In this document: positions 1 through 42,740 of the stretch, in pieces
Layout of the letters: every line of letters begins with the position of its first letter
How positions within the stretch are numbered: the first letter of the stretch is position 1
Source of the DNA: Candidatus Solincola quzhuomuensis
Lineage (GTDB): Bacteria > Actinomycetota > Geothermincolia > Geothermincolales > RBG-13-55-18
DNA: 42,740 bases
Direction of reading: 5' to 3'
Assembly (NCBI GenBank): GCA_015711855.1
Contig: JACVJF010000012.1
Location: 1-42,740, forward strand
The notes under the pieces: generated by a model
Told to the model about the DNA's origin: nothing
Databases searched by the model: none
Seen by the model: only the letters and a program-made list of their open reading frames with translations
Program-made: the position numbers and the translations under genes

Positions 1-363
1 GAGCATGTGGTAGGTGGGCGCTTTTATCTCCCCGCTTATGCGATGACGTTCGGCATCGAGGGGTTCCCCTTCCCCCCAGCCGATCACATGCACCTCGTCT
101 ATCTCCTCTACGCCGAACGCGCCGAAGACAAGTCCTTCGGTTTCCACCACGAAAAGTATCTCCGAAAGCCACTTCACCAGCAGGTCTTCGCGGCCGGGTG
201 CCCTCGCGCTTATGTGCGCCCTCTCTTTACGGTCGACCCGGCTTATGTCCAATATAAGCGACATCATCCCCAAGGCGCAGTTGACAAAAACTTCCTCCAT
301 GGACTTTCCGTATGCACGGATGCCCACGTCGGCCGTGTGGTCCAGCACCTCGAAACGGCTCAG
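1..363 (-). CDS. Archease (RtcB RNA ligase activator), 3' end cut by window edge
   Basis: Reading leftward from the gyrA stop, an open frame runs to the window edge (about 121 codons, no stop). Its N-terminus, [18 protein letters not shown], matches the archease signature ([11 protein letters not shown]), followed by [18 protein letters not shown] as in the family. Archease is known to help the RNA ligase RtcB turn over by promoting guanylylation; it is a small soluble protein. No ATG precedes the signature. The most likely start is the CTG at 361-363, which overlaps the gyrA stop and lies directly behind a GGAGGAGG stretch; a GTG five codons in would cut into the motif. The family call is strong and the start codon is uncertain. 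It is probably translationally coupled to gyrA. Confidence 0.85.
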
Positions 364-2822
364 TCCTCCTCCTCTCTTACGGAGTCGCTCAAGCCTTCCC
401 GGGAAGCCAGATGCGCTATGGAGGCCACCCGGTCTTCTTCCCTCAGGTTCATCACTCTAACGCCTTGGGTAGCCCGCCCCATACGGGAGATGTCCTCTAC
501 GGGCACCCTGATGACCACTCCTTCCACGGAGATGGCCATCAGTTCCTGGTTGTCCTTTACCACCCGCGCTCCGACGATCTTCCCCCTGGGGGCCCCTGCA
601 GAGATGGTCCGAACCCCCTTGCCCCCGCGTCGATGCCTGGGGTATTTGGATATAGCCGTTCTTTTCCCGAACCCCTGTTCGGTTATGACGAAGAGGTCGG
701 CGTCTTCCGTTGCAATGCCCATGGCGATCAACTCGTCCCCGGGCGCGAGCTTTATACCTCGCACCCCTCGGGTATCCCGCCCCATGGGGCGGCAGTCCGT
801 CTCCGGAAAACGCAGCGCCTGACCCTCGCGGGTCACCAGTATCAGATCGCAATTCCCGTCCGTCAGCCTGGTGTCTATGACCTCATCCCCATCCTGGAGG
901 TCGATGGCGATCAGCCCTTCCTTGCGCGGCGAGTCGTACAGCTTGAAGGGGGTCTTCTTTATCATCCCCTTCTTGGTGGCCATGACCAGATAGGTATCCT
1001 CGGGATAATCGCGCGTAGCGATCACCGAGCATATCTTCTCCCCGGAGGCTAGGGGGAGCAAGTTTACCATGGCTTGGCCCCGCGAAACCCTCGACCCTTC
1101 GGGGAGTTCATATACCTTCAGACGATAGGACTTACCTCGGTTAGAGAAGAAGTGGATATAGTGGTGGGTGGAGGCGACGAAAAGGTGTTCCACGAAGTCG
1201 CCTTCCTTGAGGTTCATCCCCGTTACCCCCTTACCGCCTCTTCGCTGGGTGCGGTAAGTGGTTATCGGTAGTCTCTTCACGTAACCCGAGTGAGTGATGG
1301 TGACCACCACTTCCTCCTCGGCGATGAGGTCTTCTATCTCCAGGTCCTCGTAGTCGGGCACTATCTCCGTTCGCCGTGGGTCGGCGTACTTTCTCTTGAT
1401 GTCGTTGAGCTCCTCGACGATCAGGGCCCTGACCTTTTTCTCGTCCGCCAGGATTTCCTTGAGCCTGGCTATCTCCTTTTTCAGCTCCTTGTGTTCTTCT
1501 TTGACCTTCTCTCTCTCCAGTCCGGTCAGCCTCTGGAGCCTCATGTCCAGTATGGCCTGGGCCTGCTCTTCGCTCAGCTTGAAGCGTTTAATCAGGCCCT
1601 CTCTCGCGTCCGGTACCGTCCGGGACTTCTTGATCAGCTCGATCACTGCGTCAAGGTTGGCCAGGGCTATCAGCAGCCCCTCCAAGATGTGGGCCCTCTT
1701 CTCGGCCCGGTTCAGCTCGAACCGCGTTCTTCTGGTAACAACTTCCAGCTGATGTTCGATGTACCCCTCGATGGCGTCCTTGAGGGACAATATGCGAGGC
1801 ACTCCGTTCACCAACGCCAGCATGATAATCCCGAAGGATTCCTGAAGCTGGGTATGTTTGTACAGCTGGTTGAGAACGGCTTGCGGAGAGCTCTCCTTGC
1901 GTAGCTCCACCACCAGGCGCATCCCCGTGCGATCGCTCTCGTCCCTTAAATCGGTGATGCCGCTTAGCTTCTTGGCCCTTACCAGTTCGGCGATTCTCTC
2001 CGTGAGGCGCGCCTTGTTGATCTGAAAGGGGATCTCGGTAATAACTATCCTGTTTCGCCCCGCTTTGGTCTGTTCGATGTGTGCCCTGCCCCTCACCCTG
2101 ACCACGCCGCGGCCGCTCTCATAGGCCTCGCGCAGCCCTTCCAGCCCCATAACTATCCCCCCGGTGGGAAAGTCAGGGCCCTTGATGTAGCGCATCAGGT
2201 CCCGGGACTCAAGTTCCGGGTTTTCGATGAGGGCGATGGTGGCATCGATAACCTCGCCGAGGTTGTGGGGAGGGATGTTGGTGGACATTCCCACCGCTAT
2301 GCCCGATGAGCCGTTGGCCAAAAGGTTGGGGAAACGCGCCGGCAACACGGTGGGCTCGCTCAGTGAGCCGTCATAGTTGGGCGTGAAGTCCACCGTGTCC
2401 TTATCGATGTCCCGGAGCATCTCCATGCTTATGGGAGAAAGCCGGGCTTCGGTATATCGCATTGCTGCCGGGCTATCGCCGTCCACGGAACCGAAGTTTC
2501 CATGGCCGTCCACCAGTTCATAACGGCAGGAAAAGTCCTGGGCCATTCGCACCAGGGTTTCGTATATCGCGGCGTCGCCGTGAGGGTGATACTTCCCCAT
2601 CACATCCCCCACCACCCGGGCCGACTTCCTGTATGGGCGGTTGGGGGTCAGGTTTTGTTCGTACATCCCGTAGAGTATGCGACGGTGAACCGGTTTCAGG
2701 CCATCCCTTACATCGGGCAGCGCCCTTCCGACGATTACGCTCATGGCGTAATCCATGTAGGAGCGCCTCATTTCCTCCTCTATTTCTATGGTTTTCACCT
2801 TTCCGGAAAGAGCTTGGACCAT
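360..2822 (-). CDS. gyrA: DNA gyrase subunit A
   Basis: This 820-residue protein is full length for GyrA. Its N-terminal motifs run in the usual order: [30 protein letters not shown], split as 21-40 and 41-50, HPHGD at 79-83, and the catalytic tyrosine Y123 in AAMRYTE. The GyrA-box QRRGGKG of the C-terminal DNA-wrapping domain is present, followed by degenerate repeats of it (RRGGKG again later). It forms A2B2 gyrase with the gyrB product encoded 44 bases upstream and introduces negative supercoils. A GGAGG lies 11 bases before the ATG. Oddity: the quinolone-pocket residues are A84 and E88 where E. coli has S83 and D87. Confidence 0.98.
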
Positions 2823-2866
2823 CTTCTCTCAAACCTCCGAAAGCCATGGGGGATAGGACCTGAGCC

Positions 2867-4900
<2,034 letters not shown>

Positions 4901-5179
4901 TTAAGGTTTACATTTAACTTTTATTGCGATGTCCTTTATTTTCAGACCAGTTTTCTCCTCCAGCCCCCCTTTTATTTTCTCGATCTCGTATATTATCTCC
5001 TGTGCCCAGGCGTGGGAGCTAACCGCTACCTCCAACCTTCCTCTATGGAATCTTATCGGCCTCGCTCTCCCCAGGCCGCCGATTTTCTCCCAGGCCTCCT
5101 TTATCAACATCATCTCTTTTCCCTCGGGGATACCTTCCTCCCGGAACATCTCCTCCATAGCTTCTCTTATGGTTCGCAT
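4901..5179 (-). CDS. DUF721 family protein (DciA-like helicase loader)
   Basis: This 92-residue protein lies between recF and gyrB, the position of the DUF721 gene in actinobacteria (Rv0004 in M. tuberculosis). The N-terminal amphipathic helix (TIREAMEEMFREEGI), W30, and the core RGRLEVAVSSHAWAQEI fit the family, which matches the end of DciA, the predicted loader of the replicative helicase DnaB in bacteria lacking DnaC/DnaI. It is compact, with none of the long N-terminal extensions of many homologues. A 123-base gap separates it from recF; another frame is partly open there but shows no recognisable protein. Family assignment rests on pattern and synteny. Confidence 0.8.
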   Translation of the reverse strand: MRTIREAMEEMFREEGIPEGKEMMLIKEAWEKIGGLGRARPIRFHRGRLEVAVSSHAWAQEIIYEIEKIKGGLEEKTGLKIKDIAIKVKCKP

Positions 5180-5302
5180 CCCTCTTCCCGCCTTTTCCGA
5201 AACCGCTTTTCAACCACGGGTAGATATTACCCATCCCCGACGACATCACCGTCTTATGTAGACCCGTCTTCCACCACCGGCCGTTTCTTCCGGGGCTATT
5301 CA

Positions 5303-6325
5303 TCACCCAATCATTATCAGCCTGTCCGCCTTCACCTCTTCAACCTCATCGGTGCTCGTTGCCAGGACTTGATCCCACCCCCTTATGTATTCCCCAAGCC
5401 GCCTCCTGTTCTTCCCGTCCAACTCCGTAAAACAGTCGTCAAGAAGAAGAATTACCTCCTTGCCCTCCTCCCTATACATCTTCCCTTTGGCAAAAACACA
5501 TAACATTGAAGCCATTTTTTGCTCTCCCTGCGAGGCTATCCTTCTCAGGTTCCTCCCGTCCGCATATATGACGATCTCGTCCCTGTGAGGTCCCATCAAG
5601 GTCGTTCCCCTTCTTATCTCCGCCTCCTCTATTTTTCCCAGTTTGTTCCTGTTTCTCTCCCAGCTGTCCTCACCGGTTATCATGCTCGTGAAATATCCGA
5701 CCTTCATCGACCTCCATCCCCACAACCGACTTTCCTCGTCCAACACCCTTTCTATCCTCCTCAATACCTCGCCCCTCTCCTCCACTATCTCCATGCCTTT
5801 TCTCAACAGAAGCTCGTTCCAGAACCTTATGTTTTCCGTGTCCGCAATACCTTTCCTCACCATTCTTATGGCTTCGTTTCTCTGCTTTAGAACCCTAGCG
5901 TATTCCCTCAACGTTTCCTTATAAGCCGGCTTCAACCCCACTAACGTCTCGTCCAAATATCTCCTCCTCCACTCCGGACCTCCCTTGATCAGTTCCAAGT
6001 ACTCCGGAATGAAGGCAACCCCCCTCAACCCTTTTACAAGCTCTTTCTTCGTATCACCTTCACTTAAAATCCTTACCATCGAACTACTCTCAAGCCGGTT
6101 CCCATAATCCGCCTCTATGACTGCTTCTGCCTCTCCTTCCCTTATCGTCTCCGCCATATCCACCGCCCTCAAGGTTTTTCCCTCCAAGGTCATAAAAACG
6201 GCCTCGAGAAGGTTTGTCTTCCCGACGCCGTTTCCTCCCACTATCAAATTTATGCCTGGAGAGAATGAAGCAGTATATTCTTTGTAATTCCTGAAGTTCC
6301 TTATCCTTATTCTTTTTAATATCAC
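5303..6325 (-). CDS. recF: DNA replication and repair protein RecF
   Basis: The 340-residue SMC-like ATPase has a Walker A variant GGNGVGKTN (31-38), an ABC signature region ASQGEQKMAS, and a Walker B LLLDDCFTELD. RecF binds gapped DNA and helps RecR/RecO load RecA. It starts at a GTG one base after the dnaN stop, so the two are coupled. It is slightly shorter than the usual 360-370 residues. Two deviations from common RecF sequence are visible: GVG for GAG in Walker A, and SQGEQ for the usual SQGQQ in the signature. Neither removes a core catalytic residue. The gene is noticeably less GC-rich than the chemotaxis genes to the right. Confidence 0.95.
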   Translation of the reverse strand: MILKRIRIRNFRNYKEYTASFSPGINLIVGGNGVGKTNLLEAVFMTLEGKTLRAVDMAETIREGEAEAVIEADYGNRLESSSMVRILSEGDTKKELVKGLRGVAFIPEYLELIKGGPEWRRRYLDETLVGLKPAYKETLREYARVLKQRNEAIRMVRKGIADTENIRFWNELLLRKGMEIVEERGEVLRRIERVLDEESRLWGWRSMKVGYFTSMITGEDSWERNRNKLGKIEEAEIRRGTTLMGPHRDEIVIYADGRNLRRIASQGEQKMASMLCVFAKGKMYREEGKEVILLLDDCFTELDGKNRRRLGEYIRGWDQVLATSTDEVEEVKADRLIMIG

Positions 6326-6326
6326 C

Positions 6327-7415
6327 TTATATCCTTATGGGCATTATCACATATTGAAAATCTCCCTTTTCCCTTCCTTTTATAAGACCGGGCTTCAGTG
6401 GTTCGGTGACGTTTATTAGTACCCTTTCTTCCCCCACTGAAGAGATACCATCTTCAAGAAATTTGCTGTTGAACGCTATGGTTATAGGACTTCCGTCGTA
6501 TATGGCTCCCACGCTCTCTCTTCCCTCTCCCACTTCCTTCGACTCGCTTACCACGGTAATAATCCCCTCCTTTATTTCCAATTTCAGTGTGGTGCTCACT
6601 ATGGAAGCCCTTTTTACTGCCCTTACTAATTCTTCTTTTTCCACCTCTACGGCGTTTTCGAGGCTTTCCGGAATGAATTGTTCATATCTTGGAAATTTTC
6701 CCTCTATCATTCTTACCGAATAAGAAAAGGCTTCACTCCCGAACTCTACCCGCCCGCCGCTCTCATCCCTTTTCATATAAATCCTCTCTTCCGGATCGGT
6801 GATTCTGGCCAAATTCACCAGGGCCGCGGCAGGGAGTATAAAGGCACCTTCCTCGTTGACCTTGAAGCCGTTCGTCACAATGTATACCGCCAGCCTGTAG
6901 CTGTCCGTGCTCACCAGCTTTATTTCCTTCTTTCCCACCTCCATAAGAATGCCGGTTAATGTAGGCCTTTTCTCATCTTTCGAGGCAGCCTTCGATACTA
7001 TTTGCACGGCATGGGAGAAGGACTTCGCGACTAACTCCTCCACGACCGGTGTGTTTATTTCCGACAGGCTGGGAAAATCGTCGATGGGCATCGTGTACAA
7101 CTTAAACCTGGACCTTTCACCCTCCACCACCAATTCGTTTCCGGAGAGCTGGATCGTCATTTTTTCATCCGTCATGTCTCTTGTTATCTCCGTGAGGATT
7201 TTGTGGTTGACGACACACTCTCCTTCCTCGTCGACGCTCGCTGGACATGAAGTGTGTGTTGACGTCTCTAAGTCCGTGGAGGAAAGGCGGAGGGTTCCCT
7301 CTCGGGTTTCCATCTTTACCCCCGAGAGTATGGGCATAACGCTCCGTGAACTCACCGAATACTGCACCATGTGAAGCGATCTTAAGATGTCATCTTTGAG
7401 GACGATAAGTTTCAT
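6327..7415 (-). CDS. dnaN: DNA polymerase III beta subunit (sliding clamp)
   Basis: The 362-residue protein has the three-fold clamp architecture. It begins MKLIVLKDDILRSLHMVQYS and ends in FQYVIMPIRI, the typical C-terminal (M)P(I/M)R hydrophobic-pocket motif. The region TDSYRLAVY marks the middle domain. The clamp tethers polymerase III and serves as a hub for repair proteins. A strong GGAGGA lies just before the ATG. It sits between dnaA and recF in canonical order and is followed after a single base by the recF GTG. Confidence 0.97.
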   Translation of the reverse strand: MKLIVLKDDILRSLHMVQYSVSSRSVMPILSGVKMETREGTLRLSSTDLETSTHTSCPASVDEEGECVVNHKILTEITRDMTDEKMTIQLSGNELVVEGERSRFKLYTMPIDDFPSLSEINTPVVEELVAKSFSHAVQIVSKAASKDEKRPTLTGILMEVGKKEIKLVSTDSYRLAVYIVTNGFKVNEEGAFILPAAALVNLARITDPEERIYMKRDESGGRVEFGSEAFSYSVRMIEGKFPRYEQFIPESLENAVEVEKEELVRAVKRASIVSTTLKLEIKEGIITVVSESKEVGEGRESVGAIYDGSPITIAFNSKFLEDGISSVGEERVLINVTEPLKPGLIKGREKGDFQYVIMPIRI

Positions 7416-7666
7416 GCTTTCCTCCTGTCTACTATATTCTAAGACTCTTATCTATAAATCATATTATTCGTAGAGCATGTTGAAAGCGTCAAAGATGTTA
7501 GACCGACCTGGTAGGTTAAACCGTTCGCAAGAGGACAAAATGCTGAAAACTTGTGGATATCGTTGCCCTCAAAACAACCTTTAGTTCTCATCTCCTCCGC
7601 CCTCAAGCACTCGGACCGCGAGAAAAGCGGGTTACTCTTGAAAACTCGCTACTTTTCCACGAAATT
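7416..7666. other. dnaA-dnaN intergenic region, possible downstream half of the origin
   Basis: This 251-base gap has an AT-rich stretch at about 7430-7475 and two DnaA-box-like 9-mers: ATATCCACA on the minus strand (7552-7560) and TTTTCCACG on the plus strand (7653-7661). In Bacillus the unwinding element lies in the same gap. No reading frame of note is present. The dnaN promoter also lies here. Origin function is inferred from position and motifs. Confidence 0.5.
7463..7492 (-). promoter_or_regulatory. dnaN: Probable sigma-70 promoter of dnaN
   Basis: On the minus strand, TTGACG (7487-7492) and AATAAT (7463-7468) are separated by 18 bases, five of six matches to each consensus hexamer. 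The predicted start is about 45 bases upstream of the dnaN ATG. Confidence 0.5.
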
Positions 7667-8998
7667 TCAACACTGTTTTAGACGGTTGGTGATGCGTTGC
7701 ACCATATTGTATATCTCCCTCTTCTCCTTCATCATCTCTTTTATTTTCTCTACCGAGTGTATAGCAGTGGAATGGTGTCTCCCACCTAGGGCATTGCTTA
7801 TGACCGGGAGAGAGGCGTCGGTCAGTTCCCTACAGAGGTACATACAGACTTGCCTCGCGGCCACAAGATGTCGGGACCTGTTGGAGCTCTTGAGTTGTTC
7901 GACGGTGATCTTGAACTCCTCCGCCGTTACACGCATTATTTGGTCTATAGTTATTTCCTTCGTTTCCTCGGGGAGGATATCCCTCAACACCTCCATGGCT
8001 AACTCTACGCTCAGGGGTTCTTTGGTTAGGTTGGAATACGCCACAACGCGTATTAAGGCTCCTTCCAACTCCCGAATGTTGGAGTCGAAGCGAGAGGCGA
8101 TGTAATGAATGACTTCGTCGGGCACCTCCTTGTTGTCCAACTCCGCCTTCTTTTTAAGTATGGCGATACGGGTCTCCAACTCCGGCGGTTGAATGTCCGT
8201 GATCAAACCCCACTCGAAGCGCGATATCAACCTGTCCTCAAGTGTTGGGATCTCCTTGGGTGGGCGATCGCTGCTGAGTACTATCTGCTTGTTGTTGTTG
8301 TGGAGATCGTTGAAGGTGTGGAAGAACTCCTCCTGCATCCTTTCCTTATTGGCGAGGAATTGGATGTCGTCTACGAGAAGCATGTCATTGGAACGATACT
8401 TCTTTTGGAAGGAAGGGACATTCTTGTCCCGAATGGCGTCTATATAATCATTGATGAACTTTTCGGTTGAGACATAAGTAATCTTGAAGTTAGGGTATAG
8501 CTTCTTTGTATAATTTCCGATCGCGTGCATCAAATGAGTCTTTCCCAGACCCACACCTCCATAGATAAAAAGAGGATTGTAGCACGTCGGGTTCTCCGAT
8601 ACGGAAAGTGCCGCTGCGTGTGCGAAACGATTGCTGGCTCCTATTACGAAGGTCTCAAATGTAAACCTCGGGATGAGATCTCCGGAAGACGAGTCCTCCT
8701 CAAGTATGTTGACGTCGAGATAGACGGGTTTTCTCCCCCCTTTCTTTCGACGGTCCTTAAATACCAGTCTAACGTCCTCGAAATCTTCGTAAACCTCTTT
8801 CGCCACCTCACGTATAAGATTAAGGTATCTCTTATCGACCCACTCTTTGGTGAATATATTGTTGGTGTAGAGGATTAGGGTAGTTCCCTCCAACCCCTCA
8901 AAATGTACGTTCTTAAGCCACATATGGGAAGATTCCGGCGTTCTTTCGTAAATGATTTTCAGGCATTTCTCCCACAGGGCACTTGCTTTTGAGGTCAT
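7667..8998 (-). CDS. dnaA: Chromosomal replication initiator DnaA
   Basis: The 443-residue protein has the four DnaA domains. The N-terminal DnaB/self-interaction domain spans about 1-75. Then comes a very short linker. The AAA+ domain has Walker A GGVGLGKTH (147-155), Walker B LLVDDIQFL, sensor 1 VLSSDRPP and the box VII-like SRFEWGL. The C-terminal helix-turn-helix ends with the signature helix at 405-412. The signature reads GGRHHSTA where most DnaA proteins read GGRDHTTV, so the usual base-contacting Asp is His408 and the following Thr is Ser410. DnaA-ATP binds DnaA boxes and opens the origin. The ATG follows a weak GGGGGA purine tract. Confidence 0.97.
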   Translation of the reverse strand: MTSKASALWEKCLKIIYERTPESSHMWLKNVHFEGLEGTTLILYTNNIFTKEWVDKRYLNLIREVAKEVYEDFEDVRLVFKDRRKKGGRKPVYLDVNILEEDSSSGDLIPRFTFETFVIGASNRFAHAAALSVSENPTCYNPLFIYGGVGLGKTHLMHAIGNYTKKLYPNFKITYVSTEKFINDYIDAIRDKNVPSFQKKYRSNDMLLVDDIQFLANKERMQEEFFHTFNDLHNNNKQIVLSSDRPPKEIPTLEDRLISRFEWGLITDIQPPELETRIAILKKKAELDNKEVPDEVIHYIASRFDSNIRELEGALIRVVAYSNLTKEPLSVELAMEVLRDILPEETKEITIDQIMRVTAEEFKITVEQLKSSNRSRHLVAARQVCMYLCRELTDASLPVISNALGGRHHSTAIHSVEKIKEMMKEKREIYNMVQRITNRLKQC

Positions 8999-9046
8999 AG
9001 GATCATCCCCCGAGGCAGGAAACGGATCTAATCACAGGGGTATTCT

Positions 9047-9052
9047 ATTATA
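9047..9052 (-). promoter_or_regulatory. dnaA: Likely -10 box of the dnaA promoter
   Basis: Minus-strand TATAAT is a perfect -10 hexamer that overlaps the stop codon of the upstream gene and lies about 49 bases before the dnaA ATG. A convincing -35 is not visible at 16-18 bases (ATACTT at best). Confidence 0.45.
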
Positions 9053-9788
9053 GGGAGAGAAGGCTCTGCAAGTATGACTTACCTGTATCTGAAAGGAATC
9101 TTTTTCCATCCGGCAAGCTCTCCACCAAGCCTAGGCGCTCCAGTTTTATGAGTTCGCGGTAAGCGGTGCTCAGGCTGATTCCCAACTCGGAGGCCACACC
9201 GGAGGGCCCTATCTTCTCTAACTCCGAGAGTAGGAAGAGGATGTTGTTCTGCCTATAAGTAAGGTTGTCTGGGACCTCGTGAGACATGCGTGGCGACGTG
9301 ATCTCGGGAGCAAGGGTCATGCAAATGTAAGTTCCCACACCGGGCTCGCTGGACACTCGCAGGGCACCTCCCAGATCCTCGAGGTTCTTCTGGGCCAGAT
9401 AAAAACCAAGGCCCACCCCCCTGATAAGGGCACGTTGTTCTTCGGTCGCCGTGGAGTAGCCGGGCTCCAAGGCCAGGTCCAGTCGTGTTATACCCGGACC
9501 GGTGTCCGAGACATAGATTCGGTTGAAGGACGGGTCGACGACGATGGTGGCCGTGCAGGGCACTGCGTGTACCAGGTTGTCCACGATCTCTTGAAGAGCG
9601 ACGGCAGGAGAAGGCGTACCGGCCTCGTCGAGCGCTTCAAGCACGAGGTCCGTGACCCCCTTCCTAAAGTCGGGAAAATCTTTGAAAGAGGGCTCGTGGA
9701 TTGCGAACCCGTTCCCTTCGGGCAGAGCCACCCTCGTGCGCGGAGGGACGATGAGATGTTTACCTGGACCGGAGCTTTGACCACCCAA
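9048..9788 (-). CDS. HATPase-domain protein with C-terminal winged helix-turn-helix
   Basis: With the TTG start the protein has 246 residues. Residues 60-165 form a histidine-kinase-type ATPase: N-box ALQEIVDNLVHA (E67, N71), G1 box VSDTGPGI, G2 box GVGLGFYLAQ and a terminal GVGTYI strand. There is no phospho-accepting His/dimerisation domain. Residues about 178-242 form a winged helix (LSELEKIGPSGVASELGISL, then STAYRELIKLERLGLVES). The TTG at 9786-9788 has an AAAGGGGGTGA ribosome-binding site five bases upstream. In-frame codons further up would add a hydrophobic segment (CLLGLFIFSTLVSIVFRVFL) and read through the DnaA-box cluster, so a longer membrane-anchored form is possible but less likely. 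I infer an ATP-dependent transcription regulator; no named family is recognised. Confidence 0.7.
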   Translation of the reverse strand: MGGQSSGPGKHLIVPPRTRVALPEGNGFAIHEPSFKDFPDFRKGVTDLVLEALDEAGTPSPAVALQEIVDNLVHAVPCTATIVVDPSFNRIYVSDTGPGITRLDLALEPGYSTATEEQRALIRGVGLGFYLAQKNLEDLGGALRVSSEPGVGTYICMTLAPEITSPRMSHEVPDNLTYRQNNILFLLSELEKIGPSGVASELGISLSTAYRELIKLERLGLVESLPDGKRFLSDTGKSYLQSLLSL

Positions 9789-9872
9789 GGTTTCACCCCC
9801 TTTAAAAGAAGAGAGGAACACACGGAAAACAATCGAGACAAGGGTTGAAAAGATGAAAAGCCCCAGAAGGCA

Positions 9873-9997
9873 TGTGGACAAAGGGTTGAGTTGAATTTGC
9901 TGGGCAAATGGGATTCGTGGGGCTCTCCGGAAACCGTTGAGCCTCGTGTAAGGCCGCCTTGAAGTGGTAAAAAAGGATATCCACAATGTTTTCCACA
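9873..9997. other. DnaA-box cluster, candidate oriC (upstream of dnaA)
   Basis: Three DnaA-box-like 9-mers lie within 125 bases: TTGTCCACA on the minus strand (9873-9881), ATATCCACA on the plus strand (9977-9985) and TTTTCCACA on the plus strand (9989-9997). They lie where gene orientation switches from minus to plus, next to dnaA and rpmH, the classic Gram-positive origin location. TTGTCCACA matches the high-GC actinobacterial box. No long AT-rich element adjoins them, so unwinding may occur in the dnaA-dnaN gap. Confidence 0.55.
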
Positions 9998-10764
9998 CCT
10001 GTTGAAAACTGCTGAGCCGCCACGCTTTTTCACCGAAACCGCTTCAATTATAACAATGGACAAACGGGGAAATGAGCAGGATTTTCGGCAACGGAGCTTT
10101 GCAGGAACCCACCGGCCCCCGTGCTCCCGGCGGGCCGTGCTCGGTAAACGGTTCTCCCGGATCCACCCGAAAAGGCCCGCCGTCCGGTCAGGGAACCCTC
10201 AAGAGAGAAGGAGGGGCTCTTCTCCTCGGCCTGTGCGGGCACGAAAAAGAGGATATCAAAGCCCTACGTCGTCACCTCGAAAAAGGCGCATCCGAGGTGG
10301 GGAAAGCGGACGTCGGAGGCCGATTCTTTTTTTCTGGATCATCGATCGGGAGGATGTGCTCCCGACCGGAGGGGGCGACCGTTCCTCCAGGGCCATGGAA
10401 GGGAACGCGCATAGGCCCTTGAAGCTCGCTTTGAAAAGGGGCACAGGCTTGAGGCCCGGGGCGCGGATCACATGTGACGGATGGCCGAGTTCAGCGAGAT
10501 TGAGCAAACCCCCATATATCGACTTCAAACAAAGCTTTCGAAAAAAGTGAGGGGCAGCGGGCCACGGACCGTCAACGGAATAAGCTAAAAGGATTCGAAG
10601 GATAGTCTCGGGAAGCACGCGCCCCTTCCGTAGTAAGGGTAAGACGGTGCCTGTACGAAGCGAGCGCTCAAATCCCGAGCGGGCTACGAGAGGACGGCGT
10701 TCTTAGGAGTATTAACGGGGTGTAGCACCTGCTATAACAGGCTGCGAACGACCGGTACGGTTGC
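9998..10764. other. Long non-coding stretch between origin cluster and rpmH promoter
   Basis: No convincing gene is present; frames open here on either strand are Arg/Ser/Pro-rich and resemble no protein. A 10-base palindrome TCACATGTGA sits at 10468-10477. Two small inverted repeats (GGTG-TAG-CACC and CCTG-CTATAA-CAGG) lie side by side at about 10712-10736, just ahead of the rpmH promoter. The function is unknown; it may be part of the origin or hold unidentified small RNAs. Confidence 0.5.
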
Positions 10765-10793
10765 TTGACACTCTCAAGGGCCGTATATATAAT
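10765..10793 (+). promoter_or_regulatory. rpmH: Consensus sigma-70 promoter of rpmH operon
   Basis: A perfect TTGACA (10765-10770) and a perfect TATAAT (10788-10793) are separated by exactly 17 bases. The predicted transcript start is near 10800, giving a leader of about 18 bases before the rpmH ATG. This is the strongest promoter by sequence in the window and should drive rpmH-rnpA-yidD-yidC-jag. Confidence 0.9.
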
Positions 10794-10817
10794 TTTCGTG
10801 CTTTTGGAGGAAGAGTT

Positions 10818-10952
10818 ATGAAAAGGACATATCAACCAAATACCAGAAAAAGGAAAAAGAACCACGGTTTCCGCAAGAGAATGAGCACGCGCGCGGGGCG
10901 GGCTATCCTTAAAAGGAGGAGATTGAAGGGCAGGAAGAGGTTAAGCGCCTGA
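10818..10952 (+). CDS. rpmH: 50S ribosomal protein L34
   Basis: The 44-residue very basic protein begins [19 protein letters not shown] and continues [19 protein letters not shown], which is diagnostic of L34. GGAGG lies seven bases before the ATG. An upstream in-frame TTG overlaps the promoter and can be dismissed. L34 is a structural part of the large ribosomal subunit. The rnpA ATG follows its stop after four bases, as in most bacteria. Confidence 0.98.
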
Positions 10953-10956
10953 CCCC

Positions 10957-11292
10957 ATGGAAACCCTGAGGAACAGCCGCGATTTTAAAAAGGTTGTCGA
11001 AAGCGGAACCAGGGAAATTTTGGAAAATTTTACCGTCTACCTTCTTCCCAACCCGGAAGGAAGAACTCGCATCGGTATTTCCGTTTCCCGTAAAGCGGGG
11101 GGAAGCGTAAGACGGAACCGGATTAAAAGAAGGCTGAGGGAGGCGCTCCGTAAAAACGCCTCCTTTTTACCGCCGGGCACGGATTTGGTGATAGTGGCGA
11201 GAGCAAGATGTCACGACGTCGAGTTTGAAAGGATAGAAAAAGACATAAGGGCACTGGGCGAGAGATGGCCGAGAGACAAGAGGGAAAGTTGA
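10957..11292 (+). CDS. rnpA: Ribonuclease P protein component
   Basis: The 111-residue basic protein begins with the typical LRNSRDFKKVVESG and contains GISVSRKAGGSVRRNRIKRR (the RNR motif that binds P RNA), then LREAL and a DLVIVARARC strand. It is the cofactor that helps the catalytic RNA bind the 5' leader of precursor tRNA. Its 3' end overlaps yidD by 28 bases in a different frame, which implies translational coupling. Confidence 0.95.
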   Translation: METLRNSRDFKKVVESGTREILENFTVYLLPNPEGRTRIGISVSRKAGGSVRRNRIKRRLREALRKNASFLPPGTDLVIVARARCHDVEFERIEKDIRALGERWPRDKRES

Positions 11293-11516
11293 GCGGGTTG
11301 GCGAGATGGACCGCGATAGCCTTGATCAGGTGCTATCAGGCACTGTTTTCGAGCTGGACGCCGCCCAGATGTCGCTTCTACCCTACCTGTTCTCAATATA
11401 CGGCCATGGCCATAGAGAAATATGGGCTTTTTAAGGGTGCCGTAAAAGGAGCGCGCAGGATATTAAGGTGCCACCCCTGGAACGAGGGAGGTTATGACCC
11501 CCTCCCGGAGGATTAA
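11265..11516 (+). CDS. yidD: YidD family membrane-protein insertion factor
   Basis: The 83-residue protein has the family hallmark CRFYPTCSQYTAMAIEKYG followed by KGARRILRCHPWNEGGYDP. YidD is a small amphipathic membrane-associated protein that assists YidC-dependent insertion. The chosen ATG lies within rnpA; the N-terminal helix (LARWTAIALIRCYQALFSS) matches the usual YidD start. Its stop is directly followed by yidC. Confidence 0.95.
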   Translation: MAERQEGKLSGLARWTAIALIRCYQALFSSWTPPRCRFYPTCSQYTAMAIEKYGLFKGAVKGARRILRCHPWNEGGYDPLPED

Positions 11517-11517
11517 G

Positions 11518-12585
11518 ATGAGTATCTGGTCGGAGATCTGGAACGGGATAGTCGCCGGACTTAACTTTTTGCTGCAGTTTTTCTACAGGTTCAGCGGCAA
11601 TTACGGTATAGCCATTATCCTCTTAACCTTTTTGGTTAGGGTGGTGGTACTGCCTTTGACCATAAAGCAGACGCGGTCGATGATTGCCATGCAGAAACTG
11701 CAGCCGGAGATACGGAAACTGCAGGAAAAGTACAAGGACGACAAGGAGAAACTCTCCCAGGAGATGATGAAATTCTACAAGGAGAACAAGGTCAACCCCC
11801 TGGGCGGGTGCCTACCCCTCATATTACAGCTCCCGGTTTTTTTCGCGCTGTTCACGGTATTGCGAAAATACCTGCTTACGCCGCCAGTAAGTATAGTGGG
11901 GAAGACTTTCTCCGTATTTAATGGCCTGGGTGTACTGGGAAGAGAGGTCCTCGGAGGTCTGCCAAAGCTCAAACAAGCCAGCTTCCTGTGGATGGGAAGC
12001 CTTGCCGACACGACCAGGATAGCAGATCCCTATTTCGTGCTTGTTATATTACTTGCAGCGTCTACCTGGTATTCCCAAAAGCAAGTGATGACAGATCCTA
12101 GACAGAAGAACATGATGATAATCATGCCGCTTTTCACTGCGTTCATAGGATATTCGCTGCCGGCGGGCGTGGCCCTTTACTGGCTGGTTACGAACGTGCT
12201 GCAGATAATCCAACAGTTTGGTATCGAATATTACGAGAAGAGGTTTGGCAAGGGCGAAGAAAAGCTGCGAGCGACGGCAAGGACGGAGGAGGCACGGGCA
12301 CAAGCCGGGAAGAAAGCAGCAACGTCGGCAAAACAAGCACTAAAAGGGAAAAAGGACGATAGGGCAGGCGAACGGAGCAAGCAGGCGCCTCGTCGGCCGA
12401 CTGCCGGCGCTAAGAAGCAACCACGGAGGCCTGCTCAAGCAGGAAAAGCTGCTGGGAAAACGAGCGGAACCGGAAAAGCACAAGTAAAAAGCAAAGAAAG
12501 ACCGGCAACCCGATCCCAAAGCGGAAGCGGAAAGAGAAAGCCTAAAAGCCCCCCTCCCTCGACGAAAAAGAACGGAGGGGCATAA
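11518..12585 (+). CDS. yidC: Membrane protein insertase YidC/Oxa1
   Basis: The 355-residue protein is the short Gram-positive type without the large periplasmic domain of E. coli. The first conserved core helix GIAIILLTFLVRVVVLPLTI carries the groove arginine. A cytoplasmic coiled-coil hairpin (MQKLQPEIRKLQEKYKDDKE) follows, then PLILQLPVFFALFTVL, a helix near PYFVLVILLAAST, and the final pair around MIIMPLFTAFIGYSLPAGVA. The ATG at 11518 has GGAGG seven bases upstream; an upstream GTG/ATG would add only junk residues. Oddity: about 95 C-terminal residues are low-complexity and rich in Lys, Ala, Arg and Ser, a strongly basic tail likely to bind ribosomes (inference by analogy with other YidC/Oxa1 tails). 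Confidence 0.95.
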   Translation: MSIWSEIWNGIVAGLNFLLQFFYRFSGNYGIAIILLTFLVRVVVLPLTIKQTRSMIAMQKLQPEIRKLQEKYKDDKEKLSQEMMKFYKENKVNPLGGCLPLILQLPVFFALFTVLRKYLLTPPVSIVGKTFSVFNGLGVLGREVLGGLPKLKQASFLWMGSLADTTRIADPYFVLVILLAASTWYSQKQVMTDPRQKNMMIIMPLFTAFIGYSLPAGVALYWLVTNVLQIIQQFGIEYYEKRFGKGEEKLRATARTEEARAQAGKKAATSAKQALKGKKDDRAGERSKQAPRRPTAGAKKQPRRPAQAGKAAGKTSGTGKAQVKSKERPATRSQSGSGKRKPKSPPPSTKKNGGA

Positions 12586-12637
12586 GAGAGGACGGACTTA
12601 CTGCAAAGGAATTGATCCAGGATAAAAGGAGACCGAG

Positions 12638-13099
12638 ATGGAAAACGAAGAAAGAAGGGCCACCCCAAAGAGCATCGTTGTGGATATCATGAACTTGATG
12701 AACTTACGCACGAGGGTAACCTGCTGGGAAGACGATGAAGAAATACATATAGACATCTGGGGAGACGACCTCGGAATCCTTATCGGCAAAGGGGGAGCCA
12801 CCCTCCAAGCGCTGCAGGAACTGGTAACCATTATCGTGCGCAGAAACTACCGGGAGACGAGAAGAATTACCCTGGATGTGGAGAGATACAAGGAAAGAAA
12901 GAGGAAAAAGTTGAGAGAATATGCTGAACGCATGGCCGAGAAAGCCATCACCACTCGCAAACCCGTGAAGCTGAACCCCATGACCTCGAGAGAAAGAAAG
13001 ATAGTGCATGACGTGCTCAAGGAAATCCCCGGCGTGGAGAGCAGGAGTGAGGGAGAAGAGCCATCGAGAAGGGTTGTAATTACCCCCACGTCAAGCTAA
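12638..13099 (+). CDS. jag: Jag/KhpB (EloR) RNA-binding protein
   Basis: The 153-residue protein has a KH domain with the IGKGGATLQALQELV loop and a C-terminal R3H domain (MTSRERKIVHDVLKEIPGV with the RRVVITP ending). KhpB/EloR pairs with KhpA, binds RNA and influences cell elongation and division in Gram-positive bacteria. The N-terminal Jag_N domain and linker present in Bacillus and Streptococcus homologues are absent, giving a short form also common in actinobacteria. It sits directly after yidC, 52 bases downstream. Confidence 0.92.
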   Translation: MENEERRATPKSIVVDIMNLMNLRTRVTCWEDDEEIHIDIWGDDLGILIGKGGATLQALQELVTIIVRRNYRETRRITLDVERYKERKRKKLREYAERMAEKAITTRKPVKLNPMTSRERKIVHDVLKEIPGVESRSEGEEPSRRVVITPTSS

Positions 13100-13104
13100 G
13101 GGAA

Positions 13105-13118
13105 GTTGCACGTGAAAC
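13105..13118. promoter_or_regulatory. Near-consensus parS site
   Basis: GTTGCACGTGAAAC matches the 14-base parS core at 13 positions (G for T at the fourth base). It lies just after the jag stop and 239 bases from a perfect site. ParB binding is likely weaker here. Confidence 0.55.
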
Positions 13119-13343
13119 GAGGGTATGGTCGAGGGGATGTCCGCAGTAGCTGTAGCAGAACGACAAAGCGAAAACTTCTACCAAGAGCAGGAGGGCTTAG
13201 GCGGAAAGGGTCCAATTCCCCGCGAATTGTGCATATGCGTGCACGAGTGTAGAATGAGTCCGGGCAGGAACCTCAACCAAACCTTTAATCTGTTTTTGCC
13301 AAAATAACCTTTAAAATATCATAAGACAAAAATCCACAACTTT

Positions 13344-13359
13344 TGTTTCACGTGAAACA
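13344..13359. promoter_or_regulatory. parS site (perfect consensus)
   Basis: TGTTTCACGTGAAACA is identical to the 16-base Bacillus-type parS consensus and is fully palindromic. It lies in the jag-rsmG gap about 1.4 kb before parA. ParB nucleates here and spreads by its CTP-gated clamp; SMC is then loaded (known for the family). Confidence 0.97.
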
Positions 13360-13803
13360 GACGGAAATCAAGACAGCACCTCTCGAACTCTGTGATAAGA
13401 GAGATGCCAATAGGCAGAAATAAAAGGCCGAGGTCGGCACTTTATGTGTTTGTGTTGGGTCCGAACCCAATAAATGTACCTGAGAGAGAAGTTTTTGGAG
13501 AACAAATAAAAAGAAGGGGACCGAAAGTGCACTAAGATGACCTGCGGTCGATCGCGACCATGATTTTTGCATTGTATGCGTTGGAGGAAACTTCCTTCGG
13601 GAGCAGAAAGATTTAAAGGCGCTTGCCTTATTTACGTAAAGCCAATAGGAACGGTCCGGCGAGGGCGCGATTTTAGGTTGTCGTAACAGCGGATTTCTAT
13701 TACGTGAACCCGAGCGAACATAAAGCAAGGCACGTACGGAACCAGAGGGAAAAGGCGACGGGGAATAAAAGCGGAGATCGGGAAGAAGCGCGTTGTTCGG
13801 AAG

Positions 13804-14565
13804 ATGTTGTATACAATGCAAGCGACCGCAAGTGAGACGAAAGGTAAATTGAAGGAGGCCCTGCAAAAACTGGGGTCCAAGCTGTCCATGGAATTTTCCC
13901 CGGAGAAAGCGGAAGTCGCCGCTGCTTATCTGGAGGAGTTGATGCGCTGGAATCGGGCATATAACCTCGTGGGCAGAAAGCTGACGGCGGACGACTTGTT
14001 GGTCCTTTTCATCGACTCCCTAACCCCTCTGGTTTTCAACGAATTGTTTAGGCAGGAGAAGGTATATGAATATGTAGATATCGGAAGTGGTGCCGGCATG
14101 CCGGGAATCCCTCTTTATCTTCTTGGCGGACCTTTCCCCATCACGTTGGTGGAGTCGCAGAGAAAGAAGATAACATTTCTTCGCCACGTCATTCGTAAAC
14201 TCGATATGAGCGGCGCCTCCGTTTATGCGGGCAGGCTTGAGTCGATGGTGAAGGACGAAGATTATGTGAATAATTATGATGTTGGGCTGGCAAGGGCGGT
14301 GATGGACCCCGGACGGCTTTGCCGATTAGCCAGACCCCTCATTGCGGAAGGGGGAAGGCTGGTGTTGTTTATAGGGAGAACGGACGCGGAAAAGGTCAGA
14401 AAAGAAGGTGTAATAATGGAGAAATCAGGGTGGCAGCTGGAAGCGGTGAGGTCCACCCAGCGGCTGGTCGGGAGGGATAATTACTTAGCCGTCTTGCGAA
14501 AGGCTGCACCCCATGCGAAGGCTTCGAGCGCCGCCCAGAACCGAGCCAACGCGCTCGTCCGGTAG
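13804..14565 (+). CDS. rsmG: 16S rRNA (guanine527-N7)-methyltransferase RsmG
   Basis: The 253-residue protein has the Rossmann SAM-binding motif VDIGSGAGMPGIPL at about 91-104, the upstream LEELMRWNRAYNLVG segment, DSLTPL, and the LARAV motif typical of RsmG/GidB. It methylates G527 of 16S rRNA in the 530 loop. Two in-frame ATGs (13804 and 13816) are possible and neither has a strong ribosome-binding site. About 15 C-terminal residues beyond the core (AAPHAKASSAAQNRANALVR) are low in complexity. It lies ahead of parA in the usual gene order. Confidence 0.95.
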   Translation: MLYTMQATASETKGKLKEALQKLGSKLSMEFSPEKAEVAAAYLEELMRWNRAYNLVGRKLTADDLLVLFIDSLTPLVFNELFRQEKVYEYVDIGSGAGMPGIPLYLLGGPFPITLVESQRKKITFLRHVIRKLDMSGASVYAGRLESMVKDEDYVNNYDVGLARAVMDPGRLCRLARPLIAEGGRLVLFIGRTDAEKVRKEGVIMEKSGWQLEAVRSTQRLVGRDNYLAVLRKAAPHAKASSAAQNRANALVR

Positions 14566-14724
14566 GGTGCGAGAGTCGCGGCCTTTGTTGGGCCATTCTC
14601 GGGGAGAAAGGCCTGAAATAGCTTATATAGAGGGGGACATCGGGAACGGCTTTGCTGAGCGGGTTCAAAAGGAGGGCGAGCGAGATCTTTGCTTAAAGCT
14701 CGAGAGGAAGGCCTGGAAGAGGAT

Positions 14725-15636
14725 ATGTTGGAAAGGGAAGGATCTCGCAGGGCCAAGGTCATTGCCATCGCCAACCAGAAGGGGGGCGTCGGAAAGAGCA
14801 CCACGGCCATTAACCTGGGAGCCTATCTGGCCCTGGAAGGGAAAAGGGTTCTCTTGATCGACCTTGACCCGCAGAGCAATACCACCAGTGGCCTGGGCAT
14901 AAATCCGGGCATGGAAGGCAAGCAGATTTACGACGTTTTGGTTGATGAAGCACAGATGGAGGAGATTATCGTACATACCTCCACGAGCGGACTGGACCTG
15001 GCGCCCTCCTCCCTGCGACTGGCGGGAGCCGAGGTGGAGCTGGTACCCCTGCTGTCCAGGGAGAGCAGGCTGAAAAAGAGCATAGAGCCGGTGAGGGAGC
15101 ATTACGATATCGTGTTGGTTGATTGCCCCCCGTCTCTGGGGCTGCTTACGGTCAACGCTCTTGCGGCTGCGGACGAGGTGCTCATACCGATCCAGTGCGA
15201 ATACTATGCTCTGGAGGGACTTGTTCTGCTCCTGCGGACTATCGAGAAAATAAAGGTGTACCTGAACCCCGATTTGAGGATTGGAGGCATCCTTCTGACC
15301 ATGCACGACAACCGAACCAACATCTCTAGGCAGGTGGTAGAGGAGGTGAGGAGGCAGTATCCCGATGAAACTTTCAGAACGGTTATTCCCAGGAGCGTTC
15401 GCCTAGCGGAAGCTCCTAGCTACGGGAAACCCATATATCAGTACGAGCCGTCCTCCAAGGGAGCATTGGCTTACCATGAGTTGGCAAAGGAAGTGATAGG
15501 CAATGGCCAAGAAAGGTTTGGGGAAGGGGTTGGGGGCATTGATCTCCTCGAGCACGGTGGCGGAACAGCCCCGGCACGAGATGATTCCGGTGGACAGCAT
15601 AAAGCCCAACCCCCTGCAGCCAAGAAAGAGATTTAA
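14725..15636 (+). CDS. parA: Chromosome-partitioning ATPase ParA (Soj)
   Basis: The 303-residue protein starts with VIAIANQKGGVGKSTTAINL, the deviant Walker A with signature lysine. It then has LLIDLDPQSNTTSGLG (Walker A') and VLVDCPPSLGLLTVNAL (Walker B). ParA binds DNA as an ATP dimer and is stimulated by ParB. The ATG 11 codons before VIAIAN is chosen; a TTG at 14689 behind AAGGAGGG, spaced 12 bases, is the alternative. The usual C-terminus (HELAKEVIG) is followed by about 45 extra Gly/Pro/Ala-rich residues because the frame runs 134 bases into parB before reaching a stop. Confidence 0.95.
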   Translation: MLEREGSRRAKVIAIANQKGGVGKSTTAINLGAYLALEGKRVLLIDLDPQSNTTSGLGINPGMEGKQIYDVLVDEAQMEEIIVHTSTSGLDLAPSSLRLAGAEVELVPLLSRESRLKKSIEPVREHYDIVLVDCPPSLGLLTVNALAAADEVLIPIQCEYYALEGLVLLLRTIEKIKVYLNPDLRIGGILLTMHDNRTNISRQVVEEVRRQYPDETFRTVIPRSVRLAEAPSYGKPIYQYEPSSKGALAYHELAKEVIGNGQERFGEGVGGIDLLEHGGGTAPARDDSGGQHKAQPPAAKKEI

Positions 15637-16363
15637 CGAAGAGAGCCTGGAAGAACTCGCCGAGTCCTTGAAGGAACACGGGGTGGTGCAGCCGATCATC
15701 GTGCGCCCTTCGGGGACCGGTTATGAACTCCTGGTGGGCGAAAGGAGGTGGAGGGCTGCGCAGAAAGCTGGGTTGAAGGCGATTCCCGCCGTGATCAGGG
15801 AAGCGGAACCCTCCGAATGCTTACAGGTCGCCCTGGTGGAAAATCTCCACAGGGACGACCTTAACGGTATCGAGGAGGCGACGGCCTATCGCCAGTTGAT
15901 GGAGGAATTCGGCCTAACTCAGGACGAGATATCCAAAAAGATAGGCAAAAGCAGGTCGGCGGTGGCCAATGCGTTGCGATTACTTCAACTTCCAGTAGAG
16001 ATTCAAGCTTCTGTGGTCGCCGAGGAAATAACGGCCGGCCACGCCAGGGCGCTACTGGCCCTCCAGGGCGACCCTTACCAAACCGTCCTCTTGCAGAGGA
16101 TAATCGAGGAAGGGTTATCGGTTAGGGAAACCGAACAGCTAGTGCGCAGGCGCTTGGGGGGAATGGGCGCCGAGGAGAAGAAGGAAAAGCCCAAGCACCT
16201 CACCAGGTATGCCGACCTGCTTTCCGCCAACCTCCGAGCTAAAGTCAAGGTGGTTCAGGGAAAAAGGAAAGGGAAGATAATCATCGAGTTCAAAGGGGAA
16301 AAGGATCTCGACCGCCTCATGAGAGAGATGGGGGTGGAGCCCGGACAAGAAGGGGCAGATTAG
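15503..16363 (+). CDS. parB: Chromosome-partitioning protein ParB (Spo0J)
   Basis: The 286-residue protein starts with the canonical MAKKGLGKGLGALI (ParA-stimulating peptide). The CTP-binding N-domain carries VGERRWRAAQKAGL and VALVENLHRDDLN. The helix-turn-helix (LTQDEISKKIGKSRSAVANA) reads parS, and a C-terminal dimerisation segment (GKIIIEFKGEKDLDRL) follows. The start is unambiguous from the motif even though it lies 134 bases inside the parA frame. At least two good parS sites nearby fit its function in origin segregation. Confidence 0.97.
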   Translation: MAKKGLGKGLGALISSSTVAEQPRHEMIPVDSIKPNPLQPRKRFNEESLEELAESLKEHGVVQPIIVRPSGTGYELLVGERRWRAAQKAGLKAIPAVIREAEPSECLQVALVENLHRDDLNGIEEATAYRQLMEEFGLTQDEISKKIGKSRSAVANALRLLQLPVEIQASVVAEEITAGHARALLALQGDPYQTVLLQRIIEEGLSVRETEQLVRRRLGGMGAEEKKEKPKHLTRYADLLSANLRAKVKVVQGKRKGKIIIEFKGEKDLDRLMREMGVEPGQEGAD

Positions 16364-16402
16364 TGTGTCGCGATCGCCGGATAAGCGTATATTGACGTGC
16401 TT

Positions 16403-17341
16403 TTAAGAATATTTTTCCAGGGCCAGTTCGACCAGGCGCCCCACCAACTGCTTGAAATCCATTCCTGCGGCCTCCGCGGCGAGTGGCAGGAGGCTCGATT
16501 CGGTCATCCCCGGACTGATGTTCAGCTCCAGCACTTGGGGCGTGCCTGCGTGGTCTACGATTATGTCTACTCGGGAGAGGTTCTGGCACTCCAGGCATCT
16601 ATGTGCCTTGATGGCTGCCTCCACCACCCTCCTCGAAGTGTCCTCCGGGAGCCTGGCGGGGCAATAGTAATCCGTGGCGCCTAAAGTATACCGGGAATCG
16701 AAATCGAAGAAACCGCCGTGGGGAGCTATCTCCACCACGGGAAGAGCCACCAAATCCCTATTGCCCAAGATGCTGACGGCCACCTCCGTTCCCTCCACGA
16801 ATTTTTCCAACAGCACGCGGTCGTCGTAGTGGAGTGCGGAGCGCACCGCCTCCGGGAGTTCTTCCTCTTCCTTCACTATTCTCACACCAAGGGCAGAGCC
16901 TTGAGCTACCGGTTTCACCACCAGGGGAAAGCCAAGTTTTTGGCCGGCCACGGAAAGCGCGGCCACGGCGCCCATCTCCTGAAAGGTCGCTTCGCTGAGG
17001 ACGAAGAAAGGGGGAGTGGGGATGCCGTTACGGAGAAAAATCTGCTTGGAAAGGGCCTTGTCGAACCCTATTGTGCTGGAATAGACGCCGGGCCCGGTGT
17101 AGGGAATGTCGAGTATCTCCAGCAATTCCTGGATAGTACCGTCCTCCCCGAATTTTCCGTGCAAAGCGATGTATACCAGGTCCAGCGGCGTCTTCTTGAG
17201 CTTGGGCACCAGGGACTCGTCGACGTCGAACTCCACCACCTCGTGGCCCAATTCGCTGAGCGCCCGGGAGACCCTTCTTCCCGTGCGGAGAGAAACGTCT
17301 CTTTCCAAGGACCTACCCCCCATTAGTATGCCTATGCGCAT
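16403..17341 (-). CDS. ddl: D-alanine--D-alanine ligase
   Basis: The 312-residue ATP-grasp enzyme has GILMGGRSLERDVSLRTG, IALHGKFGEDGTIQELLE, the ATP-lid motif VVKPVAQGSALGV, VLLEKFVEGTEVAV and the Mg-binding LELNISPGMTESSL. Many Ddl proteins read N-T-x-PGMT at the end; NISPGMT here keeps the key Asn. It makes the D-Ala-D-Ala dipeptide for peptidoglycan precursors in the cytoplasm. It follows the aminotransferase by 25 bases on the same strand and converges with parB 39 bases away, where no strong terminator is visible. Confidence 0.95.
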   Translation of the reverse strand: MRIGILMGGRSLERDVSLRTGRRVSRALSELGHEVVEFDVDESLVPKLKKTPLDLVYIALHGKFGEDGTIQELLEILDIPYTGPGVYSSTIGFDKALSKQIFLRNGIPTPPFFVLSEATFQEMGAVAALSVAGQKLGFPLVVKPVAQGSALGVRIVKEEEELPEAVRSALHYDDRVLLEKFVEGTEVAVSILGNRDLVALPVVEIAPHGGFFDFDSRYTLGATDYYCPARLPEDTSRRVVEAAIKAHRCLECQNLSRVDIIVDHAGTPQVLELNISPGMTESSLLPLAAEAAGMDFKQLVGRLVELALEKYS

Positions 17342-17366
17342 GCTTTTCGACCCCCTAGTCCTTACC

Positions 17367-18632
17367 TTAGGGTGACCCTTTCGTGTTGCCCGGCAGCCCC
17401 AGAGCCCGGGCCAGGGCCACCTCCCTCTTGATTACCTTGGACAAGCGCTTGATTCCCTCCCAAAGCAGGTCCGGCTCAGGGTAACTGAAGTTCAAGCGCA
17501 GGCAGTTCTCGCCTCCCCGGTAGGGGAAAAACCCGCTGCCCGGCACATAAGCGACTTTGGCCTCGATGGCTGAAGCCAGCATCTCGGAGGTATGTATGAA
17601 TTCCGGCAGTCTTGCCCAGACGAAAAGGCCTCCTTGGGGTTTGGTCCACTCGGCCAAGCCCTCCAGAAATTCTTCCATGGACGCCAGCATCACGTTCCTT
17701 CTTTCCCGGTAAATCTCGACGAGATTCTTTATCTGGCCTCGCCAGTCCTCCTGGGAAAAATAGAGGTAAGCAACCCTCTGGGTAAAGGAAGATGTGCATA
17801 GGTCGGCCGACTGCTTGGCGAGGAGAAGCTTTTCCAGAATGGGGTGGGGGGCGGCCACCCAACCTATGCGCATTCCGGGTGAAAATATCTTGGAGAGCGT
17901 CCCGAGATAGATGACCCGGGTCTCGTCCAGGCTTCGCAGGGTGGGGACTGGCTTTCCTTCAAAGCGGAGGAGGCCGTAGGGGTTATCTTCCACGATCAGA
18001 CAGTCGAAGGATGCGGCCAACTCCAAGAGGCCGTAACGACGCTCGGCGCTCATGGTCACCCCGGAAGGGTTCTGGAAGTTGGGTATGGTGTAAATCAGCT
18101 TGGCCTGCCTCCCCTCACGGGCCAGCCCGCGGAGCGTCTCCTCCAGTTGCTCTAGGATCATGCCCTCCTCGTCGACGGGGATGGCGTGGATTCGCGGCTG
18201 ATAACTCAGAAAGCTGTTCAGGGCGCCGACGTAGCTCGGTGCTTCGGTTATGATATCGTCCCCCGGGTTTATGAAAATTTTGGAAATAATTTCCAACCCC
18301 TGCTGAGCGCCGTTGGTCACCATCAAGTCCTCGGGAAGACAAGGCGTTCCCTCCTCGGCCATGATTTTCACCAATACGTGTTTGAGGGGGGCATACCCGT
18401 CGGTCGGGCCGTACTGGAGGCTTGCGGCGCAGTCCTCGGACAGGACCTTTTGGACAAGTCGGACCATGATCTCTGGGTCGAAGGCCTGCGTGTAGGGAAG
18501 GCCCCCGGCCAGCGAGATGATGTCAGACCGCGCCGTTATTTCCAGGAGATCCCTTATCTCCGAGGAGAGCATGCTGGCCGTTCGCTGCGCGTATTTCCCG
18601 CTGAAGGGATCGAGCGTAAATTTGCGCGCCAT
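17367..18632 (-). CDS. PLP-dependent aminotransferase, class I/II (2-aminoadipate/LysN type)
   Basis: The 421-residue protein is a fold-type I aminotransferase. Visible features are ISLAGGLPYTQAFD at 39-52, YGPTDGYAPLK, NGAQQGLEII, the PLP aspartate in VEDNPYG (D216) and the PLP lysine K248 in GTLSKIFSPGMRIGW. IPNFQNPSG and FSYPEPDLL complete the substrate-binding pattern. The closest relatives by pattern are the LysN/2-aminoadipate and aromatic aminotransferases; the substrate cannot be set from sequence. The frame stays open for over 300 codons upstream without homology; the ATG before ARKFTLDPFSGKYA fits the family N-terminus. It is transcribed ahead of ddl. Confidence 0.9.
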   Translation of the reverse strand: MARKFTLDPFSGKYAQRTASMLSSEIRDLLEITARSDIISLAGGLPYTQAFDPEIMVRLVQKVLSEDCAASLQYGPTDGYAPLKHVLVKIMAEEGTPCLPEDLMVTNGAQQGLEIISKIFINPGDDIITEAPSYVGALNSFLSYQPRIHAIPVDEEGMILEQLEETLRGLAREGRQAKLIYTIPNFQNPSGVTMSAERRYGLLELAASFDCLIVEDNPYGLLRFEGKPVPTLRSLDETRVIYLGTLSKIFSPGMRIGWVAAPHPILEKLLLAKQSADLCTSSFTQRVAYLYFSQEDWRGQIKNLVEIYRERRNVMLASMEEFLEGLAEWTKPQGGLFVWARLPEFIHTSEMLASAIEAKVAYVPGSGFFPYRGGENCLRLNFSYPEPDLLWEGIKRLSKVIKREVALARALGLPGNTKGSP

Positions 18633-18686
18633 TCCAGCGAACCCCCGTGTTGAGGACCTCGTCGACCCGCCTTTTGTATGTGTTGT

Positions 18687-18715
18687 AGTATACCAGCCGA
18701 GGTAGAGCCGTTGAA
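18687..18715 (-). promoter_or_regulatory. Possible promoter of aminotransferase-ddl
   Basis: Minus-strand TATACT (18687-18692) lies 17 bases from TTCAAC (18710-18715). The -10 is good and the -35 weak. It is about 55 bases ahead of the chosen ATG. Confidence 0.4.
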
Positions 18716-18895
18716 GCCGGCCGAAGGCGGGGAGCATGATGCGGGAGCGACCCTCAGAGGGGCTGGGGGAACGATTGCGGAAGAGGAAGACGCGCTTGCG
18801 AAAACGGAAGCTCACGAGCGAGATCGGACAACGGTTCTTACATAAAAACGCGGAGGTCAAGAACGGGTCTCCGGGAGACGATAAAAATAGGGTAT

Positions 18896-18932
18896 GGCCG
18901 GGGCGAGAAAGTTCGGTGTGTCCGCCCCGGCC
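18896..18932 (+). other. Strong stem-loop in the leader of the chemotaxis operon
   Basis: GGCCGGGGCG (18896-18905) and CGCCCCGGCC (18923-18932) form a perfect 10-base-pair stem with a 17-base loop, followed 20 bases later by a smaller AGGGC-GAAT-GCCCT hairpin. No T run follows, so this is not a standard terminator. The 435-base gap between the aminotransferase and cheR holds no gene; the structure could belong to a cis-regulatory leader. Confidence 0.4.
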
Positions 18933-19067
18933 AGCCGCAACAGAGGCCAGAGGGCGAATGCCCTTACGTGAGGGTGCCCGGCTCGAGCCCATGAGGGAGG
19001 CCGGAACCCCCTTGCGTATTGCCGGAAAGCGGGGAAGGCGAAGGACCGAGGAGCAAGGTGGACCACT

Positions 19068-19943
19068 ATGGGCGGTCCCACGGGGGAAAGAGATTCTTTC
19101 AACAGCAAAAAAAGGCAAGCCGATCAAACCGATGCCCGGGAGGCGGGGCTGGATATCCTTTTGCGCTATCTCCAGGCTCAGGCGGGTTTGGATTTTCGGC
19201 AGTATAAACCCAACTACCTGAAGCGAAGGATCGGCGTGCGCATGCGGGCTACGGGTTGCAGCGATTATCTGCAGTACAGGCAGTTCGTGCGACAGAACCC
19301 CGGAGAGATCGGGCGGCTCATAAACGATCTTACCATAAACGTGACCGAGTTCTTCCGCGATGTCGACGTCTACGAGGCCATCAGGTCGAAGGTGATTCCG
19401 GAAATCCTGGAGTTTAAGAGAAAAAGCGGGTCTTTCAGCATCAGAGCGTGGAGCGCCGGCTGCGCGACCGGAGAGGAACCCTATTCGCTTTCCATATTGT
19501 TCCAGGAACATATAAGGCGGGCCGGGAAAGAGGAACCGTGGATGCTTAGGATAACCGCGACCGACCTGGACGACAAGGCCATCATGGCGGCCAAAGAAGG
19601 GCATTACGAGGCGGTGAAGCTACTCCCGGGGATGAAGCTCGGGGACTTCTTCGCCCGCAACGGCGACGGGTACCGGGTGACGGAGGAAGTGAAGAGGCCG
19701 GTGCGATTCCTCATCCTGGATATTATGCGCAAGCCGCCCCTGCGCCATCTGGACCTGATTTTGTGCCGTAACGTCCTCATATATTTCGAGAAAGACAAAC
19801 AAGAACACATACTCCGGATCTTTCACCAGTGCTTGCGTCCGGGAGGTTTTCTGGTCCTGGGCAAAAGCGAGGCCATCGTGGGATCCAAGGAGAGCGGGTT
19901 CGCCCCCTATAGTCGCAAGGAGAGGATTTACAGGAAGGCTTGA
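19068..19943 (+). CDS. cheR: Chemotaxis protein methyltransferase CheR
   Basis: The 291-residue protein has the all-helical N-domain (YLKRRIGVRMRATG), the NVTEFFRD motif, and the SAM-binding core (FSIRAWSAGCATGEEPYSLS, TATDLDDKAI, DLILCRNVLIYF). It methylates glutamates on chemoreceptors using SAM. An AAGGTGG lies eight bases before the ATG. It opens the chemotaxis operon. About 25 polar residues precede the conserved part. No C-terminal TPR or receptor-tail-binding extension is present. Confidence 0.95.
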   Translation: MGGPTGERDSFNSKKRQADQTDAREAGLDILLRYLQAQAGLDFRQYKPNYLKRRIGVRMRATGCSDYLQYRQFVRQNPGEIGRLINDLTINVTEFFRDVDVYEAIRSKVIPEILEFKRKSGSFSIRAWSAGCATGEEPYSLSILFQEHIRRAGKEEPWMLRITATDLDDKAIMAAKEGHYEAVKLLPGMKLGDFFARNGDGYRVTEEVKRPVRFLILDIMRKPPLRHLDLILCRNVLIYFEKDKQEHILRIFHQCLRPGGFLVLGKSEAIVGSKESGFAPYSRKERIYRKA

Positions 19944-20266
19944 TGCCGACGTCGGGCAGGGGCGGCGGGAATCATGCGGATGGGAAAAGCGCCGACGGGC
20001 TTGAGGCCGGCATCACGGAAAAGCACCGGGAAGGAAGATGACGAAGTTCGACTATAGGGATTGGAGCAAACCGCGAAAGCCGAGCCTCGTGACTATTCCC
20101 GAGGATGCTTGGAGACGGGAAGGAAGAACGGCGGGAGAAATATAAAACTATTGCGGAACCTTGCCGAAAAAGCCCATAGCGGAGTCTTGCGGGGTCCGGT
20201 CTCCTGCCCGCGGGATAATGAACGGCGGCCACCGTGTCCCGGTCGTGTTTTAACGGAGGTATTCTC
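19944..20266. other. Non-coding leader between cheR and the first receptor gene
   Basis: No supported gene lies in these 323 bases. The stretch 20061-20130 contains GCAAACC followed by a GC-GAAA-GC hairpin, then a GCCTCG/CGAGG pairing. This partly recalls the start of c-di-GMP-I riboswitches but lacks the second conserved GCAAAGCC block. A GGAGG eight bases before 20267 serves the receptor gene. Confidence 0.35.
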
Positions 20267-21649
20267 ATGGACAGAAGACTGGCGGAAACGGTAGTGGGAT
20301 CGAGGCTGGGTTCGGCTACCCGCAGAACGGCCCTCGTGGCGGCCGCTGCCTTCGCCGTGCTGTCCTTGGCTGTCTGCGTAGTGGGTATAGCGGCGCTCTC
20401 CGCCGGAGCATCCGGTTCCCGCAAGGCCATCAAGGCGGAGAGCCTGGAGGAGGCAGGAAAAGAGATCGATTCCACGCGGCGGGTGCTGGAGGGAGCTCTG
20501 CCGGCGTTGGTCACCTTTCTTTGTCTTGAGGTCGTCTTGGGCGCCCTGAGCGCGGTCATGATGTACCGATGGCTTACGGGAACGGTGAGGGAGATCACCT
20601 GGCAGGTCCAGCAGGTCTCGGCCGGGGATGGGGATCTTACTCGGCGCATAGACCTTCGTGACCGCGCCGCCTTCGGGAGTCTCGCCGATGCCATCAACGC
20701 CATGATCGGGGCCCTTCAGGGATCGGTGGCCGAGATTAGCAGGATCGCGGGAAATCTCAACAACAGCGCCGAGCAGATGTCCGCGGTCATCCAACAGATG
20801 AATGCCTCGAGCCAGGATATCTCAAGCACCATCGCCCATATCGCCAAGGGGGGCGAGGAACAGGCGCGAAGGGTCTTGGAGACGTCTCATTCCATGGAGG
20901 TCATGAACGCCTCTATTCAGGAAATGGCGGAGAAAGCGGACCTGTCCAACCAGGCGGCCATGGAGGCTATAGAGATCGCCCAAAAGGGCGCCGAAGCCGC
21001 CGTGGAGACAGCGGATGCCATGGAAATCATCCGTCAAGCAGCGGAAGCGGTTGTGGAAGCGAGCTCCGGGTTGGAGGAACGCTTCATGCAGATCGGCATA
21101 ATCGTCGACGTCATTACCTCCGTGGCCGACCAGACCAACCTCTTGGCCCTGAACGCGGCCATCGAGGCCGCCCGCGCCGGAGAGCAGGGACGCGGCTTCG
21201 CCGTGGTGGCCGAAGAGGTTAGAAACCTGGCGGAGAACTCGCGCAAATCGGCGGAGCAGATAGCCAATCTCATACGAGAGATCGAGGCGGGAGTGAACAA
21301 GATGCGGGGAAGCATCGACGCCGCCATGGAGCAGGTCAGGGGCGGAACGGAGATCGTGGAGAGAGCGGGAAGGGCCCTTCAGGAGATAGCGGTTTCCATA
21401 GAGAAGACATCTCAATACGCCCAGGAGATAGCGGAGATAACCAGAAAACAGGTGCAAGAGAACGAAGAGGCCTTGCGAGCCATCACCGAGATTGCCAGTA
21501 TAGCCGATGAGACAGCGGCGTCTTCCGAGGAGGCTTCGGCGACGGTAGAGGAACAGACGGCTTCCATGCAGGAGATGGCGGCGGCGGCAGCTGAGCTTGC
21601 CGCCATGGCGGAGAAGCTGAACCAGCTGGTGAGCGGGTTCAAGGTGTGA
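20267..21649 (+). CDS. Methyl-accepting chemotaxis protein without a large sensor domain
   Basis: The 460-residue protein has two membrane segments (about 21-44 and 78-101) with an outside loop of only about 33 residues between them. A HAMP domain (about 102-155) and a complete signalling hairpin follow, with the invariant tip [20 protein letters not shown], then [17 protein letters not shown]. With so small a loop there is no room for a Cache or four-helix ligand domain; it may sense membrane or cytoplasmic signals, or partner with another protein. The ATG after GGAGG (eight-base spacing) is preferred over in-frame codons further up. The stop overlaps the region ahead of the next receptor. 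Confidence 0.93.
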
Positions 21650-21672
21650 GGCCGGAAAGGGAAGGTGAGACG

Positions 21673-22962
21673 ATGTTCGAGGGCGGCGGGGAAGAAACGT
21701 TGGCCTTAAAGGGGCTCAACAGGCTCGTACTCATGATCACCTGCATTGTCCTGCCGATGGGTATCGGAGGAGGCATCGCCACCGCTTTTGCCGCCGATCG
21801 GCTGACTTGGAATACCGCCCTCTTGGGGTTGCTCTTGGGGATCGCCATCGCGCTGGCCGTGTTGGCTACCGCCGCCGTCATGATCATGAGAGTTTACCTT
21901 TTGCCCATGCGCCGACTCGGCAAGGTTCTGGCGAGGATGCGGGATAAGGATTTCAGCGTACGTGCCGACGAGGGAAGCTGGCTTCTGAAGGAATTCGCCG
22001 CGGCCATAAACGAGCTGGCCGACTCCATGCGGCTGATGCTGAAGGAGCAGGCGGAAACGGCAGATCAGCTGTCGACGGCCAGCGAGATGATGTCCAGCGT
22101 CTCCCGCGAGACAACGGAAACATCCCAGGAAACGGCGAACACGATAGCCCAGCTGGCAAGGGGGGCCGAGGAGCAGGTCAACTCCATCATGCAAGCCCAG
22201 AGCACGGTGAGCGAGATCGTGGGGGAGATATCCCGAGTGGCGGAGAGTTCGCAGGAGGCCAGCCGCTACAGCATGCAGGCCCGGGATACGGTCCAGAAGG
22301 GAGTGCAGGCGGTGCAGCGGGCCACGGAGAAGATGAGGCAGATCAAGGCCACCGTGGACGCTTCCGCGGACGCGGTACGTGAGTTGGGGGAGCACTCCGC
22401 GCAAATAGGCCTCATCGTCGACGTGATCACCTCCATCGCCGACCAGACCAACCTATTGGCCCTGAACGCGGCCATCGAGGCCGCCCGCGCCGGAGAGCAG
22501 GGACGCGGCTTCGCCGTGGTGGCCGGAGAGGTGCGCAACCTGGCCGAGGGATCGGCCAAGGCCGCCTCACAGATTGCCAATTTGGTGAGGGAGATACAGC
22601 GAGGCATAGAGAAGACCATAGAGGGCATGGAGGGAGGAACCCAGGTGGCCGACGAGGGAAACGTGGTCGCAGGGGAAGCCCATGCCATGCTCCAAGAGAT
22701 AGACGAGGTGTCCAGGAGCATTGCCGAGAGGGTTTCCGCAATATACGAGGCCACGCAACAGATATTCGAGAAGAGCGGCAAGGTGGTGGAGGCCATGAAC
22801 AACATCGCCGGCATATCCGAGGAATCGGCGGCTTCCACCCAGGAGGTATCGGCCTCCATCGAGGAACAGACGGCGGCCATGCAAGAAGTAACCGCGGCGG
22901 CGCAGGAGTTGGAGGAGATAGCCACGAGGCTGCGCTCCCTGCACCAGCAGTATCGGATATAG
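21673..22962 (+). CDS. Second methyl-accepting chemotaxis protein, no periplasmic domain
   Basis: The 429-residue protein has membrane segments at about 17-40 and 47-75, separated by about six residues, then HAMP and a signalling hairpin with the same tip sequence as its neighbour. It essentially lacks any outside domain. The ATG at 21673 follows GGAAGGTGAG closely; a GTG at 21646 overlapping the previous stop is an alternative. A 95-base segment over the tip (22438-22532) is almost identical at DNA level to the first receptor, whereas the flanks have diverged. Confidence 0.93.
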
Positions 22963-23041
22963 GCCTACGTCAATTGAGGACCGGGGACGGTTGGGATATA
23001 GTGACCGTAGGGGAACGGTGGCCGGCCGGGAGGAGATGATC

Positions 23042-23509
23042 ATGGCGGATGATGCGAAAACGGCGGAGGAAATACAGCTGGTTGTCTTCAGCCTGGGCCG
23101 GGAGGAGTTCGCCGTCGAGGTGACCCAGGTCCGGGAGATCATCCGCATGGAGGAGATAACCAGGATGCCCAAGAGCCCCTATTTCGTGGAGGGCATCATC
23201 AACCTGAGGGGACAGATCATAGCCGTCATAGACCTGGCCAAAAGGCTGAACATAGATTCCGGGGAGAGGGGCGCGGAGACCCGCATCATCGTCGTGGAAG
23301 CCGGGGACGTCAAGGTGGGGATGATCGTGGATTCCGTCTCGGAAGTCCTAAGAATTGGGGCGGACGCGGTGGAGCCCAGCCCCACCATGGCCACCGACGT
23401 CTCGGCGGCCTTCTTGCAGGGGGTCGTGAAGCACGACAACAGGCTGATAATCCTGCTCGACCTGACCAAGGTCCTTTCCCTGGAGGAGATGGCCAGTCTG
23501 GGGTTTTAA
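23042..23509 (+). CDS. cheW: Chemotaxis adaptor CheW
   Basis: The 155-residue single-domain CheW has VVFSLGREEFAVEVTQVREI, GIINLRGQIIAVIDL, the DSVSEVLRI strand and a LIILLDLTKVLS ending. It links receptors to CheA. The ATG with GGAGG eight bases upstream is chosen over one two codons earlier that sits too close to the same site. It is followed by a 49-base A/T-rich gap before cheY. Confidence 0.95.
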   Translation: MADDAKTAEEIQLVVFSLGREEFAVEVTQVREIIRMEEITRMPKSPYFVEGIINLRGQIIAVIDLAKRLNIDSGERGAETRIIVVEAGDVKVGMIVDSVSEVLRIGADAVEPSPTMATDVSAAFLQGVVKHDNRLIILLDLTKVLSLEEMASLGF

Positions 23510-23558
23510 AAAAAGGCGAAAACATACGATATATATAAAAAGGTGAAAGGAGGAAAAT

Positions 23559-23924
23559 ATGGCGCCTACCGTGCTGATCGTCGACGACGCGCTGTTCATG
23601 CGCATGATGATCAGAGACATACTATCTAAAGACGGTTTCGAGGTGATCGGCGAGGCGGAAAACGGCGTGGAAGCCGTGGAGCGGTACAAGGAAATGAGGC
23701 CGGACCTCGTGACCATGGACATCGTCATGCCGGAGATGGACGGCATCGAGGCGGTCAGACAAATAATGAAGATAGACCCCAACGCCAAGATCCTCATGTG
23801 CAGCGCGATGGGGCAACAGCCGTTGGTGGTCGAGGCGTTGGAGGCAGGGGCAAAGGACTTCATCATCAAGCCTTTTCAACCTTCCAAAGTCATCGAGGCG
23901 GTAGAGAAAGCCCTCAAGAGCTGA
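23559..23924 (+). CDS. cheY: Chemotaxis response regulator CheY
   Basis: The 121-residue single receiver domain has acidic pocket D9/D10, phospho-acceptor D54, S82 and K104, all intact. MMIRDILSKDGFEVIGEAENG is typical of the CheC/CheD-type CheY of Gram-positive bacteria and thermophiles. Phospho-CheY binds the flagellar switch. A strong AAAGGAGG lies before the ATG; the A/T-rich gap ahead (TATATATAAA) could hold its own weak promoter. Confidence 0.94.
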   Translation: MAPTVLIVDDALFMRMMIRDILSKDGFEVIGEAENGVEAVERYKEMRPDLVTMDIVMPEMDGIEAVRQIMKIDPNAKILMCSAMGQQPLVVEALEAGAKDFIIKPFQPSKVIEAVEKALKS

Positions 23925-23958
23925 GCGACGTCTCCCCGACAGGGGAGGAGGTGAGCCG

Positions 23959-25002
23959 TTGCCCCGTAAGATAAGGGTGCTGATCGTCGACGATTCCGCC
24001 TTGGTGCGCAAGCTCCTGAGGGACGTGATATCCGCCGATCCGGGCATGGAGGTGGTCGGGGTCGCCGCCAATGGAGTGGAGGCCATCCGCTCCGTGATCG
24101 AACTACAACCCGATGTGGTCACTATGGACATCAACATGCCCGAGATGGACGGCCTCAGCGCGCTGGAATACATCATGCGCAAGAACCCTCTCCCGGTGGT
24201 CATGCTTAGCGCTTTGGCTCAGCGGGGCGCCGCCGCCACGCTGAAGGCCCTGGAGTTGGGGGCGGTGGATTTCATCGCCAAGCCGTCGCACTACCCGTCG
24301 GCGGTCAGGGAAGTGCGCGAAGAGGTGATCATGAAGATAAAGACGGCTTATGCCGCAAGGAACCGTATAAGCAGGGGCTATCCGAGATTGAGGAGCAGGG
24401 GCAAGACGATCTCCCTGAGCAAGGAAAGCGAAGGGGGAAAGATCGTGGTCATCGGAGCCTCGGCGGGGGGCCCACGCGCCCTGTCGGAGATCATGCCCAT
24501 GTTCCCGCGGGACATCCCGGCGGCCGTGCTCATCGTGCAGCACATGCCCCATGTGTTCACCAAGTCTTTTGCCGCCAGGCTGGACAGCATCTCATCTTTG
24601 CCGGTAAAAGAGGCCGAGGACGGAGAGAAGATCAGCTCCGGATCGGTATTGGTGGCCCCCGGGGGGAAGGACTTGATCGTAAACCCGGACAAGGACGGTG
24701 TGGGGCGTGTAGTTCTTATGGATTCCGGAGCCCGCAGCGGAGCCACACCGCGTATCGACACCACCATGATCACCGCTGCAGAGACCTACGGCCCCGACAC
24801 CATCGGCGTCATCATGACCGGAATGGGCTCGGACGGGGCCAAGGGTATGGAGAAGATAAAGGAAGCAAAGGGGAGCACCATAGCTCAGGACGAAGCGAGT
24901 TGTCTGGTGTTCGGGATGCCCAAGGTGGCCATAGAGCGAGGCCATGTGGACTGGGTGGTTTCTTTGGAGAAGATCCCGGAAAAGATCATGGAGCTACTGT
25001 AG
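23959..25002 (+). CDS. cheB: Chemotaxis protein-glutamate methylesterase CheB
   Basis: The 347-residue protein has an N-terminal receiver (D11/D12, phospho-acceptor D57, K108) and a C-terminal methylesterase with catalytic triad S168 (GASAGG), H195 (QHMP) and D292 (MGSDG). It removes methyl groups from receptors and deamidates glutamines. The start is a TTG with GGAGGTGAG five bases upstream. It is separated from cheY by 34 bases. Confidence 0.95.
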   Translation: MPRKIRVLIVDDSALVRKLLRDVISADPGMEVVGVAANGVEAIRSVIELQPDVVTMDINMPEMDGLSALEYIMRKNPLPVVMLSALAQRGAAATLKALELGAVDFIAKPSHYPSAVREVREEVIMKIKTAYAARNRISRGYPRLRSRGKTISLSKESEGGKIVVIGASAGGPRALSEIMPMFPRDIPAAVLIVQHMPHVFTKSFAARLDSISSLPVKEAEDGEKISSGSVLVAPGGKDLIVNPDKDGVGRVVLMDSGARSGATPRIDTTMITAAETYGPDTIGVIMTGMGSDGAKGMEKIKEAKGSTIAQDEASCLVFGMPKVAIERGHVDWVVSLEKIPEKIMELL

Positions 25003-25037
25003 GTCATGCTCACCGGGAGGCATCGGGGTGTTCGTAA

Positions 25038-27035
25038 ATGGACATGGACGTCTCGCAGTATAAAGAACTATTCATAAACGAAGCCCAGGAGCACCTGGAG
25101 GCCCTCAATCAATCCCTGGTGGATCTGGAAAAGGACCCGGGAAACCCCGACGTGCTCACGGAGATATTTCGATCTGCGCACACCCTGAAGGGCATGTCGG
25201 CAACGATGGGGTTTGACCAGCTGACCGAGCTGGCCCACGAGATGGAGAACGTGCTCGACGGTTTGCGCAGCGGGGACATAGAGGCGTCTACCGAGATCGT
25301 GGACCTCCTATTCGGGTGCTTCGACCTCTTGGGCGCCATGGTGGCGGCCATCGCCGAGGGGAGCGCCCAGCCCATAGACACCCAACCGGTCATCGATGCC
25401 TTACGGCAAGCATACGGTGGCGGGAGCCCCACCTTTGTGCCCCGCAAGGCGCCGTCCGCCGGCGTAGAGAAGGAAAAGTCTGAGCGCGAGGCGGAGTCGC
25501 CCGTACCCGTTCCCCAAGAACTCGGCGGAGAGGAGGAGTTGCTGCGCCTGCGGGTGACCCTGGATAGGGATTGCGCCCTTAAATCCGTGCGGGTTTTCAT
25601 GATCTTCCGGAAGCTCTCGCAGTTGGGGAGGGTTGCCGGGTCGCGCCCCTCTATGGAAGACCTGGAAGACGAGAAGTTCGACCGCTCATTCGAGGTTTTC
25701 CTCATGACCGCCACGAAGAGGGAGGAGATTCGCAAGGAACTTCTGGCCATCGCCGAGGTCTCTCAGGTGGAGTTCCTGGAGGAAGAGGAAGCTTCCGGCG
25801 CGGAAACGGAAGAGGAACCCTCTAGGCCGGAGGAGATCGTCACCATATCTTCATCCAAGGAATCCGGCGCGGGAGCCGCCGTCCCCCTGCGCACGCAGAG
25901 CGTAAGGGTCAACATCTCGAGGCTGGACAACCTCATGAACCTCATAGGAGAGCTGGTTATAAACCGCACTCGCCTTCAGGAGATCGCCTCCTCCTACAAC
26001 ATACCGGAGCTCAAGGAGGCCCTGGCACAGACGGCACGCCTCACCGCCGACCTTCAGGATGAGGTGATGAAGACCCGGATGGTGCCCGTGGAGCATATCT
26101 TCAATCGGTTCCCGCGCATGGTTCGGGACCTGGCCAAGAACCGTGGCAAGGAAGTCGATTTCACCATGGAAGGAAGGGACATCGAGCTGGACCGCACCAT
26201 CCTGGACGAGATAAGCGACCCTCTTATGCACCTTCTGCGCAATGCGGTGGACCACGGGATAGACAGCCCGGAGGAGAGGGAGGCACGGGGAAAGCCCAGG
26301 AGGGGAAGCATCAAGCTGGCGGCGCGCCGCGACCGCAACTACGTTTCCATCGAGGTGTCCGACGACGGCCAGGGAATCGACGTACAGAAGGTTTGGGAGA
26401 AAGCGGTGGCGGCCGGACTGCTCTCTCCGGAAGACAGAAGGACTCTGGGCTCCGAGGAGGTGTTGCGACTGTTGACCGCCCCCGGCTTCACCACGACCGA
26501 CGAGGTGAGCGGGGTGTCCGGGCGAGGAGTCGGGCTCGACGTGGTGCGGAGCAAGGTGGAATCGCTGGGCGGGATGTTGGTGATGGAGACGGCCAAGGGA
26601 GAAGGGACCACGTTCGCCATGAAGCTGCCCCTGACGCTGGCCATAATCCAGGCCCTGCTGGTGAGGGTGTCGGGAGAGACGTACGCCATTCCCCTGGGCA
26701 CGGTTTCGGAAACCGCGGTAATTTCCTCGCACGAGATCAAGTCGGTTTCCGGCCAGGAGGTGATCTTCCTGCGTGACGAGACCCTGCCTCTGGTCAGACT
26801 GGCCAGGTGCCTGGGATTGCCGGAGGATGACGGCCATGGGACCTTCCCGGTGGTGGTGGTGGAGATAGCGCCGCGCAGCATAGCCGTCGCCGTGGACGAA
26901 CTGCTGGGCCAGCAGGAGATCGTCATCACCAGCCTGGACAAGTTTCTCAAGGGCATAAGGGGATTCGGAGGGGCTACCATATTGGGAACGGGGGAAGTGG
27001 CACTTATACTGGACATTCCTACCCTGTTATCCTGA
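25038..27035 (+). CDS. cheA: Chemotaxis histidine kinase CheA
   Basis: The 665-residue protein has all five CheA domains: P1 HPt with H48 (RSAHTLKG), a P2-like CheY/CheB docking domain at about 175-260 flanked by acidic linkers, P3 dimerisation (ISRLDNLMNLIGELVINRTR), P4 kinase (N-box HLLRNAVDHGI, DDGQGID, GRGVGLDVV) and a C-terminal CheW-like P5. It phosphorylates CheY and CheB. The ribosome-binding site is weak and two ATGs two codons apart are possible. It is preceded by cheB and followed by cheC 38 bases later. Confidence 0.96.
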   Translation: MDMDVSQYKELFINEAQEHLEALNQSLVDLEKDPGNPDVLTEIFRSAHTLKGMSATMGFDQLTELAHEMENVLDGLRSGDIEASTEIVDLLFGCFDLLGAMVAAIAEGSAQPIDTQPVIDALRQAYGGGSPTFVPRKAPSAGVEKEKSEREAESPVPVPQELGGEEELLRLRVTLDRDCALKSVRVFMIFRKLSQLGRVAGSRPSMEDLEDEKFDRSFEVFLMTATKREEIRKELLAIAEVSQVEFLEEEEASGAETEEEPSRPEEIVTISSSKESGAGAAVPLRTQSVRVNISRLDNLMNLIGELVINRTRLQEIASSYNIPELKEALAQTARLTADLQDEVMKTRMVPVEHIFNRFPRMVRDLAKNRGKEVDFTMEGRDIELDRTILDEISDPLMHLLRNAVDHGIDSPEEREARGKPRRGSIKLAARRDRNYVSIEVSDDGQGIDVQKVWEKAVAAGLLSPEDRRTLGSEEVLRLLTAPGFTTTDEVSGVSGRGVGLDVVRSKVESLGGMLVMETAKGEGTTFAMKLPLTLAIIQALLVRVSGETYAIPLGTVSETAVISSHEIKSVSGQEVIFLRDETLPLVRLARCLGLPEDDGHGTFPVVVVEIAPRSIAVAVDELLGQQEIVITSLDKFLKGIRGFGGATILGTGEVALILDIPTLLS

Positions 27036-27073
27036 TAATGCTGAAATAGACGGGGTTAGGGAAAGGAGGAGTT

Positions 27074-27688
27074 ATGGCCGAGAGGAGAGGGCTGACGCCC
27101 CTGCAGCTTGATGCCCTACGAGAGGTGGGGAACATTGGATCGGGCAACGCGGCGGTAGCCCTTTCGGCCATGGTGGATAAAAAGGTGATGTTGAGCGTAC
27201 CGCGGGCTTCCTTGGTTCCGCTGGTAAAGGTCTCCGATTTGGTCGGCGGCGCGGAAACACCCGTGGTGGGCATCTACCTCCACATCAGCGGGGATGCTTC
27301 CGGCAGCATGCTCCTGCTTCTTGAGGAGAACAGCGCTAGGGAACTGGCCCGCCTCATGGTCTCGGGGGAGGGCCAAGGGGAATTGAGCACCATCGAGCAG
27401 TCCGCCCTGCAGGAGACGGGGAGCATTCTGGCGGGCAACTACCTGAACGCACTCTCTCAGATGACCGGCATACTCCTCAAGCCTTCCGTGCCCGGTTTCG
27501 CCATGGATATGGCCGGGGCCATTATAGATTTCATCCTGGTGGAGATAAGCCAGTCGGAGGATTACGTGCTGGTCATCGAGACGGAGTTCGACGTCATGCA
27601 GCACAAGATCAGAGGGCACCTGATCCTGTTCCCGGACCTGGGGTCTTTGGATATCATTTTGGGAAGGCTTGGAGTGAGCGCGGATTGA
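27074..27688 (+). CDS. cheC: CheY-P phosphatase CheC
   Basis: The 204-residue protein has two pseudo-symmetric active-site motifs of the CheC/CheX/FliY family. The first is intact (D13, E17, N20, P43, with the expected 22-residue spacing). The second has S110, E114 and P140 but Ser117 in place of the catalytic Asn. In Bacillus and Thermotoga CheC dephosphorylates CheY-P and is stimulated by CheD. The strong AAAGGAGG before the ATG fits. The stop overlaps the cheD start by four bases. Confidence 0.93.
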   Translation: MAERRGLTPLQLDALREVGNIGSGNAAVALSAMVDKKVMLSVPRASLVPLVKVSDLVGGAETPVVGIYLHISGDASGSMLLLLEENSARELARLMVSGEGQGELSTIEQSALQETGSILAGNYLNALSQMTGILLKPSVPGFAMDMAGAIIDFILVEISQSEDYVLVIETEFDVMQHKIRGHLILFPDLGSLDIILGRLGVSAD

Positions 27689-28215
27689 CCGACGGCACCC
27701 TGATAGAACAGGTAGTGAACGTGGGGGTGGCGGAGTACTTCGTGACCCATAACCCGCACGTGCTGGCCAGCTATGGACTGGGAAGCTGCGTGGGAGTAGC
27801 TCTTTACGACGAGAAGAGGAGGATAGGGGGGCTGGCACACATCATGCTTCCCGATTCCAAGGCCATAAGCAAACCGGGAGGCCCGGGTCGTTATGCGGAC
27901 ACCGCTATCCGAGCCATGGTGGAGGAGATGGAGAGGCTCGGCTCCCGTCGTCGGGACATCAAGGCCAAGATGGCTGGTGGTGCCTGCATGTTCACCATCC
28001 CCGGAGCAAAGAACCCTAAAAACCTTCCGGGACCTGCCCTCGGAATGCAGATAGGGGAGAGGAACGTCGAGGCGGCAAGGCGCACCCTCGAGGAGCTCGG
28101 CATCCCCCTGGTGGCGGAGGACACCGGAGGTGATTACGGGAGGACCATGCGCTTCGACGTCTCCGACGGACGGGTGACCATAAGCTCCATAAAGCATGGG
28201 GTAAAGGAGCTGTGA
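27685..28215 (+). CDS. cheD: Chemoreceptor glutamine deamidase CheD
   Basis: The 176-residue protein has the catalytic LGSCVGVALYD (C35) and GGLAHIMLP (H52). The third triad position, normally Thr six residues before the Cys, is Ser29, a conservative change. CheD deamidates receptor glutamines and binds CheC. It starts with TTG, overlapping the cheC stop (ATTGA), so the two are translationally coupled. Confidence 0.95.
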   Translation: MTDGTLIEQVVNVGVAEYFVTHNPHVLASYGLGSCVGVALYDEKRRIGGLAHIMLPDSKAISKPGGPGRYADTAIRAMVEEMERLGSRRRDIKAKMAGGACMFTIPGAKNPKNLPGPALGMQIGERNVEAARRTLEELGIPLVAEDTGGDYGRTMRFDVSDGRVTISSIKHGVKEL

Positions 28216-28562
28216 TGGGCGAGACAAGAGGAGAAGGCGTGGAGGTCTCGCGGGAGGCCATAGCCGCCTTGGCCGCTCAAGCGGCCTGCGAGATTCCCGG
28301 GGTGGTGGCCTGTCATCAGAGCCCAGTGGAAAGCATAGCCTCGCGGGTGAAGAGGGAATTCTTGCACCGGGGCATCAAGGTGGAGCGATCCGACGGGGCC
28401 TACCGGCTCAGCGTGCATCTGAGGGTGGAGTACGGGGTGAACCTACCCTCACTGGCTCGCGAGGTGAGGAGGAAGGTAAAGGAATATGTGGAGGGGCTTA
28501 CCGACGTCCGCGTGGAGGAAGTGGACGTGGTGATCGAGGATATCGAGCCCCCAGCCGGTTAG
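28215..28562 (+). CDS. Asp23/Gls24 family envelope-stress-type protein
   Basis: This protein of about 115 residues matches the Asp23 (DUF322) fold: EVSREAIAALAAQAACEIPG, VVACH, GIKVERSDGAYRLSVHLRVE, YGVNLPSLAREVRRKVKEYV, LTDVRVEEVDVVIEDI. Family members are cytoplasmic proteins often linked to the membrane or cell-envelope stress. The ATG is shared with the cheD stop (TGATG); a GTG three bases earlier is also possible. Its tight coupling to a chemotaxis operon is unusual. Whether it acts in chemotaxis is unknown. Confidence 0.8.
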   Translation: MGETRGEGVEVSREAIAALAAQAACEIPGVVACHQSPVESIASRVKREFLHRGIKVERSDGAYRLSVHLRVEYGVNLPSLAREVRRKVKEYVEGLTDVRVEEVDVVIEDIEPPAG

Positions 28563-28601
28563 TCGAAAGCGCGCGACAGGCACGAGTTCGGTGCTCGGTC
28601 G

Positions 28602-29606
28602 TCACACATCGTCCCCTCCCTCCTCGGGAGGAAGAAAATAGGAAGCCAAGGCCCGTGACAGGGCCTCGTTCATTTCTTGCGGTATGGAGCCCGAAGCCGG
28701 CCATTCCACAATCACGCAAGGCATGCGCGTCTCGCGCAGGAGAGGGAAGCTCCTTCCTTCGGGAGGAGAAACGGTACTCTTCCAGGCTTTGGAAAATTCC
28801 AGGGCAAGGAGATCGGCCAGCCGCTTTCCCCGTAGGGAAAAGTAGCGCTTTCCCCCGAAGTAGAAAAGCTGTACGTCGCCCCGCTCGCTCTTCCGAAAGC
28901 CGATCACGAGATCCGCGCCCTCTTGGTTGGCCAAACGGGCGCGCTCGCTCTCGTTGGGAAGCGGAGGGGTGTGACGGAACACGGTGAGCACAACCCCCAG
29001 TTTACTCGCGATATCCGCGGCACCGCTCAGGGCCGCCTCCGTGTCGGCCCCAGCTTCGGTGAGATCCAGGATTACCCGCCTGCCCTCCAGTCCCCGGTCC
29101 GAGATGTCCCGGAGTCCCTCGTGAACCACGGCCACGCTGGTTTCCTTCATGACCCGGCGTAGCCTCAGGAGGCAGGAAATGGTGGAAGAGCCGGCGATTC
29201 CGTCCACGGGGAGACCCATATCGTGTTGGAAAGCACGCAGGGCCCGGTCGGTTTCCTGACCGAATATGCCGTCCTCTCGACCGGCGTTGAAGCCCAGGCG
29301 GTTTAGGTATTCCTGCAGCTGCCTCACGTCGTCGCCCCGGAAGGGGGGTATTCGAAGATAAAGGAACCTGTCTCCCAGACGAAAGGAGGCCTCCACCAGC
29401 TCCCGCCAGGTGATCTCGTCCACCCGACCGTCGACCCGCAGACCGCGCTTGGTCTGAAATTCACGGACGGCCTGTTCGGTGCTCTCTCCGAAGCGGGACT
29501 CTCTCATCTCCATGTCGAAGCCCGGGGGCGAGAAACCGAGGTCGTGCAGTCGTTTCTGTACGTCGGAAACGGGTAGGCCGCGGTCGCCGCGTGCGATGGG
29601 GCGCAA
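28602..29606 (-). CDS. CwlM-like protein: two peptidoglycan-binding domains and a degenerate amidase domain
   Basis: The 334-residue protein has no signal peptide. Two PG_binding_1 domains (about 5-72 and 90-152, with VDGRVDEITW and FQHDMGLPVDGIAG) precede an Amidase_3-like domain (about 176-328). Where active amidases read D-P-G-H-G-G, it reads DLTEAG (181-186), and the S-x-H-x-N motif is GFRKS (236-240), so two zinc-binding histidines are gone. E301 in VIVEWP remains. The order matches actinobacterial CwlM, known as a cytoplasmic regulator of MurA. It starts at TTG, three bases after the kinase stop. Function by analogy: coupling of wall synthesis to signalling. Confidence 0.75.
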   Translation of the reverse strand: MRPIARGDRGLPVSDVQKRLHDLGFSPPGFDMEMRESRFGESTEQAVREFQTKRGLRVDGRVDEITWRELVEASFRLGDRFLYLRIPPFRGDDVRQLQEYLNRLGFNAGREDGIFGQETDRALRAFQHDMGLPVDGIAGSSTISCLLRLRRVMKETSVAVVHEGLRDISDRGLEGRRVILDLTEAGADTEAALSGAADIASKLGVVLTVFRHTPPLPNESERARLANQEGADLVIGFRKSERGDVQLFYFGGKRYFSLRGKRLADLLALEFSKAWKSTVSPPEGRSFPLLRETRMPCVIVEWPASGSIPQEMNEALSRALASYFLPPEEGGDDV

Positions 29607-29609
29607 CGG

Positions 29610-31709
29610 TCATTCCTCCTCGTGAACGGGCAGGGTGAATTTGAACGAGGAGCCCTTGCCCGGCTCGCTTTCCACCCAGATTCGCCCGCCGTGGCTTTCC
29701 ACGATGCCTTTGGATATCACCAGCCCCAGCCCCAATCCTCCCGCCGAGCGGGTCGAATCGGTTTCTACCTGGTAAAACATGGTAAAAAGCCTCTTCTGCT
29801 CGTGAAGCGGGATGCCAGGCCCCGTGTCCCGCACCTCGAATTCCACCACCCCCGGCTCCGCTGGCCGTCGGGCGAGCACCGTCACGGATCCTCCGGCGGG
29901 TGTGAACTTTATAGCGTTGCTGATCAGGTTTTCCAACACCTGGTGGACTCGCCAAACGTCCACGCTGACCGGGGGGAGCCCCTCTTCAACGTGATGGCTC
30001 AGCTCCAAACCTTTTTCCGCGGCCCGGGTCTTATATTCCGAGACGGCATTGACCACCAGCCCCTCAACGGGGGCCGGCCACCTCTGTCCCACCAGCCGAC
30101 CCTCTTCCAGGCGCGTGATGTCCAGCAGGTCGTTGATGATCTTGGTCATTTGGTCTGCGCGGGCGTTTACGATCTTGATCTTTTCCAACTGCAGGGGTGT
30201 GAGCTCTCCTAGTTCGCCGTACTGAAAAGCGTCGGCATAACCTTTGATTATGGACAGGGGAGTGCGAAGCTCGTGGGAGGCAATGGCGATGAAGTCGGAC
30301 TTCATCTTGTCCAGCACGGAGAGCTCCTCATAGGCTTTTTCCAAATCCTGGTGGCTCTGTTCCACCATGGCCTCCAGGCGCTTTCTCTCGCTCAGGTCGT
30401 GGGCTATTCCCACTATGCCGACGAAGCTCCCTCCTCGGAAGAGAGGGGCCGAACTTACCTGAACGGGAATAGGGGTTCCGTCCGAACGGCGCAGAAGGGT
30501 CTCGAAGAAGACCTTCTCCCCGCGACGACGCCTTTCCAGCATGCGCTCGATCTTGGCCACCTCCTCGGGCATAACGATGTCTCGCGGCTCTTTGTAGAGC
30601 AGCTCGTCCGGGAAGGTCAGTCCCAGCATATCCAGAAGGGTCTGGTTGCAGAAAGTGAACCGTCCCTGGGCGTCCATGGCGTAGAAGCCGTCGTTCAGGC
30701 TCTCGATAAGCAGGTTGAGATAGTCGGTGGTCTCGGCCAGACGTCGCTCCAAACGTACGTATTCGCTTACGTCCTCGAAAAGAAGCAGCGCCTCCCTCAC
30801 GTTGCCCGTTTCGTCCGTCAGCGGATGCAGCCGCACGCGGTGGAAGTAATCGACCCCCCCGACCACTTGGTGCACGCGGGGCTGCTCGAACGCCCTGGCC
30901 TCTATGAGCACCCGTCGAAGCACGTGTTTCCAGTCGGCGCGGAACTCCTGGGGCATGATATCCAGGGCGGGAAGCCCGGGCAGCGAGGAGGGATCGATGC
31001 CCAAGGTCTTGCTTATCCACTCCTGCATGGGTAGGTTGCACCGCAGCAGGCGGAAGTTGCGGTCCAGAACGGCGATCTTGACCGGCACTCCCTCGAAAAG
31101 CCCCGCTTCGCGCTCCGAAGCCTCCCTGAGCGCCGCTTTCTCCGAGGCTTCTTCGGTCACGTTCTCCAGCATGATCAGGAAGGAACCTCCCCATGCGGAG
31201 GTGGGAGGAAGCTCCCTGGCCCATACCCTAAAGACCCCTGAGCGGTCCTCCAGAAAATACTGCTCGGAGTGCCGATAAAGCTGCCCGCCTTCCTCCCGCG
31301 TTTTCTTCAGATATAACGTCCAGCTCCCGAAGAACGGCGGCAGCAGCGTCTCGTCCAGGCTTTTCCCGGCTTGCAGGACGGATTCCCGGCCTGTCAGCCG
31401 GGAGAGCTCTTCTGCCATTCGGTTGGCCGCCAATATCCGCCCCTCTTCATCGGCCAGCAGGGCCGGGTGGGGGAACAAGGAGAGGAAGTCCTCCACGGAG
31501 CTCGTGGGCGCTTGCGCCTTGTGACGGCGCCAGGCGGGGCTCGATAAAACGAATACGCCCAGCAGGAAGACGAAGAAGAGAGACGAGCCGGCGAAAAAGA
31601 CGGCCGCCGACCCCCACCCGAGAGAAGTCGAAACCAGGGAAAGAGCGACCGCGAGGAAGGACAAGACCAGGAACACCCCGACTCCTGCGACCCTAGCCTT
31701 GGTCTTCAC
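29610..31709 (-). CDS. Membrane-anchored three-PAS histidine kinase
   Basis: With the GTG start (AAGGAGG nine bases upstream) the protein has 699 residues. It has two membrane segments in the first 60 residues with a very short loop, then three PAS-type domains (about 75-190, 205-320, 330-445), a coiled coil, the HisKA motif SHELRTPL with H479, and HATPase_c (N-box NLISNAIKF, DTGPGI, GLGLGL). The absence of an outside domain and the PAS array suggest cytosolic sensing. Its start overlaps the previous gene by 17 bases. A GTG 13 codons earlier is the alternative. The obvious partner is the receiver protein encoded upstream in the same cassette. Confidence 0.9.
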   Translation of the reverse strand: MKTKARVAGVGVFLVLSFLAVALSLVSTSLGWGSAAVFFAGSSLFFVFLLGVFVLSSPAWRRHKAQAPTSSVEDFLSLFPHPALLADEEGRILAANRMAEELSRLTGRESVLQAGKSLDETLLPPFFGSWTLYLKKTREEGGQLYRHSEQYFLEDRSGVFRVWARELPPTSAWGGSFLIMLENVTEEASEKAALREASEREAGLFEGVPVKIAVLDRNFRLLRCNLPMQEWISKTLGIDPSSLPGLPALDIMPQEFRADWKHVLRRVLIEARAFEQPRVHQVVGGVDYFHRVRLHPLTDETGNVREALLLFEDVSEYVRLERRLAETTDYLNLLIESLNDGFYAMDAQGRFTFCNQTLLDMLGLTFPDELLYKEPRDIVMPEEVAKIERMLERRRRGEKVFFETLLRRSDGTPIPVQVSSAPLFRGGSFVGIVGIAHDLSERKRLEAMVEQSHQDLEKAYEELSVLDKMKSDFIAIASHELRTPLSIIKGYADAFQYGELGELTPLQLEKIKIVNARADQMTKIINDLLDITRLEEGRLVGQRWPAPVEGLVVNAVSEYKTRAAEKGLELSHHVEEGLPPVSVDVWRVHQVLENLISNAIKFTPAGGSVTVLARRPAEPGVVEFEVRDTGPGIPLHEQKRLFTMFYQVETDSTRSAGGLGLGLVISKGIVESHGGRIWVESEPGKGSSFKFTLPVHEEE

Positions 31710-32070
31710 GGCGCTCTTCCTCCTTGCGGCCGGAGCCGAGCAGTTCACCCCATATCCATCCCCAATACTTGGACACGGCGAAGAGGGCGAAGGTTATGGC
31801 GATGGTCATGGGTATGGAGGCCACCAGTATCTTGATCACCAGGGTGGCAAGCGGCTCGGGCTGAGGCAGGCCCCATGCCTTGAGAAGGAGCAGAACCCAG
31901 GCTACGGGAAGGGGAAGGATGAAAAAGAAGACGGAGACGAAGAAAAGCCGGTAGTACGGCGGAAGCTCCAATGCCTCGCCCAGGCGGCGGCTCATGACCA
32001 TCAAAAGCATGAGCATAGTCCCCACCGAAAGGGGTCCGATGATGTAAAGGGCGGAAGACAGGTAAATCAT
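31693..32070 (-). CDS. Small membrane protein, unknown function (three predicted helices)
   Basis: The 125-residue protein has hydrophobic segments at about 4-26, 39-64 and 72-98 and a charged C-terminal tail (GSGRKEEERREDQG). No family is recognised. The ATG overlaps the stop of the preceding small membrane gene (ATGA), and the 3' end overlaps the kinase start, so it is part of a tightly coupled set. It may form a complex with its neighbour and the kinase; this is inference from context. Confidence 0.75.
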   Translation of the reverse strand: MIYLSSALYIIGPLSVGTMLMLLMVMSRRLGEALELPPYYRLFFVSVFFFILPLPVAWVLLLLKAWGLPQPEPLATLVIKILVASIPMTIAITFALFAVSKYWGWIWGELLGSGRKEEERREDQG

Positions 32071-32372
32071 TTTCCCAGCATCAAACGGTAAACCCTGTAT
32101 ATGATCGTGAACAGGCAGAGGCCGGCCAGGGCGGGCCAGACGGCGAACCAGATATAAATGGCCACCACGGATCCGCCCATGGAATATATGAAGGTGCTCG
32201 TCCCCATGAGCACGAAGAAGGGAAAGACCAGAAAGGCGTATGTGCGCCCGCCGAACTTTTTCTCCGCCAGTCGGCAGATGCCGTAAAAATACGCCAGCAC
32301 CAGTCCCGTCGCCGAGGTGTTGTAGAACCAGAGGAACAGGGACGCGGTTTTCCACCAGTCGTAGGATGTCAC
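32067..32372 (-). CDS. Small membrane protein, unknown function (three predicted helices)
   Basis: The 101-residue protein is highly hydrophobic and aromatic, with segments at about 11-30, 44-64 and 68-92. It starts at GTG behind GAAGGGGGAAGG. No family is recognised. It lies 41 bases after the receiver gene stop and overlaps the next membrane gene by four bases. The pair look like a co-folded two-subunit membrane component. Confidence 0.72.
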   Translation of the reverse strand: MTSYDWWKTASLFLWFYNTSATGLVLAYFYGICRLAEKKFGGRTYAFLVFPFFVLMGTSTFIYSMGGSVVAIYIWFAVWPALAGLCLFTIIYRVYRLMLGK

Positions 32373-32413
32373 CCTTCCCCCTTCACGCCAACTTTAACGG
32401 ATACGTTTGTGGA

Positions 32414-32809
32414 TCAGGAACCACCGGTCCTGCGCCTGCGCTCGTCGAGGATACGCCTCACCTCGGTCAGCAGTTCCTGTTTGCTGAAGGGCTTGGTTAT
32501 GTATCCTGCCGCCTTCATCACCGAGAGGCCGATCATCTTGTCTATGTTCTGAGTCCTTGCGGTGATAAAGGCGACCGGCGTGTCGTGGACTTCTGGATCG
32601 TTCTTGATGCGCCGAAGCACTTCCCACCCATCGATCCTGGGCATCATGATGTCCAAAAGTATCAGGTCCGGCTTCTCGCGGAAGGTCTTTTCCAGCGCCT
32701 CCTCCCCAGAAAAAGCCCTGATGGTGGCATACCCGGCATTGCCCAGAAAGAGTTCGATCAGCTCCACCATCTCGCGATCGTCGTCCACGATGAGGATCTT
32801 TTCCCCCAC
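32414..32809 (-). CDS. Single-domain response regulator
   Basis: The 131-residue receiver has D9/D10 (and D11), phospho-acceptor D53, T83 and K106, and no output domain. The C-terminal extension is Arg-rich (DERRRRTGGS). The GTG start directly follows the TAG of the KaiC-like gene, so they are coupled. It probably receives phosphate from the PAS kinase encoded downstream and acts by protein contact, perhaps on the KaiC-like ATPase. This is inference from gene order. Confidence 0.88.
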   Translation of the reverse strand: MGEKILIVDDDREMVELIELFLGNAGYATIRAFSGEEALEKTFREKPDLILLDIMMPRIDGWEVLRRIKNDPEVHDTPVAFITARTQNIDKMIGLSVMKAAGYITKPFSKQELLTEVRRILDERRRRTGGS

Positions 32810-33622
32810 CTACCTTCCCTCCCCTTTGCCGCCGGACTTTCCCCTGGGCCCGAATACCTCCATGAAGGCGTCGATCTCCTTTTTCCTGGGCAAGCCGGAG
32901 AGCACGCCCTCCCGATCCTTGAAGGGTTCCCCTATCCTGATGCCTTCGTCGGTGATCCAGAACTCTCTTATGGTTTTATCGTGTGAGCTGGCCCGCTGCT
33001 TGAGAACCATGACGGCCCTGGTTATCGAGGAGTCAAGCTCCACGTAGCGCAGAACAATTACCGCATCTACCAAATAGGATATGCCGTACTGGGCGGCGGC
33101 CATATCCCCGGTGATGCCCGGATCCTCCTGGGTCACGAAGGCCGTAAGCCCGTGGCGGAGCAAAGCGTTGGTGAAGGTGAAGGCTATCTCGCGGAGCTTG
33201 ACCGGGTCGCGGGCCAGCCTCTCCAGGTGGGATATGGAATCCACAAGCACTCTCTTGGCGCCCAACTCCTGTACCATGGTGTCCAGGAGCCCGCCGGAAA
33301 CTTGAGCCTGTTCAAAGAAGATCTCCGGGGAGGTGAAAAGGATGCGCACCAGGCCTTTGCTCTCCAGGTCCTGGAGGTCGAATCCCAGGGAAAGGGCATC
33401 TCGCAGCAGCTTTTTGGGGAAGTGCTCGAAGGTAATGATAAGCCCCGGCTCCCCGTAATCTATGGCTCCCCGAGAGATGAACTCCAGCCCCAGGCACGTT
33501 TTTCCGGTTCCCGGCGGTCCCAACACCAGGGTTACCGAACCCCGGAAGGGCCCGCCGTCCATCATCTCGTCGAGCCGGGCGATACCCGTGGACGCTCTTT
33601 CCTGCACTCGGTTATCATCCAT
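32810..33622 (-). CDS. KaiC-like RecA-superfamily ATPase (single KaiC domain)
   Basis: The 270-residue protein has STGIARLDEMMDGGPFRGSV, Walker A GPPGTGKT (35-42), Walker B RVLVDSISHL (D128) and the KaiC-type C-terminal strand region (AVIVLRYVELDSSITRAVMVLK). In KaiC the catalytic Glu pair reads FEE; here it reads TFEHF, so one Glu is His66. It is a single domain rather than the tandem form of cyanobacterial KaiC. Such proteins often pair with two-component regulators in archaea and bacteria. The ATG at 33622 is preferred; an upstream TTG would extend across a TATAAT box. Confidence 0.88.
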   Translation of the reverse strand: MDDNRVQERASTGIARLDEMMDGGPFRGSVTLVLGPPGTGKTCLGLEFISRGAIDYGEPGLIITFEHFPKKLLRDALSLGFDLQDLESKGLVRILFTSPEIFFEQAQVSGGLLDTMVQELGAKRVLVDSISHLERLARDPVKLREIAFTFTNALLRHGLTAFVTQEDPGITGDMAAAQYGISYLVDAVIVLRYVELDSSITRAVMVLKQRASSHDKTIREFWITDEGIRIGEPFKDREGVLSGLPRKKEIDAFMEVFGPRGKSGGKGEGR

Positions 33623-33640
33623 CTTCCTACCCCGGCTCTT

Positions 33641-33646
33641 ATTATA
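33641..33646 (-). promoter_or_regulatory. Possible -10 box for the KaiC/kinase cassette
   Basis: Minus-strand TATAAT lies about 19 bases ahead of the chosen ATG. No good -35 is present at 17 bases. The remaining 300 bases up to the SRP RNA hold no gene that I can see; a GGGGC-TT-GCCCC hairpin lies at 33911-33922. Confidence 0.4.
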
Positions 33647-33948
33647 CACGTTCTCTTGCGTCCTCTTCCCCAAGCGGTGACGGCCTTGCCCAGATCGCAG
33701 AGCGCCCTGGCGGCCCTCGACTCTGTTTCCTATATTCTCTGCGCTTGGCGGATCGTGTGTGGCGTCGCTTCCTTCGGATCGAACTTTGAGAGTCGGCCCT
33801 TTCGTCCTTCGACCTTGCTCCGGATCGGGACGATAGGGTGACCTCGCCCTTTTTCAACCCCAAGGCGCCTACTGGGACGAGGCAGCGACCGCCGCCCTTC
33901 ATGCGCCGTGGGGGCTTGCCCCGAGCGTCGCCTGCCCGAGGTGCGTGC

Positions 33949-33954
33949 TATACT
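33949..33954 (+). promoter_or_regulatory. -10 box of the SRP RNA gene
   Basis: TATACT lies seven bases before the first paired base of the SRP RNA. A clear -35 is not visible (CGTCGC at 17 bases). Confidence 0.5.
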
Positions 33955-33960
33955 TAGGGT

Positions 33961-34234
33961 GTGATCGTGCTAAGCGGGGAGCTAGCGGTGCCCTGTACCC
34001 GCAATCCGCTATAGCGGGGCCGAATTCCCAACTGAGGCTCTCCGATCTTGAGTATTGCGCGCCGGCAAGTGGCGTTGAAGGCCGGGTCCTGCGCGACGGG
34101 AACTTGCGAACCCCGTCAGGTCCGGAAGGAAGCAGCGGTAAGCAAATCTTCCCGGGCGCCGCAGACAAACCTGGCCGGAGCCAACTACCGGTGTAGCGCT
34201 TGGGGTCGGGAGTCGAGGGAGGGTGCACGATCAC
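33961..34234 (+). ncRNA. ffs: Signal recognition particle RNA, large type with Alu domain
   Basis: The apical S-domain hallmark GTCAGGTCCGGAAGGAAGC (34115-34133, GGAA tetraloop) is followed by AGCGGTAA. The 5' part carries the Alu-domain sequence GTGCTAAGCGGGGAGCTAG and TGTACCCGCAATCCGCTA. The first ten bases (GTGATCGTGC) pair perfectly with GCACGATCAC at 34225-34234, closing helix 5 and giving a length near 274. With Ffh it targets nascent membrane proteins. Position ahead of dnaX matches Bacillus scr. Exact ends are inferred from pairing. Confidence 0.93.
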
Positions 34235-34309
34235 ATAAAATATATCTGCCCGAAAATCGAAGCCGGGCACGGAGGAGACGGTTTGTCCCGCGATGTAGCC
34301 GGGGGGAAA

Positions 34310-36205
34310 ATGACCTACGTTTCCCTATACCGCAAGTGGAGGCCCCAGACCTTTGAGGAGGTGGTGGGGCAGGAATACGTGACCAGGACGCTGGCCAATG
34401 CCCTGCGTAACGGGAACTTCGCCCATGCCTATCTCTTCGCCGGGCCCCGGGGGACGGGAAAGACCAGCACGGCGCGCATCCTGGCCAAGGCCCTCAATTG
34501 TGAGGAAGGCCCTACTCCCAACCCCTGCAATCGGTGCGCGTCTTGTCGGGCTATAACCGAGGGCATCTCGGTGGACGTGGTGGAGATAGACGCCGCCTCC
34601 AACCGGGGCATAGACGACATCCGGGATCTGCGGGAAAAAGTGATATTCACCCCGGCCTCCTCGCGGGTTAAGGTCTATATCCTGGACGAGGCCCACATGA
34701 TCACCAAAGAGGCCTTCAATGCTTTCCTGAAGACACTGGAGGAACCGCCGGCACACGTCGTCTTCGTGTTGGCGACCACCGAGCCGCACAAGATGCCCCA
34801 GACCATTTTGTCCCGTTGCCAGAGGCACGATTTTCGGAGCGTCCCCGCTTCGCTGATGGCGGACTACCTACGCAGGGTCGTGGATGCGGAAGGCTTCCGA
34901 GTGACCGATGAAGCCCTGCGCCTGATAGCCAGGCGTGCCAGGGGCTCGGTCCGCGACGCCCTGGTGACTCTGGAGCAGCTCGCCAGTTACGGTGACGGAG
35001 AGGTGGATGAATCCGATGCGGCGGGATTTCTGGGCCTGATCGAGGACGAGATGCTGATCAGCATGGGAAACGCCCTTATATCCGGGGACGCCGGCGAGGT
35101 AGTCGAGCTCGTGGAAAGGGCATACGACCAGGGCCGGGACCTGGCCCATTTCGCGGCGCAGGTTCAGGAGCACTTTCGGAGGATATTGCTGCTGCAATAC
35201 GCCCGGATAGGTCCGGCGGAGTTGGAGGTCGACGAGGTTTCCTACCAGGAGCTGAAGCGCCAGGCTTCGGCTCTCCAACCGGGGCAGGCTTTTCACTTCA
35301 TATCCTCCCTACGCTGGGCCCAGGAGGAGATGAAGCGCGCTTCCGCTCCCCGACTGGTGCTGGAGAGCGCCCTTATCGCCATGGCCCGGGAGAGCATGGA
35401 GGTCGACCCGGATGCCCTTGCCGCTCGCCTGCGTAAAGTGGAGGAAGAAGTGGAGAGGCTCGCAAGGCGGCTGGTGCGAGCCGAGGAGGAGGCACGCACG
35501 GCGGCTTTGCCGAGCAGGGAGGCGGAAAGCCCGTCCGGGAGCAGGGAACGGGCTTTGCGGGAGAAAGCCGCCCGCGTAACCGGAGAGGCGACCGGAGAGG
35601 GCGATCAAGGGGCGGTCGAGCTTTCACCTCCGGAAGCCGGCGAAAAGGCTCCTTCTCCGCCGGCCCCTATGGATCTGCCCGCGGTGCGGCGCTCCTGGGC
35701 AAGAGTGAAGGAGCGGGTGAAGGAAAAGAAAGTCACCACCCACGCCTTCCTGCTGGAAGGGAAGCCTCACGAGATCAAAGGCAGGGAATTGGTCATCTCC
35801 TTTCCTCCCGACCGGTCTTTCCATCGCGGGGAGATGGAAAAGGAGGTCCATAGGCGCGTGCTGGAGGAGGCCCTGGAGGAGGTGTTGGGGGTTCGCCTGC
35901 GCGTTTCCACTTGTTTGGAAAATAATGGGAACGAACTCGGGGATGCCCCGGCGATTGCGGCACCCGCGGCGGCAAGGAAAAGGGCTTCCCGTGCCGAGCG
36001 AAGCGGGATAGGATCCGATCAGTCGGAGGCAGCGTCCGAGGCGGAGAAAGGCGCCGAGCAGGCGGAGATATGCCCGAGTGGCAAAGAAGAAGAGTCCCCT
36101 ACCCCCACGGGCAAGGGGTCCGAGGCAAGCGAGACGAGCAAAGTGAAACTGGTCGAGGACGTTTTTGGTGCGGAGATGGTGGAGGAGATCAAGCTCCAGG
36201 AATAG
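34310..36205 (+). CDS. dnaX: DNA polymerase III gamma/tau subunit
   Basis: The 631-residue protein begins MTYVSLYRKWRPQTFEEVVG. It has Walker A GPRGTGKTS (45-53), a zinc module with C64, C73, C76 and C79, Walker B-like VYILDEAHM and sensor 1 LATTEPHKM. The AAA+ clamp-loader core is followed by a collar and a long charged Glu/Arg/Ala-rich tail (about 400-631) that contains a short tau-like folded stretch (RSWARVKERVKEKK). No A-rich slippery site for a gamma frameshift is visible. The ATG lies 75 bases after the SRP RNA; frames opening inside the RNA are rejected. Confidence 0.96.
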   Translation: MTYVSLYRKWRPQTFEEVVGQEYVTRTLANALRNGNFAHAYLFAGPRGTGKTSTARILAKALNCEEGPTPNPCNRCASCRAITEGISVDVVEIDAASNRGIDDIRDLREKVIFTPASSRVKVYILDEAHMITKEAFNAFLKTLEEPPAHVVFVLATTEPHKMPQTILSRCQRHDFRSVPASLMADYLRRVVDAEGFRVTDEALRLIARRARGSVRDALVTLEQLASYGDGEVDESDAAGFLGLIEDEMLISMGNALISGDAGEVVELVERAYDQGRDLAHFAAQVQEHFRRILLLQYARIGPAELEVDEVSYQELKRQASALQPGQAFHFISSLRWAQEEMKRASAPRLVLESALIAMARESMEVDPDALAARLRKVEEEVERLARRLVRAEEEARTAALPSREAESPSGSRERALREKAARVTGEATGEGDQGAVELSPPEAGEKAPSPPAPMDLPAVRRSWARVKERVKEKKVTTHAFLLEGKPHEIKGRELVISFPPDRSFHRGEMEKEVHRRVLEEALEEVLGVRLRVSTCLENNGNELGDAPAIAAPAAARKRASRAERSGIGSDQSEAASEAEKGAEQAEICPSGKEEESPTPTGKGSEASETSKVKLVEDVFGAEMVEEIKLQE

Positions 36206-36294
36206 AGGAGGGCGGCGATATGTCGGAACCGGGAAAGGCCCGGCAGCTGATGACCGGAGCATAGGAGAAGCCGCTTGGATGGGGAGGTCCGAGG

Positions 36295-36609
36295 ATGAAC
36301 GGGAACCTTCAGAAGATGATGAAGCAGGCCCAGAAACTGCAACGCCAGATGTTGGAGGCGCAAGAGGCACTAGCCGAGGAGCGCGTCGAGGCCACATCGG
36401 GCGGAGGTGTGGTGAAGGTGGTGGCGGACGGGCAGCAGAACGTCCTGGAAATCAAGATAGACCCACAGGCAGTGGATCCGGACGACGTGGAGATGCTCGA
36501 GGACCTGGTGTTGGCGGCGGTCAACGAGGCTCTTAGGAAATCAAGGGAACTGGCGGAAGAACGATTAGGTGCCTTCACCAAGGGCTTGAAGATACCCGGA
36601 CTCATGTAG
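36295..36609 (+). CDS. YbaB/EbfC nucleoid-associated protein
   Basis: The 104-residue protein begins with the helix [20 protein letters not shown]. It then has the [20 protein letters not shown] strands and the [20 protein letters not shown] helix, typical of YbaB. It is a small DNA-binding dimer, usually encoded between dnaX and recR as here. GGAGG lies seven bases before the ATG. Confidence 0.95.
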
Positions 36610-36618
36610 GAGCGTGAA

Positions 36619-37215
36619 TTGCTGTACACCCCTGCCGTAGCCCGCCTTGTAGAGGAACTTTCCAAGCTGCCCGGCGTGGGGCCGAAGACCGCGCAGAGGC
36701 TGGCCTTCCACCTTTTAAAGGTGCCCGAGGAGGAAGCCCGCTCCCTGGCCGAAGCCATATTGGACGCCAGGGAAAAGGTCGCCTACTGCCGGAGGTGCTT
36801 CAACTTCGCTCAGGAAGAGTTGTGCGAGTTCTGCCGGGACGGCCGTCGAGATCCCTCCCTGGTGTGCGTCGTGGAGCGTCCCCAGGACATCGTTGCCGTG
36901 GAGAAGACCGGCGAGTTCCGGGGCCTCTACCATGTCCTGGGCGGAGCCATATCCCCCATCGACGGCATCGGGCCCGAGGAGCTGCGCATAAGGGAGCTAC
37001 TGGAGAGAGTGCGCAGGGAGGGGATTCGGGAGGTGATCGTGGCCACCAATCCTCGGGTGGAGGGAGAGGCCACGGCCATGTATCTAGCCAACCTCCTCAA
37101 GCCCTTGGGGGTGCGGACCACGCGTATCGCCAGCGGCCTTCCGGTTGGTGGGGACCTGGAGTATGCGGACGAGGTCACCCTGGGCAGAGCCCTTAGGGGA
37201 AGGCTGGAGATCTAA
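36619..37215 (+). CDS. recR: Recombination protein RecR
   Basis: The 198-residue protein has a helix-hairpin-helix ([17 protein letters not shown]), a zinc finger with C57, C60, C69 and C72, and a TOPRIM domain ([30 protein letters not shown]). It acts with RecO/RecF at gaps. The start is a TTG with AGGAG seven bases upstream; it follows ybaB by nine bases. Confidence 0.97.
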
Positions 37216-37220
37216 CCTGC

Positions 37221-37249
37221 TTGACAGCCTGTCCGACCGGGCGTAATAG
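37221..37249 (+). promoter_or_regulatory. Possible promoter of lysC-asd
   Basis: A perfect TTGACA (37221-37226) lies 17 bases from TAATAG (37244-37249), a poor -10. It lies in the 91-base gap before the aspartokinase gene. Confidence 0.45.
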
Positions 37250-37306
37250 GTTAAACGGGTCGCCGTGGGTTGAAATATTGGGAAGAACGGAAGAAAACAA
37301 GCGGAC

Positions 37307-38557
37307 ATGGAAGGGGAAACAAAGCCCAAACTGATCGTTCAGAAGTTCGGAGGGACCTCCGTAGCCGACACGGAGAGGATCAAGAACGTCGCCCGGCGTA
37401 TATCGGAGACGAAAAGGAAGGGGCACCATGTCGTGGTGGTGATCAGCGCGCTGGGGGACACCACCGACCGGCTAATCGAGTTGGCGCACCGCATCACTCC
37501 GCGCCCCCGCGAACGGGAGATGGACATGCTCCTTGCCACGGGGGAGCAGATTTCGGTGGCCCTGCTCTCCATGGCCATGCACGAGCTGGGGCACGAGGCC
37601 ATATCCTTCACGGGGGCCCAGGTGGGCATCGTGACCGACAGCGCACACACCAAGGCCAAGATCCTGGACGTCAAGGTGGGGCGCATCCTGGAGGAGCTGG
37701 AGAAGGGCAGCGTGGTCATCGTGGCCGGCTTTCAGGGGGTCACCCTGGACGACCAGATCACCACCTTGGGCCGGGGAGGGTCGGACACCACGGCAGTGGC
37801 TTTGGCGGCGGCGCTGGGGGCGGACGTCTGCGAGATATATACGGACGTGGAGGGGGTTTTCACCGCCGACCCCAGGCTTGTGCCGGAAGCGCGAAAGCTG
37901 GAAAGTATTTCCTATGAGGAGATGCTGGAGCTGGCGGCAACCGGAGCGAAGGTCCTCCAATTGCGCAGCGTGGAGTTCGCGAGGAATTACGGGGTGGTGA
38001 TACACGTGAGGTCGAGCTTTTCGGAGGAAGAGGGAACCTGGATATACGACGGCGAGGAGCGCATGGAAAAGGCCATCATAAGCGGAGTGACCCACGATAT
38101 AGGGGAGGCCAAAGTGACCATTTTCGATGTCCCCGACCGTCCGGGCGTGGCTGCCGCTCTCTTCCAGGCTCTGGCCGCGGAGAACATAAACGTGGACATG
38201 ATCATCCAGAACGTCAGCGAGGAACAGAAGACGGCCATATCCTTCACCGTGAGCAAGGAGGACCTGAGGAAGGCGGAGGAGATAACCAGGGCGGTGGCCC
38301 GTCGCCTGGGCGCGGGTGAGGTTACCGTGGACGAGGACATCGCCAAGGTCAGCCTGGTGGGAGCGGGCATGCGCACCCACCCCGGGGTGGCGGCGGATAT
38401 GTTCAGCGCTCTGGCGGAGAACGGCATAAACATCGAGATGATAAGCACATCCACCATAAAGATAAGCTGCGTGATCAGAGCGGAAGACGTGAAGAAGGCG
38501 GTGCGCGCCATTCACAAGAAGTTCGGCTTGGATAAAGGCGTGGTCATGAGGGCCTGA
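37307..38557 (+). CDS. Aspartate kinase
   Basis: The 416-residue protein has the KFGGTSVAD motif (13-21), TGEQISVALLSMA, TLGRGGSDTTAVALAAALGA and YTDVEGVFTADPR, followed by two ACT domains (about 265-410) for feedback by lysine and/or threonine. It is the alpha/beta-type monofunctional enzyme of Gram-positive bacteria, making aspartyl phosphate for lysine, threonine, methionine and diaminopimelate. The ribosome-binding site is weak. It is followed 19 bases later by asd. Confidence 0.95.
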   Translation: MEGETKPKLIVQKFGGTSVADTERIKNVARRISETKRKGHHVVVVISALGDTTDRLIELAHRITPRPREREMDMLLATGEQISVALLSMAMHELGHEAISFTGAQVGIVTDSAHTKAKILDVKVGRILEELEKGSVVIVAGFQGVTLDDQITTLGRGGSDTTAVALAAALGADVCEIYTDVEGVFTADPRLVPEARKLESISYEEMLELAATGAKVLQLRSVEFARNYGVVIHVRSSFSEEEGTWIYDGEERMEKAIISGVTHDIGEAKVTIFDVPDRPGVAAALFQALAAENINVDMIIQNVSEEQKTAISFTVSKEDLRKAEEITRAVARRLGAGEVTVDEDIAKVSLVGAGMRTHPGVAADMFSALAENGINIEMISTSTIKISCVIRAEDVKKAVRAIHKKFGLDKGVVMRA

Positions 38558-38576
38558 GGCGGGAAGGAGCGGAGTT

Positions 38577-39584
38577 ATGGCCGGCGGATACCGTGTAGCC
38601 GTTGTCGGGGCCACGGGAATGGTGGGGATGGCCATGCGGGAGATCCTGGAGGAGCGGCGGTTCCCCGTGGATGACTTGAAACTCCTGGCCTCGGAGCGGT
38701 CGCGAGGAAGGCGCCTGCCTTTCCGAGGAGAGGACGTCGAGGTGCAGGTGCTGGAGGAGGATTCCTTCCGAGGTGTCGACCTGGCCCTCTTCTCTGCGGG
38801 AGCCGAGATATCCAGACGCTTCGCCCCGCTGGCGGTGAGGGCGGGAGCGCTGGTGGTCGACAACAGCAGCGCCTTTCGCATGGATCCGGAGGTGCCCCTG
38901 GTCGTCCCCGAGGTGAATCCCCAAGACGCTTTTTCCCACCGGGGACTTATCGCCAACCCCAACTGTTCGACCATCCAGATGGTCGTGGCGCTCAAGCCTC
39001 TCCACGAGCGCTCCCCGCTGCGCCGAGTGGTGGTCACCACTTTCCAGTCCGTCTCCGGGACGGGCAAGGACGCCGTGGAGGAGCTCAGGGAGCAGAGCGC
39101 TTCCGTCCTGGAGGGAAGAGAACCCGTGGCCCGGGTATACCCACACCCCATAGCCTTTAACTGTCTCCCGCACATAGACGTCTTTCTCCCCAACGGATAT
39201 ACCAAAGAGGAGATGAAGATGGTGGAGGAGACCAGGAAGATAATGGGAATACCCGACCTGCCCGTCTGCGCCACCACGGTTCGCGTGCCCGTCTTCATAG
39301 GCCATTCCGAGTCGGTAAACGCCGAGTTCGAGGAAGCCATCGATCCGGAGGAAGCGCGGCGCATACTTTCCGTTGCGCCCGGGGTGGAGGTGGTGGACGA
39401 CCCCGGAAGCGATCTCTACCCTCTACCCGTCGACGCTGCCGGGAAGGACGCCTGTTTCGTGGGACGCATTCGAGCCGACATCTCCTGCCCAAGAGCCCTG
39501 AACTTGTGGATCGTGGCCGACAACCTGCGCAAGGGCGCCGCTCTGAACGCGGTCCAGATAGCGGAGCTCGTTCTGGAGAGCTGA
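38577..39584 (+). CDS. asd: Aspartate-semialdehyde dehydrogenase
   Basis: The 335-residue protein has the NADP-binding VVGATGMVG, SSAFRMDPEVPLVVPEVNP, the catalytic Cys130 in NPNCSTIQ and the acid/base His243 in IGHSESV. It reduces aspartyl phosphate to the semialdehyde. AAGGAG lies before the ATG. It is co-transcribed with aspartokinase, so the first two steps of the pathway are encoded together. The next gene starts on the base after its stop. Confidence 0.97.
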   Translation: MAGGYRVAVVGATGMVGMAMREILEERRFPVDDLKLLASERSRGRRLPFRGEDVEVQVLEEDSFRGVDLALFSAGAEISRRFAPLAVRAGALVVDNSSAFRMDPEVPLVVPEVNPQDAFSHRGLIANPNCSTIQMVVALKPLHERSPLRRVVVTTFQSVSGTGKDAVEELREQSASVLEGREPVARVYPHPIAFNCLPHIDVFLPNGYTKEEMKMVEETRKIMGIPDLPVCATTVRVPVFIGHSESVNAEFEEAIDPEEARRILSVAPGVEVVDDPGSDLYPLPVDAAGKDACFVGRIRADISCPRALNLWIVADNLRKGAALNAVQIAELVLES

Positions 39585-40568
39585 ATGGACGGGGAGAGTC
39601 CGGGAAGGGGAGGCGGAGAAGGGGAAGGTCGCGTCCCACCATGCTTCTCTCACCCCGGTCGTCCGGCGGTGGCCCGGTGCGTGTCCTGCGGCAGGACGGT
39701 TTGCTTAGAATGCGTGCGCCGATACGGATTCCGCCATTTCTGCCCTCGCTGCCTGCCGGATGTCCGGGCGTCCACGCTGCAGACACCCCTCCCATGGGGG
39801 TACCACCCGGCTTATTCCGTCCCGGTTTCGATCCCGACCCCCGCCCCGCAACCGCCCGAACCGGCGGATCCCGGCGAGCGGCGCTGGTGGAGGGCGGACT
39901 GGAAGCTCTCCGAGGTCGCCGTGGCCTTGCTGCTCATCTTCGGAGTATATAACGCCCTGGGTGTGGCCCTTTTCCTAACGACGAACAACCCGCTTTTTTA
40001 TAGTTATCTTTCCTACGCCCTTTTTTTCTGTCCGCTGATCCTCATCAGCGCCTGGTGGCTGATCAGGCGCCACGGAAGGACCTGGGAGGAAGCGGGTCTC
40101 CGGCTGGGCCAAACGGAAAAGACCGTTCTCTGGGGCTTCCTGGGCAGCGTGGCGGCGCTTTTTCTGAGCTATGCCTCCTTTTTCTTGATCTACGTCGTCT
40201 ACTACAACCTCGCGGGGAGGCCGCCGGTGACCGAGGAGAGCAGGATGCTCGAGAAGATGAGGGGGGGCGGCCTGGCGCTGGTCCTGGCGGTGGCGGTGGT
40301 TCTGGCTCCCTTGTTTGAAGAACTGTTCTTCCGCGGCTTGCTCTATCCCGCCCTTCGCCGCAGGGTGGGGTCCGCGGTGGCGGTGCTCCTTAACGGCGTC
40401 ATTTTCGGGGCCCTGCACTTCCAGCCCTTGTTCATGCTCTCGTTGATGCTGGTGGGAGCGGTTCTCGCTTATCTTTACGAGAGAACCGGTTCCCTTGTGG
40501 CGCCCATGATCGCCCATGCGCTGTACAATCTCTGTACGATTTTGATCACCTTGTTTGCCAGATGGTGA
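39585..40568 (+). CDS. CPBP-family intramembrane protease with N-terminal zinc finger
   Basis: The 327-residue protein has a B-box-like zinc finger at about 20-55 (C20, H23, C32, C35, C40, C43, C52, C55). A Pro-rich linker and several membrane segments follow, with the CPBP (Abi) motifs EELFFR, GALHF and MIAHALYN that form the metal site. Members include CAAX-type endopeptidases and immunity or processing enzymes; the substrate is unknown. It begins directly after the asd stop (TGAATG), so it is probably coupled to asd, though a functional link is doubtful. Confidence 0.88.
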   Translation: MDGESPGRGGGEGEGRVPPCFSHPGRPAVARCVSCGRTVCLECVRRYGFRHFCPRCLPDVRASTLQTPLPWGYHPAYSVPVSIPTPAPQPPEPADPGERRWWRADWKLSEVAVALLLIFGVYNALGVALFLTTNNPLFYSYLSYALFFCPLILISAWWLIRRHGRTWEEAGLRLGQTEKTVLWGFLGSVAALFLSYASFFLIYVVYYNLAGRPPVTEESRMLEKMRGGGLALVLAVAVVLAPLFEELFFRGLLYPALRRRVGSAVAVLLNGVIFGALHFQPLFMLSLMLVGAVLAYLYERTGSLVAPMIAHALYNLCTILITLFARW

Positions 40569-40652
40569 TGTCCGAAGGCGGGGTCCGCTTTCTAACGGCA
40601 AGACCGAGAATGGGAGGAGAGTAGAGGCAGGGCTCCGGATAAGGCGAAAGGA

Positions 40653-41783
40653 ATGGTTGATGCCATGCGGGCGGAGGGTCTTCGCTGCCGATCCCATCCC
40701 TTCAATGTGACGGAATACGTATGTTCCGGATGCGGTGACCGCATCTGCTCGGATTGCGTCGCAGAAGCGGGAGGCCGGCTTTATTGCCGGTCGTGTGCCG
40801 GAAAGAGCTCAGGACGGGAAAGCGTGTCCCGCGGGACGGGCGAGGCGGCCTCTTCAGCCGTAATCAGCGGGGGGCCGGTAGCGGCCAAGGTGGTGGCGAG
40901 CTGCGCCTTCCACCCCGGGGTAAGGGCGGTCACCCGCTGCAGCCGGTGTGGGGCTCTGCTCTGCTCTTCCTGTCAACGGCCGGCGAGGGGGAAGAGGTAC
41001 TGCGAGCACTGCTTCGGGGTCGTTGCGGAGACGGAGGCTGGTACATCTGGGAGTCTTGTGCATATGGGTCGGACCTCGGGGGGCTTTCCGACCCCTGCGC
41101 CCTGGAGATTATGGCCGGGCCTTGCCTTCCTGCCTGTGCCCTTTGCCCTAAGCGGGTTGATGACCTACATGATGCGCCAGGGTGAGGAGGTTTCCGTGGG
41201 AGCGGCCCAGCTGCTCATAAGCATCCTTCTTTATTCCACCACCCTGGGGTTCGCTTTTCTGGTCGTCAGCCCCTATGGTGACATGTGGAAAAGGCTGGGT
41301 ATGCACACTAAAAATCTTTCCGCCGGTCTGGGCTTGGGGATTATCGGGGGATCCCTGACCTTCTGGACCGTCACGGCCTGCGGATTGCTCTCGCAAGGCC
41401 TCTTGCAACACGTCAGCTGGTTCGAGGAACGTTTGCGCAGCTTTTTCGACGTGAACGTCAAGAACACCTCCGGCCTGGACCTGCTCGTGGCCGGGCTGGT
41501 GATAATCTTGGCCGCGCCCGTTTGCGAGGAGATATTCTTCCGGGGTTTCCTCTATCCGGCGATGCGGCGGGGCATGGGGCTGTGGACCGCCGCCCTTCTC
41601 AACGGGCTGCTCTTCTCCGCTTTCCATTTCAGCCTGTTCGGCCTCTTGGGAAGGACCTTGGCCGGAGCCCTTTTCTGCGTGCTCTACGAATACACCGATA
41701 ATCTATGGTCGCCGGTGGCCGCGCACCTCCTTAACAATTTCGTGGCCTATTTCCTTCCTTTGGCGGCGATCTGGAGCTCTTGA
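40653..41783 (+). CDS. Second CPBP-family protease with two N-terminal zinc fingers
   Basis: The 376-residue protein has two B-box-like zinc fingers (about 12-48 and 83-120, each with Cys pairs and an H-P after the first Cys). Multiple membrane segments follow with the motifs EEIFFR, SAFHF and VAAHLLNN. It is a diverged tandem copy of the preceding gene with one additional finger. The start is ambiguous between ATGs at 40653 and 40665. Confidence 0.88.
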   Translation: MVDAMRAEGLRCRSHPFNVTEYVCSGCGDRICSDCVAEAGGRLYCRSCAGKSSGRESVSRGTGEAASSAVISGGPVAAKVVASCAFHPGVRAVTRCSRCGALLCSSCQRPARGKRYCEHCFGVVAETEAGTSGSLVHMGRTSGGFPTPAPWRLWPGLAFLPVPFALSGLMTYMMRQGEEVSVGAAQLLISILLYSTTLGFAFLVVSPYGDMWKRLGMHTKNLSAGLGLGIIGGSLTFWTVTACGLLSQGLLQHVSWFEERLRSFFDVNVKNTSGLDLLVAGLVIILAAPVCEEIFFRGFLYPAMRRGMGLWTAALLNGLLFSAFHFSLFGLLGRTLAGALFCVLYEYTDNLWSPVAAHLLNNFVAYFLPLAAIWSS

Positions 41784-42005
41784 GGGTATGCTGTCGGATC
41801 ATGCCCGGGAAGGAAAAGAGCGCTCGTGGGACGCGAGGCCGTCGGCGGGCCGAGTGAGGGTACGGGACGAAGATCTGGGCGATCATAATTTTCGGTCTGT
41901 GGGGCGTGACGCCCTGCTTAGCGAGTGGCAGGCAAGGAAATTATCATAGGCGCGAGGAAGAGATATAACGATCGATCAAGGGTGGTCGCGAGGAGGACAG
42001 AATCC

Positions 42006-42740
42006 ATGAAGTGCGCAGCTTGCGGTGGGGAGAATCGGGACGGAGCCCTTTACTGCATGGTGTGCGGTTCACCTTTAGGAGGAGACGACCGACCTCCCCG
42101 CGACCGAGAAGGTCTGGAGCCCGAAGCGGAAGCGGAAACGGCCGCGCGGGGATTTCGGGTGGTTTCCCCCGGAGGGTTCGTTTTCGGAGGCGGCGTGACG
42201 GAACCCTCAAGGGTGGAGGAAACTCGTGCGCATGGTGGTTCTGCAGACGAGGTTGCCGATGAGACTCCCTATATTCCGCCGGAGACGGACTTTCCTCCCC
42301 CGCGACAGGAGGTGGAGACGTCGCCGTTTCCCGCCACCACCGCGGGGGCAGAGAAGCTCGCGGAGACGGACGTCACCCAGTCGCTCGAACCAGTAGTGGA
42401 AAAGGAAATGATATCCCGCGTTTCCCGGGTGATGTGCCCCGAGTGCTACGCGTCCAATCCGGAGTCCAACCGTTTTTGCCATGAGTGCGGGAGCCCCCTT
42501 CCCCTGGCGTCATTGCGCCGGGGCACGGAGGCGACCCATGCCCCACGCCCCGCTTATCAAAAAACGGGGGTGTTGCAGGCCACGGCGGCCGAGGTGTTCC
42601 CGGAAAGAGCGAGGGTACACGGCGAGGAACAGCGGGGCACTAAGGCCCGGGGCGCAAGAAGCTTCGGCCCCGCTGACGCGTTGGCGCTCCTGGCCGTGGC
42701 CGTCGGGTCGGCGGCCATGGTGCTGCCTCTCTTCCTGAAG
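42006..42740 (+). CDS. Zinc-ribbon membrane protein, cut by the window edge
   Basis: An open frame of 245 codons runs to the window edge. It starts with a zinc ribbon (CAACGGENRDGALYCMVCG), then has an acidic, Pro-rich linker, a second ribbon (CPECYASNPESNRFCHECGS), and begins a membrane segment at the edge (ADALALLAVAVGSAAMVLPL). AGGAGG lies nine bases before the ATG. It belongs to the broad double-zinc-ribbon membrane group; function is unknown. It is the third successive gene with Cys-rich N-terminal modules. The 222-base gap before it holds no gene. Confidence 0.8.
   Translation, partial: MKCAACGGENRDGALYCMVCGSPLGGDDRPPRDREGLEPEAEAETAARGFRVVSPGGFVFGGGVTEPSRVEETRAHGGSADEVADETPYIPPETDFPPPRQEVETSPFPATTAGAEKLAETDVTQSLEPVVEKEMISRVSRVMCPECYASNPESNRFCHECGSPLPLASLRRGTEATHAPRPAYQKTGVLQATAAEVFPERARVHGEEQRGTKARGARSFGPADALALLAVAVGSAAMVLPLFLK

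Follow-up and report, generated by a model that had tools for sequence, protein, structure and literature searches.

A single-domain KaiC-like ATPase, two small membrane proteins that we call M1 and M2, and a stand-alone receiver, usually accompanied by a histidine kinase, form an undescribed signalling unit that is common to two bacterial phyla, the Actinomycetota and the Fibrobacterota. In the window analysed here, a 42,740-nucleotide stretch of Candidatus Solincola quzhuomuensis, this unit makes up the greater part of a six-gene cassette that ends in cwlM. The host, with an assembly of 2.69 Mb, belongs to the family Ca. Geothermincolaceae in the class Ca. Geothermincolia of the Actinomycetota. 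We suggest as the best explanation, and as a reasonably probable one, that an ancient kinase/receiver/KaiC/M1-M2 signalling module became joined to an older resident cwlM.

Table 1. Genes of the cassette and the neighbours that mark its boundaries (window coordinates).
Feature	Position	Strand	Basis or remark
KaiC-like ATPase, single-domain, 270 aa	32810..33622	-	Pfam PF06745, 5.6e-48
Receiver, stand-alone, 131 aa, Asp53	32414..32809	-	Pfam PF00072, 1.8e-27
M1, 3-TM membrane protein, 101 aa	32067..32372	-	no Pfam/NCBIfam family
M2, 3-TM membrane protein, 125 aa	31693..32070	-	no family over cut-off
Membrane PAS histidine kinase, 699 aa from GTG 31709	29610..31709	-	Pfam
cwlM: two PG_binding_1 and a degenerate Amidase_3	28602..29606	-	Pfam, alignment
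dnaX, then ebfC, recR; divergent neighbour, insertion-boundary marker	34223..36205	+	adjoins cwlM in sister orders, kaiC here
cheA-cheC-cheD-asp23; convergent neighbours, other boundary marker	25038..28562	+	cheA-cheC-cheD adjoin cwlM in sister orders

The six open reading frames occupy 28602-33622 of the minus strand, reading KaiC, receiver, M1, M2, kinase, CwlM, and all were found packed on one strand with the junctions that an earlier note on this DNA had described. The KaiC stop codon directly abuts the receiver start (TAG then GTG, no gap), M1 and M2 share an ATGA overlap, M2 overlaps the kinase by 17 bases if the latter starts at the GTG behind AAGGAGG, and 3 bases separate the kinase from the CwlM-like frame; the 41 bases from receiver to M1 are the sole looser junction. 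Searches with Pfam and NCBIfam put a name to four of the frames but assign M1 and M2 to no family. All six genes are under purifying selection, with dN/dS against a congener of 0.09 for KaiC, 0.06 for the receiver, 0.15 for M1, 0.22 for M2, 0.17 for the kinase and 0.27 for CwlM. Selection on every gene, together with the return of gene order and junctions in other members of the order, takes the cassette beyond chance. Terminator and promoter scans gave nothing above shuffled sequences. A large bacterial SRP RNA lies between kaiC and dnaX (33965-34230, plus strand; Rfam, 219.8 bits), and a tRNA-Pro placed by ARAGORN within the kaiC coding region (33463-33552, minus strand) was judged a probable false positive.

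Conservation of the cassette extends through the order Geothermincolales, of which 17 genomes carry module genes. M1 occurs in the same genomes as the KaiC orthologues (16 other genomes of the order), as does M2, and the 4-base M1/M2 overlap is kept in nearly all of the order's loci. In family f1, and in G015 of family f2, the map runs from cheA-cheC-cheD-asp23 through the convergent cwlM-kinase-M2-M1-receiver-KaiC to the divergent dnaX-ebfC-recR; asp23, assigned by Pfam, is thereby also present at the locus within the order. A contig break splits the cassette in G011, and no cassette genes were found in G009, an assembly that is 62% complete.

Beyond the order, an M2 profile run over 396 genomes of the phylum matched one other genome, G206, in addition to the order's members; weak matches in G092 and G355 (E 0.003-0.008) were left out of the counts. 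The G206 genes are arranged M1-M2-kinase-receiver; immediately ahead of M1, the first 100 bases of the contig translate to EKFEGREGILTGSPRSMPARAFVEAFGKRR and a stop, the terminal part of a KaiC gene. Four Fibrobacterota loci with M2 emerged when contigs of GTDB genomes were scanned, those with readable frames having the order KaiC-M1-M2-receiver, and across the Fibrobacterota phylum M2 is present in 40 of 168 genomes (30 loci by tblastn and 10 more). KaiC lies one small gene upstream of M2 at all 40 of these loci and a matching receiver lies downstream at 38; neither an adjacent kinase nor cwlM was found in these modules. At three of them (L150, L156, L157) a second, different receiver gene overlaps the first, and the L156 module has argF upstream and uvrA downstream. 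Taken over both phyla, M2 adjoins M1 and KaiC on one strand at all 58 of the M2 loci counted, a count that includes one locus across a contig break, one with a contig-cut KaiC and one (G015) with eroded M1/M2. As M2, wherever it was found, is neighboured by a single-domain KaiC gene, the ancient core is therefore KaiC-M1-M2-receiver, to which the kinase was added in Actinomycetota. The earlier note had proposed searching for joint occurrence of all six genes, and what emerged is one conserved unit of KaiC, receiver, M1 and M2, with the kinase in Actinomycetota, whose order and junctions recur; cwlM is no part of it. The note had also considered that M1 and M2 might mostly stand apart from the ATPase, but at no locus did they occur without a KaiC gene nearby.

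M1 and M2 each represent a protein family for which neither Pfam nor NCBIfam has a model. The three helices claimed for each in the earlier note reappear in the AlphaFold models, both of which have three membrane-length helices (M1, pLDDT 79, helices 3-40, 46-65 and 69-98; M2, pLDDT 78). In both models the first helix leads into a basic loop that is conserved, as is the C-terminal tail: YGICRLAE.KF and YR.YRLMLG in M1 and RRLGEAL.LPPYYRL and YWGWIWGEL in M2; by the positive-inside rule, loop and tail would face the cytoplasm. Searching the PDB for folds with the two models returned nothing under E 2, and M2 had no match on plasmids. The possibility that M1 and M2 are mutual paralogues was rejected (hhalign 0.4%), and the match of M2 to LPG_synthase_TM (E 0.007, below cut-off) was put down to chance, as were other weak Pfam matches. 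Among 59 relatives M1 was found only in Geothermincolales, save for one marginal match in G058 (E 0.007) that was left out of the counts and had no KaiC in its neighbourhood when read.

Profile comparisons argue firmly for homology of M2 across the two phyla (Geothermincolales versus Fibrobacterota, hhalign 98.5%, E 3e-15) and of M1 with its G206 counterpart (96%, 1.4e-9). For M1 against Fibrobacterota the value is 64% (about E 7e-5; 6.6e-5) with G206 as a bridge and 1% without it, so that homology here is only suggestive and rests mainly on position, length, topology and a basic ..KKF loop; six Fibrobacterota loci with wrongly auto-picked M1 frames were excluded from the M1 profile. At the G015 locus (L116 7980-9340) stops and changes of frame interrupt M1, M2 and the kinase, and the PAS part is missing, beside an intact KaiC, receiver and CwlM, which reflects either decay or an assembly error.

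The window KaiC has the features of a KaiC-type RecA-like ATPase, with the Walker A motif GPPGTGKT at residue 35 and the catalytic Glu66 kept. The second catalytic Glu is a His in this protein, as in most of Geothermincolales, and a Glu in the Fibrobacterota modules and in a Geothermincolaceae paralogue. Orthologues in 16 other members of the order are 55-86% identical, and the KaiC tree within the order has f2 branching before f3 and f1 (support 96/77); it left the sister status of the two phyla's module KaiCs undecided, with several outgroup rows poor or in the wrong frame. The paralogue, 50-57% identical, lies at another locus in Geothermincolaceae genomes (L082 6009-7220; L083, L084, L086), whereas the window's assembly yielded no copy of it. 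Where loci of the L082 type were read, it is followed directly by a 121-aa winged-helix-like gene and M1/M2 are absent, so M1 and M2 belong to one KaiC lineage.

The best PDB matches of the window KaiC are KaiC CII domains (3.8e-76), and these closest solved relatives might suggest that the cassette is a KaiC-based clock or timer. Sequence tests led us to reject that reading, which we consider highly improbable: the protein has a single KaiC domain, the clock sites S431/T432 are Ser/Tyr, with Tyr at the T432 position, no Ser/Thr pair was found at these positions in the KaiCs of the Fibrobacterota modules, and KaiB is missing from all 15 order genomes searched (the window's genome and 14 other members). 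Phosphorylation sites are, moreover, generally missing in short KaiCs (PMC5520375). While the cassette thus resembles the cyanobacterial KaiABC-SasA-RpaA system in joining a KaiC fold to kinase and receiver partners, it differs in all these respects, and also in that its receiver is without a DNA-binding domain. Within the class, a sister order has two KaiB genes next to a two-domain KaiC (L210, L212; G019:C3 381647-382245), possibly a KaiBC system in Actinomycetota.

Another parallel is offered by archaea, in which KaiC-like ATPases are treated as signalling hubs by Makarova, Galperin and Koonin 2017 (via PMC5847659). These archaeal hubs likewise associate a single-domain KaiC-type ATPase with two-component genes; unlike them, the present unit is bacterial, occurs in two phyla and has a fixed, undescribed 3-TM pair, though the 2017 survey may mention membrane partners. 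In another actinobacterial class (L099, G049:C63 3372-6013; L213-L222), two small membrane proteins come after KaiC; in L099 they are 103 and 132 aa long, overlap by 4 bases and have no Pfam family. A winged helix and a Roadblock-like gene stand next, and the locus is divergent from dnaK. The membrane proteins of this type are not recognisably homologous to M1 and M2, and the winged helix replaces the receiver and kinase. Likeness in size and topology, rather than homology, suggests that single-domain KaiCs may be paired with small membrane proteins more widely.

The receiver and kinase have the makings of a two-component pair. The phospho-site residues of the receiver are present (Asp53, Asp9/10, Lys106), and its subfamily has the signature IDKMIGL..M.A.GYITKPF; identity is 71-93% within the order, 56% to G206 and 36-39% to the Fibrobacterota modules. 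The kinase has two N-terminal TM segments, PAS domains, HisKA (His479) and HATPase_c according to Pfam, and its orthologues are 63-78% identical within the family. The sensor of the G206 kinase is Tll0287-like, not PAS.

The last gene of the cassette is the actinobacterial cwlM, which lies outside the module core. Its product has two PG_binding_1 domains (2e-39) and an Amidase_3 in the expected place (24 bits versus a cut-off of 27), and the N-terminus, MRPIARGDRGLPVSDVQKRL, read by eye, has no hydrophobic segment and hence no visible secretion signal. CwlM was matched in 56 of 59 genomes, strongly in 53, and most genomes of the phylum have a single clear homologue; the matches in G043, G052 and G057 are weak, PG-binding ones only, and were left out of the strong count. 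The pseudo-amidase had been taken for a member of the signalling system in the earlier note. That claim did not hold, as cwlM is present in nearly all relatives searched, mostly apart from the ATPase and kinase genes, which is the condition that the note itself had set for giving it up, and was already at the locus beside dnaX before the module was inserted.

In sister orders CwlM keeps the D[AP]GHG, Glu and SIH of the zinc site (DxGHG..E..SIH). In the window protein DxGHG has become DLTEA, SIH has become GFR and a loop is deleted; judged by sequence, it lacks the His/Glu/His ligands of an active Amidase_3 amidase. All Geothermincolales CwlMs have lost the first His together with about 15 loop residues, and those of f1 have also lost the second, which G016 (f3) keeps. 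Loss of the zinc site is also seen in actinobacteria without the module, namely mycobacteria and G051. Mycobacterial CwlM, with a degenerate zinc site, works as an activator of MurA (PMC4946905), and a regulatory role is therefore naturally expected here. The PknB-CwlM-MurA system and the window protein share two PG-binding domains, a degenerate amidase domain and the absence of a signal peptide, and at another place the window's genome encodes a PASTA kinase of the Ser/Thr type (L144; several PASTA repeats), so that control of the PknB type is possible. The differences are that the window gene stands behind a KaiC/two-component module and that its product has neither the phospho-tail nor, at its place, the REEEL patch through which mycobacterial CwlM contacts MurA (PMC12723410). 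Geothermincolales CwlMs end at the amidase domain without the tail (PTG/TGT), the sole PTG match, in G011, falling in the last part of that domain. This absence weakens the identification as CwlM while still allowing it, the C-terminal phospho-motif being conserved in most, not all, clades (Boutte 2016). Read from these residues, the mechanism must differ in detail from the mycobacterial one.

How module and cwlM came together can be read from sister orders (G019-G023), in which, where the contig shows it, cwlM directly adjoins dnaX in the same orientation; on contigs that extend far enough, cheA-cheC-cheD flank its other side. Between dnaX and cwlM these genomes showed neither a KaiC orthologue nor M1 or M2, while in Geothermincolales the five-gene module sits exactly there; as cwlM is the resident beside dnaX in the sister orders, the module was inserted between the two and cwlM became the tail of the operon. 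Elsewhere in the phylum the neighbours of cwlM are trxB-trxA and parAB (G051). In family f3 (G016, G017) the module adjoins dnaX and cwlM adjoins asp23-cheD, the halves lying on different contigs with unrelated genes at the break on each, so that cwlM is separate from the module. Since f2 branches before f3 and f1 in the KaiC tree, the best reading is that the linked state is ancestral and the f3 arrangement a later break.

The mechanism that we propose for this conservation, gene order, insertion site and zinc-site loss is as follows. The PAS histidine kinase would phosphorylate the stand-alone receiver, as the adjacency of their genes suggests, and the receiver would control a KaiC-type ATPase ring, presumably a hexamer. 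M1 and M2 would hold this ring, and probably also the kinase, at the membrane by docking. Output would be by protein contact, because the module has no recognisable DNA-binding domain. CwlM, its amidase site lost, would act as a regulator of wall-precursor synthesis like its mycobacterial counterpart, encoded by a gene that had occupied the locus earlier and came to close the operon once the module had been inserted between it and dnaX. We thus read the module as a membrane-tethered, receiver-controlled KaiC switch, distinct from a clock, with cwlM captured by its operon and CwlM possibly its output; co-transcription of cwlM with the module, any effect of the module on CwlM, and thus the link from a PAS signal to wall synthesis drawn in the earlier note, are what we infer.

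It is about as likely as not that cwlM is a passive passenger, sharing a transcript without regulatory meaning while the module acts elsewhere. The gene was at the locus first and is found phylum-wide without the module, it is separate in f3, and 40 modules of the Fibrobacterota phylum do without it, as well as without a kinase next door; the occurrence of zinc-site loss without the module and the missing phospho-tail and REEEL patch likewise speak against a functional tie. For such a tie, and against a passenger, are the tight kinase-cwlM junction in f1, near-invariant at 3 bases (most f1 genomes have the start of cwlM about 3 bases past the kinase), and loss of the zinc site throughout the same module-bearing order.

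A different role for the membrane proteins, in which they would serve the histidine kinase as accessory sensor subunits instead of anchoring KaiC, appears unlikely, although M1/M2 adjoin the kinase in Actinomycetota, where the G206 kinase has a Tll0287-like sensor domain, and although M1, M2 and kinase look eroded together in G015 with KaiC, receiver and CwlM intact. In Fibrobacterota, however, M1-M2 accompany KaiC and receiver where an adjacent kinase is absent. More speculative still is a reading in which M1/M2 form a so far undescribed receptor or anchor that binds KaiC rings at the membrane, and in which peptidoglycan synthesis in Geothermincolales has been rewired, with the catalytically dead CwlM under a KaiC/two-component switch that replaces PknB or works beside it. 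If true, this would be a KaiC-controlled cell-wall switch.

KaiC relatives outside cyanobacteria are common and their partners mostly obscure, and the fixed KaiC-M1-M2-receiver unit supplies a partner set, a concrete and testable one for a non-clock KaiC in two distant phyla. The insertion between dnaX and cwlM is, in addition, a clear case of a signalling module that captured a wall regulator, with the zinc site of that regulator lost in the same lineage.
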